Of a stretch of DNA of 52,627 nucleotides, positions 1 through 52,627 are shown piece after piece (the first letter of the stretch is position 1; each line of letters begins with the position of its first letter). The stretch covers positions 1 to 52,627 of IMG/VR virus record IMGVR_UViG_3300013093_000064, one strand, 5' to 3'. The position numbers were made by a program, and so were the translations under genes. The stretch comes from a virus. Under the pieces are notes generated by a model. It searched no databases. It was not told the origin of the DNA and saw only the letters and a list, made by a program, of their open reading frames with translations.

Positions 1-39
1 GGCTTTGCTTAAACTTGTGAATAGTTTTTGGATTGCCAT
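1..39 (-). CDS. Start of a fibre-type virion gene, cut by the window edge
   Basis: Only 13 codons are inside the window; they begin MAIQKLFTSLSKA. The ATG lies 7 bases after the stop of the preceding gene (47-394). This opening resembles the first residues of fibre-like structural proteins in T4-like cyanophages, but that is from memory of the family and the fragment is too short for a firm call. Confidence 0.4.
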   Translation of the reverse strand, partial: MAIQKLFTSLSKA

Positions 40-46
40 CTAAGAC

Positions 47-394
47 TTACCCTTCAAAAGGTTCGTCTTCGTCAGCTATAGCGATAATGGCTGGAGCAAT
101 TCCTGCGTTTTGACGCATGATTGATAGTTCGTCTGGCTCGCACTCGCATGGTTCGCAACCGCACTCTTTGCAACTTTCATCTTCGCCAGCCAGCTTTTTC
201 ATCAGTTCAAGTTTTTGTTGCAGTGGTGGAACCATTAGATTTGATTCAGTATGGTCATGGTTGTCAATTTCAACAGCATGTAATTGTGCCGATTGATCTT
301 GATGTGGAACTTGTTGAGCAACAAGTTTAGAACTGCCTGTTTCTTGGCTGTCGATTACATCTGCCAATTTGCGTAGAATTTCACTTGCGTTCAT
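47..394 (-). CDS. Acidic Cys-cluster protein of unknown function
   Basis: 115 residues, not recognised as a named family. It begins MNASEILRKLADVID, an amphipathic helix of a kind often seen in marine T4-like phage proteins. At about residues 74-85 there is a compact cluster of four cysteines in an acidic setting (CKECGCEPCECEPDE), which could bind a metal. The C-terminal end is hydrophobic and then acidic. No membrane segment or signal peptide is seen. It is followed within 8 bases by the partial fibre-like gene. Confidence 0.6.
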   Translation of the reverse strand: MNASEILRKLADVIDSQETGSSKLVAQQVPHQDQSAQLHAVEIDNHDHTESNLMVPPLQQKLELMKKLAGEDESCKECGCEPCECEPDELSIMRQNAGIAPAIIAIADEDEPFEG

Positions 395-414
395 AATATG
401 TCCTGTTTATATAT

Positions 415-645
415 TTACTTCCAAGGGCGGCCTTTTACAAGACCCCCTACATGATTTTGTTTGGTCACAGCATTACCGGTATATGTTGTGGGCAATTCTG
501 TGGTGTCTGCTGTATGTCTATCATCTGCCACTGGTGTACTACCAGCACGGGCAGCAGATGCGGCTCTATTAGTAGCGGCCAAGGCCAATTTGGCGGCTTG
601 ACGTGCTTGTTTGGTACTTAGATGACTGATTCCGTTAGCTGACAT
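415..645 (-). CDS. Small Ala-rich protein of unknown function
   Basis: The chosen start is the ATG at 645 (MSANGISHLSTKQARQAAKL), because the upstream ATG at 681 would add residues that span the late promoter motif at 653-660. The protein has 76 residues: a basic, Ala-rich helix of about 30 residues, then a Thr-rich loop and a basic end (KGRPWK). A similar Ala/Lys composition occurs in the small protein at 47368-47544. No family is recognised. The leader after the promoter motif is only a few bases long and has no ribosome binding site. Confidence 0.55.
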   Translation of the reverse strand: MSANGISHLSTKQARQAAKLALAATNRAASAARAGSTPVADDRHTADTTELPTTYTGNAVTKQNHVGGLVKGRPWK

Positions 646-652
646 AATGTAG

Positions 653-660
653 TATTTATA
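653..660 (-). promoter_or_regulatory. T4-type late promoter TATAAATA
   Basis: The minus strand reads TATAAATA, which is the T4 late promoter and the core of the cyanophage late motif NATAAATA. Its end is only 7 bases from the ATG at 645. The start codon would then lie near the transcript 5' end, so either the mRNA is almost leaderless or a later start is used. Confidence 0.5.
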
Positions 661-712
661 CACAAAAGGAAAAGCCCGCACTGGGGGGCTTGATATTGTA
701 GGTAAATTTTAA

Positions 713-892
713 TTAGTGTATAGTCTGGGCTTGATAGTTTTCCCCGGCTATTTTAATCATAGCAGCATGAGTAACCAATCGTTCAAATTCTTCAAGTTCT
801 GCTGTAGTAGCCGCATAGTCAGGTAAATTGCCTTCAACTACCGCCCATAGACGTTCTGTATCTTCTTCAGTTAGCCAAGTTTCAAAAGCCAT
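713..892 (-). CDS. Small acidic protein (59 aa), unknown
   Basis: It begins MAFETWLTEEDTERLW and ends AQTIH. The ATG shares its A with the stop of the upstream gene (TAATG at 890-894), so the two are translationally coupled. The protein is acidic and mostly helical, with no known motif. It is the last gene of a chain of six tightly linked small genes that starts near 2195. Confidence 0.6.
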   Translation of the reverse strand: MAFETWLTEEDTERLWAVVEGNLPDYAATTAELEEFERLVTHAAMIKIAGENYQAQTIH

Positions 893-1074
893 TATTTTAG
901 TCCCATAATATGTCGAATAACTTCGTTTGCTTCGGGAAAACCGCGAGCTTCTTTTGCGGCTACAGTAGCTTCAATCATATCAGCCTGTATTTCGTGTAGA
1001 CCATTGACAAAAGTACCAATTTGGTCCCGAGTAAGTGTATAACGCAATACGTTAATTCTGTTATTTTTTTCCAT
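892..1074 (-). CDS. Small helical protein (60 aa), unknown
   Basis: The start at 1074 (MEKNNRINVLRYTLTRDQIG) is preceded by AAGGA 6 bases upstream. Using the longer frame would mean an overlap of about 90 bases with the gene before it. The start lies 14 bases inside the upstream gene. The sequence is mostly alpha-helical (GLHEIQADMIEATVAAKEA). No family is recognised. Confidence 0.55.
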   Translation of the reverse strand: MEKNNRINVLRYTLTRDQIGTFVNGLHEIQADMIEATVAAKEARGFPEANEVIRHIMGLK

Positions 1075-1339
1075 TTTGTTCCTTGAAATAAACTGTAAAA
1101 GCACGGGCATCTGATTTATGTGTATCACGTTGTTGGGCGTGTGGGCCACGATAACGAATACGCACTTGATAGCCCAATTGTTTTAGGCCTGCTCTAACTC
1201 CGTCAACATACTCAATGGGTATCATACGCAGATTGGGGTTGACACTGACAGCATTGTATAACTCGGAATATCCACCGATAAATGCTTCTACTTTCAGGGC
1301 ATCTGATACGTTGGTATTTTTAGGATGATAAGTGTACAT
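1061..1339 (-). CDS. Hypothetical protein (92 aa)
   Basis: It begins MYTYHPKNTNVSDALKVEAF and has a mixed alpha/beta look, with a basic stretch (YQVRIRYRGPHAQQRD) near residues 57-72. The ATG overlaps the stop of the upstream gene as TAATG at 1337-1341. No family is recognised. The dense coupling with its neighbours suggests a set of early host-takeover genes, which is inference. Confidence 0.6.
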   Translation of the reverse strand: MYTYHPKNTNVSDALKVEAFIGGYSELYNAVSVNPNLRMIPIEYVDGVRAGLKQLGYQVRIRYRGPHAQQRDTHKSDARAFTVYFKEQNGKK

Positions 1340-1671
1340 TATACTATCTTTGCTGGTTCTGTAATTCTATCGCTGTAAATTCGATTTCCACGTTCGCGTA
1401 TTAAATCCGCCGAACCCTGTGGATCGTTGTCAAACATTTCGCGAACATCTTCTTCGGTAATACCCGATTCAACCTGCATGGTATAAATTTCATAATGACG
1501 CTGTGGATTGGCACGAGCACGAAGAATCAAATGTTGAACTATGCTACCAAGTCTTGCCGGTGGGTCAACTTCTTGTAAAACTGCCCACACGGTTTCTTTT
1601 TCGTAGTTAGACATGTCAATAACTGCTTCAACACCATTGCAGTCCCAACTGAGCAAAAATACATTACTCAT
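1339..1671 (-). CDS. Hypothetical phage protein (110 aa)
   Basis: It begins MSNVFLLSWDCNGVEAVIDM, a beta-strand-like start, followed by an acidic helical C-terminal half (GITEEDVREMFDNDPQGSADLIRE). The start and stop codons overlap its neighbours by one base on each side. Similar short proteins are common in large phages. Function is unknown. Confidence 0.6.
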   Translation of the reverse strand: MSNVFLLSWDCNGVEAVIDMSNYEKETVWAVLQEVDPPARLGSIVQHLILRARANPQRHYEIYTMQVESGITEEDVREMFDNDPQGSADLIRERGNRIYSDRITEPAKIV

Positions 1672-1922
1672 TAATCCCAGTCCTTTTTACCACCGTGCTG
1701 TTCGTTGTAGTCGTAACCAGCAAGGTAAGCATCGATTTGATCTTTAGTCATCAAATCACGACCAACTTCTCGACTACTATAACTGTCGCCTAAGTAGAAG
1801 TGTGGATCACGTGGACGACTATACCACGAGTCAGCAGATCCACGATCAAACGGACCACCGTGACGGCTATCGTATTTGACGCCGTTAAACTCAATAAAGC
1901 AAAATTTATCTTCTACCAACAT
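1671..1922 (-). CDS. Hypothetical protein (83 aa)
   Basis: A Tyr/Asp/Gly-rich protein with a central SWYSRPRDPHFYLGDSYSSRE segment and a C-terminal helix LMTKDQIDAYLAGYDYNEQ. The start is preceded by an AAGGAG-like site (TAAGGAGTAATTATG). The stop overlaps the next ATG. No family is recognised. Confidence 0.6.
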   Translation of the reverse strand: MLVEDKFCFIEFNGVKYDSRHGGPFDRGSADSWYSRPRDPHFYLGDSYSSREVGRDLMTKDQIDAYLAGYDYNEQHGGKKDWD

Positions 1923-1931
1923 AATTACTCC

Positions 1932-2195
1932 TTATCTTGACAAATTCATTACACGACCTTGGAACTCGCTAAAATCGACACGCCAAGGCACAAACATTTC
2001 GATACCAACACGACCCTTGTCTTCACTGTCTGACCAGGAGTCTTTGGTAACTACAATTTTGTAGGCTTGATACCCCAATTCAGTATTGTGGGCATCAACT
2101 ACACGACCTTCAATAAAACAGTCTTCGCGACCTAACATTGGCTTGAAGTCGTATGCACGAATTGTATCACCTTCAACTATTGTTAATCCAACCAT
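1932..2195 (-). CDS. Hypothetical beta-rich protein (87 aa)
   Basis: The start MVGLTIVEGDTIRAYDFKPM at 2195 is chosen over the ATG at 2216 because AATAAGGAGC lies just before it and would be coding in the longer form. The predicted strands (TIRAYDF, EGRVVDA, AYKIVVT) suggest a small barrel. It is the first gene of the small-gene chain 713-2195, behind the promoter at 2226-2254. Confidence 0.6.
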   Translation of the reverse strand: MVGLTIVEGDTIRAYDFKPMLGREDCFIEGRVVDAHNTELGYQAYKIVVTKDSWSDSEDKGRVGIEMFVPWRVDFSEFQGRVMNLSR

Positions 2196-2225
2196 TTTTT
2201 GCTCCTTATTAATCACTATACATAC

Positions 2226-2254
2226 ATTATATAGGAGAGCGAATTTTGGGTCAA
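2226..2254 (-). promoter_or_regulatory. Early sigma70 promoter TTGACC-N17-TATAAT
   Basis: On the minus strand TTGACC (2254-2249) and TATAAT (2231-2226) are separated by exactly 17 bases. The same TTGACC plus AT-rich spacer recurs at 37244, 37517, 38222 and 48083. It would start the chain of small genes from 2195 down to about 713. Confidence 0.75.
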
Positions 2255-2268
2255 CCGAAATTTTAGGC

Positions 2269-2298
2269 GTAAAAAACCCCCTAATTTTGGGGGTTTTT
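2269..2298 (-). terminator. Rho-independent terminator
   Basis: On the minus strand AAAAACCCCC pairs with GGGGGTTTTTT around a short AT loop, with the T run at the 3' side. It lies just after the gene ending at 2321 and just before the early promoter at 2226-2254. The element is nearly symmetrical and could also work on the plus strand. Confidence 0.8.
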
Positions 2299-2320
2299 GG
2301 TGTTGTATTTTCGCAACAGA

Positions 2321-2542
2321 TTAGTGTAGCGTACCGTCGTCTAATTGATGCGGGTCCATAATCCCAAACATCTTTAAAATACGCTGTACTTTTTTAGGAG
2401 TTTTAAACGGCATTGAATCTGGTAAAAATACTGATTTTAACTCGCCGTCTGGGCCAAGTACAAAACCATAGTCCTCGTCGCTGATTTCTGTATCATACAC
2501 ATCTTCTACTACTTGTTCTTGAGTTGTTGCTGGTTTTGTCAT
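2321..2542 (-). CDS. Hypothetical acidic protein (73 aa)
   Basis: It begins MTKPATTQEQVVEDVYDTEI and contains a DEDYGFVLGPDGELKSVFLP strand-turn-strand and a basic helix TPKKVQRILKMFG. Its first 50 bases overlap the end of the metalloprotease-like gene in another frame. The terminator at 2269-2298 follows. No family is recognised. Confidence 0.55.
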   Translation of the reverse strand: MTKPATTQEQVVEDVYDTEISDEDYGFVLGPDGELKSVFLPDSMPFKTPKKVQRILKMFGIMDPHQLDDGTLH

Positions 2543-3146
2543 TTGAATGCTCCAGTTGTTTAATATACTTATTCGCTTGTTTTTTTAATTGTAGTAATAC
2601 TTTAAGATCTTGTTTAAAATGTTTCTTATAGTTTCGATATGTTGCTGTACGTTCCATTGGTCGATTGTACACTACCATTTCGCTTGCTACATTAAAACCA
2701 TGTGCTAAAATTTCATCTTCACATCCGAGATAATCTTGCATTGTTTCCGAATATCGTAATGTAGTTTTTGAACGATAGCCACGACCATGTCGGTATCCTC
2801 TACGTCTACAATAATACTGGTGAAGGTACTCGTGTGTCAAGACATCTGCTATATGAAAACCCATATTATGCCAGTCAGTTTTATCAATATAACTAACTCG
2901 TTCTTTTTTAGGATAAGTTAAAGTGATATAGATACAAGGATCGTTATTTTCGTCGTCGGCAGGACGATACTCACCCTTGATCCAAAAGTTACCCGGTTCC
3001 ACACGACTGTCTCGCTCGGTGTTAAAGACCAAGTTAGGATCACGAAACTGCATACGGATTAAATGTGTTAAACCCTCGGGCGTATACTGTTTACCACTGT
3101 GTCTAACAGCAATACTTCGTAAACGCTCAAGGGCTGGAAAAAACAT
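2493..3146 (-). CDS. HExxH zinc-metalloprotease-like protein
   Basis: 217 residues. The key motif is HEYLH at residues 105-109, preceded by a hydrophobic helix (FHIADVLT), which is the arrangement of gluzincin-type zinc peptidases. A downstream acidic helix (CEDEILAHGF, near 144-153) could supply the third ligand. The C-terminal third is Lys-rich and helical. There is no signal peptide, so it would act in the cytoplasm or in the virion. The ATG follows the stop of the SleB-like gene directly (TAAATG). A role in lysis or in protein processing is inference. Confidence 0.6.
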   Translation of the reverse strand: MFFPALERLRSIAVRHSGKQYTPEGLTHLIRMQFRDPNLVFNTERDSRVEPGNFWIKGEYRPADDENNDPCIYITLTYPKKERVSYIDKTDWHNMGFHIADVLTHEYLHQYYCRRRGYRHGRGYRSKTTLRYSETMQDYLGCEDEILAHGFNVASEMVVYNRPMERTATYRNYKKHFKQDLKVLLQLKKQANKYIKQLEHSNDKTSNNSRTSSRRCV

Positions 3147-3860
3147 TTAGATCTTTGATGGGTCTGAGTAAAATTTATGTCCGCCTACCCGAGCAACAAA
3201 CTTCTTGCTTTGTGCCCAGCTGGGACGTATACCCGCAGCATGAAAGTATAGTGCATCGGCAAACTTCATGCGGTATTCTGCATAGCCTTCGTTTAACACT
3301 TCATGTGCTATGCGTTGACTTTCTTGCCAACGTTCATCTTCTTTACCGGGTTTACGCATAAAAGCGCAGACCCAACTAAATTGACAAACAGGGATAGATT
3401 GCATAACTATTTCTTTTTTTACTACAGGTTCTGGACGGCCAAAAAAACCAGCAGCTACCATTTCTGTTTTCTGTAGTTCACGTTGACGAACAAATACTGT
3501 GCGTTGGTTGACAACTCCGCAAATTGACTTGTCAAAACGTCCGTCTTTAACACGATTGATTGTGACGATTGCGACAGCGGCTTTGCCTTCTTCGCTTTCA
3601 CTGCCGGCTTCATAGAATATGTTCCTTGCCAGGCAATCTTCGTCTTTGCTGGATACTGAAAAATCGATCCAAGGTGTTGTAATAATTTGAACTAAGGAAT
3701 CTAACTTATCCCTTGTTCCTGTTGCTAATCGCTCATACATTGATTGCGATTCTACTGCGTCAACTTTTGTAATAAAGTTTTGTTGTACTTCTTCTGCATG
3801 ACCGGGTGCCATTACGGTCAGGGCTAATATTGCTACGATAGATAAAAATATCGTTCTCAT
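3147..3860 (-). CDS. Secreted SleB-type cell-wall hydrolase
   Basis: 237 residues from the ATG at 3860, which has a strong AAAGGAGG site 6 bases upstream; the ATG at 3884 lies before that site. A Sec signal peptide is visible (MRTIFLSIVAILALTVMAPGHA, cut before EE). The C-terminal part matches the SleB/Hydrolase_2 family: DCLARNIFYEAGSESEEGK, VTINRVKDGRF, CQFSW, and ALYFHAAGIRPSW near the end. This family cleaves peptidoglycan (lytic transglycosylase or amidase type). A role as the phage endolysin, exported by the Sec pathway, is likely. The promoter at 3959-3987 lies about 100 bases upstream. Confidence 0.8.
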   Translation of the reverse strand: MRTIFLSIVAILALTVMAPGHAEEVQQNFITKVDAVESQSMYERLATGTRDKLDSLVQIITTPWIDFSVSSKDEDCLARNIFYEAGSESEEGKAAVAIVTINRVKDGRFDKSICGVVNQRTVFVRQRELQKTEMVAAGFFGRPEPVVKKEIVMQSIPVCQFSWVCAFMRKPGKEDERWQESQRIAHEVLNEGYAEYRMKFADALYFHAAGIRPSWAQSKKFVARVGGHKFYSDPSKI

Positions 3861-3958
3861 ACTGTCCTCCTTTGGTTGTCGCACTTTTTTAAGGTGCTAA
3901 GTTTATATAACCATGTAGATTTTGAGATATAGACTGCTATAACTGGTTATATGATACT

Positions 3959-3987
3959 ATTATACATATTTTATCCAGAAAAATCAA
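3959..3987 (-). promoter_or_regulatory. Sigma70-like promoter TTGATT-N17-TATAAT
   Basis: The minus strand has TTGATT (3987-3982) and TATAAT (3964-3959) with a 17-base spacer. It lies in the AT-rich gap 3861-4010 and would drive the cell-wall hydrolase gene with a leader of about 90 bases. Confidence 0.6.
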
Positions 3988-4010
3988 GATTAAATAGGAT
4001 TATATTTGCT

Positions 4011-5612
4011 CTAAACTGTTTTTAAAGATTGATAATAGTTAGCCACGTGTGGAGTGGTTTTACCATTTTTTTGGCTGTTGGTAAGATTTCTGCCCTCGGC
4101 TAAACAGGCGCGAATAGCGTCACCGGCTTGATCATCTGTTACAATATTTTCTAATATAATGTTGTAACCTAATTGAGATCCGTCAACACCAAAGTCATGT
4201 AACCTGCGACCGAATGACATAAAGTCTGAAGATCCAACTCCGTCAGTTGTTGTGCCACTGTAAAGACTGATACTGGCTCTTGATAGATTTGAATTTTCTG
4301 TGGCTACCTGACTTAATGATTTTGTTAATGATTGATTGGCATTAGTGGCCGCGGTTGCAAATGGTGATGTACCTGCAATGGCCGAATTAAAGTTTTGTAC
4401 AGAATTAAAAAATGCTATGTTGGCAGCAAGTGTTGCCGGGTCTGATCCTGGGTCTGTGGCTGCTGCAATCGCCGACGATAATGTTGCGGCATTGGCAATT
4501 AAATAAGCACCCAGCGTATTGCCCTGGATTGTGTTGATACTGTTAACTACTGTGGTAAAATTGTCATTGTGCCCAAGTCCTGCTACAGTACCAATGAGAT
4601 CTTGTATGAGAGGATTGCCAAACGGGCCTACTCCGGTTCCAATTGTTGATCCTATTGTTGAAGCCACCGTAGCTGGAATTACCGAAGTCAGTGTACCAAG
4701 ATGTGTCAACGAAGGATTTTCAACGTTGGCTAAAAAATTGCCTAACTTATAGTTGTCACCTTGGACTCCTAAATTTAATAATTTGTTGGCCAACTGTTTA
4801 AGTCCGTCTGACCCAACAGCTGATAGCCCTAAAGTTTCAACAACATCTTGTGGTATAAATGTTTCTATTAATAATAGTTCAGCAGCATTGTTTACAGTCT
4901 TAACTGGTGTTGAGTGTGATAAAGCGACGGCGTTGATTAAATTACTTCCGCTGACATTTGTTAATATTGCGGTTAATACCGAAGAAGGGATATTCTTTAC
5001 CATCGTTGGATCGTATCCAGATGACACAATGGTACGATTAATTCCCAAGGTATCCCCAAACCCGGCAGCTTGTAGTCCCATTACAAGGCTCTGCGGAGTA
5101 CCTACGGTAGTTAGATCTGTAAAGTCGTAAAGTATGCCAAAGTTTTTTAGATATGGACCAACGGCAATTAAATTGTTTGGAACTCCGCTGGTAATAACCT
5201 GATTGTAATTTGTTACACCAATGCCTAAGTTACCAAATGTTTCATTTTTGTATTCAGCCAATGCTGACGCTACTTCGGCGTTTGTAGCAACAAAGCTGGC
5301 AACACTATTAAACAACAAAATAAAATCTTTAAGACCCAGCACCGATGTCTCTGGGAGGATTCCCTGGGCATGTGTAGTAACCGTGGACACCACTGACGCA
5401 GAGTTATTAATAAAATATGGTAAACTATTAATAGTGTCGGTCAAACCAACGACGTTTCCAATGTTTGGTGCTACACGAAGATTAGCAATAGTTGTAACTA
5501 TAGAACTATTAACAACTTGGCTCATAGCCGAAGTCATATTTGAATTGATTGCAAGTCCGGTTCCTTGGCTAAGTCCGGCTATTGCTATTAGTGTTGTTGG
5601 AGTAAGTGCCAT
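4011..5612 (-). CDS. Large virion-like protein, probably tail associated
   Basis: 533 residues, rich in Ala, Asn, Ser, Thr, Val and Ile, very poor in charged residues until the last 60. It has no clear repeats or catalytic motif; the end (FMSFGRRLHDFGVDGSQLGYN...DQAGDAIRACLAEGRN) is more globular. This composition is typical of tail or fibre structural proteins. It lies directly downstream of the PAAR spike-tip gene, which supports a baseplate or spike role. The family is not recognised by name. A 10-bp hairpin sits just before its start. Confidence 0.5.
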   Translation of the reverse strand: MALTPTTLIAIAGLSQGTGLAINSNMTSAMSQVVNSSIVTTIANLRVAPNIGNVVGLTDTINSLPYFINNSASVVSTVTTHAQGILPETSVLGLKDFILLFNSVASFVATNAEVASALAEYKNETFGNLGIGVTNYNQVITSGVPNNLIAVGPYLKNFGILYDFTDLTTVGTPQSLVMGLQAAGFGDTLGINRTIVSSGYDPTMVKNIPSSVLTAILTNVSGSNLINAVALSHSTPVKTVNNAAELLLIETFIPQDVVETLGLSAVGSDGLKQLANKLLNLGVQGDNYKLGNFLANVENPSLTHLGTLTSVIPATVASTIGSTIGTGVGPFGNPLIQDLIGTVAGLGHNDNFTTVVNSINTIQGNTLGAYLIANAATLSSAIAAATDPGSDPATLAANIAFFNSVQNFNSAIAGTSPFATAATNANQSLTKSLSQVATENSNLSRASISLYSGTTTDGVGSSDFMSFGRRLHDFGVDGSQLGYNIILENIVTDDQAGDAIRACLAEGRNLTNSQKNGKTTPHVANYYQSLKTV

Positions 5613-5618
5613 TTGAAA

Positions 5619-5647
5619 TTTTGCCTTATTGTGTATTTAAGGCAAAA
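5619..5647 (-). promoter_or_regulatory. Hairpin in the leader of the 533-aa virion gene
   Basis: A perfect 10-bp inverted repeat (5619-5628 with 5638-5647, TTTTGCCTTA type) encloses a 9-base loop. On the minus strand the AAGG of the 3' arm is the only ribosome-binding-site-like sequence ahead of the ATG at 5612, so the hairpin could mask it. The loop contains TTAAATAC, a weak match to the late promoter. Confidence 0.45.
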
Positions 5648-5667
5648 ATAAACTACTACTATTATTT

Positions 5668-5964
5668 TTATCCGATATTAACGTCGGGACTGCCTTGATT
5701 AACCACATGGTTGCAGGTCAAAGGATCGCCCTTACGTGCAGCAAATTTGCCTTCAATTCTAACCGTGCTACTGCCTTGACTGATAGTGGCCGCTTGATGT
5801 GGTGGATGTGGATTTGAATGTCGTCTTGGATAAGGGGCATGACTACGATCCACTGTGCCAACTAATGCTGCCAATTGTCCGTTTATTTTAACCGTTGTTG
5901 CTCCAGCACTTTCGAGGTGTCCGTCGCTATTGTCTACATCATTGATTCTGGCAGCTTCTGGCAT
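5668..5964 (-). CDS. PAAR-motif tail spike tip protein
   Basis: 98 residues with the PAAR-protein pattern: MPEAARINDVD at the start, beta-hairpin repeats with small residues (TTVKINGQLAALVG, SSTVRIEGKFAARKGDP), His residues in the middle (RSHAPYPRRHSNPHPPH) and a late Cys-His (LTCNHVV) of the type that binds the metal at the cone tip. PAAR proteins cap the membrane-puncturing spike (T4 gp5.4 and type VI secretion spikes). It is coupled to the upstream gene by an ATG-stop overlap at 5964. Confidence 0.85.
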   Translation of the reverse strand: MPEAARINDVDNSDGHLESAGATTVKINGQLAALVGTVDRSHAPYPRRHSNPHPPHQAATISQGSSTVRIEGKFAARKGDPLTCNHVVNQGSPDVNIG

Positions 5965-6275
5965 TATGTTATGATCCCACTGGGTGCAGTTTGGATTCCT
6001 GTAGTTACTTGTATATAGTGATCTTGCATTGGCTTAATAGTCGGCGCTGTGATCATTATATGTTGTTTACTTAGTTCAACTTCGCCATCTGGATCGATAC
6101 TAAACATACTCTGCATAAGTCCAATACCTTTTTGTCCAGGAACTACTGTACATGGTTTACTCAGTGTGTAAGTAGTGTCTGTTTGGCTTACAATTTTAGC
6201 AACGAGCTCGTCCCCGTTGTTTAACTTGAATGATGCAATGTCTCCGTCGGAGATTTTTGATTTTGAAATTAACAT
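5964..6275 (-). CDS. Small beta-barrel (Sm-like?) protein, unknown
   Basis: 103 residues. The first half (GDIASFKLNNGDELVAKIVSQ then YTLSKPCTVV) looks like the bent-strand pattern of Sm/Hfq-type barrels: a surface-exposed NGDE turn between strands. The Sm2 motif is not clear, so this is only a resemblance. It lies between glutaredoxin and the PAAR gene, with 1-base spacing on one side and a start-stop overlap on the other. Confidence 0.5.
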   Translation of the reverse strand: MLISKSKISDGDIASFKLNNGDELVAKIVSQTDTTYTLSKPCTVVPGQKGIGLMQSMFSIDPDGEVELSKQHIMITAPTIKPMQDHYIQVTTGIQTAPSGIIT

Positions 6276-6276
6276 A

Positions 6277-6522
6277 TTAACCTTTTAGTTGTTCGAAAAA
6301 TTCTTCTGACTGTCGTTTGAGGCCTTGAAAGCCACCTTCGACTAATAGTTTACCATCTTTATAGATCTGCGGCACAGTTCTATGTCCTTCACCTACAACA
6401 AATTCACGTGCTTCTGAGCTTTCGTCAATTTTTACTTCTTCAAATTCAACGCCTTTTAATTGTAGTAGGCTTTTTGCTTGAACGCAAAAAGGGCAGTTGT
6501 TTTTTGAATATACTGTAATCAT
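6277..6522 (-). CDS. Glutaredoxin
   Basis: 81 residues, the usual length for a phage or bacterial glutaredoxin of the NrdC/GrxC type. The redox motif CPFC is at 10-13 (YSKNNCPFCVQAK), the cis-proline motif TVPQIY follows near residue 49 and the GG turn near 62-63. It would reduce the C-terminal disulfide of ribonucleotide reductase. The gene overlaps the end of nrdB by 4 bases and forms one operon with nrdA-nrdB, so its partner is evident. Confidence 0.9.
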   Translation of the reverse strand: MITVYSKNNCPFCVQAKSLLQLKGVEFEEVKIDESSEAREFVVGEGHRTVPQIYKDGKLLVEGGFQGLKRQSEEFFEQLKG

Positions 6523-7646
6523 AAACTAAATCCTTTAAATGTATCTTGGTCAACGTCTTGTTTTGTACCACCAATTACATAAGTGGTAATTTCTGTTTCT
6601 TGTGGTGCTACTTGTACATCTGCCCCGGCGATCCATTTTTGTGTCCATGGTAACGGATTGCTTGCACCGGGTTTCATACCGCAGTCTAATCCTACTGCTG
6701 TCATACGTTTACAGGTTAGCCAATCAATATATTGACTTAACAATACTTCGTTAAGACCAATCATTGATCCATCTTTGAACAAATACTTGGCCCAGGCTTT
6801 TTCTTGTGCCGCAGCTGCCAGGAACATCTGTTCACACTCAACCTTGGTTTCGGCCTTGATTGTAACATAGTCTGGATCGTCTTGCGGAAGTAATTTGAGC
6901 AGGGTCTGTGTAGATCCTAAGTGTACGTTTTCGTCACGTGCAATTAGTTTAATAATTTTAGCATTACCTTCCATCTTTTTCAACTCTGCAAATGCCCATG
7001 AGCAAGCAAAGCTAACATAAAAACGAATGCCTTCTAATGCGTTTACACTATTCAAGCATAACCACAACTTACGTTTAAGTTGATAAGGATCAACTACAAT
7101 TTCTTTGCCGTTGACTGAGTGGGTACCATACCCCAACATACGGAACCAACCTGCGCCCTCAATCAATGAATCGTAATACTTGCTGATATCTCCGGCACAG
7201 GCAACGATTTCATCTAAGTCCATTAGTTCGTCAAATACTTCGCTGGGGTTACTGTATACGTTACGGATAATATGTGTATAACTACGAGAATGAATCGTTT
7301 CGTTAAAGGCCCAAGTCTCAATCCATGTTTCTAATTCGGGAATCGTAGCAAGAGGCAAGAAAGCCAAGTTAGGACTACGACCTTGCACAGAGTCTAATAG
7401 GATTTGACGCTTTAAGTTACTGGTAAAGATATGCTTTTCAAAGTCAGTTAATTCTTTAAAATCTTTAGCATCACGAAGTACATCTACTTCCTCTGGACGC
7501 CAAAAGAATCCCAACTGTTTGTCTGTCAACTTGTCAAATTGACGATACTTTAGTACGTCATAACGTTGAATAGCGGGGGTTCCGTTTGTGTCTAAAAATG
7601 CTAAAGACTGGGTGTGATCGGTTTTACGAATATTGAATACGCTCAT
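6519..7646 (-). CDS. nrdB: Class Ia ribonucleotide reductase, beta subunit
   Basis: 375 residues, full length for NrdB. Near residues 115-122 it has ETIHSRSY, giving iron ligands Glu and His and the radical tyrosine at the E. coli NrdB spacing (E115, H118, Y122). The second ligand set is visible as the EGIRFY region and the DENVHLGSTQ motif (E-x-x-H). It makes dNTPs together with NrdA for phage DNA synthesis. The gene follows nrdA by 10 bases and overlaps the glutaredoxin gene. The C-terminal tail (DQDTFKGFSL) is the segment that docks on NrdA. Confidence 0.95.
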   Translation of the reverse strand: MSVFNIRKTDHTQSLAFLDTNGTPAIQRYDVLKYRQFDKLTDKQLGFFWRPEEVDVLRDAKDFKELTDFEKHIFTSNLKRQILLDSVQGRSPNLAFLPLATIPELETWIETWAFNETIHSRSYTHIIRNVYSNPSEVFDELMDLDEIVACAGDISKYYDSLIEGAGWFRMLGYGTHSVNGKEIVVDPYQLKRKLWLCLNSVNALEGIRFYVSFACSWAFAELKKMEGNAKIIKLIARDENVHLGSTQTLLKLLPQDDPDYVTIKAETKVECEQMFLAAAAQEKAWAKYLFKDGSMIGLNEVLLSQYIDWLTCKRMTAVGLDCGMKPGASNPLPWTQKWIAGADVQVAPQETEITTYVIGGTKQDVDQDTFKGFSL

Positions 7647-7656
7647 TTTACTTTCC

Positions 7657-9960
7657 TTAAATTACGCAACTATCACAATCAGCATCATCTACTGTTGTTT
7701 GTTCTGGTTCAGTTTGTTGAGCAGACAATTTTTCTATATCGATTTCACCTTGACCATCGTTGGTGTTAAAATAGTACAACTGTTTACCACCATACTTATA
7801 AAACTGTATAACATCTTTGAGCATATCGCTCATTGGAATTTTTTCATCCGCATAAAAACGTGGATTGTAAGAAGTATTAACACTGATGCCTTGATCAATG
7901 TATTTTTGTAGGACGGCACAGAGTTTTAGGTAACCCTCTGGTGATTTTTGATCCCACAATAGTTCGTATTTGTTTTTAAGGCGGCGATATTCAGGAACTA
8001 CTTGTTTAAGAACACCATGCTTACTTTGTTTAATACTAACATAATTACGTGGGGGCTCAATGCCGTTTGTTGCGTTAGCAATCTGCGCTGAAGTTTCTGC
8101 TGGCATCAGAGCCATTAGGGTAGCATTACGCTGACCAGTGGCTTTGGTTTGTTCACGTAACTCTGCCCAAGGCATACGCTCTTGATGAGGAACTAATTCA
8201 TCAATCTCTGCCTTACGTGTATCAATTGGTAAGATACCACGTGCTGATTTAAGATCTTGCCAACGACCACAGGCGCCTTGTTCAACAGCGAGATCTGCTG
8301 AAGCTTTGAGCAAGTAATAACTCCAGGCTTCAGCAAACTCGTCGACTAATGCTAATGCTTGTGGATCTGAATAACTAACATCATTCTTTGCCAAGAAATA
8401 CGCAAAGTTAATGATGCCTACTCCCAATGGACGAAATTCTTTAGTGGCTAACTCAGCGGCCTTAATTGGATAACCTTGATAGCTTAATAAAGCATCTAAT
8501 CCACGTACTGCCAGTTCACAGGGTCTCTGGAAGTCATGTGGGCTTTTTACATTGCCCCAATTGATCGCACTTAAAGTACATAGTGCGATCCTACCATCTT
8601 CGTCGTTGACATCATTGAGTGGAACTGTTGGTAAATCAATTTCACAACAAAGGTTTGACATCTTTACGGGTGCTACACTTTCATCAAATGGACTGTGCGT
8701 ATTGGCATGGTCCACGTTTTGCAAATAGATACGTCCTGTATCTTTGCGTTCTTGCATAAAGCGACTAAACAATTCTGCGGCTTTGAAGGTCTTTTTACGC
8801 AACTTGGTATTGCGTTCGGCACGTTCATATAACTCTTTGAACTTGTCTTGATCTGCAAAGAAAGCATCAAACATTTCAGGCACATCGTGAGGACTAAAAC
8901 AGGTAATATCGCCACCTGTGATTAATCTTTCATACATTAACTTATTGAATTGTACTCCATAATCCATGTGACGTACACGATTATCCTCGGTACCTTTGTT
9001 GTTCTTCAACTCAATAAGGTCTTCAATTTCTAAATGCCAGATGGGATAGTAAAGTGTGGCGGCACCATTACGTACACCACCTTGACTGCATGAACGTGTG
9101 GCACTTTGGAATAGCTTGTAGAACGGGATTACACCTGTATGGTAAGCATCGCCTGAACGGATCGGTGATCCCAATGCACGGATGCGGCCTGCACCGATAC
9201 CGATGCCGGCTTTTTGTGATACGTACTTGACAATAGAAGAAGCAGTAGCGTTAATACTGTCAAGACTGTCATCTGTTTCAATGAGAACGCAGGAACTGAA
9301 TTGTTTCTGAGGAGTGCGTACACCAGCCATGACAGGGGTAGGAAGGCTAATGTCTCCAAGACTAATTGCATCATAATAATCTGATATCCATTTTAATCTT
9401 GTGTCTTTTGGATATGATTGAAATAGTGTTGCCGCAATAAGCATATAGGCTATTTGCGGTGTTTCATAGATTTCTCCGCTAACACGGTTTTGTACAAGAT
9501 ACTTACCGCGCCATTGTTCCATGGCAACATAGGTAAAGTTCTCATCTCGGCTGTGATCAATCTTATGATCTAATTGATCCCACTCGTCTTCGGAGTAGGC
9601 TTCCAACAATCCACGGTCATAAAATCCATTGGCTACATTACGTTTAACTAACTGTAGCAAAGGCCATGGTTGATAATCATGATAAACTTGTTTACGCAGA
9701 TGGTAGTTAATTAAACGACCTGCTACGTATTGATAATTTGGTGTTTCTTCTGAAATTAAATCTGCAGCACTTTTGATCAATGTTTCTTGAATGTCGGCCG
9801 TTTTGATTCCGTTGTAAAACTGTATGTGACTTTTTATTTCCACTTCACTGGCACTGACACCAGTAATACCCTGTGTGGCCCAAAAAACTACCTTGTGTAG
9901 TTTTTCTAAATCGAGGACTTCTTTATGTCCTTCTCTCTTTGTAACTTGAATTTGCGTCAT
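7657..9960 (-). CDS. nrdA: Class Ia ribonucleotide reductase, alpha subunit
   Basis: 767 residues, the normal length. It has an N-terminal ATP-cone-like region (VTKREGHKEVLDLEKLHKVV), the first active-site cysteine in FSSCVLIE, NLCCEID (the Asn-x-Cys-x-Glu type motif with radical Cys), ALCTLSAINWG (second redox Cys), the PAETSAQIANATNG motif, paired tyrosines LYYFNT for radical transfer, and a C-terminal CDSCVI dithiol that shuttles electrons from glutaredoxin. A GAGGGATCG ribosome binding site precedes the ATG at 9960. No intron, intein or homing endonuclease interrupts it. Confidence 0.95.
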   Translation of the reverse strand: MTQIQVTKREGHKEVLDLEKLHKVVFWATQGITGVSASEVEIKSHIQFYNGIKTADIQETLIKSAADLISEETPNYQYVAGRLINYHLRKQVYHDYQPWPLLQLVKRNVANGFYDRGLLEAYSEDEWDQLDHKIDHSRDENFTYVAMEQWRGKYLVQNRVSGEIYETPQIAYMLIAATLFQSYPKDTRLKWISDYYDAISLGDISLPTPVMAGVRTPQKQFSSCVLIETDDSLDSINATASSIVKYVSQKAGIGIGAGRIRALGSPIRSGDAYHTGVIPFYKLFQSATRSCSQGGVRNGAATLYYPIWHLEIEDLIELKNNKGTEDNRVRHMDYGVQFNKLMYERLITGGDITCFSPHDVPEMFDAFFADQDKFKELYERAERNTKLRKKTFKAAELFSRFMQERKDTGRIYLQNVDHANTHSPFDESVAPVKMSNLCCEIDLPTVPLNDVNDEDGRIALCTLSAINWGNVKSPHDFQRPCELAVRGLDALLSYQGYPIKAAELATKEFRPLGVGIINFAYFLAKNDVSYSDPQALALVDEFAEAWSYYLLKASADLAVEQGACGRWQDLKSARGILPIDTRKAEIDELVPHQERMPWAELREQTKATGQRNATLMALMPAETSAQIANATNGIEPPRNYVSIKQSKHGVLKQVVPEYRRLKNKYELLWDQKSPEGYLKLCAVLQKYIDQGISVNTSYNPRFYADEKIPMSDMLKDVIQFYKYGGKQLYYFNTNDGQGEIDIEKLSAQQTEPEQTTVDDADCDSCVI

Positions 9961-9968
9961 CGATCCCT

Positions 9969-10418
9969 CTAATATTCTTGTAATTTTAAATCTTTGCTAC
10001 TGTAACTATGTTTTAACTGTAAGTTTTTATTTATTGATAGAGTATTTACGACCGAGCCATCAATGAAATTAAGCATATATTTTCCCTGTGACAGAACGGC
10101 TAAATTATAGGTGTACCGAGTTTCGGGATCATAATATACTCGTATTTCGGCATCCAACTCTTTTCCATGTTCAGTAAAGTATATAGTATACAGCATACCG
10201 CAGGCTTTTGCAAGATCACAATAATAATTTTCGGCAATTAACTCCCAAGGAGAGGGCCAGGTGTTGGTGTCTAATGGATCCAAATAGTAAGGTGAGTGAG
10301 GACAGCTTTGCCAAAAATTGGCAACTTCGTTAAGTGCTTGTTCTAAACTGAGTTGGTCGAGCGATTTTCGAAAGTCACGCCAACGAGATATCCTCTCGTC
10401 TGGTTCAAGTTTCCACAT
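9969..10418 (-). CDS. Conserved phage hypothetical protein (149 aa)
   Basis: It begins MWKLEPDERISRWRDFRKSL and has WPSPWELIAENYYCDLAKACGMLYTIYF in the middle, then a beta-rich end. The pattern, including the PSPWELI motif, is seen in hypothetical proteins of T4-like cyanophages (recollection, not a search). It lies 8 bases upstream of nrdA and probably shares its transcript. No catalytic motif is seen. Confidence 0.6.
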   Translation of the reverse strand: MWKLEPDERISRWRDFRKSLDQLSLEQALNEVANFWQSCPHSPYYLDPLDTNTWPSPWELIAENYYCDLAKACGMLYTIYFTEHGKELDAEIRVYYDPETRYTYNLAVLSQGKYMLNFIDGSVVNTLSINKNLQLKHSYSSKDLKLQEY

Positions 10419-10429
10419 GTGTTTTTATA

Positions 10430-10990
10430 TTATACGTTTGTAATTGAATATGCTACTGTTGTCTGGGACGTTGTTGTGTAATTTAAATTGGCTTGTGTTG
10501 TGTTAGCGTTCGCGGTAAAGAATATATCAGTTCCTGCTGTCTGGTTATAGTCTTCTTCAAATGCCAACGATGATCCGGTGGCAAAGCGACTTAATTTAAT
10601 AGTTCCAGTTCTTTGTGTTGTACCTTGATATAAGGTATAGTTAACCGTGGCATTGTTAGCTGTGATTGTAGAAAATATACCTGCGGTGTTGGCTGCTAAA
10701 ACTACGTTTGATTTGATACCACCTGCGGCTGTTACTTCTGCGTAAATTGTAGCCACATTGGCCTGAAGATTGGCAAAATCACTGGTAAACTGATCAGTGA
10801 AATTAATAATAGAATATTCAGTTAAAATTTCAGTCACACCTTCAGTAGGTGCACCTTCTGCCAAAGTACCATTACCAATGTAAAGTTGGCGTGTATCAAC
10901 ACTCCAGGCCAACTCGGCGCTGGCCAACTGCGGCAGGTCCTGATTAAGCCCGCGTCTTTGCTGAATTCTTGAAATTTGTACTATTGCCAT
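10430..10990 (-). CDS. Fibre-like virion protein with Mtd-type N-terminus
   Basis: 186 residues. The first 50 (ISRIQQRRG...LPQLASAELAWSVDTRQLYIGNG) match the small N-terminal domain shared by phage fibre and tropism proteins (Mtd_N-like: RRG, ELAWSVDT and LYIGNG). The rest is Thr/Ala/Asn-rich beta structure with no charge, as in fibre shafts. A CTAAATACA motif about 20-30 bases upstream may be a degenerate late promoter. A role in the tail fibre or capsid decoration is likely. Two shorter genes with the same type of start are at 26025 and at 1-39. Confidence 0.65.
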   Translation of the reverse strand: MAIVQISRIQQRRGLNQDLPQLASAELAWSVDTRQLYIGNGTLAEGAPTEGVTEILTEYSIINFTDQFTSDFANLQANVATIYAEVTAAGGIKSNVVLAANTAGIFSTITANNATVNYTLYQGTTQRTGTIKLSRFATGSSLAFEEDYNQTAGTDIFFTANANTTQANLNYTTTSQTTVAYSITNV

Positions 10991-11020
10991 ACTTAACTGA
11001 TCCCAACGTGTATACTGTAT

Positions 11021-11731
11021 TTAGTTTGTGAGATAGTATAGCTCAACTCTCTTGTTCCACTCGTTGTTATAGTGGTCAAATTCTGCGCCTTCAAGTATAA
11101 ACTCTTGATAAACAGGGGTGTCAAAAACGCCAGGACTGAGCTCTTTCGGCTGCTGACACATAAGAATTACCCCTCTTTTGATGTCAGTTCCGTGCATATT
11201 ATTATGCGCCTGTGCATAGGCCGCCAATTGTATAAAGTAATCGTCAATATATTCACGTTTTTTTAATTTATTAGTTTGCTTATAATCCATGATACTGGGT
11301 TTACCTGAATGCACTCCCACAGAGTCTGTAGTACCGGCATATAACCCACTATAATAAACAGGAACTTCGACTCCCCAGACTTCATTGATATTGGCGAATC
11401 CTTCTAAGATAACCTGTGCGGCCATAAACCACGACGGCTGTGCAAATGGGTTAGTAGGAAGTTCTTTCATGTCGCCAGTTTTAACATAGTGTTCTAAGTA
11501 ACTGTGCATACGTGTTCCGCGATTAGCGGCTTCTGTAGTAATTTGTTGAGCACGTTCGGCTCCTACAGATTTTTTCCATCGCTCAAGTGCTTCGCGTTTT
11601 TCTTGTGGTTTTGTTCGATCTAAGATTGTTGTAACGCTGGGCACCGCTGATCCATCGGGTAAACAATAATGTCTTTTTCCATTAATGGTAGTACGGTCAA
11701 TAGGTTTGTAATTGTAACGATCAATGAGCAT
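11021..11731 (-). CDS. PD-(D/E)XK exonuclease-like protein
   Basis: 236 residues with the Cas4/RecB-like nuclease layout seen in phages and in mitochondrial MGME1: an N-terminal helix (AANRGTRMHSYLEHYV, motif with His), TDSVGVHSGKPSIMDYKQTNK (Asp, then D-Y-K core) and the IQLAAYAQA helix (Q-x-x-x-Y type motif IV). The expected activity is DNA end processing in recombination or replication. The stop overlaps nothing downstream; the start overlaps the next upstream gene by 11 bases. Confidence 0.8.
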   Translation of the reverse strand: MLIDRYNYKPIDRTTINGKRHYCLPDGSAVPSVTTILDRTKPQEKREALERWKKSVGAERAQQITTEAANRGTRMHSYLEHYVKTGDMKELPTNPFAQPSWFMAAQVILEGFANINEVWGVEVPVYYSGLYAGTTDSVGVHSGKPSIMDYKQTNKLKKREYIDDYFIQLAAYAQAHNNMHGTDIKRGVILMCQQPKELSPGVFDTPVYQEFILEGAEFDHYNNEWNKRVELYYLTN

Positions 11732-12827
11732 GGTTTATTATATTCGTAATTTTATCTGCGGCGAGCTGGTTCCAATTTTGATTCATTATTAAATTATAAT
11801 TATGCTCGGCAATGGGTTTTATTTTAGCATAAGTTTCCTGTCGATCGCAACCACATAAGTACCGAACTTGTTCGAACGCTTGAGCCCATCGTTCCTCTGC
11901 CGGCGGCGTGTTGTCGTAACTTTCATCAATTATATCACCAAAAGTTTTAAACCCTAAAGATTGTAAATTGCTCAAGAATCCACGACCGCTGAATGCCACA
12001 AATAGTCTACGTGCCATTAGAGCTTTGGCTGTTTTTTCTGTATAGAAACTGTGTTCGTTTCTAAAGTCTGTTTCGGCCACTATGCTGTAGGCCGTATCAT
12101 TGTAAACTTGTACAGGAATAATTTGACTTAATCTCGTAGTCTGACCTTGATACTGAACATAATTTGCTGTTTCCTTTATTGGATCAGCAACTTTGGTTCC
12201 TGGCTCCCAGATAAAATAATCTTTAGCATAAAACTCGTCAGTGTAATCATACCGACCGGTCTCGGGTTGTACTCTACGATCAACATTGTAGGTCATTATG
12301 ATTTGATCGGTTAAATTATGTTTGTTTACATTTTCATAAACAAATGTTCTGTTGGGTTTCTTTAATCCTAATAAGGCATCAAAATATTTTGATTTTGTTT
12401 TATACGGTTCCACAGTAGACAAAACATCGGGCAAGGCTTTATAGAGAGTAGTTGACGTCTCGAACCAATCCCCCCAAAAAATTACACGATCTTTTACTGG
12501 ATGTTGCTCGTTAATAAATGCAGGAGTTAGCCAATAAACATTTTTTCCTGTGCATTGATTCCACTTATCAAAATAATGCAGTGACATTTCTCTGTCAAAA
12601 CAAAATACTGCTTCACTATTCTGACTTAGTTGATTAACAAAACTTTCAAACGAGTCAACAGGACTGTGATAATCCTGTCCCATCATGTACATTGTAAATG
12701 CTATTTTACGACCGGGGGCATTGATGTAGTCTGTTAGACTGTGACAAACCGTGTAGGGTTCGTCAAACTTGATTGCAGGTAGCCATTGTAGATCAAGTAC
12801 TCGACTATCTGTAAATACCGTTAGCAT
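11721..12827 (-). CDS. Glycosyltransferase-like protein, GT10-like
   Basis: 368 residues. The best clue is in the C-terminal half: SIVAETDFRNEHSFYTEKTAKALMARRLFVAF, which matches the Y-x-T-E-K nucleotide-sugar motif of GT10 fucosyltransferase-type enzymes, followed by a conserved GFKTFGDIIDESYDN block. The N-terminal half is not recognised. It sits in a run of overlapping genes with two SGNH-type proteins, which suggests joint work on a glycan of the virion or the host surface. GT10 membership is a resemblance only. Confidence 0.55.
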   Translation of the reverse strand: MLTVFTDSRVLDLQWLPAIKFDEPYTVCHSLTDYINAPGRKIAFTMYMMGQDYHSPVDSFESFVNQLSQNSEAVFCFDREMSLHYFDKWNQCTGKNVYWLTPAFINEQHPVKDRVIFWGDWFETSTTLYKALPDVLSTVEPYKTKSKYFDALLGLKKPNRTFVYENVNKHNLTDQIIMTYNVDRRVQPETGRYDYTDEFYAKDYFIWEPGTKVADPIKETANYVQYQGQTTRLSQIIPVQVYNDTAYSIVAETDFRNEHSFYTEKTAKALMARRLFVAFSGRGFLSNLQSLGFKTFGDIIDESYDNTPPAEERWAQAFEQVRYLCGCDRQETYAKIKPIAEHNYNLIMNQNWNQLAADKITNIINHAH

Positions 12828-13546
12828 TGAGTTATCCGATGATAGAAATAATCGGCTATTTGTTTATGCCCCGATTCTGTTGGATGTGCTGTGTCAAAGC
12901 GGGAGTCAAACATGTTAACCAAATCGTGCCTTGGGCCTTGGCCGATCCAATTTATTTTATTTTCCAGATATTGTTGTTGATGCAAATCTAATAGATTGTA
13001 ATAACTGTTAGGCATTAGATTAACAAAATAATATTTTATATTGTTGGCTATAAAAAAATTAGCAAGACTAACTACTTGAGTCCAGTATTTTTGTGCGTAG
13101 GTATAATCTGTGTAATTGCGGTATACTTGATCTTTAAACTTACTGACCCGATCAAAAACATCTCCGTTGACATTCTTACCTAATGTTCCGCATTGCGGTA
13201 TAATAAGCGTCCAGGCCTGTGTTTCTTCTTCCCAGTACTCAAATCTATGTGGATGTGCCCACTGTATTACAGCAGTCCAATCTTTCTCAGATTCTTGTGT
13301 AAAAAAATCAATAGTTGTTCTTACTATGCGATCATTTGATCCACAGCCCATACTAAGATTAACACACGAGTCTGCTCCTAACCGTTTGGCCAATTGAAAA
13401 GGCCAAACTCGAGTCAGCCTTTCTTTGTTTATAGGATCGGGGTTTGTATAGTCAAGCAGTTGCCCATTGGTGTCGTATAACGATTTATACAGTTCACCTC
13501 CCCAGGTAAAACTACATCCGTTGGCAAATAATTTCAATTTATCCAC
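12821..13546 (-). CDS. SGNH-hydrolase-like protein (1 of 4)
   Basis: 241 residues. The SGNH fold motifs are present: block I FANGCSFTWG (Ser nucleophile at the Cys-Ser), block II Gly in NLSMGCGSNDRI with the Asn of block III type in GSND, and the C-terminal Asp-x-x-His in DTAHPTESGHKQIA. These proteins are esterases or acyl hydrolases in other systems. It overlaps the glycosyltransferase-like gene by 7 bases and the next SGNH gene by 13 bases. O-deacylation of surface sugars is inferred. Confidence 0.7.
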   Translation of the reverse strand: MDKLKLFANGCSFTWGGELYKSLYDTNGQLLDYTNPDPINKERLTRVWPFQLAKRLGADSCVNLSMGCGSNDRIVRTTIDFFTQESEKDWTAVIQWAHPHRFEYWEEETQAWTLIIPQCGTLGKNVNGDVFDRVSKFKDQVYRNYTDYTYAQKYWTQVVSLANFFIANNIKYYFVNLMPNSYYNLLDLHQQQYLENKINWIGQGPRHDLVNMFDSRFDTAHPTESGHKQIADYFYHRITQC

Positions 13547-14166
13547 TCTTGTAAATGTTGAGCTATTATTTGATGCCCCAATGCGTTAGGGTGTCCGCCA
13601 TCTGTTCCTTCAAAATATATTTTATTATCTCCAGGATATTTGGATCCTAAGATATCTAAAAAATTTGTGGTACCTTGATTATAAAATTTACTTCTATCAA
13701 CACCTATAAAATTTAAAAGGTCCCAATCGACCTTTGAAAAACTTAGAGCATAATAGTCTTGTATTTTGTACTGTCGACATAGACTTTGCAAAGCCAATAC
13801 TGTTGTATAAAATTTAAAATGATCTAATAGAGTTGAATGTATATTTTTAAAATAGCTTGCAGATACATCGTCTTTAGTGCCATCCCACATAACATAGGCC
13901 GTATCGGGTTGTTTGCCAGCATAATACATCAGACGTGATAGTACGGTAAAAGAAAATAAAGCTGTGTAATTAAACGTAGGATCGATATTGCTTAATAAAT
14001 CTTGTAATTGAAGAACCATGTGCTCTGCTGCTGTGCCTTGCACAGAGTAATTTTGAAATTCTATATTTCTATAGTCAGCAATCAATTTTCCATATGTTGG
14101 TTCGTTGGGTTGAAGACCTGTTCCCCAGGTCCAACTATCTCCAAATACAACAAGTTTACAATTCAT
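13534..14166 (-). CDS. SGNH-hydrolase-like protein (2 of 4)
   Basis: 210 residues from the ATG at 14166, which overlaps the stop of iscA (TAATG); a longer form from 14190 is possible but would overlap iscA more. Motifs: VVFGDSWTWGTGL (Gly-Asp-Ser block I) and DGGHPNALGHQII (Asp-x-x-His block V). It differs strongly from its neighbour, so this is not a recent duplication. The likely role is ester hydrolysis on a glycan or lipid. Confidence 0.7.
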   Translation of the reverse strand: MNCKLVVFGDSWTWGTGLQPNEPTYGKLIADYRNIEFQNYSVQGTAAEHMVLQLQDLLSNIDPTFNYTALFSFTVLSRLMYYAGKQPDTAYVMWDGTKDDVSASYFKNIHSTLLDHFKFYTTVLALQSLCRQYKIQDYYALSFSKVDWDLLNFIGVDRSKFYNQGTTNFLDILGSKYPGDNKIYFEGTDGGHPNALGHQIIAQHLQEWIN

Positions 14167-14486
14167 TAAATTCTGAAACTTTCTCCGCAACCACAGCGAT
14201 CTTTTTCTCTGGGATTACGAAATTCAAAACCTTCGTTTAAACCTTGTCTAACGTAGTCTATTTCTATTTCGTCTACTATAGGCAAATCTCTGTTGTCTAC
14301 TATAACGCTAAATCCATCTTGCGGGAAGCTGGTGGAGCCTGCCCAAGTTTCATCTACATATTCTAATACATAAGCAAGGCCGCTACACCCGGTAGTTCTT
14401 ACGCCCACCTTGATACCTATGCCCTTGCCACGTTTTGACAGATTAGTTTGTATTTTTTTACTTGCTGTGTTTGTTACGGTAATCAT
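14166..14486 (-). CDS. iscA: A-type iron-sulfur carrier protein
   Basis: 106 residues, the usual length of the IscA/ErpA/HesB family. All three ligand cysteines are present: Cys34 in TTGCSGLAY and Cys98/Cys100 in DRCGCGESF. A-type carriers receive Fe-S clusters from IscU and pass them to target enzymes. The first 29 bases overlap the end of the iscU gene, so the two proteins are coupled. No IscS desulfurase, HscA or ferredoxin is seen in the window, so the host would have to supply sulfur and chaperone functions. Confidence 0.92.
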   Translation of the reverse strand: MITVTNTASKKIQTNLSKRGKGIGIKVGVRTTGCSGLAYVLEYVDETWAGSTSFPQDGFSVIVDNRDLPIVDEIEIDYVRQGLNEGFEFRNPREKDRCGCGESFRI

Positions 14487-14838
14487 TGATAGCCGCCTTT
14501 ATTGCATCTTCTGCGAGGATTGAGCAATGGATTTTAACAGGTGGAAGAGCCAACTCCTCGGCGATGTCGCTGTTTTTAATACTGCCCGCCTCGTCAAGAG
14601 TTTTTCCTTTGACCCATTCTGTGACCAGTGAGCTGGAAGCGATTGCTGATCCGCAACCGTATGTTTTGAATTTTGCATCTTCGATTATACCTTGTTCATT
14701 TACTTTGATCTGTAGGCGCATAACATCGCCACAGGCAGGAGCACCGACTACACCTGTTCCCACTGTGTCGTCCATTTCTAATTTACCCACGTTACGTGGA
14801 TTTTCGTAGTGATCGATTACTTTATCGCTGTAGGCCAT
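14458..14838 (-). CDS. iscU: Iron-sulfur cluster scaffold protein
   Basis: 126 residues, full length for IscU. The ligands are Cys36 (with Asp38 in PACGD), Cys62 (TYGCGSAI) and Cys105 with His104 (KIHCSIL). LPPVK at 98-102, the site read by the HscA chaperone, is intact, so the protein should use the host ISC machinery. It begins MAYSDKVIDHYENPRN as in proteobacterial IscU. Its start overlaps the end of a small secreted-protein gene by 17 bases. Possible clients in the phage are unknown; NrdAB of class Ia does not need an Fe-S cluster. Confidence 0.93.
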   Translation of the reverse strand: MAYSDKVIDHYENPRNVGKLEMDDTVGTGVVGAPACGDVMRLQIKVNEQGIIEDAKFKTYGCGSAIASSSLVTEWVKGKTLDEAGSIKNSDIAEELALPPVKIHCSILAEDAIKAAINDYRNKHSK

Positions 14839-14992
14839 TTTTAGTCGGTTGTTGAGGTTTAGGTGGTTGCGGTGGTTGCGGAGCGGGTTGTGTAGTTGGA
14901 GGTTTTTTTAAACTATCAAACAACTGTTGTAGGCCAGCAGCCATTCCAGTGCTGGCAATTATCATCATAAGAACAAAACAAATTTTTCTCAT
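14822..14992 (-). CDS. Short Pro-rich secreted or membrane-anchored peptide (56 aa)
   Basis: It begins MRKICFVLMMIIASTGMAAG, a Sec signal peptide or single membrane anchor, followed by about 20 residues of mainly Pro, Gln and Lys. The ATG directly follows the stop of the next secreted protein (TAAATG) and the end overlaps iscU. Function is unknown. The layout, export signal plus extended Pro-rich stretch, resembles small envelope-spanning peptides, but there is no lipobox. Confidence 0.6.
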   Translation of the reverse strand: MRKICFVLMMIIASTGMAAGLQQLFDSLKKPPTTQPAPQPPQPPKPQQPTKNGLQR

Positions 14993-15304
14993 TTAATTAG
15001 GAACCAATACTGTTTTATAACAATTACAATTACCGTCTAACATGGCTTCCCAATGATAACCGGCCGGTGCTGGATACACAGGTGCAGCAGGTGGCATTTG
15101 TTGCTGAATGTAAATTGGCTGTTGTTGGATAACAACCGGAGGACGAGTAGCTTCGTATACGATAGCGCCACCAACTAATGCTGGTACCACCCAACCATAA
15201 CCAGGATGATAGTAATAACGACCACCACCGTGTGCCCAACGTTCAGCGTGAGCTATGTTAATAAATGATAGTGCTAATAAACCGGCTACAATGATCTTTT
15301 TCAT
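14993..15304 (-). CDS. Secreted Pro/Tyr-rich protein (103 aa)
   Basis: A clear signal peptide (MKKIIVAGLLALSFINIAHA) with cleavage before ERW. The mature part is Gly/Tyr/His-rich (GGGRYYYHPGYGW), has a short hydrophobic segment (VVPALVGGAIVYEA), a Gln/Pro stretch and a C-terminal Cys pair (DGNCNCYK). Similar small periplasmic proteins occur in proteobacteria. An AAGGAGAAG site precedes the ATG. A role in changing the host envelope is inference. A TATAAT-like box at 15333-15338 lies upstream, without a good -35. Confidence 0.65.
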   Translation of the reverse strand: MKKIIVAGLLALSFINIAHAERWAHGGGRYYYHPGYGWVVPALVGGAIVYEATRPPVVIQQQPIYIQQQMPPAAPVYPAPAGYHWEAMLDGNCNCYKTVLVPN

Positions 15305-15411
15305 TTTACTTCTCCTTATTAAGGGTTATATTATTATAACGCCTTACCCACACAGAAAGTTGACAATACTGACTATACAGTATTTATTTTGAAAAGTCAA
15401 TGATTTTGAGT

Positions 15412-15837
15412 TTAGCTACGATTGGATAATGCACGGTTGGCCATTGCGGAAACCGTTTTTTCGGGTTGTGTTTGACCCACTTCGCCTTCACCACCTACTC
15501 CACCTGTCATTGCAGGTTCGGCTGGATTAATGAAAACATATTTGGTGCCTTGGTCGTCATCTTTAATGTCAGTAACAATGTTCTTTACTGTATCATTATT
15601 CTTACGTGCATTAACTAATGTATCTAAGTTAAATGCTTCGGCACCAGGTTGTTGACGAACTAAATTAATTAATGCTTCAACTGAAATTTTTGGAACTTGA
15701 GCGTGATCTGAACTATACTGAATTTCTCTTAGAGTGTTAATCAATGCGTCATTGGCCGCATGATCGGCATCGTCTTCGATAAAATCAGAGAGGTCGCCAT
15801 CCTCATTTAAACGGCGACGAAATTCAGTAAATCTCAT
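15412..15837 (-). CDS. Putative internal head protein (141 aa)
   Basis: It begins MRFTEFRRRLNE followed by DGD: an amphipathic peptide ending L-x-E, the form of the T4 capsid-targeting sequence and prohead-protease (gp21) cut site. The rest is acidic and soluble, with a Gly-rich segment (TGGVGGEGEVGQ) near the end. The start overlaps the stop of the next upstream gene. No enzyme motif is seen. Packaging into the head is inferred from the N-terminus and from its neighbours. Confidence 0.5.
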   Translation of the reverse strand: MRFTEFRRRLNEDGDLSDFIEDDADHAANDALINTLREIQYSSDHAQVPKISVEALINLVRQQPGAEAFNLDTLVNARKNNDTVKNIVTDIKDDDQGTKYVFINPAEPAMTGGVGGEGEVGQTQPEKTVSAMANRALSNRS

Positions 15838-16529
15838 TAACGACGCTCTCTACCTAATTCTTCTTCGCCACCTGCAGCAGCATCAGTTGCGGCAAACTCG
15901 TCGCCCTCTGGAGCAGGAGCTTCGGCACCCAATTCTGGGGACATGTCTGGAGCAGGAGCACCCATACCAGCATCCATACCACCCATGCCCATGTCTGGTG
16001 TAGATTCGCCAGTTAACGCACGAGCAGCACCGTCAGCCTGTTCACGACCAGTACTTAAAGTCTGCCATAAGTTTTGTAGCAATGGAGTAACTGTGCCCTT
16101 AAATGTTTCAGCTTGTTGTTCGCCGATTTGGTCACGGATTGTGTCTAATAATGCAGGCAGTTGTTCATTCTGCATTTTACCAATTTTTTCTAACATGTCT
16201 TGAATTGAGTCAACCATGTCTTTAGCAGCTAATGTAGCTTCTGCTTTAGCCATTTCGCTTTCGCGAATAAGAATATCTCTGTTCTCTACCATCCAACGAT
16301 TTAGACTTTCGCGAACCATAAACATTTCCATGTATTGAGGGTTCTTTTCAGCAGTATGAACGCCGTGTGTGCGTTTTACTTTGTCTAAACTTTCTGTAAT
16401 AGCAGTAGCTAATTTGTACGCCTTAGGAAAGGTTAAATTATCGTAGTCGATTTTAAAGCCGAAGCGACTTTCAACTACTTGGTTAATTTTTTTAGCTTTT
16501 GGCTGTAGGCCGATTTCTCTTAATCTCAT
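15837..16529 (-). CDS. Putative prohead core or internal head protein
   Basis: 230 residues, mostly helical and acidic, with a long central helical region (about 60-165) and a low-complexity Met/Gly/Ala/Pro/Glu C-terminal tail (GMGGMDAGMGAPAPDM). Such composition fits a scaffold or core protein. The N-terminus includes MRLREIGLQPKAKKINQVVE before SRFG, another possible V-x-E processing site. Homologues occur in T4-like cyanophages as hypothetical structural proteins (recollection). Confidence 0.5.
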   Translation of the reverse strand: MRLREIGLQPKAKKINQVVESRFGFKIDYDNLTFPKAYKLATAITESLDKVKRTHGVHTAEKNPQYMEMFMVRESLNRWMVENRDILIRESEMAKAEATLAAKDMVDSIQDMLEKIGKMQNEQLPALLDTIRDQIGEQQAETFKGTVTPLLQNLWQTLSTGREQADGAARALTGESTPDMGMGGMDAGMGAPAPDMSPELGAEAPAPEGDEFAATDAAAGGEEELGRERR

Positions 16530-16532
16530 GGT

Positions 16533-17066
16533 TCAATTATCCCAAACTTTTAAGTATTTAGCCGATTTAATAGATTTCTGTAATTCTTTTTGAGCAAAAT
16601 CTAATCGCAGTTTTGCATCATCTAATCTGGCACTCCAATTACTTATCCCAAAACTATCTTTATGTTTTAAAGCACGTTCCAAGCTGTTGCTATAGTGTAT
16701 TACGTCATTTTTAAGACGCTTAACTTCGCTGTCGGCATTGCGTATCATTGTTGCTAAATGATAATTTTTAATATGATCGCACAAGCAATAAAAAATAGCA
16801 CTTTGCTTGCCATCAAAATCATGTATAAATTCGTGGTCGTATGTTTGTAGTTGCCAATAGCCTCGGTTAGGAACTATACGCTTACTACCTATTACATATC
16901 CGCCCTGGGGCAAGGGCCATATCAACGGTACTTGTTTATTTGTGCTTATGCGATTAAATTCGCGTTGAGTCCATGCCGAAATATATTGGGTGGTGGCCGC
17001 AACTATTTGGTTAAATTCTTGTTTTGTAGGTTTATCGAATTTTTCTTCGATATGTGATGCGTCCAT
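16533..17066 (-). CDS. Hypothetical protein with C-terminal coiled coil (177 aa)
   Basis: The first 110 residues are mixed alpha/beta with aromatic residues (LIWPLPQGGYVIGSKRIVPNRGYWQLQTYDHEFIHDF). From about 110 onward it is a charged helix (SEVKRLKNDVIHYSNSLERALK ... LDFAQKELQKSIKSAKY), probably a coiled coil. It overlaps the next upstream gene by 35 bases and ends 4 bases before the putative core protein. Function is unknown. Confidence 0.55.
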   Translation of the reverse strand: MDASHIEEKFDKPTKQEFNQIVAATTQYISAWTQREFNRISTNKQVPLIWPLPQGGYVIGSKRIVPNRGYWQLQTYDHEFIHDFDGKQSAIFYCLCDHIKNYHLATMIRNADSEVKRLKNDVIHYSNSLERALKHKDSFGISNWSARLDDAKLRLDFAQKELQKSIKSAKYLKVWDN

Positions 17067-17238
17067 TTTCTTGAATTCTCAATAATACGTCCTTATTAAC
17101 CAAACTGTTAGCAAGACGTTGTTGATGCTCGTCTAATTCAGATTTTAGTATTGACTTGTTTTGCAACATGTCCAATACTTCAGCTTCCTCATTGGTAATA
17201 GGTAGTGTAATGTTATTTAAGAGTTCTACGATACGCAT
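17032..17238 (-). CDS. Hypothetical helical protein (68 aa)
   Basis: It begins MRIVELLNNITLPITNEEAEVLD and is rich in Leu, Glu and Lys, with a basic end (TYRRKIR). The pattern could be a small winged-helix-like or coiled protein, but no motif is certain. Tight packing with genes on both sides (3-base gap upstream, overlap downstream) supports translation. Confidence 0.5.
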   Translation of the reverse strand: MRIVELLNNITLPITNEEAEVLDMLQNKSILKSELDEHQQRLANSLVNKDVLLRIQENGRITYRRKIR

Positions 17239-17241
17239 AGA

Positions 17242-17499
17242 TTATTTGAGATGCGAAGCTAACAGAGTAATAATACCGGCAACTAAAACACCAAAAATAG
17301 TAGTACCAATAGTGATTATAGTTCTAAGTTGACCAGATGCATTTTTTGACAAGCTGTCTTTAATGTCAACCAGGTGGGTTTCCATTTTATCCATACGAGT
17401 TTCAAGGTTGGATAATTTGTTTTCCAAGTTGGAATATCTCTCCGCACATAATTCTACGTGTGCCTCAAGACTCTGTTTTTCAATATCAGTAGTGGCCAT
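17242..17499 (-). CDS. Coiled coil plus membrane anchor, XhlA/holin-accessory-like
   Basis: 85 residues: a heptad-rich coiled coil (about 15-50; ERYSNLENKLSNLETRMDKMETHL) followed by one C-terminal transmembrane helix (TIITIGTTIFGVLVAGIITLLA) and a short basic tail. This is the layout of XhlA-type phage membrane proteins, which work with holins and endolysins in lysis. The membership is by architecture only. A GAGAGA site precedes the ATG, and a NATAAATA-type late promoter (CATAAATA near 17586-17593) lies about 90 bases upstream. Confidence 0.6.
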   Translation of the reverse strand: MATTDIEKQSLEAHVELCAERYSNLENKLSNLETRMDKMETHLVDIKDSLSKNASGQLRTIITIGTTIFGVLVAGIITLLASHLK

Positions 17500-17578
17500 C
17501 TATCTCTCGCTGTTAGTTAGCGATGCGTTTGTTTTGCCTAAATGTGCCTTAATAATGAGCCTTAATGGTGCCGTAGCA

Positions 17579-18019
17579 TCAATAGTTATTTATGTTTTTT
17601 AAGCCAGATTTAAAGTATATGTTCTTAATTCCGCCGTGGGGATAAAAAATAGGCAACATAAAACGTGCTGTTTCTGTTAATCCACAAATAACAGGTACCT
17701 GTTCAAAACATTGTTCAAGCCCGGCAACTTGATTATTATTGACTGTGAATACATCTGCGTGTTCAACAGCAAATGCCCACATCCATACATTGTGTTCGCC
17801 TGAATACATTTCTCCAAACTCTAAATAATCTAAGTTTACAGTTTTTACCGTAGGAGGTATAACGTCATAGGGTTGTGCACCAAGGCCGATTGTTTGTAAT
17901 ACGGTTTCCCAATTACGTTGCTGGTCGCGAGTTTGTTCTGCCGTGCTACGTAGTTCACCTGTGGCTGTGATATCAACTAATGTAAATCCAGTGAAAAAAT
18001 GTAAATGCGTGGTGTCCAT
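17579..18019 (-). CDS. Conserved hypothetical phage protein (146 aa)
   Basis: The start MDTTHLHFFTGFTLVDITATGELRS at 18019 is chosen because the longer frame (to 18052) would run through the terminator stem at 18037-18068. The protein has mixed strands and helices and the segment GEMYSGEHNVWMWAFAVEHADVFT, of a kind found in T4-like cyanophage proteins of unknown function (recollection). The bases CATAAGTATT just before the ATG look like a late promoter with almost no leader. Confidence 0.55.
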   Translation of the reverse strand: MDTTHLHFFTGFTLVDITATGELRSTAEQTRDQQRNWETVLQTIGLGAQPYDVIPPTVKTVNLDYLEFGEMYSGEHNVWMWAFAVEHADVFTVNNNQVAGLEQCFEQVPVICGLTETARFMLPIFYPHGGIKNIYFKSGLKNINNY

Positions 18020-18036
18020 GCAAATACTTATGCCAC

Positions 18037-18068
18037 AAAAAAAGCACATCATAAAGATGTGCTCTTTT
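18037..18068 (-). terminator. Rho-independent terminator
   Basis: On the minus strand GAGCACATC pairs with GATGTGCTT around a TTTAT loop, followed by a run of T. It ends the transcript of the small virion-like gene at 18087-18491. Confidence 0.85.
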
Positions 18069-18086
18069 GTTATAGTTGGTTAACTA

Positions 18087-18491
18087 TTATAGTTTGAAAC
18101 CAGCTGAGCTGGAAACTGTGAAGCCACCACCAGCTACCCAAACGTTACCGTAACCACCGATGTTGCTTGATGTAGAAGCTGCTGTAATAGCTGCTGCAAC
18201 TGCTGCGTCGCTAACCCAACCACTACGCTCTAATAGAACGCTGATTTGTGGTGTGCTGTCAACTTGGTATGCTAATACTGAAGCATTACCTTCGATAACA
18301 CGTAGGATAGACTCAACTGCACCGCCTGTGTTTAATTCTGCTGCCAAGTTACCTGTTGGAGTAACAATCTTTAGAACTGACAAAGGTGCTGCGATACCTG
18401 TATTGATGATTGCGCCGTTAGCAAATGCACGACCTGCATCAACTTGTACTACACCGGCTGCGTCGCCGTTAACTCTTGTAAATGTTGCCAT
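18087..18491 (-). CDS. Small abundant-type virion protein (134 aa)
   Basis: A low-charge, Ala/Gly/Val/Ser/Thr-rich beta protein (MATFTRVNGDAAGVVQVDAG ... GGGFTVSSSAGFKL). It forms its own transcription unit: a perfect TATAAATA late promoter at 18539-18546, a strong AAGGAGAA ribosome binding site, and a terminator directly after the stop. That arrangement and the composition point to a strongly expressed decoration or tail protein. The family is not recognised by name. Confidence 0.6.
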   Translation of the reverse strand: MATFTRVNGDAAGVVQVDAGRAFANGAIINTGIAAPLSVLKIVTPTGNLAAELNTGGAVESILRVIEGNASVLAYQVDSTPQISVLLERSGWVSDAAVAAAITAASTSSNIGGYGNVWVAGGGFTVSSSAGFKL

Positions 18492-18538
18492 TTTTAATTC
18501 TCCTTAATATAATGAGCCCTTAAAGGACTACATGCATT

Positions 18539-18546
18539 TATTTATA
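18539..18546 (-). promoter_or_regulatory. T4-type late promoter TATAAATA
   Basis: A perfect TATAAATA on the minus strand, 48 bases before the ATG at 18491 and just after the stop of the 18558 gene region. There is no -35 element, as expected for gp55-type late promoters. Confidence 0.8.
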
Positions 18547-18557
18547 CAAAATAAAAA

Positions 18558-19658
18558 TTATTGTGCTCTTCCTGCAAAATTTGCAGTACTAAAAACCCCA
18601 CGATTTACCAGCTTTATAAAGCCACTTGGGGTGTCTATGTTAAATCCTTCGCCTTTAGGAACATCGCCCACAAACTGCTCTACACCCTTAACTTGGGGCT
18701 CAAGTTGATCTAATATAGCTAATTTTAATAGACTAATTGTGCTGTAGACTTTGTCTAATGCTACTAAAACGGGTTTATTTTCTTCAGCATTGACTATTTC
18801 AAACTGTGGTTTAGTCAGTTTAGTCTGTAACCATGTGCCGTCTACAGGTTGTCCGGTGGCTTTTCTATTGTAATACTGCTGTAGCCTATCCTTGGATGCC
18901 TGTGTTAAGCTGGATAAAAAAGCATCGCCGCCTGCGGCACTAAATTCGTTAACCGCACGTTTAGCATTATTTTTTAATGTAGTGGGTTCTTTCATATTAA
19001 ACTTAGTACCCATGTTGCCTGTAAATACGGTAATATATTCGTTGGTTCCAGATAGACCGCCCAAGCCCTGTAAACTTTGACGACCTACTAATGGAGACTC
19101 TTTAGACTTTTCAACTTCATTGCCATAACTGTGTACAGCAATACCCACCGGACGACCTGCAATTTCTTCGCCAATTGGTGTATTGGTAGCAACATTATAA
19201 GTAACACCATGAGGATTAGGTTTAAAAATAAACTTACCGTCTACTGGTATCAATGGTTTATCGGTCCACATCAAATCGCCCTGTACAAATCCCTTGAAGT
19301 TTGGAGGACATATACTGCCCACCGCATTAAACACCTTGGCTAATTTTTGTCCTACTTCCATGTTCTTGCCGTTCTTGGCGTAAAACTGTAGTAGCTCTTC
19401 TGCACTTGTAACTTGGCCACCGGCTTCGCCGATGTACTCTTTATAGTTCATTGTAAACTTACCGTCGGCTGTACGTCGACCAAATATAATAGCAGGACTT
19501 CCGTCCCATTTGATGCTTACAGTTTCAGGCTTTTGTACAGCACCTACCATACCTGTGATAGCATCCAAGGCCGCTTTACTACCACTGAAGATAAAATCCT
19601 CTGGATGTGGTGTACGAGCACCTTCTGTTAGATATTGTACAAATTCTAATAAAATCAT
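18558..19658 (-). CDS. KxDG (ligase-like) protein, probable internal head protein
   Basis: 366 residues. VSIKWDGSPAIIFGRR at about 47-62 contains K-x-D-G, the covalent-nucleotidyl motif I of DNA/RNA ligases. GFVQGDLMWTDKP (about 122-134) and FKPNPHGVTYNV resemble the following motifs III and IV. This matches the large T4-like phage family of unknown function with the KWDG-(S/A)-PA signature (DUF6267-like). The N-terminus MILLEFVQYLTE then G ends L-x-E, the T4 gp21 processing type. It overlaps the upstream nucleotidyltransferase-like gene by 4 bases. Catalysis has not been shown for the family as far as I know. Confidence 0.6.
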   Translation of the reverse strand: MILLEFVQYLTEGARTPHPEDFIFSGSKAALDAITGMVGAVQKPETVSIKWDGSPAIIFGRRTADGKFTMNYKEYIGEAGGQVTSAEELLQFYAKNGKNMEVGQKLAKVFNAVGSICPPNFKGFVQGDLMWTDKPLIPVDGKFIFKPNPHGVTYNVATNTPIGEEIAGRPVGIAVHSYGNEVEKSKESPLVGRQSLQGLGGLSGTNEYITVFTGNMGTKFNMKEPTTLKNNAKRAVNEFSAAGGDAFLSSLTQASKDRLQQYYNRKATGQPVDGTWLQTKLTKPQFEIVNAEENKPVLVALDKVYSTISLLKLAILDQLEPQVKGVEQFVGDVPKGEGFNIDTPSGFIKLVNRGVFSTANFAGRAQ

Positions 19659-20464
19659 TTTAATTTATCGTTTAAGTGTTTAAACCACTCTGTTGGATGT
19701 ACACTGGATTCTAATTTAGGTAGCTGACGTCCTGATTTAGTTAGATAGTCAGTAAAATCTTTTAATTTAGCATCACGTTGTGTATCATTGCGTAGTGCAT
19801 TAACGATACTTTCTACGCTGGCCATATCTTTTATTGTGCCATTGGGTACAAACATCTTGGCCATCATAGCCGGATCGTCGGTAACTAATTCATTGCTTAG
19901 TCTGTCATGTACGCCACTATTAACTGTAACCTTTACTCCTAATACTTTACCGATACTGTTAAACAACACAGCACGATCAACTCCTTTGAACTGACTATCA
20001 GGTGGCATAGCAGATAGCATAAATTTAGTCCAGGCCATTTTGTCTACGAAGTTAAAGTCACTTTGTACATAGCCATTCTTTGGATCACCGTTAATAGGAG
20101 TGCGGAAATGTACTTCGATGCCAGTCTTATCAATATAGCCGCCTTTGTACTTGCGACCTTGATTCATGATTTCGTTTTCTGGGACACCTTTGGATAGGCA
20201 GTATTGATATAACACACCTTGTAGTGCGTCTTTACTGATAATGGTAGCATCGATGGCGTAGTCTAAGTCGCCAGATGTTTCTTTTTGGCCAGTTGAGCCG
20301 ACCATATTGTTCATTAGGTCAAGGCCGGTAATTTGTTCTAAAAATTTAGTAGTAGAGGGAACATCTAATCGGTTGATACGACGGGTTAAAGGATTACCGG
20401 CAGCGTCTTTAAATACGTTACCGCCTAATCCTTTAGCTTCATCTCCGCCTTCATATAATTTCAT
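19655..20464 (-). CDS. Pol-beta-type nucleotidyltransferase, probable internal head protein
   Basis: 269 residues. GSTGQKETSGDLDYAID at 56-72 is the Gly-Ser...Asp-x-Asp signature of the DNA polymerase beta nucleotidyltransferase superfamily (two metal-binding Asp, 66 and 68). A third acidic residue is plausible in GIEVHFRTP or in DFNFVDKM. The group includes CCA-adding, poly(A) and minimal nucleotidyltransferases. The N-terminus MKLYE then GG is again of L-x-E type. The ATG is 1 base after the stop of the 839-aa gene. The next gene encodes a KxDG protein; the two may act on the same RNA or DNA ends, which is inference. Confidence 0.65.
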   Translation of the reverse strand: MKLYEGGDEAKGLGGNVFKDAAGNPLTRRINRLDVPSTTKFLEQITGLDLMNNMVGSTGQKETSGDLDYAIDATIISKDALQGVLYQYCLSKGVPENEIMNQGRKYKGGYIDKTGIEVHFRTPINGDPKNGYVQSDFNFVDKMAWTKFMLSAMPPDSQFKGVDRAVLFNSIGKVLGVKVTVNSGVHDRLSNELVTDDPAMMAKMFVPNGTIKDMASVESIVNALRNDTQRDAKLKDFTDYLTKSGRQLPKLESSVHPTEWFKHLNDKLK

Positions 20465-20465
20465 T

Positions 20466-22985
20466 TTATCTCAACGACTTTAACAATGCAGCACTGAAGT
20501 CTGTCTTAACTTCAGACAATACAGGAGGTTTATACATACGTTGACGTTGAATACTTTCAACTGTACGCATAGCTGTTAATAAAATATCTTTTAACACACC
20601 ACGTACCTGTGGCGCTAAGTTGCCGCCAGCATCATTAAACTTTTTAAACAATGCTGTAAATTCTGCTCCGCCACCAAAGCCTTGTGGTTGTGCTGGTTCT
20701 TGAGCAGGCTGTGCAGATTGTGCTGGTGCGTCTAAACCTAAGTCGCCAAATACTTTATTAATCAGCACGTCGGTAACACCTTGCTTACGTAAGAATGCTT
20801 TAACCTGTTCGCTGTCAACTGGACCTTGTCCACCAGTTGGATCAAACTCTTTGTAGTTCTTACGCCAGTTAAGATCTAACTTATCGTATGTGATCTTGTT
20901 GGCAGCAGAGTCCCAGCCTTTTTTAGCCGCATTAGCAATGCCTTGGCCAAATTTCTCAACTCCGCCAGCTACTTTGCCAACCCCGCTCTTAATAGCGTCC
21001 CATGGGCCTTCGGCAACAACACCTTCGAAGATTGCCTTAACACCTGATGCTGTTAAGTAGCAACCTTTTTGTGACATTCCACGACTTTCAGCAAGTAAAC
21101 GCATACGCATAGTTGCTTCGTAGTCAACATATTCGCTGATCATTGTTCCAACTGGAATGTATGACGAGTTTACTGTTGGCTTGGTGCCTGTGTTGCCCCA
21201 GGTTGGAGCATATTGTCCGGTACCAACCTTTGCGGCTGTATCTGCTGCTGTACCAACACCTTGGTCGTATACGTTATAATTTTCTACATTTTGCGGAAGA
21301 TGTAATTCAATACCAGTTGGCAAGTTATTTGGGTTGGTAATCATTGGATTATTATCCATGATATCCTTGACACTAATACCATTGCTCTGTGCAATCTGGC
21401 TTAGTGTTTCACCTTGTTGTACTGTGTATGGAATTAGATCTGTGCCATTGGCTTGTGTTCCGTCAATCCATGCATCGGGATTAGTCGGATCAATAGTGGT
21501 AGCATCTACACCCGGTGGTGTAACAACGCCGTTGTCTATGGCATTGTTGAGATCAGGATTCACAGGACCAATATTAACTTGTCCTGTATCAGTTGTAGTT
21601 GTAGTCTGTGTTGTTTGTGGTTGATTCAATAAGTGACTTGCACCATAAGCAAGAGCGCCAGTCTTGAAGCCTTTCCACAATGCAGAGCTTGCTTTGTCGC
21701 CCTGTAGTAATCTGTCAAATGTCTTAATACCGGCCAACAATGCAGCACCGCCAAGACCAGCACCACTGATACCTGCTAATGCAATTAAGCCAGCATAGAT
21801 AGCACCCTGGAAGATTGGATGTTGTTTACCAAACTCACGATACTTAGCAAGTGCTTGCCCAACAGCACCAGATTCACCGCCGGCGGCATTTAATAGTTTG
21901 CCTTGAATAGAGTCAACTGCTTGGTCAAATCCAGCAACTGGTGCTGATTGACTAATCTTAGTTTTAACATCGTCCCAGGCTTGTGCAACTTTCTTAGCTA
22001 CATCGCCACCTTTACCAACTAAGGTACGGTTGCTTACAGGTTCATCACCTGCATTTTGTACATTACCACCTGCGGCAGCACCATCAGCCACTGACTGGAA
22101 AATTTGTTTAATTTGATCTTGTGTTAATTCTGCTTCTGTAATCATGCGACCAATACGACTAAAACTTTCGTAGATTGGATCTTTCATGATACGTTGTTCA
22201 ATCAAGCGTTGAGCTTTTTTACTTTGCTTGCTCTCGACTTTAAGACCGCCGGATCTCATCCACATATCTTTTAACGCTGTTAACATTTCTGGATCAGAAA
22301 TTAATTGATATGGGCTATCTGGTTTTGTATGTGCAGTTACATATTTGTCCCACTCTGCTTTAAACGCAGCAGGATCTTTAAAAATTTTGTACTGTGGATC
22401 TTTGTTAGCATCTACCGCGGCCTGTTGACTACCGGCCTGTTGCTGTTGACCCTGACCGGCTGTAGCATCTTGTGCAGATGGCTGACCAGCAGCTGGTTGT
22501 TCTTTACCAGCACCAGTTTGTGCTGTAGTGCCGGCACCGGTAGTTCCGCCAGTTTGTGCTGTGGCGCCAGGAGTACCAGGAGTGCCGGGAGTACCAGCAA
22601 ATGCTTTAGCTGTGCGATCCCAACCTAATCCACCAAAGAAACCTTGTGCAAATGGATTCCCTTTTGTGCCAGGAGTACCAGGAGTACCTCCGGTTTGTGC
22701 TGTAGAGCCAGGAGTACCTCCAGTTTGACCTGTAGTACCTGCTTGGCCATTACTCTGTGTATTTGTTGGGTTAGTTTGTGTTGTGTTGGCCTGCTGATCA
22801 GCGCCGGGTGCTTGTGTATCTTGTGCAGGTTTAGCTGGTGCGTTACGTGCTAAACGACGTGCTTTTAAATTACCTACTGCGTTTGGCACACCACCAGCAA
22901 CTCTTGGATCTGTGCTGTCGTTTGGTGCATTACCGTACTCATCCAATTGACTTTCGTCAAGAACTAAAATATCATTAATCTTCAT
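20466..22985 (-). CDS. Large LysM/collagen-like internal virion protein (839 aa)
   Basis: Order of parts: a short acidic N-terminus MKINDILVLDESQLDE (ends L-x-E); a Gln/Thr/Gly/Pro-rich region with GTPGTPG-type collagen-like repeats (about 75-150); a soluble helical region (190-300); a Gly-zipper hydrophobic stretch (about 385-415, AIYAGLIALAGISGAG); a Thr-rich linker; a LysM domain (about 517-560, YTVQQGETLSQIAQSNGISVKDI), which binds peptidoglycan; and a helical C-terminal third. Internal sites of the L/I/V-x-E type (MITE|A, IFE|G, VAE|G) could allow processing into several peptides. A role inside the head or at injection is inferred. Confidence 0.6.
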   Translation of the reverse strand: MKINDILVLDESQLDEYGNAPNDSTDPRVAGGVPNAVGNLKARRLARNAPAKPAQDTQAPGADQQANTTQTNPTNTQSNGQAGTTGQTGGTPGSTAQTGGTPGTPGTKGNPFAQGFFGGLGWDRTAKAFAGTPGTPGTPGATAQTGGTTGAGTTAQTGAGKEQPAAGQPSAQDATAGQGQQQQAGSQQAAVDANKDPQYKIFKDPAAFKAEWDKYVTAHTKPDSPYQLISDPEMLTALKDMWMRSGGLKVESKQSKKAQRLIEQRIMKDPIYESFSRIGRMITEAELTQDQIKQIFQSVADGAAAGGNVQNAGDEPVSNRTLVGKGGDVAKKVAQAWDDVKTKISQSAPVAGFDQAVDSIQGKLLNAAGGESGAVGQALAKYREFGKQHPIFQGAIYAGLIALAGISGAGLGGAALLAGIKTFDRLLQGDKASSALWKGFKTGALAYGASHLLNQPQTTQTTTTTDTGQVNIGPVNPDLNNAIDNGVVTPPGVDATTIDPTNPDAWIDGTQANGTDLIPYTVQQGETLSQIAQSNGISVKDIMDNNPMITNPNNLPTGIELHLPQNVENYNVYDQGVGTAADTAAKVGTGQYAPTWGNTGTKPTVNSSYIPVGTMISEYVDYEATMRMRLLAESRGMSQKGCYLTASGVKAIFEGVVAEGPWDAIKSGVGKVAGGVEKFGQGIANAAKKGWDSAANKITYDKLDLNWRKNYKEFDPTGGQGPVDSEQVKAFLRKQGVTDVLINKVFGDLGLDAPAQSAQPAQEPAQPQGFGGGAEFTALFKKFNDAGGNLAPQVRGVLKDILLTAMRTVESIQRQRMYKPPVLSEVKTDFSAALLKSLR

Positions 22986-23229
22986 TATTTCCTCGCAACT
23001 TGCGGACTCCGCGTATGAATTTATTGGGGTCTTGCGAGCGAATACTGTTTAATAAACGACGTTCAAGCTCATCTGCTACAGCAGGGTCGTAGTTTTCTTT
23101 AATGTAATTCATTAGATTAATAGCACTTGAAATTACGTTATTAGCACGACTTTCCACGAGGTTTTCGCGGTCTTTGTGTACTAATAAGCTATCAAGCTCG
23201 TCTAATATACTACGAGTACGTTTTTGCAA
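22975..23229 (-). CDS. Hypothetical helical protein (84 aa)
   Basis: It begins MQKRTRSILDELDSLLVHKD, is charged and fully helical, and ends KLRGNNED. The last bases overlap the start of the 839-aa gene by 11 bases. A CATAAATA late motif lies about 15-25 bases upstream (near 23248-23255). It may be part of the head module. No family is recognised. Confidence 0.55.
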   Translation of the reverse strand: MQKRTRSILDELDSLLVHKDRENLVESRANNVISSAINLMNYIKENYDPAVADELERRLLNSIRSQDPNKFIRGVRKLRGNNED

Positions 23230-23262
23230 GATCTACTCCAATTTAGTTATATTTATGTGGAG

Positions 23263-24708
23263 TTATTCTGATTTGGCTTTTAGTCCGGCCAGCATACTCT
23301 TTAGTTTGCTACTGTCTACTGTAGCACTCGGAGGTGGGCCTGCGTCTTTTTCTACGTCAAACCCGTCTTTTGCCTTGCTTTCCCATGGTGCTACTGTAGT
23401 TGTAGTTTTAATCTGATTCATAATATTGTTGGCAACACGTGGAGGACCACCTTGAGTAATAAAGTCCTGTTGTGCTTCTGGTCCTGGATCAGTAATACGC
23501 ATAGTTTCAATGTTGTACTCTAAGTCAATCTTTTGTCCTACACCTGTAGAGCTACGTGACTTCATACACTGAATTTGATAACGCCCACGTTCTTTCATAG
23601 CACGGCTTGTAAAGATACCAAACACGTTATCTGCTGTATTAATCTTAGAGATACCACCAGCAATATGACTATGGTCAAATTCAATTTCTTCAACAGCTGA
23701 ACGATTCAACTGCGATGCTGTTACTAACAATACATTAAGCTCTTGCGATAAGTTACGCAGTTCCTCTGCTACATACTTGTCTTTGATAAACTGATCGTTG
23801 GGGTTAACTTTAACTGATACCGGCATAACCAAGTCTAAGTAGTCAACCATAACAAAGTCTACCTTATTGTTTGTTTGGATTTGATACTCTTTGATAAAGC
23901 TACGAATATCATTTACGTTACTCTGTGCTGGTAGTGCCTTGATTCGATACTTACCGGCTTTTTTACCCACCATCTTGACTTTGAGTTCTGTAGTATCAAT
24001 GTCCTTGCGAATCTCTTTTGTGCCCATACCTGTTAACATAGCATCTGTTCTTAGAGCACATAATTCTTCGCTCAATTCTAAACTAATATATACTCCCGAT
24101 AGTCCTTGTTGTAACCACGACAAAGCTATGTTCATCATAACCAACGATTTACCTGAACCCGATCCGCCGGCAAAAATATTAAGTTCTCCGCGACTCATAC
24201 CGCCATACAAGATTTTGTCCATAGTAGGCCAACCTGTTGATACTTGGCCACCTGAATTGTAATACTTGTCGATACGTGTTTTGGGATCAGCAAAATAGTC
24301 TGTGCCCAGGTCTTTGGTTAAACTAATCTGTACTGCATCTTTGATAATTTTTTCTACAGGATCATAGTCACCCTTTTCCAACAAGTCTGCTGACTTTAGG
24401 ATAGCACGTTCCAATTCCATACGCCGAGTAAACGATTCAAACTCCTGCATAAACCAATCGTGATGTCCTTCAACTGTTTCCGGAACTGGTTTGAGTTCTA
24501 CTCCTGTTACTGCACGAATTTGTTCATAAGTAGGCAATGTCTTGTGATCATTGCTGTGTTGTTTAAGAAAATCGGCCACAGCTCTTAGGCTACGATCGAA
24601 GTTTTCTGGATTATAAATGTTCTGTACACGCACATAGCTTTGTGCATCTGTCAGCATCATTTCTAAAAATAGTTTTTGTAATTCTGTTGAATATTCTTTT
24701 GTTGACAT
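23263..24708 (-). CDS. Replicative DNA helicase, DnaB/gp41-like
   Basis: 481 residues, the length of T4 gp41. The RecA-like core starts with Walker A GGSGSGKS (about 181-188), followed by Walker B FVMVDYLDLV, motif H3 (LLVTASQLNRSA) and the arginine-finger region (MKSRSSTGVGQKIDLEYN). The N-terminal domain (residues 1-150) is helical, as in gp41. It unwinds the lagging strand template ring-fashion together with the primase encoded just upstream. The gap to the primase stop is 3 bases. No clear ribosome binding site is seen, so translation is probably coupled. Confidence 0.92.
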   Translation of the reverse strand: MSTKEYSTELQKLFLEMMLTDAQSYVRVQNIYNPENFDRSLRAVADFLKQHSNDHKTLPTYEQIRAVTGVELKPVPETVEGHHDWFMQEFESFTRRMELERAILKSADLLEKGDYDPVEKIIKDAVQISLTKDLGTDYFADPKTRIDKYYNSGGQVSTGWPTMDKILYGGMSRGELNIFAGGSGSGKSLVMMNIALSWLQQGLSGVYISLELSEELCALRTDAMLTGMGTKEIRKDIDTTELKVKMVGKKAGKYRIKALPAQSNVNDIRSFIKEYQIQTNNKVDFVMVDYLDLVMPVSVKVNPNDQFIKDKYVAEELRNLSQELNVLLVTASQLNRSAVEEIEFDHSHIAGGISKINTADNVFGIFTSRAMKERGRYQIQCMKSRSSTGVGQKIDLEYNIETMRITDPGPEAQQDFITQGGPPRVANNIMNQIKTTTTVAPWESKAKDGFDVEKDAGPPPSATVDSSKLKSMLAGLKAKSE

Positions 24709-24711
24709 AGT

Positions 24712-25746
24712 TTAATTATATAGTTTCTTTTTCTTTAACTCAATTTTTAATCTGCCAGTTTCTTTTGCTGCCAATATACTTTTTAATACAAACAATTTGC
24801 CATATTTTTCTACCGCCGATCCAATGTCTTTACAGTCCGATTGCCACACAGGATAGCTTACTGCCCATCCGTATTCTAAGGCGGCATCGACAAGTCGGGT
24901 TCCTGCTCGATCAGCATCAGGGACCACAATAACTTCACGTGCCAAACTGTCCACAATGTCTGCTTGTATTTCTGAACACTCATTGCTCAATATAGCAATG
25001 CCATCTATAGCCATAGCATCAAATGGTCCTTCGCATACAATAACAAACCGACTGTCGGGTCGTTGACGATCCACATTAAACACATAGTTTGGTTCATAGC
25101 TGGAATGATACTTGGGCTTAACTCCATCATCAACACCACGTGCTGTATAGCCAATAATTTGATTACGCCAAGTAAATGGGATGATAACACGACGATGTAA
25201 ATTGTATTGTGTTTCGGGAGTCCAATATAAGTCGTATCGGCTTAGATCAACTCTACGTGCCGCGGCATACATTACTGCATTGTGCCATTCTACTGGTACT
25301 TCTTTATCTGAATTTAATGTATAAAATGTATTAAGTGCGTGGAATGTCATGGCCTCTTCGGGCAAGGGACGAGCCTTAAAATTGACAGGTTCTGATTCCT
25401 CGGCCTCAACACGTTGTTCTGGTGCTACTAATTCTTTGATGCGAATAGCATCTATGACCAGGCGTTTGACTGTGTTTTCGTCAGCACCTAACCATGATAA
25501 TAGTTTTCGAAATTTATATGTTAAGTGACGACCCGGAATATAGCTGGCTTTGAAGTTACAGTTGAAACAATGGTAACTGGTGCCACCATCTGGGTTCATT
25601 ACTAATCCGCCACGTCCTCTGGTATCTGCTGATTCGCCATTATGGTGACAGCAAGGTGCGTTGAAACTAATCCAACCAGAAGTGTTATTGGTTTTGCGTT
25701 TTGCGGGTAATAATAGACGTACGGCGTCTTGAATAGAGTTCAGCAT
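24712..25746 (-). CDS. DNA primase, gp61/DnaG-like
   Basis: 344 residues, as in T4 gp61. An N-terminal zinc site (CCHHNGES at 31-38 and YHCFNCNF at about 58-65) reads the priming site. The TOPRIM core follows: FVIVCEGPFDAMAIDG (catalytic Glu) and VIVVPDADRAGTRLV (D-x-D). It makes RNA primers with the adjacent helicase. The only start that fits is the ATG at 25746, which lies inside a perfect inverted repeat and has no ribosome binding site; translation may be regulated there. Confidence 0.9.
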   Translation of the reverse strand: MLNSIQDAVRLLLPAKRKTNNTSGWISFNAPCCHHNGESADTRGRGGLVMNPDGGTSYHCFNCNFKASYIPGRHLTYKFRKLLSWLGADENTVKRLVIDAIRIKELVAPEQRVEAEESEPVNFKARPLPEEAMTFHALNTFYTLNSDKEVPVEWHNAVMYAAARRVDLSRYDLYWTPETQYNLHRRVIIPFTWRNQIIGYTARGVDDGVKPKYHSSYEPNYVFNVDRQRPDSRFVIVCEGPFDAMAIDGIAILSNECSEIQADIVDSLAREVIVVPDADRAGTRLVDAALEYGWAVSYPVWQSDCKDIGSAVEKYGKLFVLKSILAAKETGRLKIELKKKKLYN

Positions 25747-25775
25747 CTGTAGTAGTATATACTAAACAGATGCTG
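25741..25775 (-). promoter_or_regulatory. Perfect dyad over the primase start codon
   Basis: Two 10-base arms (25741-25750 and 25766-25775, CAGCATCTGT and its complement) enclose a second palindrome, TAGTATATACTA at 25753-25764. On the mRNA the AUG lies in the 3' arm of the helix, so the hairpin would hide the start codon. As DNA it could be an operator site. No terminator T run follows. Confidence 0.6.
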
Positions 25776-25800
25776 AAATCAACAAGTTTTGAAACCTAAA

Positions 25801-26001
25801 TTAGGCTGGTGTTGCTACGCCGACCCAGTCCCAAGTACCTTGATAATCTTCTGCGTTTAGATCTTTAGCATAAGCATCTGCCGCTGTTTGGGCCGCTGCT
25901 TGATCTGCGAAGTCACCGGTTACCGGAATACGCTTGTTAACTTGTGTGTTAGCTGTAGCGTTTTTCTTAGCCGAAGTTGCTGATAAGTGATATGTTGCCA
26001 T
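25801..26001 (-). CDS. Small hypothetical protein (66 aa)
   Basis: It begins MATYHLSATSAKKNATANTQ and ends GTWDWVGVATPA. It is Ala/Thr-rich and has a middle segment FADQAAAQTAADAYAKDL that is helical. AAGGAAATATAAA precedes the start. It follows the fibre-like gene at 26025 and may be virion associated. No family is recognised. Confidence 0.55.
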   Translation of the reverse strand: MATYHLSATSAKKNATANTQVNKRIPVTGDFADQAAAQTAADAYAKDLNAEDYQGTWDWVGVATPA

Positions 26002-26024
26002 TTTATATTTCCTTTTTTAATTAA

Positions 26025-26315
26025 TTACCAAGTCTCACCGGACCAGGCTGTACGTTTCCAAATTACTGCACTACCAGTTGTATAATTGGCCACACAATAA
26101 TACATCCAATTGCTGTCTAATGCAACCATTCCTGCTACATCGCCCGGGGCTCCTGTATCATGTGTAGGAATACCGGCTGTGGCATTATCATGTACTCGAA
26201 CAGTACCTAAATCTGTATCGTAAGTTAACTCACCCAAGGGGCCAGTGTAGCTTGTGCTTTGTGCGGTATTACCACGCTTTAATAGTATGTGGCCTACGTT
26301 TGCGTATGTTGTCAT
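26025..26315 (-). CDS. Short fibre-type protein with Mtd-like domain (96 aa)
   Basis: GHILLKRGNTAQSTSYTGPLGELTYDTDLGTVRVHDNA matches the N-terminal domain of phage fibre and tropism proteins (K-R-G, GELTYDTD, a V-H-D turn). The C-terminal 30 residues are aromatic (DSNWMYYCVANYTT ... RTAWSGETW). The ATG is preceded by a TAATG overlap that fits the stop of the extended reading frame of the split gene at 26369-26803. Confidence 0.65.
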   Translation of the reverse strand: MTTYANVGHILLKRGNTAQSTSYTGPLGELTYDTDLGTVRVHDNATAGIPTHDTGAPGDVAGMVALDSNWMYYCVANYTTGSAVIWKRTAWSGETW

Positions 26316-26368
26316 TAAATTGTTCCACCATCAAATATAACTTCGGTATCTTCGCTGACTGTTTCAGC
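26315..26368 (-). pseudogene. Detached C-terminal codons of the 26369-26803 gene
   Basis: After the TAA at 26369-26371 the same frame continues for 17 codons (AETVSEDTEVIFDGGTI) and ends in a TAA that overlaps the ATG of the next gene as TAATG. The -FDGGTI ending and the coupling suggest that the original gene reached 26315. Whether the inner stop is read through, is a mutation, or is a sequencing error cannot be told from the sequence. Confidence 0.6.
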
Positions 26369-26803
26369 TTAGTAAGCCGGTAACACTTGTAAATCCAACG
26401 GGACGCCGTAGTTATCATCAATGTAGATTGGTTGTTCTGTGTTATCGCTTTGTTTAATTGTTTTAAATGTTAACTTGTAAAAACGCTGTTCAAGGGCGTT
26501 GATTGTAGCCTTATCTATTATAAAGTTAGCCAATCCCTTGGTAATGTCGGCAAAAGTAACAGCGTAACTTTCAACAGTTACCCCGTTTGTAGGGTCCTGT
26601 ATTTCAGCCTGCATTATGTAACCAGTTAGATCAATACTCTTCTGGTCCTGATTTCGAACTATAACTTGTATAGGGTTGTCTATACCTTGGTAAACTTTAA
26701 TTGGGCGGCTGTACACTTGGCGGTTCCTTGTTGTAAATATTGTAGGATCAAAAACTTGAACCTCAGCAAAATTTGGATATAAATATGTTTTGACAGTAAT
26801 CAT
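26369..26803 (-). CDS. Fibre or baseplate-type virion protein, apparently truncated
   Basis: 144 residues from the ATG at 26803 (MITVKTYLYPNFAEVQVFDP); the earlier ATG at 26821 is also possible. Beta-rich, with YSRPIKVYQGIDNPIQVIVRNQDQKSIDLTGY and repeats of strand and turn, as in cyanophage structural proteins that sit next to Mtd-type fibre genes. A TAA after PAY cuts it; 17 in-frame codons follow (see 26315-26368). A CTAAATA motif near 26819-26825 may be a late promoter. Confidence 0.6.
   Translation of the reverse strand: MITVKTYLYPNFAEVQVFDPTIFTTRNRQVYSRPIKVYQGIDNPIQVIVRNQDQKSIDLTGYIMQAEIQDPTNGVTVESYAVTFADITKGLANFIIDKATINALEQRFYKLTFKTIKQSDNTEQPIYIDDNYGVPLDLQVLPAY
26778..26785 (+). promoter_or_regulatory. 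T4-type late promoter TATAAATA (plus strand)
   Basis: A perfect TATAAATA on the plus strand, 50 bases before the GTG start at 26836 and inside the start region of the opposite gene. It is one of only two perfect plus-strand copies noticed, and both precede plus-strand genes. Confidence 0.7.
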
Positions 26804-26835
26804 TTTGTTGTCTTTTAACATATTTAGCGAGAATC

Positions 26836-27207
26836 GTGGAAGAAATTAAACAGTTATTAGAGAAGTATCCATACTTAACATATCTCGTCTACGGTGGCAA
26901 CGATTACGTTGGCATTGTACAAAATGCTGACGAACAGATTACTACAATATATGATTTTGCTGCATTAAAAAATCCCGATCAAAAGATTAGATTTTTACAG
27001 TTTGCCGACGTATGGTGGTGGGAAAGTAATAGGATTATACCTATTAATGTATTTTTAAAGCAGGATTGGCAGGAATTTAAATTTGCTGTCAAGACCATGA
27101 ACAGCAAAGACGTAGATATAAAATTAGGCCCCCAAGTGAGCCTAAAAGAAATGAGTCAAAAACGCAGTAAGCGTCGTTCTATAACTCTTGTTCGCAGAGT
27201 AAGTTAA
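26836..27207 (+). CDS. Conserved phage hypothetical protein (123 aa), plus strand
   Basis: Translation starts at GTG (26836), giving EEIKQLLEKYPYLTYLVYGG. The segment YVGIVQNADEQITTIYDF and ADVWWWESNRIIPINVFLK are strongly reminiscent of hypothetical proteins present in most T4-like cyanophages (recollection). The basic end (SQKRSKRRSITLVRR) may bind nucleic acid. Its last 29 bases overlap the end of the opposite gene at 27179. A plus-strand late promoter precedes it, so it is probably expressed late. Confidence 0.65.
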   Translation: MEEIKQLLEKYPYLTYLVYGGNDYVGIVQNADEQITTIYDFAALKNPDQKIRFLQFADVWWWESNRIIPINVFLKQDWQEFKFAVKTMNSKDVDIKLGPQVSLKEMSQKRSKRRSITLVRRVS

Positions 27208-27757
27208 TATTCACAACTACTAAATGTGCGTAGGCCACAGCGTGGCTACGTTTAAATTGATAACCTTCGTCATCTTTGTCCCAGACTGTCTCAGCAACTT
27301 CTGCCCAGGGGCGGCCTATTAAGTGTCTTTTTCCCGGACGAATAACTGCCAAGAACATGGCCATGCGTGTTATACTGTTAACGGCTTCGGGCATTTGAAT
27401 TAGGGTTCGATAATGGTTCCCAATGTGTATTAATCGACCGCAGAATTCTGGGTCGTATAGTCGATCCCACGCTGGTTCTTTGGCCATCAATTCTTCTAAA
27501 TGAGCTTCATTCTTTATATGGGTATATAATGATACATTCAAAAAATCTAACTTCATATAGCCACGTTCTTCGGCTGCTTGATAATCAATGCTGGCAATGC
27601 CGGTAAATGGATCCGTGGGAATATCGGTTACATAAACACCTGTGTTATGTTTGATCAATTGTCCTTCACGCATGATGCCCGCAGGATGATGTTCAAGATA
27701 CTTTAATGCTGTATCTCTGTTGGGAAAGTCAATGTCAATGTCTGACTTAAACTTCAT
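27179..27757 (-). CDS. Miniature DnaE-palm-like protein (192 aa)
   Basis: SDIDIDFPNRDTALKYLEHH at the start resembles the first catalytic block of C-family polymerases (DnaE: PDFDVDF then a helix); Asp 6, 8 and 10 are present. HNTGVYVTDIPTDPFTGIASIDYQAAEERGYMKLDFLNV (36-75) resembles the later DnaE block in which the third catalytic Asp lies in K-x-DFLG (here Asp71). The stretch between the blocks is missing compared with DnaE, and no PHP or finger domain is present. Whether it can polymerise is doubtful. It overlaps the zinc-finger gene upstream by 4 bases. Confidence 0.5.
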   Translation of the reverse strand: MKFKSDIDIDFPNRDTALKYLEHHPAGIMREGQLIKHNTGVYVTDIPTDPFTGIASIDYQAAEERGYMKLDFLNVSLYTHIKNEAHLEELMAKEPAWDRLYDPEFCGRLIHIGNHYRTLIQMPEAVNSITRMAMFLAVIRPGKRHLIGRPWAEVAETVWDKDDEGYQFKRSHAVAYAHLVVVNINLLCEQEL

Positions 27758-28446
27758 AGGCCTGCCTTTGATAGTATGTCCTTAACCCACTCAGTATCTG
27801 CTAAGTAATCTTTAAATTTACGTTGCCAATATTCCGGATCAATCCAGGGCAGTACTATTGCTATTTGCTCTTCGGTAAGTGTATCAAGAAACTCAACACC
27901 CGATGTGCAGTTGTATACAATCCATGGACTAATACGGCCAGTAGAAATATGGTAACAGATACGATTAGTGTTTCCGTAAGAAAAATAATCAGTAAAGCCA
28001 TTTTTAAGATCCGGATGATCATCTGCATAGTCTTGCATTTCCTTTAGAGCACGTTCAAGGGCATCTTGTACTGCTTCTTTCTTTAGATAGTCTGGTAACC
28101 ATTCGGTATACAATCGATCGCTACACCAGTTGTCTATTTTTTTATTATTACGTAATAACCAATCAAGATAGTTAGCAAAATTGAGACAACGTATAGATTG
28201 ACAGTATCTTCCAAATTTGACGAAAGCGTTATAATAAGGACTGCTAACAAAATCCGCATAAGTTTTTAGCTTGGCGCTACCCTGTGTAATTTCATAAAAT
28301 CTCAAATAGGCTTTTAGTCCTAATTGAACTCCTGTTTCTTTTTCTTGTTGCCAACGTCGTTTAGGTTCACATAAATGTGCGGCCAGTGTGCTTTCTTTAC
28401 GAAATGCTTTTTCACAATATCGACATGTATATGCTTGTTCACTCAT
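27754..28446 (-). CDS. Phage protein with N-terminal zinc finger (230 aa)
   Basis: YTCRYCEKAFRKESTLAAHLCEPKRR at 6-31 is a C2H2-like finger (Cys8, Cys11, His24, with Cys26 as the probable fourth ligand). The remaining 200 residues are helical with many aromatic and charged residues and two conserved-looking blocks, PYYNAFVKFGRYC and KEAVQDALERALKEMQDYADDHPDLKNGF. It may bind DNA or the polymerase-like protein encoded by the next gene (4-base overlap). Similar proteins are widespread in large marine phages (recollection). Confidence 0.65.
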   Translation of the reverse strand: MSEQAYTCRYCEKAFRKESTLAAHLCEPKRRWQQEKETGVQLGLKAYLRFYEITQGSAKLKTYADFVSSPYYNAFVKFGRYCQSIRCLNFANYLDWLLRNNKKIDNWCSDRLYTEWLPDYLKKEAVQDALERALKEMQDYADDHPDLKNGFTDYFSYGNTNRICYHISTGRISPWIVYNCTSGVEFLDTLTEEQIAIVLPWIDPEYWQRKFKDYLADTEWVKDILSKAGL

Positions 28447-29167
28447 TTAATAACTGATTTGTTCTTATATAGTTACACAAAAATTCATTTAAAATACCGT
28501 GCTCACCAGGAGCACGATGGCGTATTTCTTCCGGAGTTCCCTGTGGTCCTATAAAATTTGCAACGTCAGCAGGAGTATCTGCAGGTACTCCACGGCTGTG
28601 TTGATATTGTATAGCATACCACCCGAATCCGTCAACGATGTTAGGTACCGTTTTAAAATATTGTAATTTTGGATGACTTAATAGATCCCGATAGGAATCA
28701 TCTGACTGTTGATAAACCAAAACCGAGTGCCCGCGTGTTTTTAAATCTGCTATAGCAGCCAAAATTTGGTATTGTAAATCTTCTACTCTGTCAATTAAAC
28801 TGTAAACTTCTGTCTTTAATTTAAAATCAACAAAACGTTCTGATTCAGTACGGTTCCAAAAGTGTTCGTAGTCACTGGCAAATTCTTGATTTTGAGGATT
28901 ACACCAACGCCCTTCAAATGAATCATTATCGCGAACACGAAGTATTGGCAGTTCACTGCGACTAATGTAGGTTAGGCCTAAAACATATAGAGTAGGGGAG
29001 GCTTGATAACTGTGTTTGAGGGTTGTTCGTAGTATGCGACTGTTGGCACTACCACCAATGGCCAATGATGTGGCTACACCAAGACCTAACTGATTGGCTA
29101 AATCTATGTGCCCACCGCCACTGGCATAGCCTTCCATGTAGCTACAGCCATTTACTACCAAATTCAT
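28439..29167 (-). CDS. SGNH-hydrolase-like protein (3 of 4)
   Basis: 242 residues. LVVNGCSYMEGYASGG is block I (Ser in Cys-Ser), IGGSANSRILR holds the Gly and Asn blocks, and HRAPGEHGILNEFL near the end supplies the distal His; the partner Asp is less clear (DTPADVANF). The gene overlaps both neighbours by 4 and 8 bases. A sugar-ester hydrolase function is inferred from the fold. Confidence 0.65.
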   Translation of the reverse strand: MNLVVNGCSYMEGYASGGGHIDLANQLGLGVATSLAIGGSANSRILRTTLKHSYQASPTLYVLGLTYISRSELPILRVRDNDSFEGRWCNPQNQEFASDYEHFWNRTESERFVDFKLKTEVYSLIDRVEDLQYQILAAIADLKTRGHSVLVYQQSDDSYRDLLSHPKLQYFKTVPNIVDGFGWYAIQYQHSRGVPADTPADVANFIGPQGTPEEIRHRAPGEHGILNEFLCNYIRTNQLLNE

Positions 29168-29631
29168 AGATACTCTTTAATTTGCTGATCTGTCCAACCG
29201 TGTTTACGAGCCAGATCCTTAAGATCAGCAGTGGTATTGAGTTCTGCCATTAACTTGATTTCATCTTCTTTGGCCACTGGATACAATTCACGCAACAACT
29301 TTGCTGCTTTACTGTTGCCTGATTCTTTTTTCTTGGCAGCCAACCAGCGATATTTTTGTATGCCGGCGCCCGGGCTTATAGTACTGGCCAATAACCATTG
29401 AAACTTTTTATGTTGTGCAGTACTGATATCAAAGAAATGTCTGTTTAGGTTTTCATTTACGTTGTACAAATAATAGTACTGTGTATCATAATCGCCGGTT
29501 ATACTGGCCGCCCATCGAATCATCAAGAATGGGCTGAACTTTTTCTTTTCTTCATCACTCAGGCTGTCGTAAAAATTACGATCTTTACGATCTAATCGCT
29601 CGAGTTCATATCCGATGTGTAGTTTATCCAT
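29164..29631 (-). CDS. Clamp-loader small subunit-like (gp62-like) protein
   Basis: 155 residues. RNFYDSLSDEEKKKFSPFLMIRWAASI and NENLNRHFFDISTAQHKKFQWLLASTI, then KYRWLAAKKK, match the general pattern of the small clamp-loader subunit of T4-like cyanophages: an early NFYxSL-x-(D/E)EE-x-K helix, a RW pair and a late KxxWL block. No ATPase motif is present, as expected for gp62. gp44 and gp45 are not in the window, so context cannot confirm it. Confidence is moderate. Confidence 0.45.
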   Translation of the reverse strand: MDKLHIGYELERLDRKDRNFYDSLSDEEKKKFSPFLMIRWAASITGDYDTQYYYLYNVNENLNRHFFDISTAQHKKFQWLLASTISPGAGIQKYRWLAAKKKESGNSKAAKLLRELYPVAKEDEIKLMAELNTTADLKDLARKHGWTDQQIKEYL

Positions 29632-29869
29632 GTTGTTTTGAAAGTTCGTATATAATTATACATTGTTCTAATGCACTACGCAAGGTAGGATTATCTGTGG
29701 CTGCATGACGTATGTCTGCCCAGAGTTGATCTTCTTTAAGGCCAGCTTTTGTGTCTAAGTCGTAGTCGTATCCAATGACAAACCTGTCCTTCTTGCCTGC
29801 TTCGCGGGCATATATGGTTCCTTCTACACGTTCATAAATGTAAGTAGCACCAGGTTTAAGTCGACTCAT
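29624..29869 (-). CDS. Conserved phage hypothetical protein (81 aa)
   Basis: It begins MSRLKPGATYIYERVEGTIYAREAG and has a beta-rich first half followed by a helical end (LWADIRHAATDNPTLRSALEQCIIIYEL). The KPGATYIYE opening is familiar from T4-like phages. It overlaps the gp62-like gene by 8 bases. Confidence 0.6.
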   Translation of the reverse strand: MSRLKPGATYIYERVEGTIYAREAGKKDRFVIGYDYDLDTKAGLKEDQLWADIRHAATDNPTLRSALEQCIIIYELSKQHG

Positions 29870-29870
29870 A

Positions 29871-30374
29871 TTACCATACCTTATTGTAATCTACCACTTC
29901 GCTTTGGCGACTAATGTCTTTGACAAAATAAGCACACATCGGGCCGTCTACACCCTCTTCTAAGGGTACTGCTAATAGTTGTCCAGGTTTAAGTTTAGGA
30001 AAGTACCATTTAACATCTTGATAAATGTCTACAATCTCTACAGGATAAAAGTCAGGACGGAAACTTGTTTTAGGATTGAATGCAAATGCACTAAATCCGC
30101 GATCATTGATACTGGTCAATGGTACAACTTCTAAGTCGCCCATGTCTTTTTCGCCAATCAATAGTTGCCAATCCACCGGCATTTTAACAATGTGCTTTCC
30201 AATCTTTAACACCAAAGCAGGGCTGTTAAAACTCTCCATAAAGATCAAGGGAATATAAAAGTAGTCAGGTTCTTTAGGGTTACTATTGTCTAATACACAG
30301 AAATTAAGTTCATCAATTTCGTTGGGTATTTCATTCATTTCATAACTACGATTGTCGAGCGTTAATATTCTCAT
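29871..30374 (-). CDS. Conserved phage hypothetical protein (167 aa)
   Basis: Beta-rich, with IFMESFNSPALVLKIGKHIVKMPVDWQLLIGEKDMGDLE in the middle and KPGQLLAVPLEEG near the end. No signal, membrane segment or catalytic motif is visible. Its place between PIG-L and the small gp62-linked genes suggests a role in DNA metabolism or gene regulation, but this is not supported by a motif. Confidence 0.6.
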   Translation of the reverse strand: MRILTLDNRSYEMNEIPNEIDELNFCVLDNSNPKEPDYFYIPLIFMESFNSPALVLKIGKHIVKMPVDWQLLIGEKDMGDLEVVPLTSINDRGFSAFAFNPKTSFRPDFYPVEIVDIYQDVKWYFPKLKPGQLLAVPLEEGVDGPMCAYFVKDISRQSEVVDYNKVW

Positions 30375-30904
30375 TGTTTTAATAAACTTTCTGCTGTTGG
30401 TGTCACTATGTATCTCCCGATATTTCGATCCTGGAATTCTTCTATAACTGATTTATGTAAAGGTAATTGGTCGGTCATCACAGGATTCTGTACTTTATAT
30501 TCTGTATTATAATTGAAAGTACTGGCAAAGTAAACCTTTGGCTTATCAATTGGTTGAACTGATTGATTTACAAATTTATGATGTACGTGGCCGTAGTCCC
30601 CATCTTCAAAATGTGTTAATATCAAATCATATTCTTTTGCTATACCGGCTATTTCGGCAGAGGCCTGTTTGCCGTCAAACCCCAATTCACCAAGTTTAAC
30701 ATATTCCCAATCATCTTGAAACCCTAAAAATATTGTAGGTATGTTGTACTGTTGCCAATAAGCAGAGATCTCTTTGGCACGGGGTTCCCAAGGAGTATAG
30801 GTAAGATATAGAATAGTCCAAGAAAATTCTGGATGGGCTTCAATAAAGGGCCAGGCAAATATAACACAATCGTCAGGATGTGCAACTACTGTAATGGCTC
30901 GCAT
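30371..30904 (-). CDS. PIG-L/LmbE-family deacetylase
   Basis: 177 residues from the ATG at 30904, which overlaps the stop of the methyltransferase (TGATG). VVAHPDDCVIFAWPFI holds the AHPDD zinc motif (the usual Glu after DD is replaced by Cys) and GDYGHVHHKFV gives the H-x-x-H pair. The family removes acetyl groups from N-acetylglucosamine-containing substrates. With SGNH and glycosyltransferase genes nearby, a sugar substrate is likely. The Cys in place of Glu could weaken or change the chemistry. Confidence 0.75.
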   Translation of the reverse strand: MRAITVVAHPDDCVIFAWPFIEAHPEFSWTILYLTYTPWEPRAKEISAYWQQYNIPTIFLGFQDDWEYVKLGELGFDGKQASAEIAGIAKEYDLILTHFEDGDYGHVHHKFVNQSVQPIDKPKVYFASTFNYNTEYKVQNPVMTDQLPLHKSVIEEFQDRNIGRYIVTPTAESLLKQ

Positions 30905-31845
30905 CAGTAGCTTAGTCTCCAATTACTAATTCGTGGATCATACCACATTGTGATATCACTACCATCTTGTTTAATATGAGGCAGTATAGTTTTGATAGGA
31001 TTGCCCCACCAGGTTTCTTTTACCGGCATTTGAATATCACCAAACATATTAGCTGTCCAAAACATCACAACTACCTTGGTGTCTGTGTCGGGAATACAAG
31101 AAGCTGGGATAGTTAATCGTATATTGTTTTCGTCAATTTGTTGGCTTAAATCGATGCGTATGGGCTCAGTTTCGTAGACTTTATTTAACTTTAAGTCGGT
31201 AAAACGTGGCAACATAGTAAAGAAGCTGTTGACTGTGTTTGCCTGATATAGTGTACTGTCTTTAGGATGACGAGTTTGAAATTGTGTATTGATTAAATTT
31301 TCAAATACTGGATCAATTTCAATATCGGGTTGGAATTCAAAAGCCTGGCTGGAGTCAATTACTAAAGGAAAGATAGGATGATCATCATATAACTCTAACC
31401 ATAAATCAAAACTGTTAGGTAAAAATATTCCACCGTGGCGTAGTGCGTGGCGGCTAATATTAATAATGTTTTCGTTAAACAACTGACTGCCAATGGTTTC
31501 GCTGATGTAAACATCGGCTGAAATATCTGTGTTAAAAAAGTTACTGTGTATAACTTCAATTACATTGTCTAACCCAACTTGCCGAATAATGTTACGAGCA
31601 AACTCCGCACGACCCGGATCCATCTCTACACTATAGACTTTTGTTGCGCCAGCTTTGGCAGCCAGAATACTTAATAGTCCTGTACCTGTGCCGATATCAC
31701 AGACCACTTTGCCCGGTACTGCTTGCTCGATTGCTTGTTTATATCTAATGTTACGAATGGTATCATTAATCATAGGCATGAATATGCCGTTTTGTTTAAA
31801 CCAATCAAAATCTTCTTCTGAATGTGTTATGGTATTATCTGTCAC
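30904..31845 (-). CDS. PRMT-like SAM-dependent methyltransferase
   Basis: 313 residues. The SAM motif VVCDIGTGTGLLSILAAKAG lies at 47-66, followed by VYSVEMDP (motif post-I with Glu). VYISETIGSQLFNE (112-125) has the two Glu that form the 'double-E loop' of protein arginine methyltransferases (there S-E-x-M-G...E). A C-terminal beta-rich domain (after about 150) also fits the PRMT layout. Substrate is unknown; it could modify host or virion protein, a nucleotide or a small molecule. The gene is coupled to PIG-L. Confidence 0.65.
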   Translation of the reverse strand: MTDNTITHSEEDFDWFKQNGIFMPMINDTIRNIRYKQAIEQAVPGKVVCDIGTGTGLLSILAAKAGATKVYSVEMDPGRAEFARNIIRQVGLDNVIEVIHSNFFNTDISADVYISETIGSQLFNENIINISRHALRHGGIFLPNSFDLWLELYDDHPIFPLVIDSSQAFEFQPDIEIDPVFENLINTQFQTRHPKDSTLYQANTVNSFFTMLPRFTDLKLNKVYETEPIRIDLSQQIDENNIRLTIPASCIPDTDTKVVVMFWTANMFGDIQMPVKETWWGNPIKTILPHIKQDGSDITMWYDPRISNWRLSY

Positions 31846-32651
31846 GGTAGTATTCCAAATTGTTCTGTAATAATCTTATAATAAGTATCAGCCAGATACT
31901 CTTGGCTCTTAGGATCACCGTGATATCCAGGATCTTCTTTTGTGGTAAATGGCCACTCGTTAACAGCATAAGCGGTAGTATGTTCGTAGCGTGTAGTCAT
32001 ATATTTGTCGGGCACTACCGCAGGAAATTGCTCTCTAACTGTATTGCTGGTCCAGATATTACAGGCTATTAATAGGAATGGTATGTTAGCGTAGAATAAC
32101 TGCATAATACCATCACGTATAATCCAGCGATCCTGTTGTAGCTTCCAATTACTATCGTACATAAAATTTACATACTGCTTGACGGCGGCTTGAGTATCTC
32201 GATCTATTTTATTTGATCTATAAGGATGCGGATAGTTTTCTACTAAACTAAAAATAGTTTCGCAAATCATACGGTAAGGATTGTTACCATAGTTTACATT
32301 GTCGATACCTGCCTCTGGGTCGTATCCGTTGTTGTGATTTTGTTGCAGGTGACGTTGTAAATCGTTGTCCCAGGTTTTCTTTTCATTGGGCGGAGGAACA
32401 TAGGGTGCAGCACCGGCAGGAATTTCTATGCGGTCGTGAAATGTGGGCGCAATGATTGCGAAGTCGGGACGTTGTCTAAGTACTTCATCTATTTGTATGC
32501 GAATACCACCATTGCTACAACCTTGACGTGCTAAAATTTCAACGTTCCAGCCTAACTTCCGAGCCAGTACTTCACCAAAGGCTGTACCCGGCAATGGTTT
32601 TGAAGGTGCAGCAAAACTGTCACCACATACGATTAATTTCTTTATTGCCAT
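31842..32651 (-). CDS. SGNH-hydrolase-like protein (4 of 4)
   Basis: 269 residues. LIVCGDSFAAPSKP (block I Gly-Asp-Ser), LARQGCSNGGIRIQ (Gly, Asn), IIAPTFHDRIE, and DPGYHGDPKSQEYLADTYYKI (Asp...His at the C-terminus) are present. It overlaps the uvsW gene by 10 bases and the methyltransferase by 4. It is divergent from the other three SGNH-type genes in the window. Confidence 0.7.
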   Translation of the reverse strand: MAIKKLIVCGDSFAAPSKPLPGTAFGEVLARKLGWNVEILARQGCSNGGIRIQIDEVLRQRPDFAIIAPTFHDRIEIPAGAAPYVPPPNEKKTWDNDLQRHLQQNHNNGYDPEAGIDNVNYGNNPYRMICETIFSLVENYPHPYRSNKIDRDTQAAVKQYVNFMYDSNWKLQQDRWIIRDGIMQLFYANIPFLLIACNIWTSNTVREQFPAVVPDKYMTTRYEHTTAYAVNEWPFTTKEDPGYHGDPKSQEYLADTYYKIITEQFGILP

Positions 32652-34096
32652 TCTGTTTTTTCAACTGTAAAAGGATAGTTTGCTTCTCGATAAAACTGCT
32701 TACGTTTAGTTAGATGTCTTTTTGCAAATTTACAGGTACTGGTTACGTCCCAGATTTGGACGAAATCTTTGTCCTCCGCTTTGCGAATACCACGCCCGAT
32801 TGATTGGATGACGCGGACAAAGGATTTACCCGGTTCCACAAGCACAAGATTGAATATGCGAGGAATATTAATACCAACAGCAGCAACGCCATAGGTAGCC
32901 ACAATAATCTTGTCATCGGATATAGCAACTTCGTCGTACTCATCTTTTCTATCCTTTGCTTTAGTTGCTCCGCTGACAAATACTGCATTGTCTAAACGCT
33001 CGGCCAACAATTTACCAGTGGCTATGCGATCAATTAGAACTAAGGTATTGCCTGTTTCATTAACTGTGCGAATTAAGTTACTAATGTAGTCTAAACGTTC
33101 ATCTGTTTCTACCAGATATTTTAGTTCCGTTTGATAATTAGTATACTCAACATGATCAACTAACTGTACTATATTTACATGACAATTAGCCAGATGGCCT
33201 GCTTCTTGAAGTTCCGATGCACTCAGCTTACCTACCACGTCGCCAAGACTACAGAAAATACTTACACGTTCGTATTCTTCTTTGGGAATAGTTCCTGTTA
33301 GTCCCCAGCGAATAGGCACATGACTAAACACACCTGTAAGTAATGTTTTTAATGCGTCGGCTTTGGCCATGTGTACTTCGTCAACCATGACTAACACCAC
33401 GTCCTCAATAAACTCTCCAATACCCACAGTGGCTTCGTGACTCTTGGTATTCTTTAATAGGATATTTAGACTTTGCCAAGTACAGATAGTATGTGTACGA
33501 CCAAACTCTTTACGATCGCCAAAGTACACTCCCACATCAAGACCCAAGTTTTTGTAGTCTGCTTCTGTTTGTGTAACTAAACTCTTATTAGGAACAATAA
33601 CAATTGAACGTCCATATTGTTCTACACTTTTACTCAAGGCCGCGGTCATAATAGTTTTACCTGCACCTGTGGCAATTTCTTGTACACTCTGAGGATTACG
33701 TAAAAAATTATTGATAATTTCTACTTGATAGTCACGGAATCGAATTGGTTGCCCGGCCTGCGGATGTCCCTGGGGCCAGGTTTGATCAGCAAATGTATCT
33801 TCAGTAAACTCTGTAAACTCATAGCCTGTTTTATACTCACGTAGATCTTCCACCTCAACATCATAGCCCTCTGAATCTAAGAAGGGAATTATCTGCGGAA
33901 GTAAGTTGATGTATGTGCTACCGCCAAGCTGAAAGAACGCAACTTTGCCGTCCCAGCGACCTAACCTAACCGAAGGTTGATATCTTGCACCGGGGATTTC
34001 ATATTTGAATTTGTCGACTAATTTTTTACGTGTGGTAAGATCCAAGCCTTCCAGCTTGACGTTGACTTCGTCTTTGATTATTAGTTTAACCTGCAA
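32642..34096 (-). CDS. uvsW: UvsW-type DNA/RNA helicase
   Basis: 484 residues, the length of T4 UvsW. An N-terminal DNA-binding part (KVAFFQLGGSTYINLLPQII) is followed by the SF2 core: Q-motif region FRDYQVEIINNFL, Walker A ATGAGKT (about 142-148), motif II DEVH (about 239-242), motif III GLTGTIPKEE, and IQSIGRGIRK (motif VI, near 445). UvsW unwinds branched DNA and R-loops and drives the switch from origin-dependent to recombination-dependent replication. Its start overlaps a HARP-like gene by 11 bases. Confidence 0.93.
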   Translation of the reverse strand: MQVKLIIKDEVNVKLEGLDLTTRKKLVDKFKYEIPGARYQPSVRLGRWDGKVAFFQLGGSTYINLLPQIIPFLDSEGYDVEVEDLREYKTGYEFTEFTEDTFADQTWPQGHPQAGQPIRFRDYQVEIINNFLRNPQSVQEIATGAGKTIMTAALSKSVEQYGRSIVIVPNKSLVTQTEADYKNLGLDVGVYFGDRKEFGRTHTICTWQSLNILLKNTKSHEATVGIGEFIEDVVLVMVDEVHMAKADALKTLLTGVFSHVPIRWGLTGTIPKEEYERVSIFCSLGDVVGKLSASELQEAGHLANCHVNIVQLVDHVEYTNYQTELKYLVETDERLDYISNLIRTVNETGNTLVLIDRIATGKLLAERLDNAVFVSGATKAKDRKDEYDEVAISDDKIIVATYGVAAVGINIPRIFNLVLVEPGKSFVRVIQSIGRGIRKAEDKDFVQIWDVTSTCKFAKRHLTKRKQFYREANYPFTVEKTEWQ

Positions 34097-35234
34097 TGTT
34101 TTTTATCCCAGAAGTATTCTTTTTATTATACACATCTTGAGCACAGTACACAACCTTTTCGGCACGTTGTAACATTACCTGTTTGTCCCCACCAAAAACC
34201 ATACCAGCACTACTAATAATCAGTGCTATGTTCTTTAATTCTTTAATAGGTTTAACCGTATGTATAAAACGCCCAGACCATTCATCAGTGTTGTTACCAA
34301 AACGATCTTTAAGTTTGGTTAGCATACGTCCGCTTAAATCTGGTTCATATATAACCACAGGACCTCGCCCAACTGTTTCGGCATAGGACAATATACTTTC
34401 AAAGTCATCTGATGTCATAAGTTTATTAGGATTGATTTTGATTTCTCGGTTGGCCAATAAATTATAAAACCTTGGGCCATACTCGGCAATAAGAGCTTGG
34501 GCTATATCATCTTTAACAGTATAACCCAAGACACTACTCATGTCCACTAACTTCAACAGATTAGATTCATCAAAGCCGCCGACTTTTTCAACAATGTATT
34601 CGCGAAGACTATCAGTTGCATTGGTTATATTTAAACCGTGTTCGTCTAAACAAAGTTCAATCGAATATTTGGTACTTTCTGTTTCAGTAATACGATTCAT
34701 TAGATCAGTTATTGCTGGATCTATTTCAAAATTGTGTAACTGCCCCCAAGCCACTATCCAACTAAGATTATATTCTGTAAGCCCAAGTTCCCAAATCTTT
34801 TGACTACGGTTCCATACTACTTTTCCTTGACTGGATTTTCCAAAGTCTCGTATGCTGTCAATCATTTCGGCATTAAATGGGAATCTAACAACAATGATAT
34901 CATTTTCAATCGCAATAGAACGACTATAATCCATTTGACGCAACGGAATACGCCAAACAGGATTACGAACTGGAGAAATATCAATTGATTTACCGGCCAA
35001 CTGTCGTTCATATTTAAGCACTATCTTAACCAACAACTCGCCTTGGCGTTCTGTTAGTGGCTGTTGTTGCCCAACTGTCTGCGCCATACTTTCAAGAACT
35101 TTTACATCGTATCTGGCCAGACTAATAATAGGATCGAAAGTAAAAATCCAAGTTGAAATAGGTTTACCGGACACAGGATCTCTGTGTCCGGCAATAACTT
35201 CTAAGTAATCTTCGACGTGCTTGAATGTGATCAT
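34086..35234 (-). CDS. UvsW-linked protein with a HARP-like segment (382 aa)
   Basis: The start MITFKHVEDYLEVIAGHRDP (35234) is used rather than the ATG at 35252. IVVRFPFNAEMIDSIRDFGKSSQGKVVWNRSQKIWELGLTEYNLSWI (about 115-160) resembles the HARP module of annealing helicases (F-P-x-x-x...W...K-x-W-x-x...). The C-terminal half looks helicase-like in fold but has no Walker motifs. Coupled to uvsW by an 11-base overlap, it may bind branched DNA with it. The HARP call is a resemblance only. Confidence 0.5.
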   Translation of the reverse strand: MITFKHVEDYLEVIAGHRDPVSGKPISTWIFTFDPIISLARYDVKVLESMAQTVGQQQPLTERQGELLVKIVLKYERQLAGKSIDISPVRNPVWRIPLRQMDYSRSIAIENDIIVVRFPFNAEMIDSIRDFGKSSQGKVVWNRSQKIWELGLTEYNLSWIVAWGQLHNFEIDPAITDLMNRITETESTKYSIELCLDEHGLNITNATDSLREYIVEKVGGFDESNLLKLVDMSSVLGYTVKDDIAQALIAEYGPRFYNLLANREIKINPNKLMTSDDFESILSYAETVGRGPVVIYEPDLSGRMLTKLKDRFGNNTDEWSGRFIHTVKPIKELKNIALIISSAGMVFGGDKQVMLQRAEKVVYCAQDVYNKKNTSGIKNIAG

Positions 35235-35262
35235 AATATTATTATAACACAATTATTTAAAT

Positions 35263-35289
35263 AAAAAAAGCCCTACGGTTAAGTAGGGC
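35263..35289 (-). terminator. Rho-independent terminator
   Basis: On the minus strand GCCCTAC pairs with GTAGGGC and is followed by TTTTTTTATT. It ends the transcript of the lipoprotein gene just before the uvsW operon. Confidence 0.85.
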
Positions 35290-35294
35290 CCAAA

Positions 35295-35347
35295 CCACAA
35301 CTCCGGAGCTAAATTTAGAGTTGTGGGCTATAGCGGAAACGCTATAG
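35295..35347 (-). other. Two extra hairpins between a gene end and its terminator
   Basis: Stem 1: 9 bp, 35295-35303 with 35318-35326. Stem 2: 8 bp, 35328-35335 with 35340-35347, loop TTTC on the minus strand (GAAA on the plus strand). Together with the terminator at 35263-35289 they form three hairpins in a row after the lipoprotein stop codon at 35353. Confidence 0.7.
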
Positions 35348-35352
35348 AAACT

Positions 35353-35835
35353 TTACTCGCCCAATGGAATTGGACTTACAATAACACGTGGTTCGATGTA
35401 CACTGGTTTTGGTTTACCTGACTTGGCATCTACACACAGGACCCAAGTACCATCGGCACTTGCAGGGCTATACAGGCCGTTTGGATCAGCTTGCGGCAGG
35501 GTTGCATAACCATGTGCATCACTGCTAATACGCTGTGGATTAGTATACTGAGTAGCATAGGGCAAACCATAGCCAACAGCATTACAAACCTTATGCAACT
35601 TACCATTCATATCTGTGATATAGACTGTAGTGGCCACGTTTTGATCACGCAACTCAATGATGTCTTTCATCATACGCTTTTCAGCAAAGTTTACAATACT
35701 TGGCATACCAACTGACTGTACACCCTGCAGGCTTAGTTCTTCTTGCTTGCGACGCTCAATCTGTGTAGATGTTTCTTTAACATCACAGGCTGTCAATGCA
35801 AACACAAAGGGCAATGCCAATAAGAGTCGTTTCAT
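35353..35835 (-). CDS. Phage lipoprotein (160 aa)
   Basis: A lipoprotein signal peptide MKRLLLALPFVFALTAC with lipobox LTAC (Cys17) precedes DVKETSTQIERRKQEE. The mature part has NFAEKRMMKDIIELRDQ, YITDMNGKLHKVCNAVGYGLPYATQYTNPQ and VLCVDAKSGKPKPVYIEPRVIV. Similar lipoproteins of unknown function occur in several proteobacterial phages (recollection). It would sit in the inner or outer membrane, perhaps for superinfection exclusion. It follows a small membrane-protein gene by 1 base. Confidence 0.75.
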   Translation of the reverse strand: MKRLLLALPFVFALTACDVKETSTQIERRKQEELSLQGVQSVGMPSIVNFAEKRMMKDIIELRDQNVATTVYITDMNGKLHKVCNAVGYGLPYATQYTNPQRISSDAHGYATLPQADPNGLYSPASADGTWVLCVDAKSGKPKPVYIEPRVIVSPIPLGE

Positions 35836-35836
35836 A

Positions 35837-36154
35837 TTATTTTCCTGCTTTCAAATCGTTATAAAAGTTACGAAGGTTGGGAGGCATTTTATCCTCAGGG
35901 TACACACTAAAACGGTGTAACACTATAGCACGGAGAGCTTGTTTCTTCTCCGCATCAGCACCAATGTATTCAATTTGCAAGTTTTCCAAGTCACGGATCA
36001 TGCCGTCATTGTACTGTTCGCTTTGTTTGAACACTTCATTATCTACCTGACGATACTTGGGTGCAAAGTATTGATAGGCAAAAAAACTACCAAACATACA
36101 TACTGCAATAAATGCGATCCAACCTATTACAACTGCTGAGATTTCTTTAAACAT
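35837..36154 (-). CDS. Single-span membrane protein (105 aa)
   Basis: The ATG at 36154 (MFKEISAVVIGWIAFIAVCM) has AAGGAAAAT upstream. One N-terminal transmembrane helix (AVVIGWIAFIAVCMFGSFFAY) precedes a charged, helical soluble domain. Function is unknown; its position between the lipoprotein and an AAA+ ATPase gene suggests a shared transcript. Confidence 0.7.
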   Translation of the reverse strand: MFKEISAVVIGWIAFIAVCMFGSFFAYQYFAPKYRQVDNEVFKQSEQYNDGMIRDLENLQIEYIGADAEKKQALRAIVLHRFSVYPEDKMPPNLRNFYNDLKAGK

Positions 36155-36165
36155 ATATTTTCCTT

Positions 36166-37212
36166 TTAACCTTGTTTCATACAAGTAACTTGAGCCATAG
36201 CCTTCCACTTGAGTGGGAAGCTCTTACGCAAGTCTGCTATCTTGATTGCCATACGCAAACTCATTTCACGGAACTTGTTCTTGTTCTCTTCCAGGAACTC
36301 AATGATCTCGTCCTGTGCCACTTGCTCAAAGTCGTAGTCGGCAAACAAGGCACCGTCGTTAGCAATCTGCTTGATACGTAGTACCTTATCACGCATAGTG
36401 TCAAGCGTCAAGTCCAAATAGTGACAACGGGACTGTAGTGCGTCTAAGTGATCACGCAATTTTTGCGATTTCATCTGATCAAACTTAAGGTTAGTAATAA
36501 AGATCACTGAGCCGTTGAAGTTGAAGCTATCTGGAACGCCTTCGCGACGCAACATATTACTGTCACTCAACCATGAAATCTTACGTTTCTTACCTGAGTC
36601 CAGGGCACCTTTAAGCAAGTTGAGTGCAACATCATCAACAAGGATTGAGTCACAGTCATCAAATACCAATACGCAATTTGAGTCTGAATACTTGTAGAGT
36701 GTAGTGTACAGGCCTAAAGCCGATGCACTACCTTTGACAACTTCGGCACGGAGACGTTTGCCAGCAACTTGATCAAACAAGCAGGCCTTTTCAACAATAC
36801 GTTCAACACCAAAGCTCTTACCAACACCAGGAGGACCTGATACAATCATAGCACGGATGTCACCGTTGGTAGCGGCCGTAGCCATCTCGTCCAAAATCTC
36901 AAAACGCTGACGAATGCGTTCAATAACTTCTTCATCGGATTCGGCTAAAGTTTCTACTGCCACGGTTTCTGCAACTGGAGTATTACCTTGTTCGATGAAC
37001 TCTTGCTCGCTTACAAAATCGTAAGCACTCATGCCATCAACCTTTACACGGATATCTACTGGCATGCCAGGAAACTTTCCACCATTTTTAACTGTAACAT
37101 AGCCACCTTTGGCGGTTTGCTTAAACTGCTCTACTAATTGAAATACCTGACCGCTCACATCTGTTGTACGATATGCGCCAGACTTAACACGAATAAATGA
37201 TACTGTTGACAT
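36166..37212 (-). CDS. AAA+ ATPase
   Basis: 348 residues from the ATG at 37212, which has AAGGAG upstream and lies 30 bases downstream of a sigma70-type promoter. The N-terminal 110 residues (beta-rich, SFIRVKSGAYRTTDVSGQVF) are unknown. The core has Walker A SGPPGVGKS, Walker B CVLVFDDCDS, sensor I FITNLKFDQ, and a C-terminal helical lid. It is a single-domain AAA+ protein found in several proteobacterial phages. Its client is unknown; it is not the T4 clamp loader by its motifs. Confidence 0.75.
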   Translation of the reverse strand: MSTVSFIRVKSGAYRTTDVSGQVFQLVEQFKQTAKGGYVTVKNGGKFPGMPVDIRVKVDGMSAYDFVSEQEFIEQGNTPVAETVAVETLAESDEEVIERIRQRFEILDEMATAATNGDIRAMIVSGPPGVGKSFGVERIVEKACLFDQVAGKRLRAEVVKGSASALGLYTTLYKYSDSNCVLVFDDCDSILVDDVALNLLKGALDSGKKRKISWLSDSNMLRREGVPDSFNFNGSVIFITNLKFDQMKSQKLRDHLDALQSRCHYLDLTLDTMRDKVLRIKQIANDGALFADYDFEQVAQDEIIEFLEENKNKFREMSLRMAIKIADLRKSFPLKWKAMAQVTCMKQG

Positions 37213-37243
37213 ACTTAGCTCCTTCTTTATTGACAATACTAAT

Positions 37244-37272
37244 ATTATAACAAATCTTGATTTTCGGGTCAA
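37244..37272 (-). promoter_or_regulatory. Early sigma70 promoter TTGACC-N17-TATAAT
   Basis: The -35 box (37272-37267) and the -10 box (37249-37244) have a 17-base spacer on the minus strand. It serves the AAA+ ATPase, membrane-protein and lipoprotein genes. Confidence 0.8.
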
Positions 37273-37307
37273 ATCGCCCAATTTTTGGGTGTTGTTTTAA
37301 AACAACA

Positions 37308-37484
37308 TCAATCATACTGTACATCTATTAGTTTACCGTTGCGAAAAATATAGTAACTGTGCAATTGACTACTACCCACACGGTAACTGACCCAAATACA
37401 GCCATTGCCCGGTTGCATATCGTAATGCTCAATACCCATTTTACGCATTTCTTCTATTACAATTAACTGCTCAAATTCATTCAC
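37308..37484 (-). CDS. Small hypothetical protein (58 aa)
   Basis: The likely start is GTG at 37484 (then NEFEQLIVIEEMRKMGIEHY), because the ATG at 37514 lies at or before the transcription start predicted from the promoter at 37517-37545. An AAGG site is about 11 bases upstream. Beta-rich second half (GCIWVSYRVGSSQLHSYYIF). Function is unknown. Confidence 0.55.
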   Translation of the reverse strand: MNEFEQLIVIEEMRKMGIEHYDMQPGNGCIWVSYRVGSSQLHSYYIFRNGKLIDVQYD

Positions 37485-37516
37485 TGCTCTACTACCTTTT
37501 TTACTACAATACAAGT

Positions 37517-37545
37517 ATTATAGCACTCTTTGAATTATTGGTCAA
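37517..37545 (-). promoter_or_regulatory. Early sigma70 promoter TTGACC-N17-TATAAT
   Basis: The -35 box is at 37545-37540 and the -10 box at 37522-37517 with 17 bases between. The following bases, ACTTGTATT, are identical to those after the promoter at 38222. Confidence 0.8.
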
Positions 37546-37546
37546 C

Positions 37547-37738
37547 TCAGGAATTTACTGTACTAAACGGACTGAATTCTTCGTCTTTGAATTGAGTTTT
37601 GTTAGTGACCACTAACCCTGCACGATAGCCACACTCTTCTTGGTAGTCACGTTCCATGCTGGCTATCCAAAGTTCGTATTCCTGATCCCAAGGAAAGGCC
37701 TGCTCGTAGTCATCAATAATGGTATTTTTGAGTTTCAT
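37547..37738 (-). CDS. Small hypothetical protein (63 aa)
   Basis: It begins MKLKNTIIDDYEQAFPWDQE, is acidic with aromatic residues, and ends EEFSPFSTVNS. AGGGAC-type bases precede the start. It lies 9 bases after the GGCT-like gene, so the two are co-transcribed from 38222-38250. Function is unknown. Confidence 0.55.
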   Translation of the reverse strand: MKLKNTIIDDYEQAFPWDQEYELWIASMERDYQEECGYRAGLVVTNKTQFKDEEFSPFSTVNS

Positions 37739-37747
37739 TATAGTCCC

Positions 37748-38212
37748 TTAATTAAAGTATTGAAAATATTTTGATTCTGCTTCAATTGCATATCGATTTA
37801 AACAAAGAATATAATCTAAACTGTCATCAATTTGTGATTCATCAACCCCGTGTTCTGCGTATCCTTGATAAAGCATGGCCAAGTAGCCGTCGCTGGGATA
37901 TGAGTCGGGCAAATCACCGGTCATGTAATATGTCATTGCTTCTACCCATTGGCCTTCGTGTAGAACGCTGACTATTTTCTTTTCATAGTAGTTAGGAAAT
38001 CCTTCCAAGGCATCCAGGGCCCGTTCACAGTCTTCGGTGATTTCCCATAATACACCTTCGGTATCGAAATCGGGGTTTGGGATAATGTCAGCATGAACGC
38101 TGAAACGGAATTCGTGTTCGGGTAGCAGGGCTTGCCCTAAACTTTGAGCCTTGGGGCAACGGGTGGCCATTTGAGACCGGTTGGTATTCATACCATACGC
38201 AAAATATTTCAT
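37748..38212 (-). CDS. Gamma-glutamylcyclotransferase-like (GGCT/AIG2) protein
   Basis: 154 residues. The opening KYFAYGMNTNRSQM and RCPKAQSLGQALL, the strand EFRFSVHADIIPN, VLWEITEDCERALDALEGFPNYY (with the general-acid Glu in LEGF) match the GGCT fold (Y-G-S-N turn; here YGMN). These enzymes form 5-oxoproline from gamma-glutamyl peptides. Related proteins occur in some phages with unknown targets. The ATG is only about 3 bases from the transcription start expected from the promoter at 38222, so the mRNA would be nearly leaderless. Confidence 0.75.
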   Translation of the reverse strand: MKYFAYGMNTNRSQMATRCPKAQSLGQALLPEHEFRFSVHADIIPNPDFDTEGVLWEITEDCERALDALEGFPNYYEKKIVSVLHEGQWVEAMTYYMTGDLPDSYPSDGYLAMLYQGYAEHGVDESQIDDSLDYILCLNRYAIEAESKYFQYFN

Positions 38213-38221
38213 AATACAAGT

Positions 38222-38250
38222 ATTATAGCAGAATGCGAATTATTGGTCAA
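38222..38250 (-). promoter_or_regulatory. Early sigma70 promoter TTGACC-N17-TATAAT
   Basis: The -35 box is at 38250-38245 and the -10 box at 38227-38222, spacer 17. Its spacer and downstream bases closely repeat those at 37517-37545. Confidence 0.8.
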
Positions 38251-38276
38251 GAAAAAGCCCACTTTCGTGGGCTTTT
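38251..38276 (-). terminator. Rho-independent terminator
   Basis: A 10-bp stem (AAAAGCCCAC) with a GAAA tetraloop on the minus strand, ending in a T run. It ends the transcript of the gene at 38297-38581. Confidence 0.85.
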
Positions 38277-38296
38277 GTCTAATTCTGTATGTTTTA

Positions 38297-38581
38297 TTAA
38301 ACAATAGTGGCGCTGGTTGGGCTTAAATTGCTAATAAAGTTCAAATATGCTAAAGCACTTGCTTCATCTGCCCATTCGTGGGTTACGTTTTGTGTGATAG
38401 TGCCACTACTATCTGGTAGTTCAACATTTCCAAAATTGCCAACTTCGTTTGTAAGTTTGCCGGCAGCGTGTTGCTGTCTTAGATAATTGTGTAAAATAAC
38501 AGATGCGGCACCCATTGGTTTACCGTCTGTTGTTACATCATGATCTGCGCCCCAAACTACGACTGTTGTTACTGTAGCCAT
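38297..38581 (-). CDS. Small hypothetical protein (94 aa), late-type unit
   Basis: It begins MATVTTVVVWGADHDVTTDGKP and is low in charge, with HNYLRQQHAAGKLTN as a helix. It forms a separate unit: a CATAAATA late promoter at 38607-38614, AGGAG before the ATG and a terminator after the stop. That suggests a late, perhaps virion, protein. No family is recognised. Confidence 0.55.
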   Translation of the reverse strand: MATVTTVVVWGADHDVTTDGKPMGAASVILHNYLRQQHAAGKLTNEVGNFGNVELPDSSGTITQNVTHEWADEASALAYLNFISNLSPTSATIV

Positions 38582-38606
38582 AATCTACTCCTGTGAATTA
38601 TAATAT

Positions 38607-38614
38607 TATTTATG
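38607..38614 (-). promoter_or_regulatory. Late promoter CATAAATA
   Basis: Matches the cyanophage-type late consensus NATAAATA on the minus strand, 26 bases before the ATG at 38581. Confidence 0.6.
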
Positions 38615-38633
38615 CCAAATTTAAAAGATCAAC

Positions 38634-38675
38634 AAAAACCCGCTAAAGTGTGCATTATTAAGAGGCATAGCGGGT
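38634..38675 (-). terminator. Rho-independent terminator after groEL
   Basis: On the minus strand ACCCGCTA pairs with TAGCGGGT over a loop of about 22 bases, followed by TTTTG. It lies 22 bases after the groEL stop. Confidence 0.75.
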
Positions 38676-38696
38676 GTGTTACTATTACTTATGAAT

Positions 38697-40621
<1,925 letters not shown>

Positions 40622-40659
40622 GATCTCCTTTAAATGAAATGATAAAATTTAGTTTGTTT

Positions 40660-40689
40660 ATTGTACTACAAAGAATGCGGTATTGTCAA
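40660..40689 (-). promoter_or_regulatory. Sigma70 promoter for groESL, TTGACA-N18-TACAAT
   Basis: TTGACA (40689-40684) and TACAAT (40665-40660) on the minus strand, spacer 18, about 40 bases before groES. No sigma32-type or CIRCE operator is seen, so heat-shock control by the host is unlikely. Confidence 0.65.
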
Positions 40690-40710
40690 CAACTACCGCA
40701 AAATTATTTA

Positions 40711-41529
40711 TCAATCAATAATCAGCTCGGTACGAGGATTTTGACTGTCATGCTCTAACCAAGCAGCTACAGTTGGTAATAATTCTGGGCTGTTTTCGAT
40801 TAGTTTGTTAACCATAAATTCGTAAATGTCCATTCTATCAACCCTGATTAATGCGGCTAATACATGATGCCATCTATAGTGATTCCATTTGGCATAATCC
40901 ATACGTTGATAATAATAGTCATGTTCCTCAGATGGCATTAAATGGAAAATGTTCCAGGGTCCGTGAAATCCAAAACATGGTTGATATGTTCCAAGCTCAA
41001 AACTAAAGCTACGTGCTACTTCTTCTGGAGCAAATTTAATACTGTATTTTTCTTCTAAGAAATTTCTATAGTTAATACCAATATAAGCATCTTCGGCTGT
41101 AAAGTTTCTTGATTCATCTAACTGTATATAGGTATCTAAACAAGCATCTAATAACTGTTTACTACGTAGACTAAAACCGCCATTGCCTACGTTGTGTTCT
41201 TTTGGCTCCCAGGGCCAGATAGCACCAATGTAGTCGTAGTTTAAAAAATCATCAGTCCACATGTTACCATCGCAGGCCATTCCGTCCCATTGTACATAAA
41301 GTGCGTGTCCAGTTTCAACATGCTCTGATACACCTTTGAGCATAAGTTGATTATACTCGGGCATGCCATCAACTGGCGGCCTAATTACGTGACGAGCACC
41401 AGGATATATTTCTTTGTCGGATATAACAAGAATTTCTTTAGGATCTATATGCTTGAGTGTATTTTCTATTGAACGACGTGTTAAATCGTGTGTTAGAAAA
41501 TCAATGGCTACTATTGTTACGTCTTTCAT
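40711..41529 (-). CDS. DUF5672-type glycosyltransferase-like protein
   Basis: 272 residues. HALYVQWDGMACDGNMWTDDFLNYDYIGAIWPW followed by VGNGGFSLRSKQLLDACL is the signature of the DUF5672 family (Q-x-D-G...W...YDYIGA...VGNGGFSLR), which has a GT-A-like fold. GMAC and DAYIG add acidic residues for a metal. Last gene of the sugar cassette, 4 bases overlapped with the GT9-like gene. It probably adds a sugar to a virion or surface glycan. Confidence 0.7.
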   Translation of the reverse strand: MKDVTIVAIDFLTHDLTRRSIENTLKHIDPKEILVISDKEIYPGARHVIRPPVDGMPEYNQLMLKGVSEHVETGHALYVQWDGMACDGNMWTDDFLNYDYIGAIWPWEPKEHNVGNGGFSLRSKQLLDACLDTYIQLDESRNFTAEDAYIGINYRNFLEEKYSIKFAPEEVARSFSFELGTYQPCFGFHGPWNIFHLMPSEEHDYYYQRMDYAKWNHYRWHHVLAALIRVDRMDIYEFMVNKLIENSPELLPTVAAWLEHDSQNPRTELIID

Positions 41530-42416
41530 AATTGTTCCAGGATCGCCTTTGCTATTGCATCCGTATCAAAATTATTGGCACAAGGATATGTTTGTTTTTT
41601 ACAAACAATTTGTCTAATAGGTCTTTGTTGTACATCATTACAGCCAGCACAATCTTCAAGTGTGGGAATAGGTGTAGCGTTCCAATTTGTATCCAAATGG
41701 CGATGTGGCACAATACGTTCTGGTCGTAGATGTGTTAGTAAGGCAACAATATGTGTGTCGCTTGCTGCTGCACACCAATAAGGCCCGGAGTCTATGCCTA
41801 TAAAACAAGCGGCATGATCACATAGATATTTCATTTGTTGATTATTATATCTATCACGTGCATCAAAGAACAAGGGATGATCTTCGACTGTAAAATCTGT
41901 TTTGCCACCAAGTATTACAATTTTAAAGTCTGTGCGTTCAGAAAATAGTTTAGCATAAACATCAAACCAAACATCCATGGTGATATTCTTTGCTGCCCAG
42001 TGCCAGTTACGCATATGAACTACAATAAACTTATTGCCAATATCTGCTAAATCTGCATCAACTTCTTTTTTATCTGACTCAGTAGGAAATAATTCAACGC
42101 TACGATTTAATGTAGCAGAATCGCCAAATGCACGATAAAAATAATTGTCTACATAATGCTCTGTAGGATTAACTTCGTAAGCATCATCTAAATTAATATA
42201 AAGTTCATACTTAGATGGATCTGCTCCATCTGTTGGGATAATATTACGAACATTGGGATTATTGCGATATACATCAAAAACGTCTGTGGCTACGTCAATA
42301 TTGGCATTATCGCCATAGCGACGTTTTAGTTCGCGAACTACACCGGTACTCATAATAACGTCGCCAATGGCACTACGTCTGCGTACCAATATGTTAAAAG
42401 GATTTTCTAATTTCAT
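41526..42416 (-). CDS. Glycosyltransferase family 9 (heptosyltransferase-like)
   Basis: 296 residues. ILVRRRSAIGDVIMSTGVVRELKRRYG at the start and FIGIDSGPYWCAAASDTHIVALLT near 205-230 are the two GT9 signature regions (G-D-x-x-x...P, and D-S-G-x-x-H/A-x-A-A). A Cys-rich end (DCAGCNDVQQRPIRQIVCKKQTYPC) may bind zinc, unlike classic WaaC. Such enzymes transfer heptose or related sugars to lipopolysaccharide. It could alter the host surface or decorate the virion. Confidence 0.75.
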   Translation of the reverse strand: MKLENPFNILVRRRSAIGDVIMSTGVVRELKRRYGDNANIDVATDVFDVYRNNPNVRNIIPTDGADPSKYELYINLDDAYEVNPTEHYVDNYFYRAFGDSATLNRSVELFPTESDKKEVDADLADIGNKFIVVHMRNWHWAAKNITMDVWFDVYAKLFSERTDFKIVILGGKTDFTVEDHPLFFDARDRYNNQQMKYLCDHAACFIGIDSGPYWCAAASDTHIVALLTHLRPERIVPHRHLDTNWNATPIPTLEDCAGCNDVQQRPIRQIVCKKQTYPCANNFDTDAIAKAILEQL

Positions 42417-43195
42417 TTTTTATAAACGTCTGCGGCAGTATTAACATTACTGCGTTTTTTAATAAGTTCAAGTACTGCTGGATCGTTGGCCTGATCTTTG
42501 TGTGGTGCAAATAATGCTTTGCCACGAGGATCAACACCGTCGGCAGGATCTGTTAGATAATACACGGCCATACTACGTCTGTAAATACCATCTGGACAAG
42601 TTAAATCGTCTGGTAATCCGTGCCAACTAAACTGTGTGGTATCAAACAATACTGCACGATTGAAACGGTTTTCTACAGTCTTAACCAATTCCTTCGGACC
42701 TTGTGCGCCATGACTCCATAACTCTAAGCCGCCGCCCCAGGCAGGATTCCAGTTGGGTGTCATATAAACAATCAAGTTATAATGACGTTCTAATTTTAGC
42801 TTAGGATGTATGCTGTAGTCAAGATGTACATTGAGTTTTCCACCCTTATGGTGACAATGCCAACCGCCGCCATGTAGACCTATGTCTGTTTTAATATTAG
42901 CTCGACCTGCAATTTGTTCAATTATACCAACAAACTCTGGACTGTTTAAATAGGTAAATGCCCTATAGGTCGCGGCAGGAAAGTTATCCCAATGGTTAGC
43001 AGCTTTTTTATCTTCAATGGCATTTTGATAGTGTGCGGTCCAAATTGGACTTTCATAGTCGGGAAAATCCCCCACAAGTTCTTGTGCAATGTCGTCTTGC
43101 CAAAAATCATCAATGATAATATGATTAAAAGGCTGGGCAACAGAAAACTGTTGATTTAACTCGTCCCAGGCTTTTTCATTGATAAAATTAGTCAT
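42413..43195 (-). CDS. 2-oxoglutarate/Fe(II) oxygenase
   Basis: 260 residues from the ATG at 43195, just inside the end of the next upstream gene. The 2OG-Fe(II) motif is clear: GKLNVHLDYSIHPK (His-x-Asp), then YNLIVYMTPNWNPAWGGGLELW, then FSWHGLP (distal His) and RRSMAVYYLT (2OG-binding Arg). It belongs to the PKHD/prolyl-hydroxylase-like group common in cyanophages. Within a sugar cassette it may hydroxylate a protein residue or a sugar that is then glycosylated. Confidence 0.8.
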   Translation of the reverse strand: MTNFINEKAWDELNQQFSVAQPFNHIIIDDFWQDDIAQELVGDFPDYESPIWTAHYQNAIEDKKAANHWDNFPAATYRAFTYLNSPEFVGIIEQIAGRANIKTDIGLHGGGWHCHHKGGKLNVHLDYSIHPKLKLERHYNLIVYMTPNWNPAWGGGLELWSHGAQGPKELVKTVENRFNRAVLFDTTQFSWHGLPDDLTCPDGIYRRSMAVYYLTDPADGVDPRGKALFAPHKDQANDPAVLELIKKRSNVNTAADVYKK

Positions 43196-43913
43196 TGACC
43201 TGCATTCCGTTTGGTCCAAGATTGCCTGTGCAACCTAAGACGTCAACTTCAGTTACTCGATCCTTGGGCAAGAAATTATACAGCATGTGCTCAAGATCAA
43301 AATAGCCGCCGGCATTTAAATGTTGTGCTACTGCCATAAATCCTGTGTTGTATGTGTCAATGATAGTGTCGGTCTGATCAGCTGGCCAACTAAAGAACCT
43401 ACTCATGTACTGCATAGTAAGTCCGCCAGTTACTTGGGGAGGAAACTGACTTGGCTTGGCCTTTAATATCACAATACGATCGGGAACTGTGTCGTAGTAG
43501 TCAGGATTGAAATTATCAGTTACCTGATAACGACCTGTTAGTTTAAATATTCTATCAAACTGACCAATAACACCTTTGTCTTTGAGCTCGCGGAGTGCAT
43601 TGGCAAATATTAACATTTCTGTACAATTTTTAACAATGTCCCAATTCTCGGTACTGTTGTATATGCTTTTTACAGCATCTTCCTGGCTAAAGGTCAACAG
43701 ATAGTTGATATGCTTTTTTAATACCTCTGCTTGCTCGTCAGAAATTGGATCGCCACTCATTTCTAATATAGCAATTTTAGCACCAGGGGCTCGTTTTTTA
43801 ATACTGTCAATACTTTCTAAAGTTTGTTGAAATCTTTGTTCGGGCGAATAAACACCAAATTTAGTATTGATTGCAGAAGTTAAAACAAACAATGGCTTCA
43901 TTTGCATAACCAC
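43188..43913 (-). CDS. Glycosyltransferase-like cassette protein (241 aa)
   Basis: PLFVLTSAINTKFGVYSPEQRFQQTLESIDSIKKRAPGAKIAILEMSG at the start is a pattern of cyanophage cassette proteins thought to be glycosyltransferases; RIFKLTGRYQVTDNF in the centre resembles the D-G-R/L-x-G-R-Y donor motif. The start is uncertain (ATG at 43913, 43907 or 43901; GGTGG lies near the first). It overlaps the epimerase gene by 16 bases. Confidence 0.55.
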   Translation of the reverse strand: MVMQMKPLFVLTSAINTKFGVYSPEQRFQQTLESIDSIKKRAPGAKIAILEMSGDPISDEQAEVLKKHINYLLTFSQEDAVKSIYNSTENWDIVKNCTEMLIFANALRELKDKGVIGQFDRIFKLTGRYQVTDNFNPDYYDTVPDRIVILKAKPSQFPPQVTGGLTMQYMSRFFSWPADQTDTIIDTYNTGFMAVAQHLNAGGYFDLEHMLYNFLPKDRVTEVDVLGCTGNLGPNGMQVND

Positions 43914-44929
43914 CGTGGATTAGCTAAGGTCCATTCAACAACCTGTTGAACACGTTCACTGAATTTAATCTTTGGCTCCCAACCTAATTTTTTGAGTAAA
44001 GATCCATCTAATGCATAGCGTAGATCATGTCCAGGGCGAGCTGAGTGGAAGTCGGTGAGTTCGTAGAGTAATTCTTTACCTTGAGCGGCAGCAATCATTT
44101 TTGCCAGGTTTAAGTTATCTGTTTCTTCTGGTCCAACAAGATTGAACTTAGGAATAACACGAAGTCCGGTTGGCTCAAAGTAAGTATAGTCTTTGAGTTG
44201 AGTTACAATAAACATCAGGCCTTCGGCTACATCCTTAGCGTGAATATAGTGTCGACTTCCGGGAATTGTTTTAGTTGGATCAGCATGAATGCGTACCATT
44301 TCTTGATCGCGGGCACGTTGAATACACAAGGGAATAAACTTCTCTGGATGCTGACGTTCGCCAAATACGTTCATAGTATGTGTAATAACAATTGGCATTT
44401 TGTAGGTATTTTCAAATGCCACGCACATTTCTTCGCCACCGGCTTTGGCCGCTGAATAAGGGTTTGTTGAATTATAACGATCATATTCGCCGTACTTAAC
44501 ACCAACCGGTGCTGGGCCAAATACTTCGTCTGTTGAGAAGTAGACAAACTTTTCTAAGTTCTTTAGTGTACGAGCATAGTTAAGCAGGTTAACAGTACCA
44601 ACTACGTTGTCCATAACAAATTCCATTGGAAATTCAATTGAACGATCTACGTGTGACCCTGCGGCCAAGTGTAGTACAATATTAATATCGCCACACATGT
44701 CGGCAATCATTGGATTAACTTCGGCCTTAAGATCGTGGAACACAACCTTAATGCGAGATTTGTCCTCTTGTGAAAAGTCTTGCATAACATCTGCAAGACG
44801 ATTTAGGTTACCAGAGAAATCAAGTCTGTCTAAGCAAACAATACTCCAGTCGGTTGTTTTAATAATATTTTCAATTACGTGATGGGCAATAAAACCAGCG
44901 CCACCGGTGATAAGCACTCTTTTTGACAT
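43898..44929 (-). CDS. dTDP-glucose 4,6-dehydratase-like (RmlB family)
   Basis: 343 residues. NAD-binding GGAGFIAHHV at 9-18, LHLAAGSHVDRSIEFP, STDEVFG (Thr/Asp/Glu of the dehydratase site), and YSAAKAGGE (Tyr-x-x-x-Lys). These fit extended SDR dehydratases that make 4-keto-6-deoxy sugars. The substrate could be dTDP- or another nucleotide-glucose. A TATAAATA late promoter at 44958 starts this half of the cassette, so it is probably expressed late. Confidence 0.85.
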   Translation of the reverse strand: MSKRVLITGGAGFIAHHVIENIIKTTDWSIVCLDRLDFSGNLNRLADVMQDFSQEDKSRIKVVFHDLKAEVNPMIADMCGDINIVLHLAAGSHVDRSIEFPMEFVMDNVVGTVNLLNYARTLKNLEKFVYFSTDEVFGPAPVGVKYGEYDRYNSTNPYSAAKAGGEEMCVAFENTYKMPIVITHTMNVFGERQHPEKFIPLCIQRARDQEMVRIHADPTKTIPGSRHYIHAKDVAEGLMFIVTQLKDYTYFEPTGLRVIPKFNLVGPEETDNLNLAKMIAAAQGKELLYELTDFHSARPGHDLRYALDGSLLKKLGWEPKIKFSERVQQVVEWTLANPRWLCK

Positions 44930-44957
44930 TTGAACTCCGTTGTTATTTGATGTTTGT

Positions 44958-44965
44958 ATTTATAG
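44958..44965 (-). promoter_or_regulatory. T4-type late promoter TATAAATA
   Basis: A perfect TATAAATA on the minus strand, 28 bases before the ATG at 44929 and overlapping the stop of the GT17 gene. AACGGAG follows as the ribosome binding site. Confidence 0.75.
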
Positions 44966-45808
44966 GCTAAAAATTTCACGGGCACTTTTTGTAGCACCTT
45001 CGACAATTTGAGTCTGATACCGAGCTGGATTATTAACTATAGTCTTGGGGAAATAATCATCTAATGTTACTGCTACAAATGGTCTTGGATCTAATGGATT
45101 AAATCCTACACCACGCTCAATCATTTCATCAACATTGATTTTATTTAAAAACTCGTCATAGTTTAATTCAGCATGACTAAAACTGCGAATCTTGTTACGA
45201 ATAAATTCGGCATCACCCAGGTAGGTAAAATGCCAACCAGCATGTTCGTACATCTTAATGGTAGCATCTTCGTAGTCAATTGGAAGATTATTTAATTCAA
45301 ATCGTGTACGTCTAAATTGGTCTGGATCTTCTAATAACTTGCGACGGCAAGCGGTTGTCCAAACAAAGTAACTTTCATTGTTGTTAACCAACATATAATT
45401 AAATTTAAAGTTAAAGTATGGTACACGAAACCCCATAATATCTTTTGGGTTAGCACGTATTTGATCAACAACTTCTGGTCGAAGTATTTCGTCTACATCA
45501 CCAATAATACAAATGTCATCGGCATCGGCGCCAGTTAGTCCACGCATAATAGCATTACGCTGGAACGTTTCATTGTCCCAGGCGTTTGAGCTACAGGGGC
45601 TGTCATCTACAATAACATGAATAATTTTATCATGATACTTGATGTAACGATTCCAATTCAACTTTAAGAAAAGGCTTTTATCATTGCCTTGGAATGTTTT
45701 AGTCGACTCTACAATGACAAATTTGTCTACATGTTCGTATAGTTCTGCCAGGTGCAGATCCAGCATTTCTAATTCATTGTAAAAAGTAAAACAATCGTAA
45801 ATTTTCAT
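44960..45808 (-). CDS. Glycosyltransferase family 17-like protein
   Basis: 282 residues. IYDCFTFYNELEMLDLHLAELYEHVDKFVIVES, then KIIHVIVDDSP, WDNETFQRNAIMRGL and CIIGDVDEILRP (the D-x-D-E of GT17) match family 17, whose best known member is the beta-1,4-mannosyl-glycoprotein GlcNAc-transferase. Phage and bacterial members act on unknown acceptors. It lies 4 bases after the methyltransferase gene upstream. Confidence 0.85.
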   Translation of the reverse strand: MKIYDCFTFYNELEMLDLHLAELYEHVDKFVIVESTKTFQGNDKSLFLKLNWNRYIKYHDKIIHVIVDDSPCSSNAWDNETFQRNAIMRGLTGADADDICIIGDVDEILRPEVVDQIRANPKDIMGFRVPYFNFKFNYMLVNNNESYFVWTTACRRKLLEDPDQFRRTRFELNNLPIDYEDATIKMYEHAGWHFTYLGDAEFIRNKIRSFSHAELNYDEFLNKINVDEMIERGVGFNPLDPRPFVAVTLDDYFPKTIVNNPARYQTQIVEGATKSAREIFSL

Positions 45809-45812
45809 TTTG

Positions 45813-46547
45813 TTATTCCTTGATCAGTACAAATGACATTGAGTCTGTGTCAGAGAATATTTCTGCGCCACATTGACATCGATATTGACTAAACTCGTAA
45901 TCCTGGCTACCACATTCATAACATTTATCAGGTAAAATTGTACGCTTGTATAATACTATTTCTTTTAAGGCAGAATCTAAATCAATGACTTCATCTGTAG
46001 TAACCAGTGAGTTTTTAGCAATCAACTCAGCACGTTCTTCTGTAACAGCAATGCCGTTTCTCCTGTAGTGTGCCAAGGCCAACAGCACCGAAAGGGCATT
46101 GCCCACTGTAGGTTGTTTATTTAATTTATGTTTAGGGTGGCTGGTATGAACGTCTTCGAGTATATAAACACCATCGCTGGTCAAGTGCTTTATACCTATT
46201 AATAGTGTTGAAACTTGATGTTCGGGAAAATGACTGCCATCTTCAATTATAAGATCGTATGGACCAAGGCTGAAAAAATTTTCAAGTGCCTGTAGATCAC
46301 CTTGGTCAAGTTGACAGTCTAAAAATCTTTCATCAACGGGCCAGGTGTCTTGACGTGTTAATATGTCTGCGCCAATGATAGCACTTGTAGGAAATCGATT
46401 TAATAACCAACGAACTGAATCGCCTTTAAAAAGTCCAATTTCAGCAATCTTTGTGAAATTTCGGTCAGCAAAAAATTTCTCGTAAAACGGAATGTAATTG
46501 TGCCAAAAGAATTTATCTGTATCAAACACCTTCTTTAATTCCCTCAA
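45813..46547 (-). CDS. SAM methyltransferase-like protein with C-terminal zinc ribbon
   Basis: 244 residues. IAEIGLFKGDSVRWLLNRFP is motif I; GADIL and LIIEDGSHFPEHQVSTLL with GVYILEDVHTSHP follow the pattern of sugar O-methyltransferases of the mycinamicin/TylF-related type. At the C-terminus CYECGS...CQCG forms a four-Cys zinc ribbon (about 212-228). It overlaps the next upstream methyltransferase gene by 26 bases. Sugar methylation in the cassette is inferred. Confidence 0.7.
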   Translation of the reverse strand: MRELKKVFDTDKFFWHNYIPFYEKFFADRNFTKIAEIGLFKGDSVRWLLNRFPTSAIIGADILTRQDTWPVDERFLDCQLDQGDLQALENFFSLGPYDLIIEDGSHFPEHQVSTLLIGIKHLTSDGVYILEDVHTSHPKHKLNKQPTVGNALSVLLALAHYRRNGIAVTEERAELIAKNSLVTTDEVIDLDSALKEIVLYKRTILPDKCYECGSQDYEFSQYRCQCGAEIFSDTDSMSFVLIKE

Positions 46548-47139
46548 GAGTCATGGTTTCTAATTGTAAGAATCCCTCCGGCATACGTGTTGCTATTTCT
46601 AAGTTTTGTAACACCGGATCTTCACTCTCAAGTATACTATGTTCTGTGATGTTTGTAAAGCCTGCGGCCATCATACTTAACTCTAAAATTCTTTTATTAT
46701 AGATAAATTGATGACCCCAATCTCTTACATAATTGTTGAATGTAAAAATAGCATCAGGGAACGGCGCCCAGTCTGGTTTGGTCTGTTCAATGTAATCTAA
46801 ATGTATTTGTGTGGGATTGGTGTATGCGTCTATTAAAAACTGCATGTCGGGGCAACTAATACGAATACGCCCACCGGGTTTTAATACACGAAAACTTTCT
46901 TTTAACATTCCCTGTCCGGACCAATAAGGTAAATGTTCGATCATGTGTTCGCTGTAGACATAATCAAAACTATTGTCAGGAAGTGGAAAAGGTTGACTTG
47001 CATCAAGTTTGACGCTGTCGGGATGGAACCACCCGTCGCCCTGCCCATCGGTATTTAACCACCCAGGAAGAATATTCCCACCACAACCAAGTTGTAGTTT
47101 TTTAATTTCGTGGGTGTTTAAGTATTCGTCAAACGTCAT
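46522..47139 (-). CDS. Class I SAM-dependent methyltransferase
   Basis: 205 residues. IKKLQLGCGGNILPGWLNTD is motif I (LGCG), SFDYVYSEHMIEHLPYW carries the E-H-x-I-E-H pattern of Methyltransf_11-type enzymes, and ESFRVLKPGGRIRISCPD closes the fold. The acceptor is probably a sugar or lipid given the cassette. First gene of the cassette, coupled by TAATG to a 53-aa gene. Confidence 0.8.
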   Translation of the reverse strand: MTFDEYLNTHEIKKLQLGCGGNILPGWLNTDGQGDGWFHPDSVKLDASQPFPLPDNSFDYVYSEHMIEHLPYWSGQGMLKESFRVLKPGGRIRISCPDMQFLIDAYTNPTQIHLDYIEQTKPDWAPFPDAIFTFNNYVRDWGHQFIYNKRILELSMMAAGFTNITEHSILESEDPVLQNLEIATRMPEGFLQLETMTLEGIKEGV

Positions 47140-47300
47140 TAACTGGCATCTGCTTCTGTGATACGCTCACCTAAGTATTGCTTAACAACACGAATCAATT
47201 TACGCTCAGTGTCATAGACAAATTCTGTGGCTTCTTCTTCGGTATTAACTACTAAAATAAAACCGTTTGCTGCACGGCGAATTTCTAAACTTTCAAACAT
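47139..47300 (-). CDS. Small conserved phage protein (53 aa)
   Basis: MFESLEIRRAANGFILVVNTEEEATEFVYDTERKLIRVVKQY, beta-rich then helical; cyanophages carry very similar short proteins of unknown function (recollection). The ATG lies 30 bases after the -10 of the promoter at 47330-47358 and the stop overlaps the methyltransferase start as TAATG. Confidence 0.65.
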   Translation of the reverse strand: MFESLEIRRAANGFILVVNTEEEATEFVYDTERKLIRVVKQYLGERITEADAS

Positions 47301-47329
47301 GATAAATCCTTTAGGGTTGAACTATATAA

Positions 47330-47358
47330 AGTATAACAGATTGGCCATTTAAAGTCAA
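47330..47358 (-). promoter_or_regulatory. Sigma70 promoter TTGACT-N17-TATACT
   Basis: -35 at 47358-47353, -10 at 47335-47330, spacer 17, minus strand. It would serve the 53-aa gene and the front of the sugar/methyl cassette. Confidence 0.7.
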
Positions 47359-47367
47359 TCTGTTTGG

Positions 47368-47544
47368 TTATCGGCCGCGACCGGCTGACTTCTTAGCCGG
47401 TTTATTACCCTGTACTTGTGTGCCAAATTTAGCTTTTTGAACTTGCGTGGTTTTGGCTCCGGGTACTCGTGGATTACTGGCAGCGGCCTTAGCGGCTTGT
47501 GCAGCGGCAATAAATGGATTTTTAAATTTCTTTTCTTCGGTCAT
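47368..47544 (-). CDS. Small basic protein (58 aa)
   Basis: From the ATG at 47544: MTEEKKFKNPFIAAAQAAKA, then SNPRVPGAKTTQVQKAKFG and a basic end AKKSAGRGR. Highly positive, with an Ala-rich helix like that of the protein at 415-645. It could bind nucleic acid. The upstream gene stops 2 bases before it; there is no good ribosome binding site, so coupling is likely. Confidence 0.5.
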   Translation of the reverse strand: MTEEKKFKNPFIAAAQAAKAAASNPRVPGAKTTQVQKAKFGTQVQGNKPAKKSAGRGR

Positions 47545-47545
47545 A

Positions 47546-48052
47546 TTAGAATGTATATTGTAGTTTAAATGAAGCAGATTGATCCCACCCGTTTGTAGTA
47601 TTTTTCCAAGTAGTAACTTGACCACAGGCTTGCCATTTAGCATCAGCATCACCAATTTTACGGCATACACTTGCATACGGAAGGTCAGTCATATGAGGAA
47701 ACACTATACCGTTTGAATGACCAAAATGATTGGCAAATTGCCATCCAATGTGTGTAGCCCACAAGTCGTCGTTCCAAAAGCGATAGTCAATAACAGCGGC
47801 CTCGGAATACAGCTCTGCCGGTTGGCCATTGATCATAGTGCCATCTTTAAAACTATTGCGATATACTCGTGCACCGATACTTAATCGATTAACAACTTCG
47901 TAATTAACACCTACGCCATAGTTAAAATCGTTTGCTTTATTGTCGTTTTGAAAATGATATCCAACTGTGTCGATTGTAGCCCAAACATCGCCTTGTTCGG
48001 CAAATGCTGTGGTCGACAAAAATAGACCCAAAATTACCAATAGTTTTTTCAC
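47546..48052 (-). CDS. Outer-membrane beta-barrel-like protein (168 aa)
   Basis: A signal peptide (MKKLLVILGLFLSTTAFA, cut before EQG) precedes alternating amphipathic strands (VWATIDTVGYHFQ, FNYGVGVNYEVVNRLSIGARVYRN, AAVIDYRFWNDDLWATHIGWQF) and ends SASFKLQYTF, the terminal-Phe signature of BAM substrates. Two Cys (CRKIGD...ACGQ) may form a disulfide. It could remodel the host outer membrane, for example to exclude other phages. Its own promoter is at 48083-48111. Confidence 0.7.
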   Translation of the reverse strand: MKKLLVILGLFLSTTAFAEQGDVWATIDTVGYHFQNDNKANDFNYGVGVNYEVVNRLSIGARVYRNSFKDGTMINGQPAELYSEAAVIDYRFWNDDLWATHIGWQFANHFGHSNGIVFPHMTDLPYASVCRKIGDADAKWQACGQVTTWKNTTNGWDQSASFKLQYTF

Positions 48053-48082
48053 AACGATACTCCAAAAGTTAGTAGAGTAAAC

Positions 48083-48111
48083 AGTTTACTATAGATTGAT
48101 TTTTAGGTCAA
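48083..48111 (-). promoter_or_regulatory. Sigma70-like promoter TTGACC-N17-TAAACT
   Basis: -35 at 48111-48106 and -10 at 48088-48083, spacer 17. The -35 overlaps the stop codon of the small gene at 48108-48269. The -10 is one or two bases off consensus. Confidence 0.6.
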
Positions 48112-48269
48112 CCGCGTGAGGTCAATTCAGTTAAACGGCGTTGGATTTTGGATTTTTCTTTTGCTTTAGATGTTTTTTCTAACATGTCTGTTAGTTGGGC
48201 AATGTTAAGTGGGCCCAAAAGTATTTTACCAGTTTTGGTATGTAGACTTGATTTTTTTGTCTTTGCCAT
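48108..48269 (-). CDS. Small basic protein (53 aa)
   Basis: MAKTKKSSLHTKTGKILLGP, then LNIAQLTDMLEKTSKAKEKS and RRLTELTSRG. Lys/Arg/Ser/Thr-rich, helical in the middle. GAGG lies 6 bases before the ATG. It lies between the tRNA-Thr gene and the outer-membrane-like protein. No family is recognised. Confidence 0.6.
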   Translation of the reverse strand: MAKTKKSSLHTKTGKILLGPLNIAQLTDMLEKTSKAKEKSKIQRRLTELTSRG

Positions 48270-48287
48270 ATATCCTCGATTTGCAGT

Positions 48288-48363
48288 TGGTGCCCCTTGT
48301 CCGACTCGAACAGACCACCTACTGATTACAAATCAGTTGCTCTACCAGATGAGCTAAAGGGGC
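48288..48363 (-). tRNA. tRNA-Thr(UGU)
   Basis: Full cloverleaf on the minus strand: acceptor GCCCCTT/AAGGGGC, anticodon loop TTTGTAA, T arm with GTTCGAGTC, and encoded CCA. It reads ACA codons. Confidence 0.95.
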
Positions 48364-48391
48364 ATAATACTATTTAACAAGTTGACTATAG

Positions 48392-48399
48392 TATAAATA
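48392..48399 (+). promoter_or_regulatory. T4-type late promoter TATAAATA (plus strand)
   Basis: A perfect TATAAATA on the plus strand, 28 bases before the ATG at 48427. It shows that the plus-strand PP-loop gene is expressed late. Confidence 0.8.
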
Positions 48400-48426
48400 T
48401 TTTATCACATCAATTACAACTCCCCA

Positions 48427-49722
48427 ATGCCCATAATCGAACATACCTCACACGCTGGTGTTAACTTTGAGCCTAATAAAAAGATAGGTTACTATTTGGT
48501 TGGCAATGAAATCTATTACAATAAGATTCAAGCCATGTTAGATGCCAGTCGACGTAAACAAGAAGTTAAATGGTTTTTTAATGAGGATGTGTTTGTCAAG
48601 TATCCTTGGCATATAGAGCCAGAAGAAAGTCTACGCGAATTATATCGTCAACGTGCTCAACAGCTAAGAGACTCTTACGACTATATTAGATTAGAGCTCA
48701 GTGGAGGAAGTGATAGTACCACCGTTGCTTATAGTTTCTTACTAAACGGTATACATTTAGATGAAGTTATCTTTCGTTATCCCAAGCAAGGTGAAAAGGG
48801 TGTAGTAGGCAATATATTTGACACCAGGGCCGAAAATACTCTAAGCGAGTGGGAGTTTGCCGCAAGACCATTACTACAGTGGATTGCTACTAATTATCCT
48901 GCTACAAAGATCACTGTACACGATTACAGCGAGGACATGATTGCCGAATCCGACTCCAAAGACGAATCTTGGATTTTCCGCACCAAGCATTATCTACAGC
49001 CTGGCCATATACACAAGTTTGATGACTCATTCCTTGGGGATCAACATCGGATAGTTGAAAGTAAAAACAAGGTATGTTTACTCTATGGAGTAGATAAACC
49101 CAAGGTATTCATTAAAGATGGAAAATTCTTTATGTATTTTATTGACGGCATTGCCAGTTATACAAATGCCACGGTAGGAGATACATCAGGGGTAGTAAAT
49201 GAATATTTCTTCTGGGCACCCGAATCATGTCGTTTATTGGCCAAACAAATACACGCGGTAAAAAATTGGTTCAGTATGCCACAGAATTATCAGATGCAAA
49301 GTGTATTACAGTGGCCCAATAATAACTTTGCCCAGCGTACCCTATATGAACAATTGGTAAAGCATATTGTTTATCCCGATTACGATTTTCATACATTCCA
49401 AACTGCAAAGCCAACCAATAATGTTTATAACGAAATGGACCATTGGTTCCACGTTAATTTTAAAGATTCTAAATTGTATAATTCGTGGGAAGCCGGCATT
49501 GACTACTTGGTCAACAATGTTGATTTGGATTTTGTTGAATACATTGATGGCCGTGCAACAAACATAAAATCCTTCGACAGTCTGTATTATTACTTTGGCG
49601 ATTCTACTATTCCTGAAGTAGCAGGTGGGTTTAAAACAAAACCTCTAATCTTAGAGCACAAAAAAGAAATAGCCCAGAGACAACATAAACATGTTATCAA
49701 TGGGCAAATAGTAATTTATTAA
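48427..49722 (+). CDS. PP-loop ATPase (adenylating enzyme), plus strand
   Basis: 431 residues. IRLELSGGSDSTTVAYSFLLNG has the PP-loop SGGSDS at 92-97, which binds the pyrophosphate of ATP in enzymes that adenylate a substrate before amidation or thiolation (asparagine synthetase, TtcA, QueC, TilS). The rest has many aromatic residues and no identified family motif: no Cys pair for thiolation and no glutaminase domain. It is the longest plus-strand gene, faces the tRNA genes and has its own late promoter. tRNA modification and peptide or sugar amidation are both possible. Confidence 0.7.
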   Translation: MPIIEHTSHAGVNFEPNKKIGYYLVGNEIYYNKIQAMLDASRRKQEVKWFFNEDVFVKYPWHIEPEESLRELYRQRAQQLRDSYDYIRLELSGGSDSTTVAYSFLLNGIHLDEVIFRYPKQGEKGVVGNIFDTRAENTLSEWEFAARPLLQWIATNYPATKITVHDYSEDMIAESDSKDESWIFRTKHYLQPGHIHKFDDSFLGDQHRIVESKNKVCLLYGVDKPKVFIKDGKFFMYFIDGIASYTNATVGDTSGVVNEYFFWAPESCRLLAKQIHAVKNWFSMPQNYQMQSVLQWPNNNFAQRTLYEQLVKHIVYPDYDFHTFQTAKPTNNVYNEMDHWFHVNFKDSKLYNSWEAGIDYLVNNVDLDFVEYIDGRATNIKSFDSLYYYFGDSTIPEVAGGFKTKPLILEHKKEIAQRQHKHVINGQIVIY

Positions 49723-49724
49723 TT

Positions 49725-49819
49725 TGGCGGTGAGCAAGAGATTCGAACTCTTGATACAGGTTTTGGCCCGTATGCTTTCTTAGCAGGAAAGTGCCTTCGA
49801 CCAACTCGGCCAGCTCACC
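49725..49819 (-). tRNA. tRNA-Ser(GCU)
   Basis: Class II tRNA on the minus strand with a long variable arm, anticodon loop CTGCTAA, T loop GTTCGAATC, acceptor GGTGAGC and encoded CCA. It reads AGC/AGU codons. Its 3' end lies 3 bases from the stop of the opposite PP-loop gene. Confidence 0.95.
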
Positions 49820-49826
49820 ATGTTCT

Positions 49827-49970
49827 TTATCTTGTTATTTTACGTATCAATCGATACCAATAATATTTTATACCACGCGGAGTTGGTACAAAATCAAAGA
49901 AATCAAAATTTCCGCTAACTTCCTTGGGCATATTACCGTATGCTCGATCTAAAGTTTCTTTAGTAGACAT
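49827..49970 (-). CDS. Small protein between tRNA genes (47 aa)
   Basis: MSTKETLDRAYGNMPKEVSG, then FDFFDFVPTPRGIKYYWYRLIRKITR. The ATG at 49970 has GAAAGGAG upstream; a longer frame to 50021 would run into tRNA-Leu. A basic aromatic end. Function is unknown. A protein gene inside the tRNA cluster with a good ribosome binding site is likely translated. Confidence 0.6.
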   Translation of the reverse strand: MSTKETLDRAYGNMPKEVSGNFDFFDFVPTPRGIKYYWYRLIRKITR

Positions 49971-49991
49971 GCCAACTCCTTTCTTAAATTT

Positions 49992-50076
49992 TGGTGCCCC
50001 AAGCGAGACTTGAACTCGCACACCTTGCGGTACCGGCTTCTAAGACCGGCGTGTCTGCCAATTCCACCATCGGGGC
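49992..50076 (-). tRNA. tRNA-Leu(UAG)
   Basis: Class II tRNA on the minus strand: acceptor GCCCCGA, anticodon loop CTTAGAA (anticodon TAG), long variable arm, encoded CCA. It reads CUA. Its first base (50076) directly follows the 3' arm of the structured RNA (50077). Confidence 0.93.
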
Positions 50077-50364
50077 AAAGGTAAAAAGTTTAGGTACATA
50101 AAATCTGCTTTACAACTATAGATTGTTTACTCCCGAGATATCGCTCAGGCTCAGTACCATACAATAAGTAAAACTGTTTGCAAGAAAACTAATTATCGTA
50201 TGTGTTAACAAAATATCAGCGGTTTCGTAGCTTTGAAATACTGGTGCCGCTTCGGGAATACCCGATATTGCAAAATTTTCGAGCGGCTCATCTTGCGTTG
50301 CTACATACTCTGCTTCCTATTAGTATCAGATGGTCGTCACACCTGTACCTAAACTTTTTACCTT
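50077..50364 (-). ncRNA. Structured non-coding RNA of about 288 nt, undescribed as far as I can tell
   Basis: The ends pair perfectly over 22 bp: 50344-50365 with 50077-50098. Inside are helices 50322-50326/50305-50309, 50300-50304/50227-50231, 50282-50287/50246-50251 carrying the stem-loop 50261-50265/50252-50256, a 10-bp helix 50193-50202/50158-50167, 50144-50149/50132-50137 and 50122-50126/50112-50116. Three of these have a G-U pair only if the minus strand is the RNA. A consensus promoter (50371-50399) puts the start at about 50364, and the 3' end meets tRNA-Leu. No RNase P, tmRNA, 6S or group I motif was found. T4 also has stable RNAs in its tRNA cluster (rnaC, rnaD). Confidence 0.75.
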
Positions 50365-50370
50365 TAATTG

Positions 50371-50399
50371 ATTATACTGTATTTACAATACAATGTCAA
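50371..50399 (-). promoter_or_regulatory. Consensus sigma70 promoter TTGACA-N17-TATAAT for the ncRNA
   Basis: Both hexamers match the consensus and the spacer is exactly 17 (-35 at 50399-50394, -10 at 50376-50371, minus strand). Start is expected near 50364, the first base of the 22-bp terminal helix. It also reads into tRNA-Leu and the genes behind it. Confidence 0.88.
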
Positions 50400-50517
50400 T
50401 GTAAATGGCAGTTATTTTTATGTCAGGAAACTGCCAAACCCCGTGTACACAGCCCATCCCACGTTTCGTGTACAGCGGAAGCAGACGAATCGTCTCTTGC
50501 AAGTGTGGGTCTGCCGA
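50400..50517 (-). other. Non-coding interval with two further hairpins
   Basis: Between the phosphoesterase stop and the ncRNA promoter. A 7-bp stem (50407-50413 with 50429-50435) and a 6-bp stem (50481-50486 with 50509-50514, with an inner GACG/CGTC hairpin) are present, plus two copies of CGTGTACA (near 50442 and 50468). No T run follows, so these are not clear terminators. The plus-strand frame here is not convincing as a gene. Confidence 0.45.
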
Positions 50518-51084
50518 TTACATCGCAGGACCGTTGCCGTTCCTAAATCCTACTTCTCCGCCTTCGGCTTCGATACGCTTGATAACATCTTCAAACAGGA
50601 TAGGAGCAAAGTCTGGAGTTTGTTCTACGCAAACGCAATGGTAGCGAAGATCAACTACACCATCTTTCATAACACGATTACTGTGTAAATGACCGTGGAT
50701 GTTTACTCCAAAGCGACCTAACGATTCTTCGTGAATAGGAATATGACTTAGAATCATTCCGTTCATAACGTGATATGCACGAAGTTCACGGAAGTACTGT
50801 CTGTATTCATCATCACGGAAAATATCGTGGTTACCGCGGATAAGAACTTTGTCTCCGTTAAGCCGAGCAAGGGTGCTCATAGCACGACGGTTAATAACAA
50901 CGTCACCCAGGTGATATACTTTATCATTTGGACGAACACGTTCGTTCCAAGCCTTAACCATAGCTTCATCCATTTCCGCAGGATCATCCCACGGGCGAAG
51001 TTTTGTAACACCATCGTTACGTGTAAAGCGACATACACCCGCATGACCAAAGTGCGTATCGCTAACTAAAAATACTGCTGGCAT
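50518..51084 (-). CDS. Metallophosphoesterase (calcineurin-like)
   Basis: 188 residues. FLVSDTHFGH (Asp-x-His, 9-11), VYHLGDVV (Gly-Asp), LIRGNHD (Gly-Asn-His-Asp), LSHIPIH (His) and NIHGHLHSN (Gly-His-x-His) give the full dimetal site. Similar short enzymes are common in phages and may act as phosphodiesterase or phosphatase on nucleotides or nucleic acids. GAAAGGAGG precedes the ATG. The next gene upstream ends 15 bases away. Confidence 0.88.
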   Translation of the reverse strand: MPAVFLVSDTHFGHAGVCRFTRNDGVTKLRPWDDPAEMDEAMVKAWNERVRPNDKVYHLGDVVINRRAMSTLARLNGDKVLIRGNHDIFRDDEYRQYFRELRAYHVMNGMILSHIPIHEESLGRFGVNIHGHLHSNRVMKDGVVDLRYHCVCVEQTPDFAPILFEDVIKRIEAEGGEVGFRNGNGPAM

Positions 51085-51099
51085 ACGTGCCTCCTTTCT

Positions 51100-51534
51100 T
51101 TAAAAATCTACCAATGGTTCAAATTCTGCCAATTCCTCAGCATCAAGATCGCCATCACTGTATTCACCAACATGACCACTGTAGTAGCCATTGTGTTCAT
51201 TGCGAACCTCAAAGTCAATGTAGCCCCTGTCGGTACGAATAGTAAAGAATCCGTCTTCGACTACATTCCATGACTCTTCGTCTTCGTTGTTGACATTAAC
51301 CCATTCTTTTTCTTCAGCACTCAATACCACTGCACCACGCAACAGATCAAAACTGTTGCCACCTACTACGTCTGCACCCATAAAGTGATTGAGGTAAACT
51401 GTGTTGCAACAATCACCTGATGTGTAGTATATCAGCAATTCGCCTTCTACAGTACGAAAAGCAAAACGATTGTGGTCAGGAGTCACCAGAATGCCATTTA
51501 TTCTGCGTCCTATCAATCGGTTGAATGTATTCAT
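51100..51534 (-). CDS. Hypothetical acidic beta-rich protein (144 aa)
   Basis: MNTFNRLIGRRINGILVTPDHNRFAFRTVEGELLIYYTSGDCCN, then FMGADVVGG, WNVVEDGFFTIRTDRGYIDFEVRNEHNGYYSGHVG and an acidic tail. The fold appears to be a beta sandwich, like a family common in phages (DUF7448-like; a resemblance). AGGAGC precedes the ATG. It lies between the phosphoesterase and tRNA-Glu. Confidence 0.6.
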   Translation of the reverse strand: MNTFNRLIGRRINGILVTPDHNRFAFRTVEGELLIYYTSGDCCNTVYLNHFMGADVVGGNSFDLLRGAVVLSAEEKEWVNVNNEDEESWNVVEDGFFTIRTDRGYIDFEVRNEHNGYYSGHVGEYSDGDLDAEELAEFEPLVDF

Positions 51535-51565
51535 TGAGTGCTCCTTTCTTTTGTTTTAATAATAT

Positions 51566-51640
51566 TGGTACTCGGAAGGGGAATCGAACCCCTCTTCCCG
51601 CCGTGAAAGGGCGGTGTCCTAACCGATAGACGACCCGAGC
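51566..51640 (-). tRNA. tRNA-Glu(UUC)
   Basis: Acceptor GCTCGGG/TCCGAGT, anticodon stem CCGCC/GGCGG with loop CTTTCAC, T loop GTTCGATTC, encoded CCA. It reads GAA/GAG. Confidence 0.95.
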
Positions 51641-51647
51641 AAATTGT

Positions 51648-51721
51648 TGGTTGCGGGACCTGGAATCGCACCAGGAACTGAAGCTTATGAGACTTCCGAG
51701 ATACTGTTTCTCTATCCCGCG
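51648..51721 (-). tRNA. tRNA-Met(CAU), initiator-like, with abnormal D and T loops
   Basis: 74 nt. Anticodon loop CTCATAA. The first pair is C1 x A72 (acceptor CGCGGGA against TCCCGCA), a mismatch that marks bacterial initiator tRNA; the three G-C pairs of the initiator anticodon stem are absent (GAAGT/GCTTC). The D loop is AACAGTA without G18-G19 and the T loop is TGCGATT with G at position 55, so the usual elbow contact cannot form. CCA is encoded. Confidence 0.8.
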
Positions 51722-51846
51722 ATATTCGTCATGGATGGTTTTGGGAGGTGACACCATGATTCACCCGCATCGTTTTATAGAACGTTTTTCAAGCAACCAG
51801 TTTTCACTGCCTCTATAGGAACGCACTTGTCCCTTGTTGCTAATAC
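51722..51846 (-). other. Structured spacer between tRNA-Met and tRNA-Asp
   Basis: 125 bases without a gene. The minus strand contains CAGT-GAAA-ACTG (a GAAA tetraloop), a CGTT/AACG hairpin and an outer GCAAC/GTTGC pair. It would be part of the tRNA precursor from the promoter at 51944. It may be a second small RNA or only a precursor spacer. Confidence 0.35.
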
Positions 51847-51923
51847 TGGCGGACTGGACGGGACTCGAACCCGCAACTTCCGCCGTGACAGGGCGGTGCT
51901 CTAACCAATTGAACTACCAGTCC
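51847..51923 (-). tRNA. tRNA-Asp(GUC)
   Basis: Acceptor GGACTGG/CCAGTCC, anticodon loop CTGTCAC, T loop GTTCGAGTC, discriminator G and encoded CCA. It reads GAC/GAU. Confidence 0.95.
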
Positions 51924-51943
51924 AAAATCTTTTACTTACACAT

Positions 51944-51972
51944 AGTATAACACCTATTCAATTAAGCGTCAA
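51944..51972 (-). promoter_or_regulatory. Sigma70 promoter TTGACG-N17-TATACT inside the tRNA cluster
   Basis: -35 at 51972-51967, -10 at 51949-51944, spacer 17, minus strand, in the gap between tRNA-Ser(UGA) and tRNA-Asp. It would start transcription into Asp, Met and Glu tRNAs. Confidence 0.7.
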
Positions 51973-51996
51973 CTTGGGTGTTGTTTTTACGCAACT

Positions 51997-52086
51997 TGGC
52001 GGAAACGGTGAGATTCGAACTCACGGACCCTTTCGAGTCGTCTGTTTTCAAGACAGGTGCAATCAGCCAGGCTCTGCCACGTTTCC
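51997..52086 (-). tRNA. tRNA-Ser(UGA)
   Basis: Class II tRNA: acceptor GGAAACG/CGTTTCC, anticodon loop CTTGAAA, long variable arm, T loop GTTCGAATC, discriminator G and encoded CCA. The base at the top of the anticodon stem (C27-A43) is a mismatch. It reads UCN, mainly UCA. Confidence 0.93.
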
Positions 52087-52091
52087 ATATT

Positions 52092-52172
52092 TGGTACCCC
52101 GGGTGGGATTTGAACCCACAATTATATTTCTCCTTTTGAGAGAGACGACTTTGCCAATTTGTCTACCGGGGC
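52092..52172 (-). tRNA. tRNA-Leu(CAA), short variable arm
   Basis: Acceptor GCCCCGG/CCGGGGT (G-U end pair), D loop AAATTGGCAAA typical of Leu tRNA, anticodon loop CTCAAAA (anticodon CAA), T loop GTTCAAATC and encoded CCA. The variable region is only about 9 bases and AT-only, short for a class II tRNA. It would read UUG. Confidence 0.8.
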
Positions 52173-52173
52173 A

Positions 52174-52250
52174 TGGGGTAACGTATCGGATTCGAACCGA
52201 TGCTAACGGAATCACAATCCGTGGTGCTAACCGCTAACACTAACGTCACC
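52174..52250 (-). tRNA. tRNA-His(GUG)
   Basis: Acceptor GTGACGT/ACGTTAC, anticodon loop TTGTGAT, T loop GTTCGAATC, encoded CCA. The extra G(-1) opposite C73, the histidine identity element, is present. Confidence 0.94.
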
Positions 52251-52256
52251 GTTGAT

Positions 52257-52331
52257 TGGTCCGCCCACCAGGACTCGAACCTGGATTAATAGCTTAGAAG
52301 GCTACGGTTCTATCCCTTGAACTATAGGCAG
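52257..52331 (-). tRNA. tRNA-Arg(UCU)
   Basis: Acceptor CTGCCTA against TGGGCGG (two G-U pairs), anticodon loop CTTCTAA, T loop GTTCGAGTC, discriminator A and encoded CCA. It reads AGA/AGG. Confidence 0.92.
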
Positions 52332-52335
52332 GGGT

Positions 52336-52421
52336 TGGTGCGACTGGCCAGAATCGAACTGGCACGCCATTATAGCAACAGATTTTAAGTCTGTCGTGTC
52401 TACCGATTTCACCACAGTCGC
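52336..52421 (-). tRNA. tRNA-Leu(UAA)
   Basis: Class II tRNA: acceptor GCGACTG, anticodon stem ACAGA/TCTGT with loop CTTAAAA, variable arm of about 13 bases, T loop GTTCGATTC and encoded CCA. It reads UUA/UUG. Confidence 0.94.
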
Positions 52422-52435
52422 TAATTTGAATAATA

Positions 52436-52464
52436 ATTATATGCTAAATTTAATTACGTGTCAA
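52436..52464 (-). promoter_or_regulatory. Consensus sigma70 promoter TTGACA-N17-TATAAT in the tRNA cluster
   Basis: -35 at 52464-52459 and -10 at 52441-52436, spacer 17, minus strand. The -35 touches the CCA end of tRNA-Gln. It gives a fresh start for the tRNAs from Leu(UAA) downward. Confidence 0.82.
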
Positions 52465-52538
52465 TGGCAGAGGGTAAAGGAATCGAACCTTTAATAACGG
52501 AATCAAAATCCGTGGTTATACCATTTAACTAACCCCCA
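52465..52538 (-). tRNA. tRNA-Gln(UUG)
   Basis: Acceptor TGGGGGT against ACCCTCT with a weak first pair (U1 opposite U72), as is common for Gln tRNA; anticodon loop TTTTGAT, T loop GTTCGATTC, discriminator G and encoded CCA. It reads CAA/CAG. Confidence 0.92.
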
Positions 52539-52544
52539 ACAATT

Positions 52545-52620
52545 TGGTGCTACCTCTTGGAATCGAACCAAGTTCAACGGCTCTTCAGACCGCCGCTATG
52601 ACCACATCAGCTAAAGTAGC
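52545..52620 (-). tRNA. tRNA-Phe(GAA)
   Basis: Acceptor GCTACTT/AGGTAGC, anticodon loop CTGAAGA, T loop GTTCGATTC, discriminator A and encoded CCA. It reads UUC/UUU. Confidence 0.94.
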
Positions 52621-52622
52621 AT

Positions 52623-52627
52623 TGGTA
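52623..52627 (-). tRNA. Probable CCA end of one more tRNA, cut by the window edge
   Basis: The last bases read TGGT on the plus strand, the same encoded ACCA end as in the other tRNA genes, 2 bases after tRNA-Phe. Nothing more of it is visible. Confidence 0.35.

Follow-up and report, generated by a model that had tools for sequence, protein, structure and literature searches.

A conserved structured RNA with a long closing helix, encoded within and beside the tRNA arrays of large phages

What does a phage encode between an exact consensus promoter and a tRNA gene when the intervening DNA begins and ends with the two halves of a perfect inverted repeat? The question is raised by the window analysed here, a stretch of 52,627 nucleotides representing a genome fragment from an uncultivated phage (IMG/VR record IMGVR_UViG_3300013093_000064). 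Its minus strand carries, in order, the promoter, a 22-bp arm, 245 bases, the complementary arm and tRNA-Leu(UAG), with the following main features:

50371..50399, minus strand: sigma-70-type promoter, TTGACA-N17-TATAAT, exact consensus
50077..50365, minus strand: structured RNA of ~289 nt, a type II member of the family described below (fold z = -4.9; match to covariance model R1; 18-member covariation)
49992..50076, minus strand: tRNA-Leu(UAG) (ARAGORN: tag), directly 3′ of the RNA, a neighbour conserved in 5/5 type II members

An earlier note, made from the sequence alone, had proposed a minus-strand structured RNA gene with its 5′ end at the closing helix, and the layout that it described is borne out. 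The arms, 50344-50365 and 50077-50098, complement each other perfectly over 22 bp; TTGACA (50399-50394) and TATAAT (50376-50371), separated by a 17 bp spacer, predict a +1 at ~50364; and the tRNA-Leu placed by ARAGORN abuts the 3′ end of the RNA. The predicted folding energy is -84.2 kcal/mol, compared with -60.4 +/- 4.9 in dinucleotide shuffles, a value reached in 0/200 shuffles, and region 50405-50530 folds no better than chance (z -1.2). When exact inverted repeats of at least 12 bp were scanned in the window and phage loci, the arms proved to be the longest with a span of 120-600 nt in 168 sequences, the near-identical contig L096 excepted. The sole large plus-strand gene within this otherwise minus-strand tRNA region is a 431-aa ORF (48427-49722) with an SGGSDS motif (PP-loop like) and no Pfam match.

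Relatives were sought in a starting set of 80 viral loci, many of them short fragments, related through the phosphoesterase gene beside the window RNA. Several of the longest inverted repeats in the scan abut tRNA genes, and one of these, L067 5188-5442, is similar to the window RNA; nhmmer searches with both RNAs as queries led to L011 and L046, and these three were the only loci in the starting set matched by R1. The remaining members came from DNA patterns based on conserved motifs and from iterated searches. An initial pattern drawn from the arm sequence mostly retrieved an unrelated coding motif, apparently DPSLGTGGD, and was abandoned. The family now comprises at least 18 distinct environmental sequences, mostly of large phages: the window and 17 homologues from IMG/VR phage contigs, the longest of which are 354, 357 and 374 kb. 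It falls into two clades, type I (n=13: L067, L181, L186, L011, L189, L173, L178, L183, L171, L175, L182, L046 and L203) and type II (n=5: the window, L191, L200, L192 and L201), which the RNA tree splits with full support, although long branches meet at that split.

Extra pattern searches yielded no new members, yet the family is probably larger than 18, since a pattern search misses any member in which no motif is retained exactly. Members have been seen in metagenomic phages only. Among the matches listed from blastn searches with the window RNA or L181 RNA against 50,697 phage records, only flanking tRNAs appeared, and R1 found no members in Phosso, Atu_ph07, Cassandra, PA5oct or T4, where it returned only hairpins of 29-33 nt in three of the five. 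A scan of bacterial genomes gave a single 20-mer match (L190), which was rejected as a member. Seventeen phage records searched in full gave one match apiece, one of them merely partial (G010 / L184). The latter, L184 2040-2340 on the minus strand, is an inter-tRNA stretch with the P5/P6 module CCCCGUG...AAUAUCGGAUACUUCCGAGGGUAUAA (E ~4e-7) that is otherwise divergent, and it may be a remote relative of the family. No description of the family was found in the literature searched, which largely lacks subscription journals.

Evidence for a genuine RNA comes from the pattern of substitutions. A structure of 61 pairs was derived by hand on eight type I members, in which pairing holds in 97.7% of cells and two-sided changes occur at 22 pairs, where shuffles give 7.6 (MAFFT-only alignment). 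Covariance model R1, built from those eight with the window left out, matches the window RNA over the full model (1-254) at 100.6 bits, E = 5e-28, and also recovers the other members. The window RNA forms 51/61 of the R1 pairs; the other ten coincide with gaps, most of which are in the variable 3′ domain. In the alignment of all 18 members, which is fitted to the model and hence biased towards structure but agrees with MAFFT-only alignments, pairing is kept in 97.7% of base-pair cells and 45/61 pairs have changed on both sides, against a shuffled mean of 22.4 and with 0/500 shuffles reaching 45; the covariation score is 0.50, against 0.17 when shuffled and <= 0.085 when slid. A lack of compensatory change in homologues had been set beforehand as a result that would overturn the proposed gene, and such change is seen. 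RNAalifold alone, applied to the five type II members, recovered P1-P4, P6 and P7, with compensatory changes in 34/77 pairs. Because of the extent of pairing and the excess of two-sided changes over shuffles, we conclude that this is a real, conserved and previously uncatalogued RNA family. The window holds a conserved, single-copy, stranded RNA gene. Since compensatory mutations have preserved the structure across 18 or more distinct sequences, the RNA is almost certainly useful to the virus.

The helices that make up the window RNA, all on the minus strand, are these:

50344..50365: P1 closing helix, 5′ arm, 22 bp, perfect inverted repeat
50332..50343: P2 hairpin GGU-GUGACG-ACC, both-side changes in 2/3 pairs, 100% paired
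50327..50331: P3, 5′ strand AUCUG, partner 50103-50107, 100% paired, AUUUG/CAAAU in L046
50317..50323: P4, 5′ strand C-U-(A bulge)-AUAG, partner 50116-50121, covariation
50300..50304: P7, 5′ strand GUAGC, partner 50227-50231, both-side changes in 5/5 pairs
50282..50287: helix GCCGCU, with AGCGGC at 50246-50251, around hairpin P6 (window on the R1 model; type II RNAalifold)
50252..50265: P6 hairpin UCGGG-UAUU-CCCGA, the most conserved hairpin, 100% paired
50227..50231: P7, 3′ strand, after conserved AUUUYAAA, 18-member covariation
50158..50202: type II specific helix CAUACGAUAA/UUAUUGUAUG, variable 3′ domain (RNAalifold, five type II members, with both-side changes at several pairs and disruption of some)
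50132..50149: type II specific hairpin CCUGAG/CUCGGG, with hairpins like it in L200 and L191 and less well supported in L192/L201
50116..50121: P4, 3′ strand CUAUAG, 18-member covariation
50103..50107: P3, 3′ strand CAGAU, after conserved GUUGNAAAG, 18-member covariation
50077..50098: P1, 3′ arm, abutting tRNA-Leu, perfect inverted repeat, covariation

P1 ranges from 18 to 27 bp across the family, and 16 of the 18 bp modelled have changed on both sides with 99.4% of cells paired (18 members). P4 conforms to C-N-bulge-GUGG paired with CCAC-N′-G, where N:N′ is occupied by five standard pair types, and the window has AUAG/CUAU in place of the GUGG/CCAC found elsewhere. The loop-closing pair of P6 shows an A-U/G-C exchange in 7/18 members. 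Family helices also include the P5/P6 hairpins and a 3′ domain that varies between types; in most type I members P8 bears a GNRA-type loop, and the type I alignment contains P11, an anticodon-like hairpin of 5 bp and 7 nt with U at loop position 2, which is absent in window-type members. Conserved unpaired segments are present, and many unpaired bases are invariant. The structure originally drawn for the window was mostly right. Of the three U-G pairs on which its strand assignment drew, 50197/50163 and 50147/50134 belong to helices retained, wholly or partly, in relatives, but the helix containing 50122/50116 is contradicted, as bases 50116-50121 pair with 50323-50317 in P4, which has the support of family covariation.

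The genomic setting differs between the clades. In type II, the promoter ends 4-12 nt 5′ of P1, 4/4 other members sharing the arrangement seen in the window, and tRNA-Leu(UAG) begins 0-20 nt after the RNA in 5/5. Type I RNAs are flanked by tRNA-Thr(UGU) on one side and by tRNA-Ser or a different tRNA on the other, or lie near that locus; in seven members P1 begins 0-5 nt past the 3′ end of a tRNA (Ser or Val), and in six it follows promoter-like sites of varying quality, several in the same arrangement as type II (3-12 nt from the closing helix over both types) and those of L178, L183, L171 and L046 being of lower quality. The 5′ end of P1 is placed in two ways, by a promoter or by the 3′ end of an upstream tRNA. 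Downstream neighbours include tRNA-Leu, tRNA-Thr(UGU), a DctP-like gene with a redoxin-like gene after it, a 53-aa ORF and another ORF, and because this neighbour varies the RNA is not the leader of one gene. Together with the one match per record, these contexts describe an RNA whose position is stable, whose 5′ end is defined by either of two means and whose downstream gene is not constant. Placement of that end by a promoter or a preceding tRNA supports release by tRNA-processing enzymes, and with the varying neighbours it gives the appearance of a single-copy, trans-acting, structural RNA.

No constantly linked partner protein was found in the family loci. The DctP-like and redoxin-like genes, although frequent near type I RNAs, are missing near the window, L067, L189, L173 and L182 and were rejected as obligate partners. 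The occurrence of DctP-type solute-binding protein and redoxin-like genes in a phage tRNA array, as at +294..+1280 from the RNA start in L178, is an observation in its own right, and in L171 they are duplicated on both sides of the RNA. A 72-aa ORF upstream of the RNA in L178, with homologues in 8 loci near the tRNA array, may encode a small protein resembling RNA polymerase omega/Rpb6 (Pfam PF01192, where E 5e-4 falls short of the cutoff).

Comparison with Rfam 15 matched the RNA to no known family. At gathering level, an abiF-like hairpin was the only match in the whole window apart from tRNAs; with E relaxed to 10, the RNA stretch gave only chance-level matches besides tRNA, with no match to models of RNase P RNA, tmRNA, group I/II introns or 6S, and the window RNA has no tRNA-like domain. 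The abiF hit (38638-38674, minus strand), just over threshold, directly follows the groEL stop, resembles an intrinsic terminator (stem and T-run) and is probably not abiF.

In location and style the nearest analogues are GOLLD and ROOL, phage and prophage non-coding RNAs near tRNA islands whose function is unknown and which form RNA cages; GOLLD members are often > 800 nt, and ROOL is 659 nt in the solved case (PMC12286853). Like GOLLD, the window RNA is a structured, phage-encoded RNA adjoining tRNA genes, and like ROOL it has multiple helices and no known protein partner. It differs from both in size and from GOLLD in fold, and neither model matched the window RNA or L181 RNA in cmscan at E <= 10. 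T4 rnaC and rnaD (species 1 and 2 RNA; NC_000866 70908-71171) offer another parallel as stable RNAs within a phage tRNA cluster, stability being the T4 feature, but they are 139 and 119 nt long and rnaC ends in a tRNA-like T-arm, unlike the window RNA. The earlier note had invoked these T4 RNAs and GOLLD, and homology to either was not found: nhmmer with rnaC/rnaD hit T4 itself only, and R1 found nothing in the T4 genome. Processing stems of pre-rRNA also close an RNA beside tRNAs with a long perfect helix; the window helix, however, runs from the predicted start to the tRNA and leaves almost nothing outside to trim.

We favour, with moderate confidence, the interpretation that this previously uncatalogued phage family consists of non-coding structural RNAs acting in trans. 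In type II and part of type I the RNA would have a transcript of its own, started at its promoter, and in the rest of type I it would be excised from a tRNA transcript. Host tRNA enzymes would set the ends that face tRNAs; in the window, RNase P cleavage at the 5′ end of tRNA-Leu would free its 3′ end. P1 would clamp the ends and protect the RNA, and the conserved core P2-P7, with its invariant loops, could be where a partner binds; that partner would most likely belong to translation or tRNA metabolism, or else be further copies of the RNA. Action would take place during infection, as GOLLD and ROOL are thought to act. More tentatively, the family may belong to a class new in function: large phages might deploy it as an abundant assembly made of RNA only, say, or as a counter-defence factor based on RNA, issuing from tRNA arrays as one of several unrelated long-stem RNAs there.

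Other explanations account for parts of these data. A role as a decoy, in which the RNA would act as a mimic of, or a trap for, a host RNase or an anti-phage tRNA nuclease and so shield the adjacent phage tRNAs, would fit its constant location within or beside tRNA arrays and its long perfect double-stranded stem, a typical substrate of RNase III-like enzymes. We consider it unlikely, as the RNA lacks a tRNA-like domain and the anticodon-like P11 is absent from window-type members; because type II has no P11, anticodon mimicry is not a common function and was rejected. It seems improbable that the RNA works in cis, as a leader or processing helper for the downstream tRNA transcript: all five type II members lie directly upstream of tRNA-Leu(UAG), but type I RNAs with the same core precede tRNA-Thr, the DctP-like gene or other ORFs, and the conserved core is more complex than a leader needs.

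An antisense or small regulatory RNA directed in trans at host or phage mRNA could have its own promoter and conserved unpaired segments; heavy structure and the failure to identify a terminator or Hfq-type tail make this a poor prospect. Invariant unpaired bases and the GNRA-type P8 loop would suit a ribozyme or ligand-binding RNA, for which we see slightly less prospect, there being no resemblance to an Rfam ribozyme or riboswitch at E <= 10. Finally, a perfect 22-bp repeat with 245 bp between its arms could suggest a MITE-like DNA element whose terminal inverted repeats merely resemble an RNA helix. The chance of this is negligible, given a single copy per record in a syntenic position, arms that differ among relatives with compensation, and internal helices that covary; covariation already refutes it.

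The family bears on a wider problem, the debated purpose of the big tRNA arrays that large phages carry. Proven by covariation, located in such arrays, absent from Rfam and not detected among the phage isolates searched, it offers a defined molecule for testing. Relatives have several other long-stem RNAs in their arrays, which suggests that tRNA arrays hold a store of structured RNAs yet to be discovered. L059 4769-4969 and L058 4941-5138 are mutually homologous RNAs of ~200 nt with 18-bp exact arms and no Rfam match, not homologous to the window RNA, and the L059 copy lies between tRNA genes. L055 6777-6977 and L064 4590-4796 form a further family of ~200 nt, also between tRNA genes and without an Rfam match. 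Closed, tRNA-flanked RNAs of 136-238 nt are present in the arrays of related phages at L045 1446-1614, L019 1219-1386, L020 290-527 (with L008 and L010), L051 3716-3855 and L028 1138-1273, with no Rfam match in the loci scanned (all but L008 and L010). At L058 12316-12558, in a phage contig, a sequence cut short by the end of the L058 stretch matches the Rfam permuted tmRNA at 77.8 bits.
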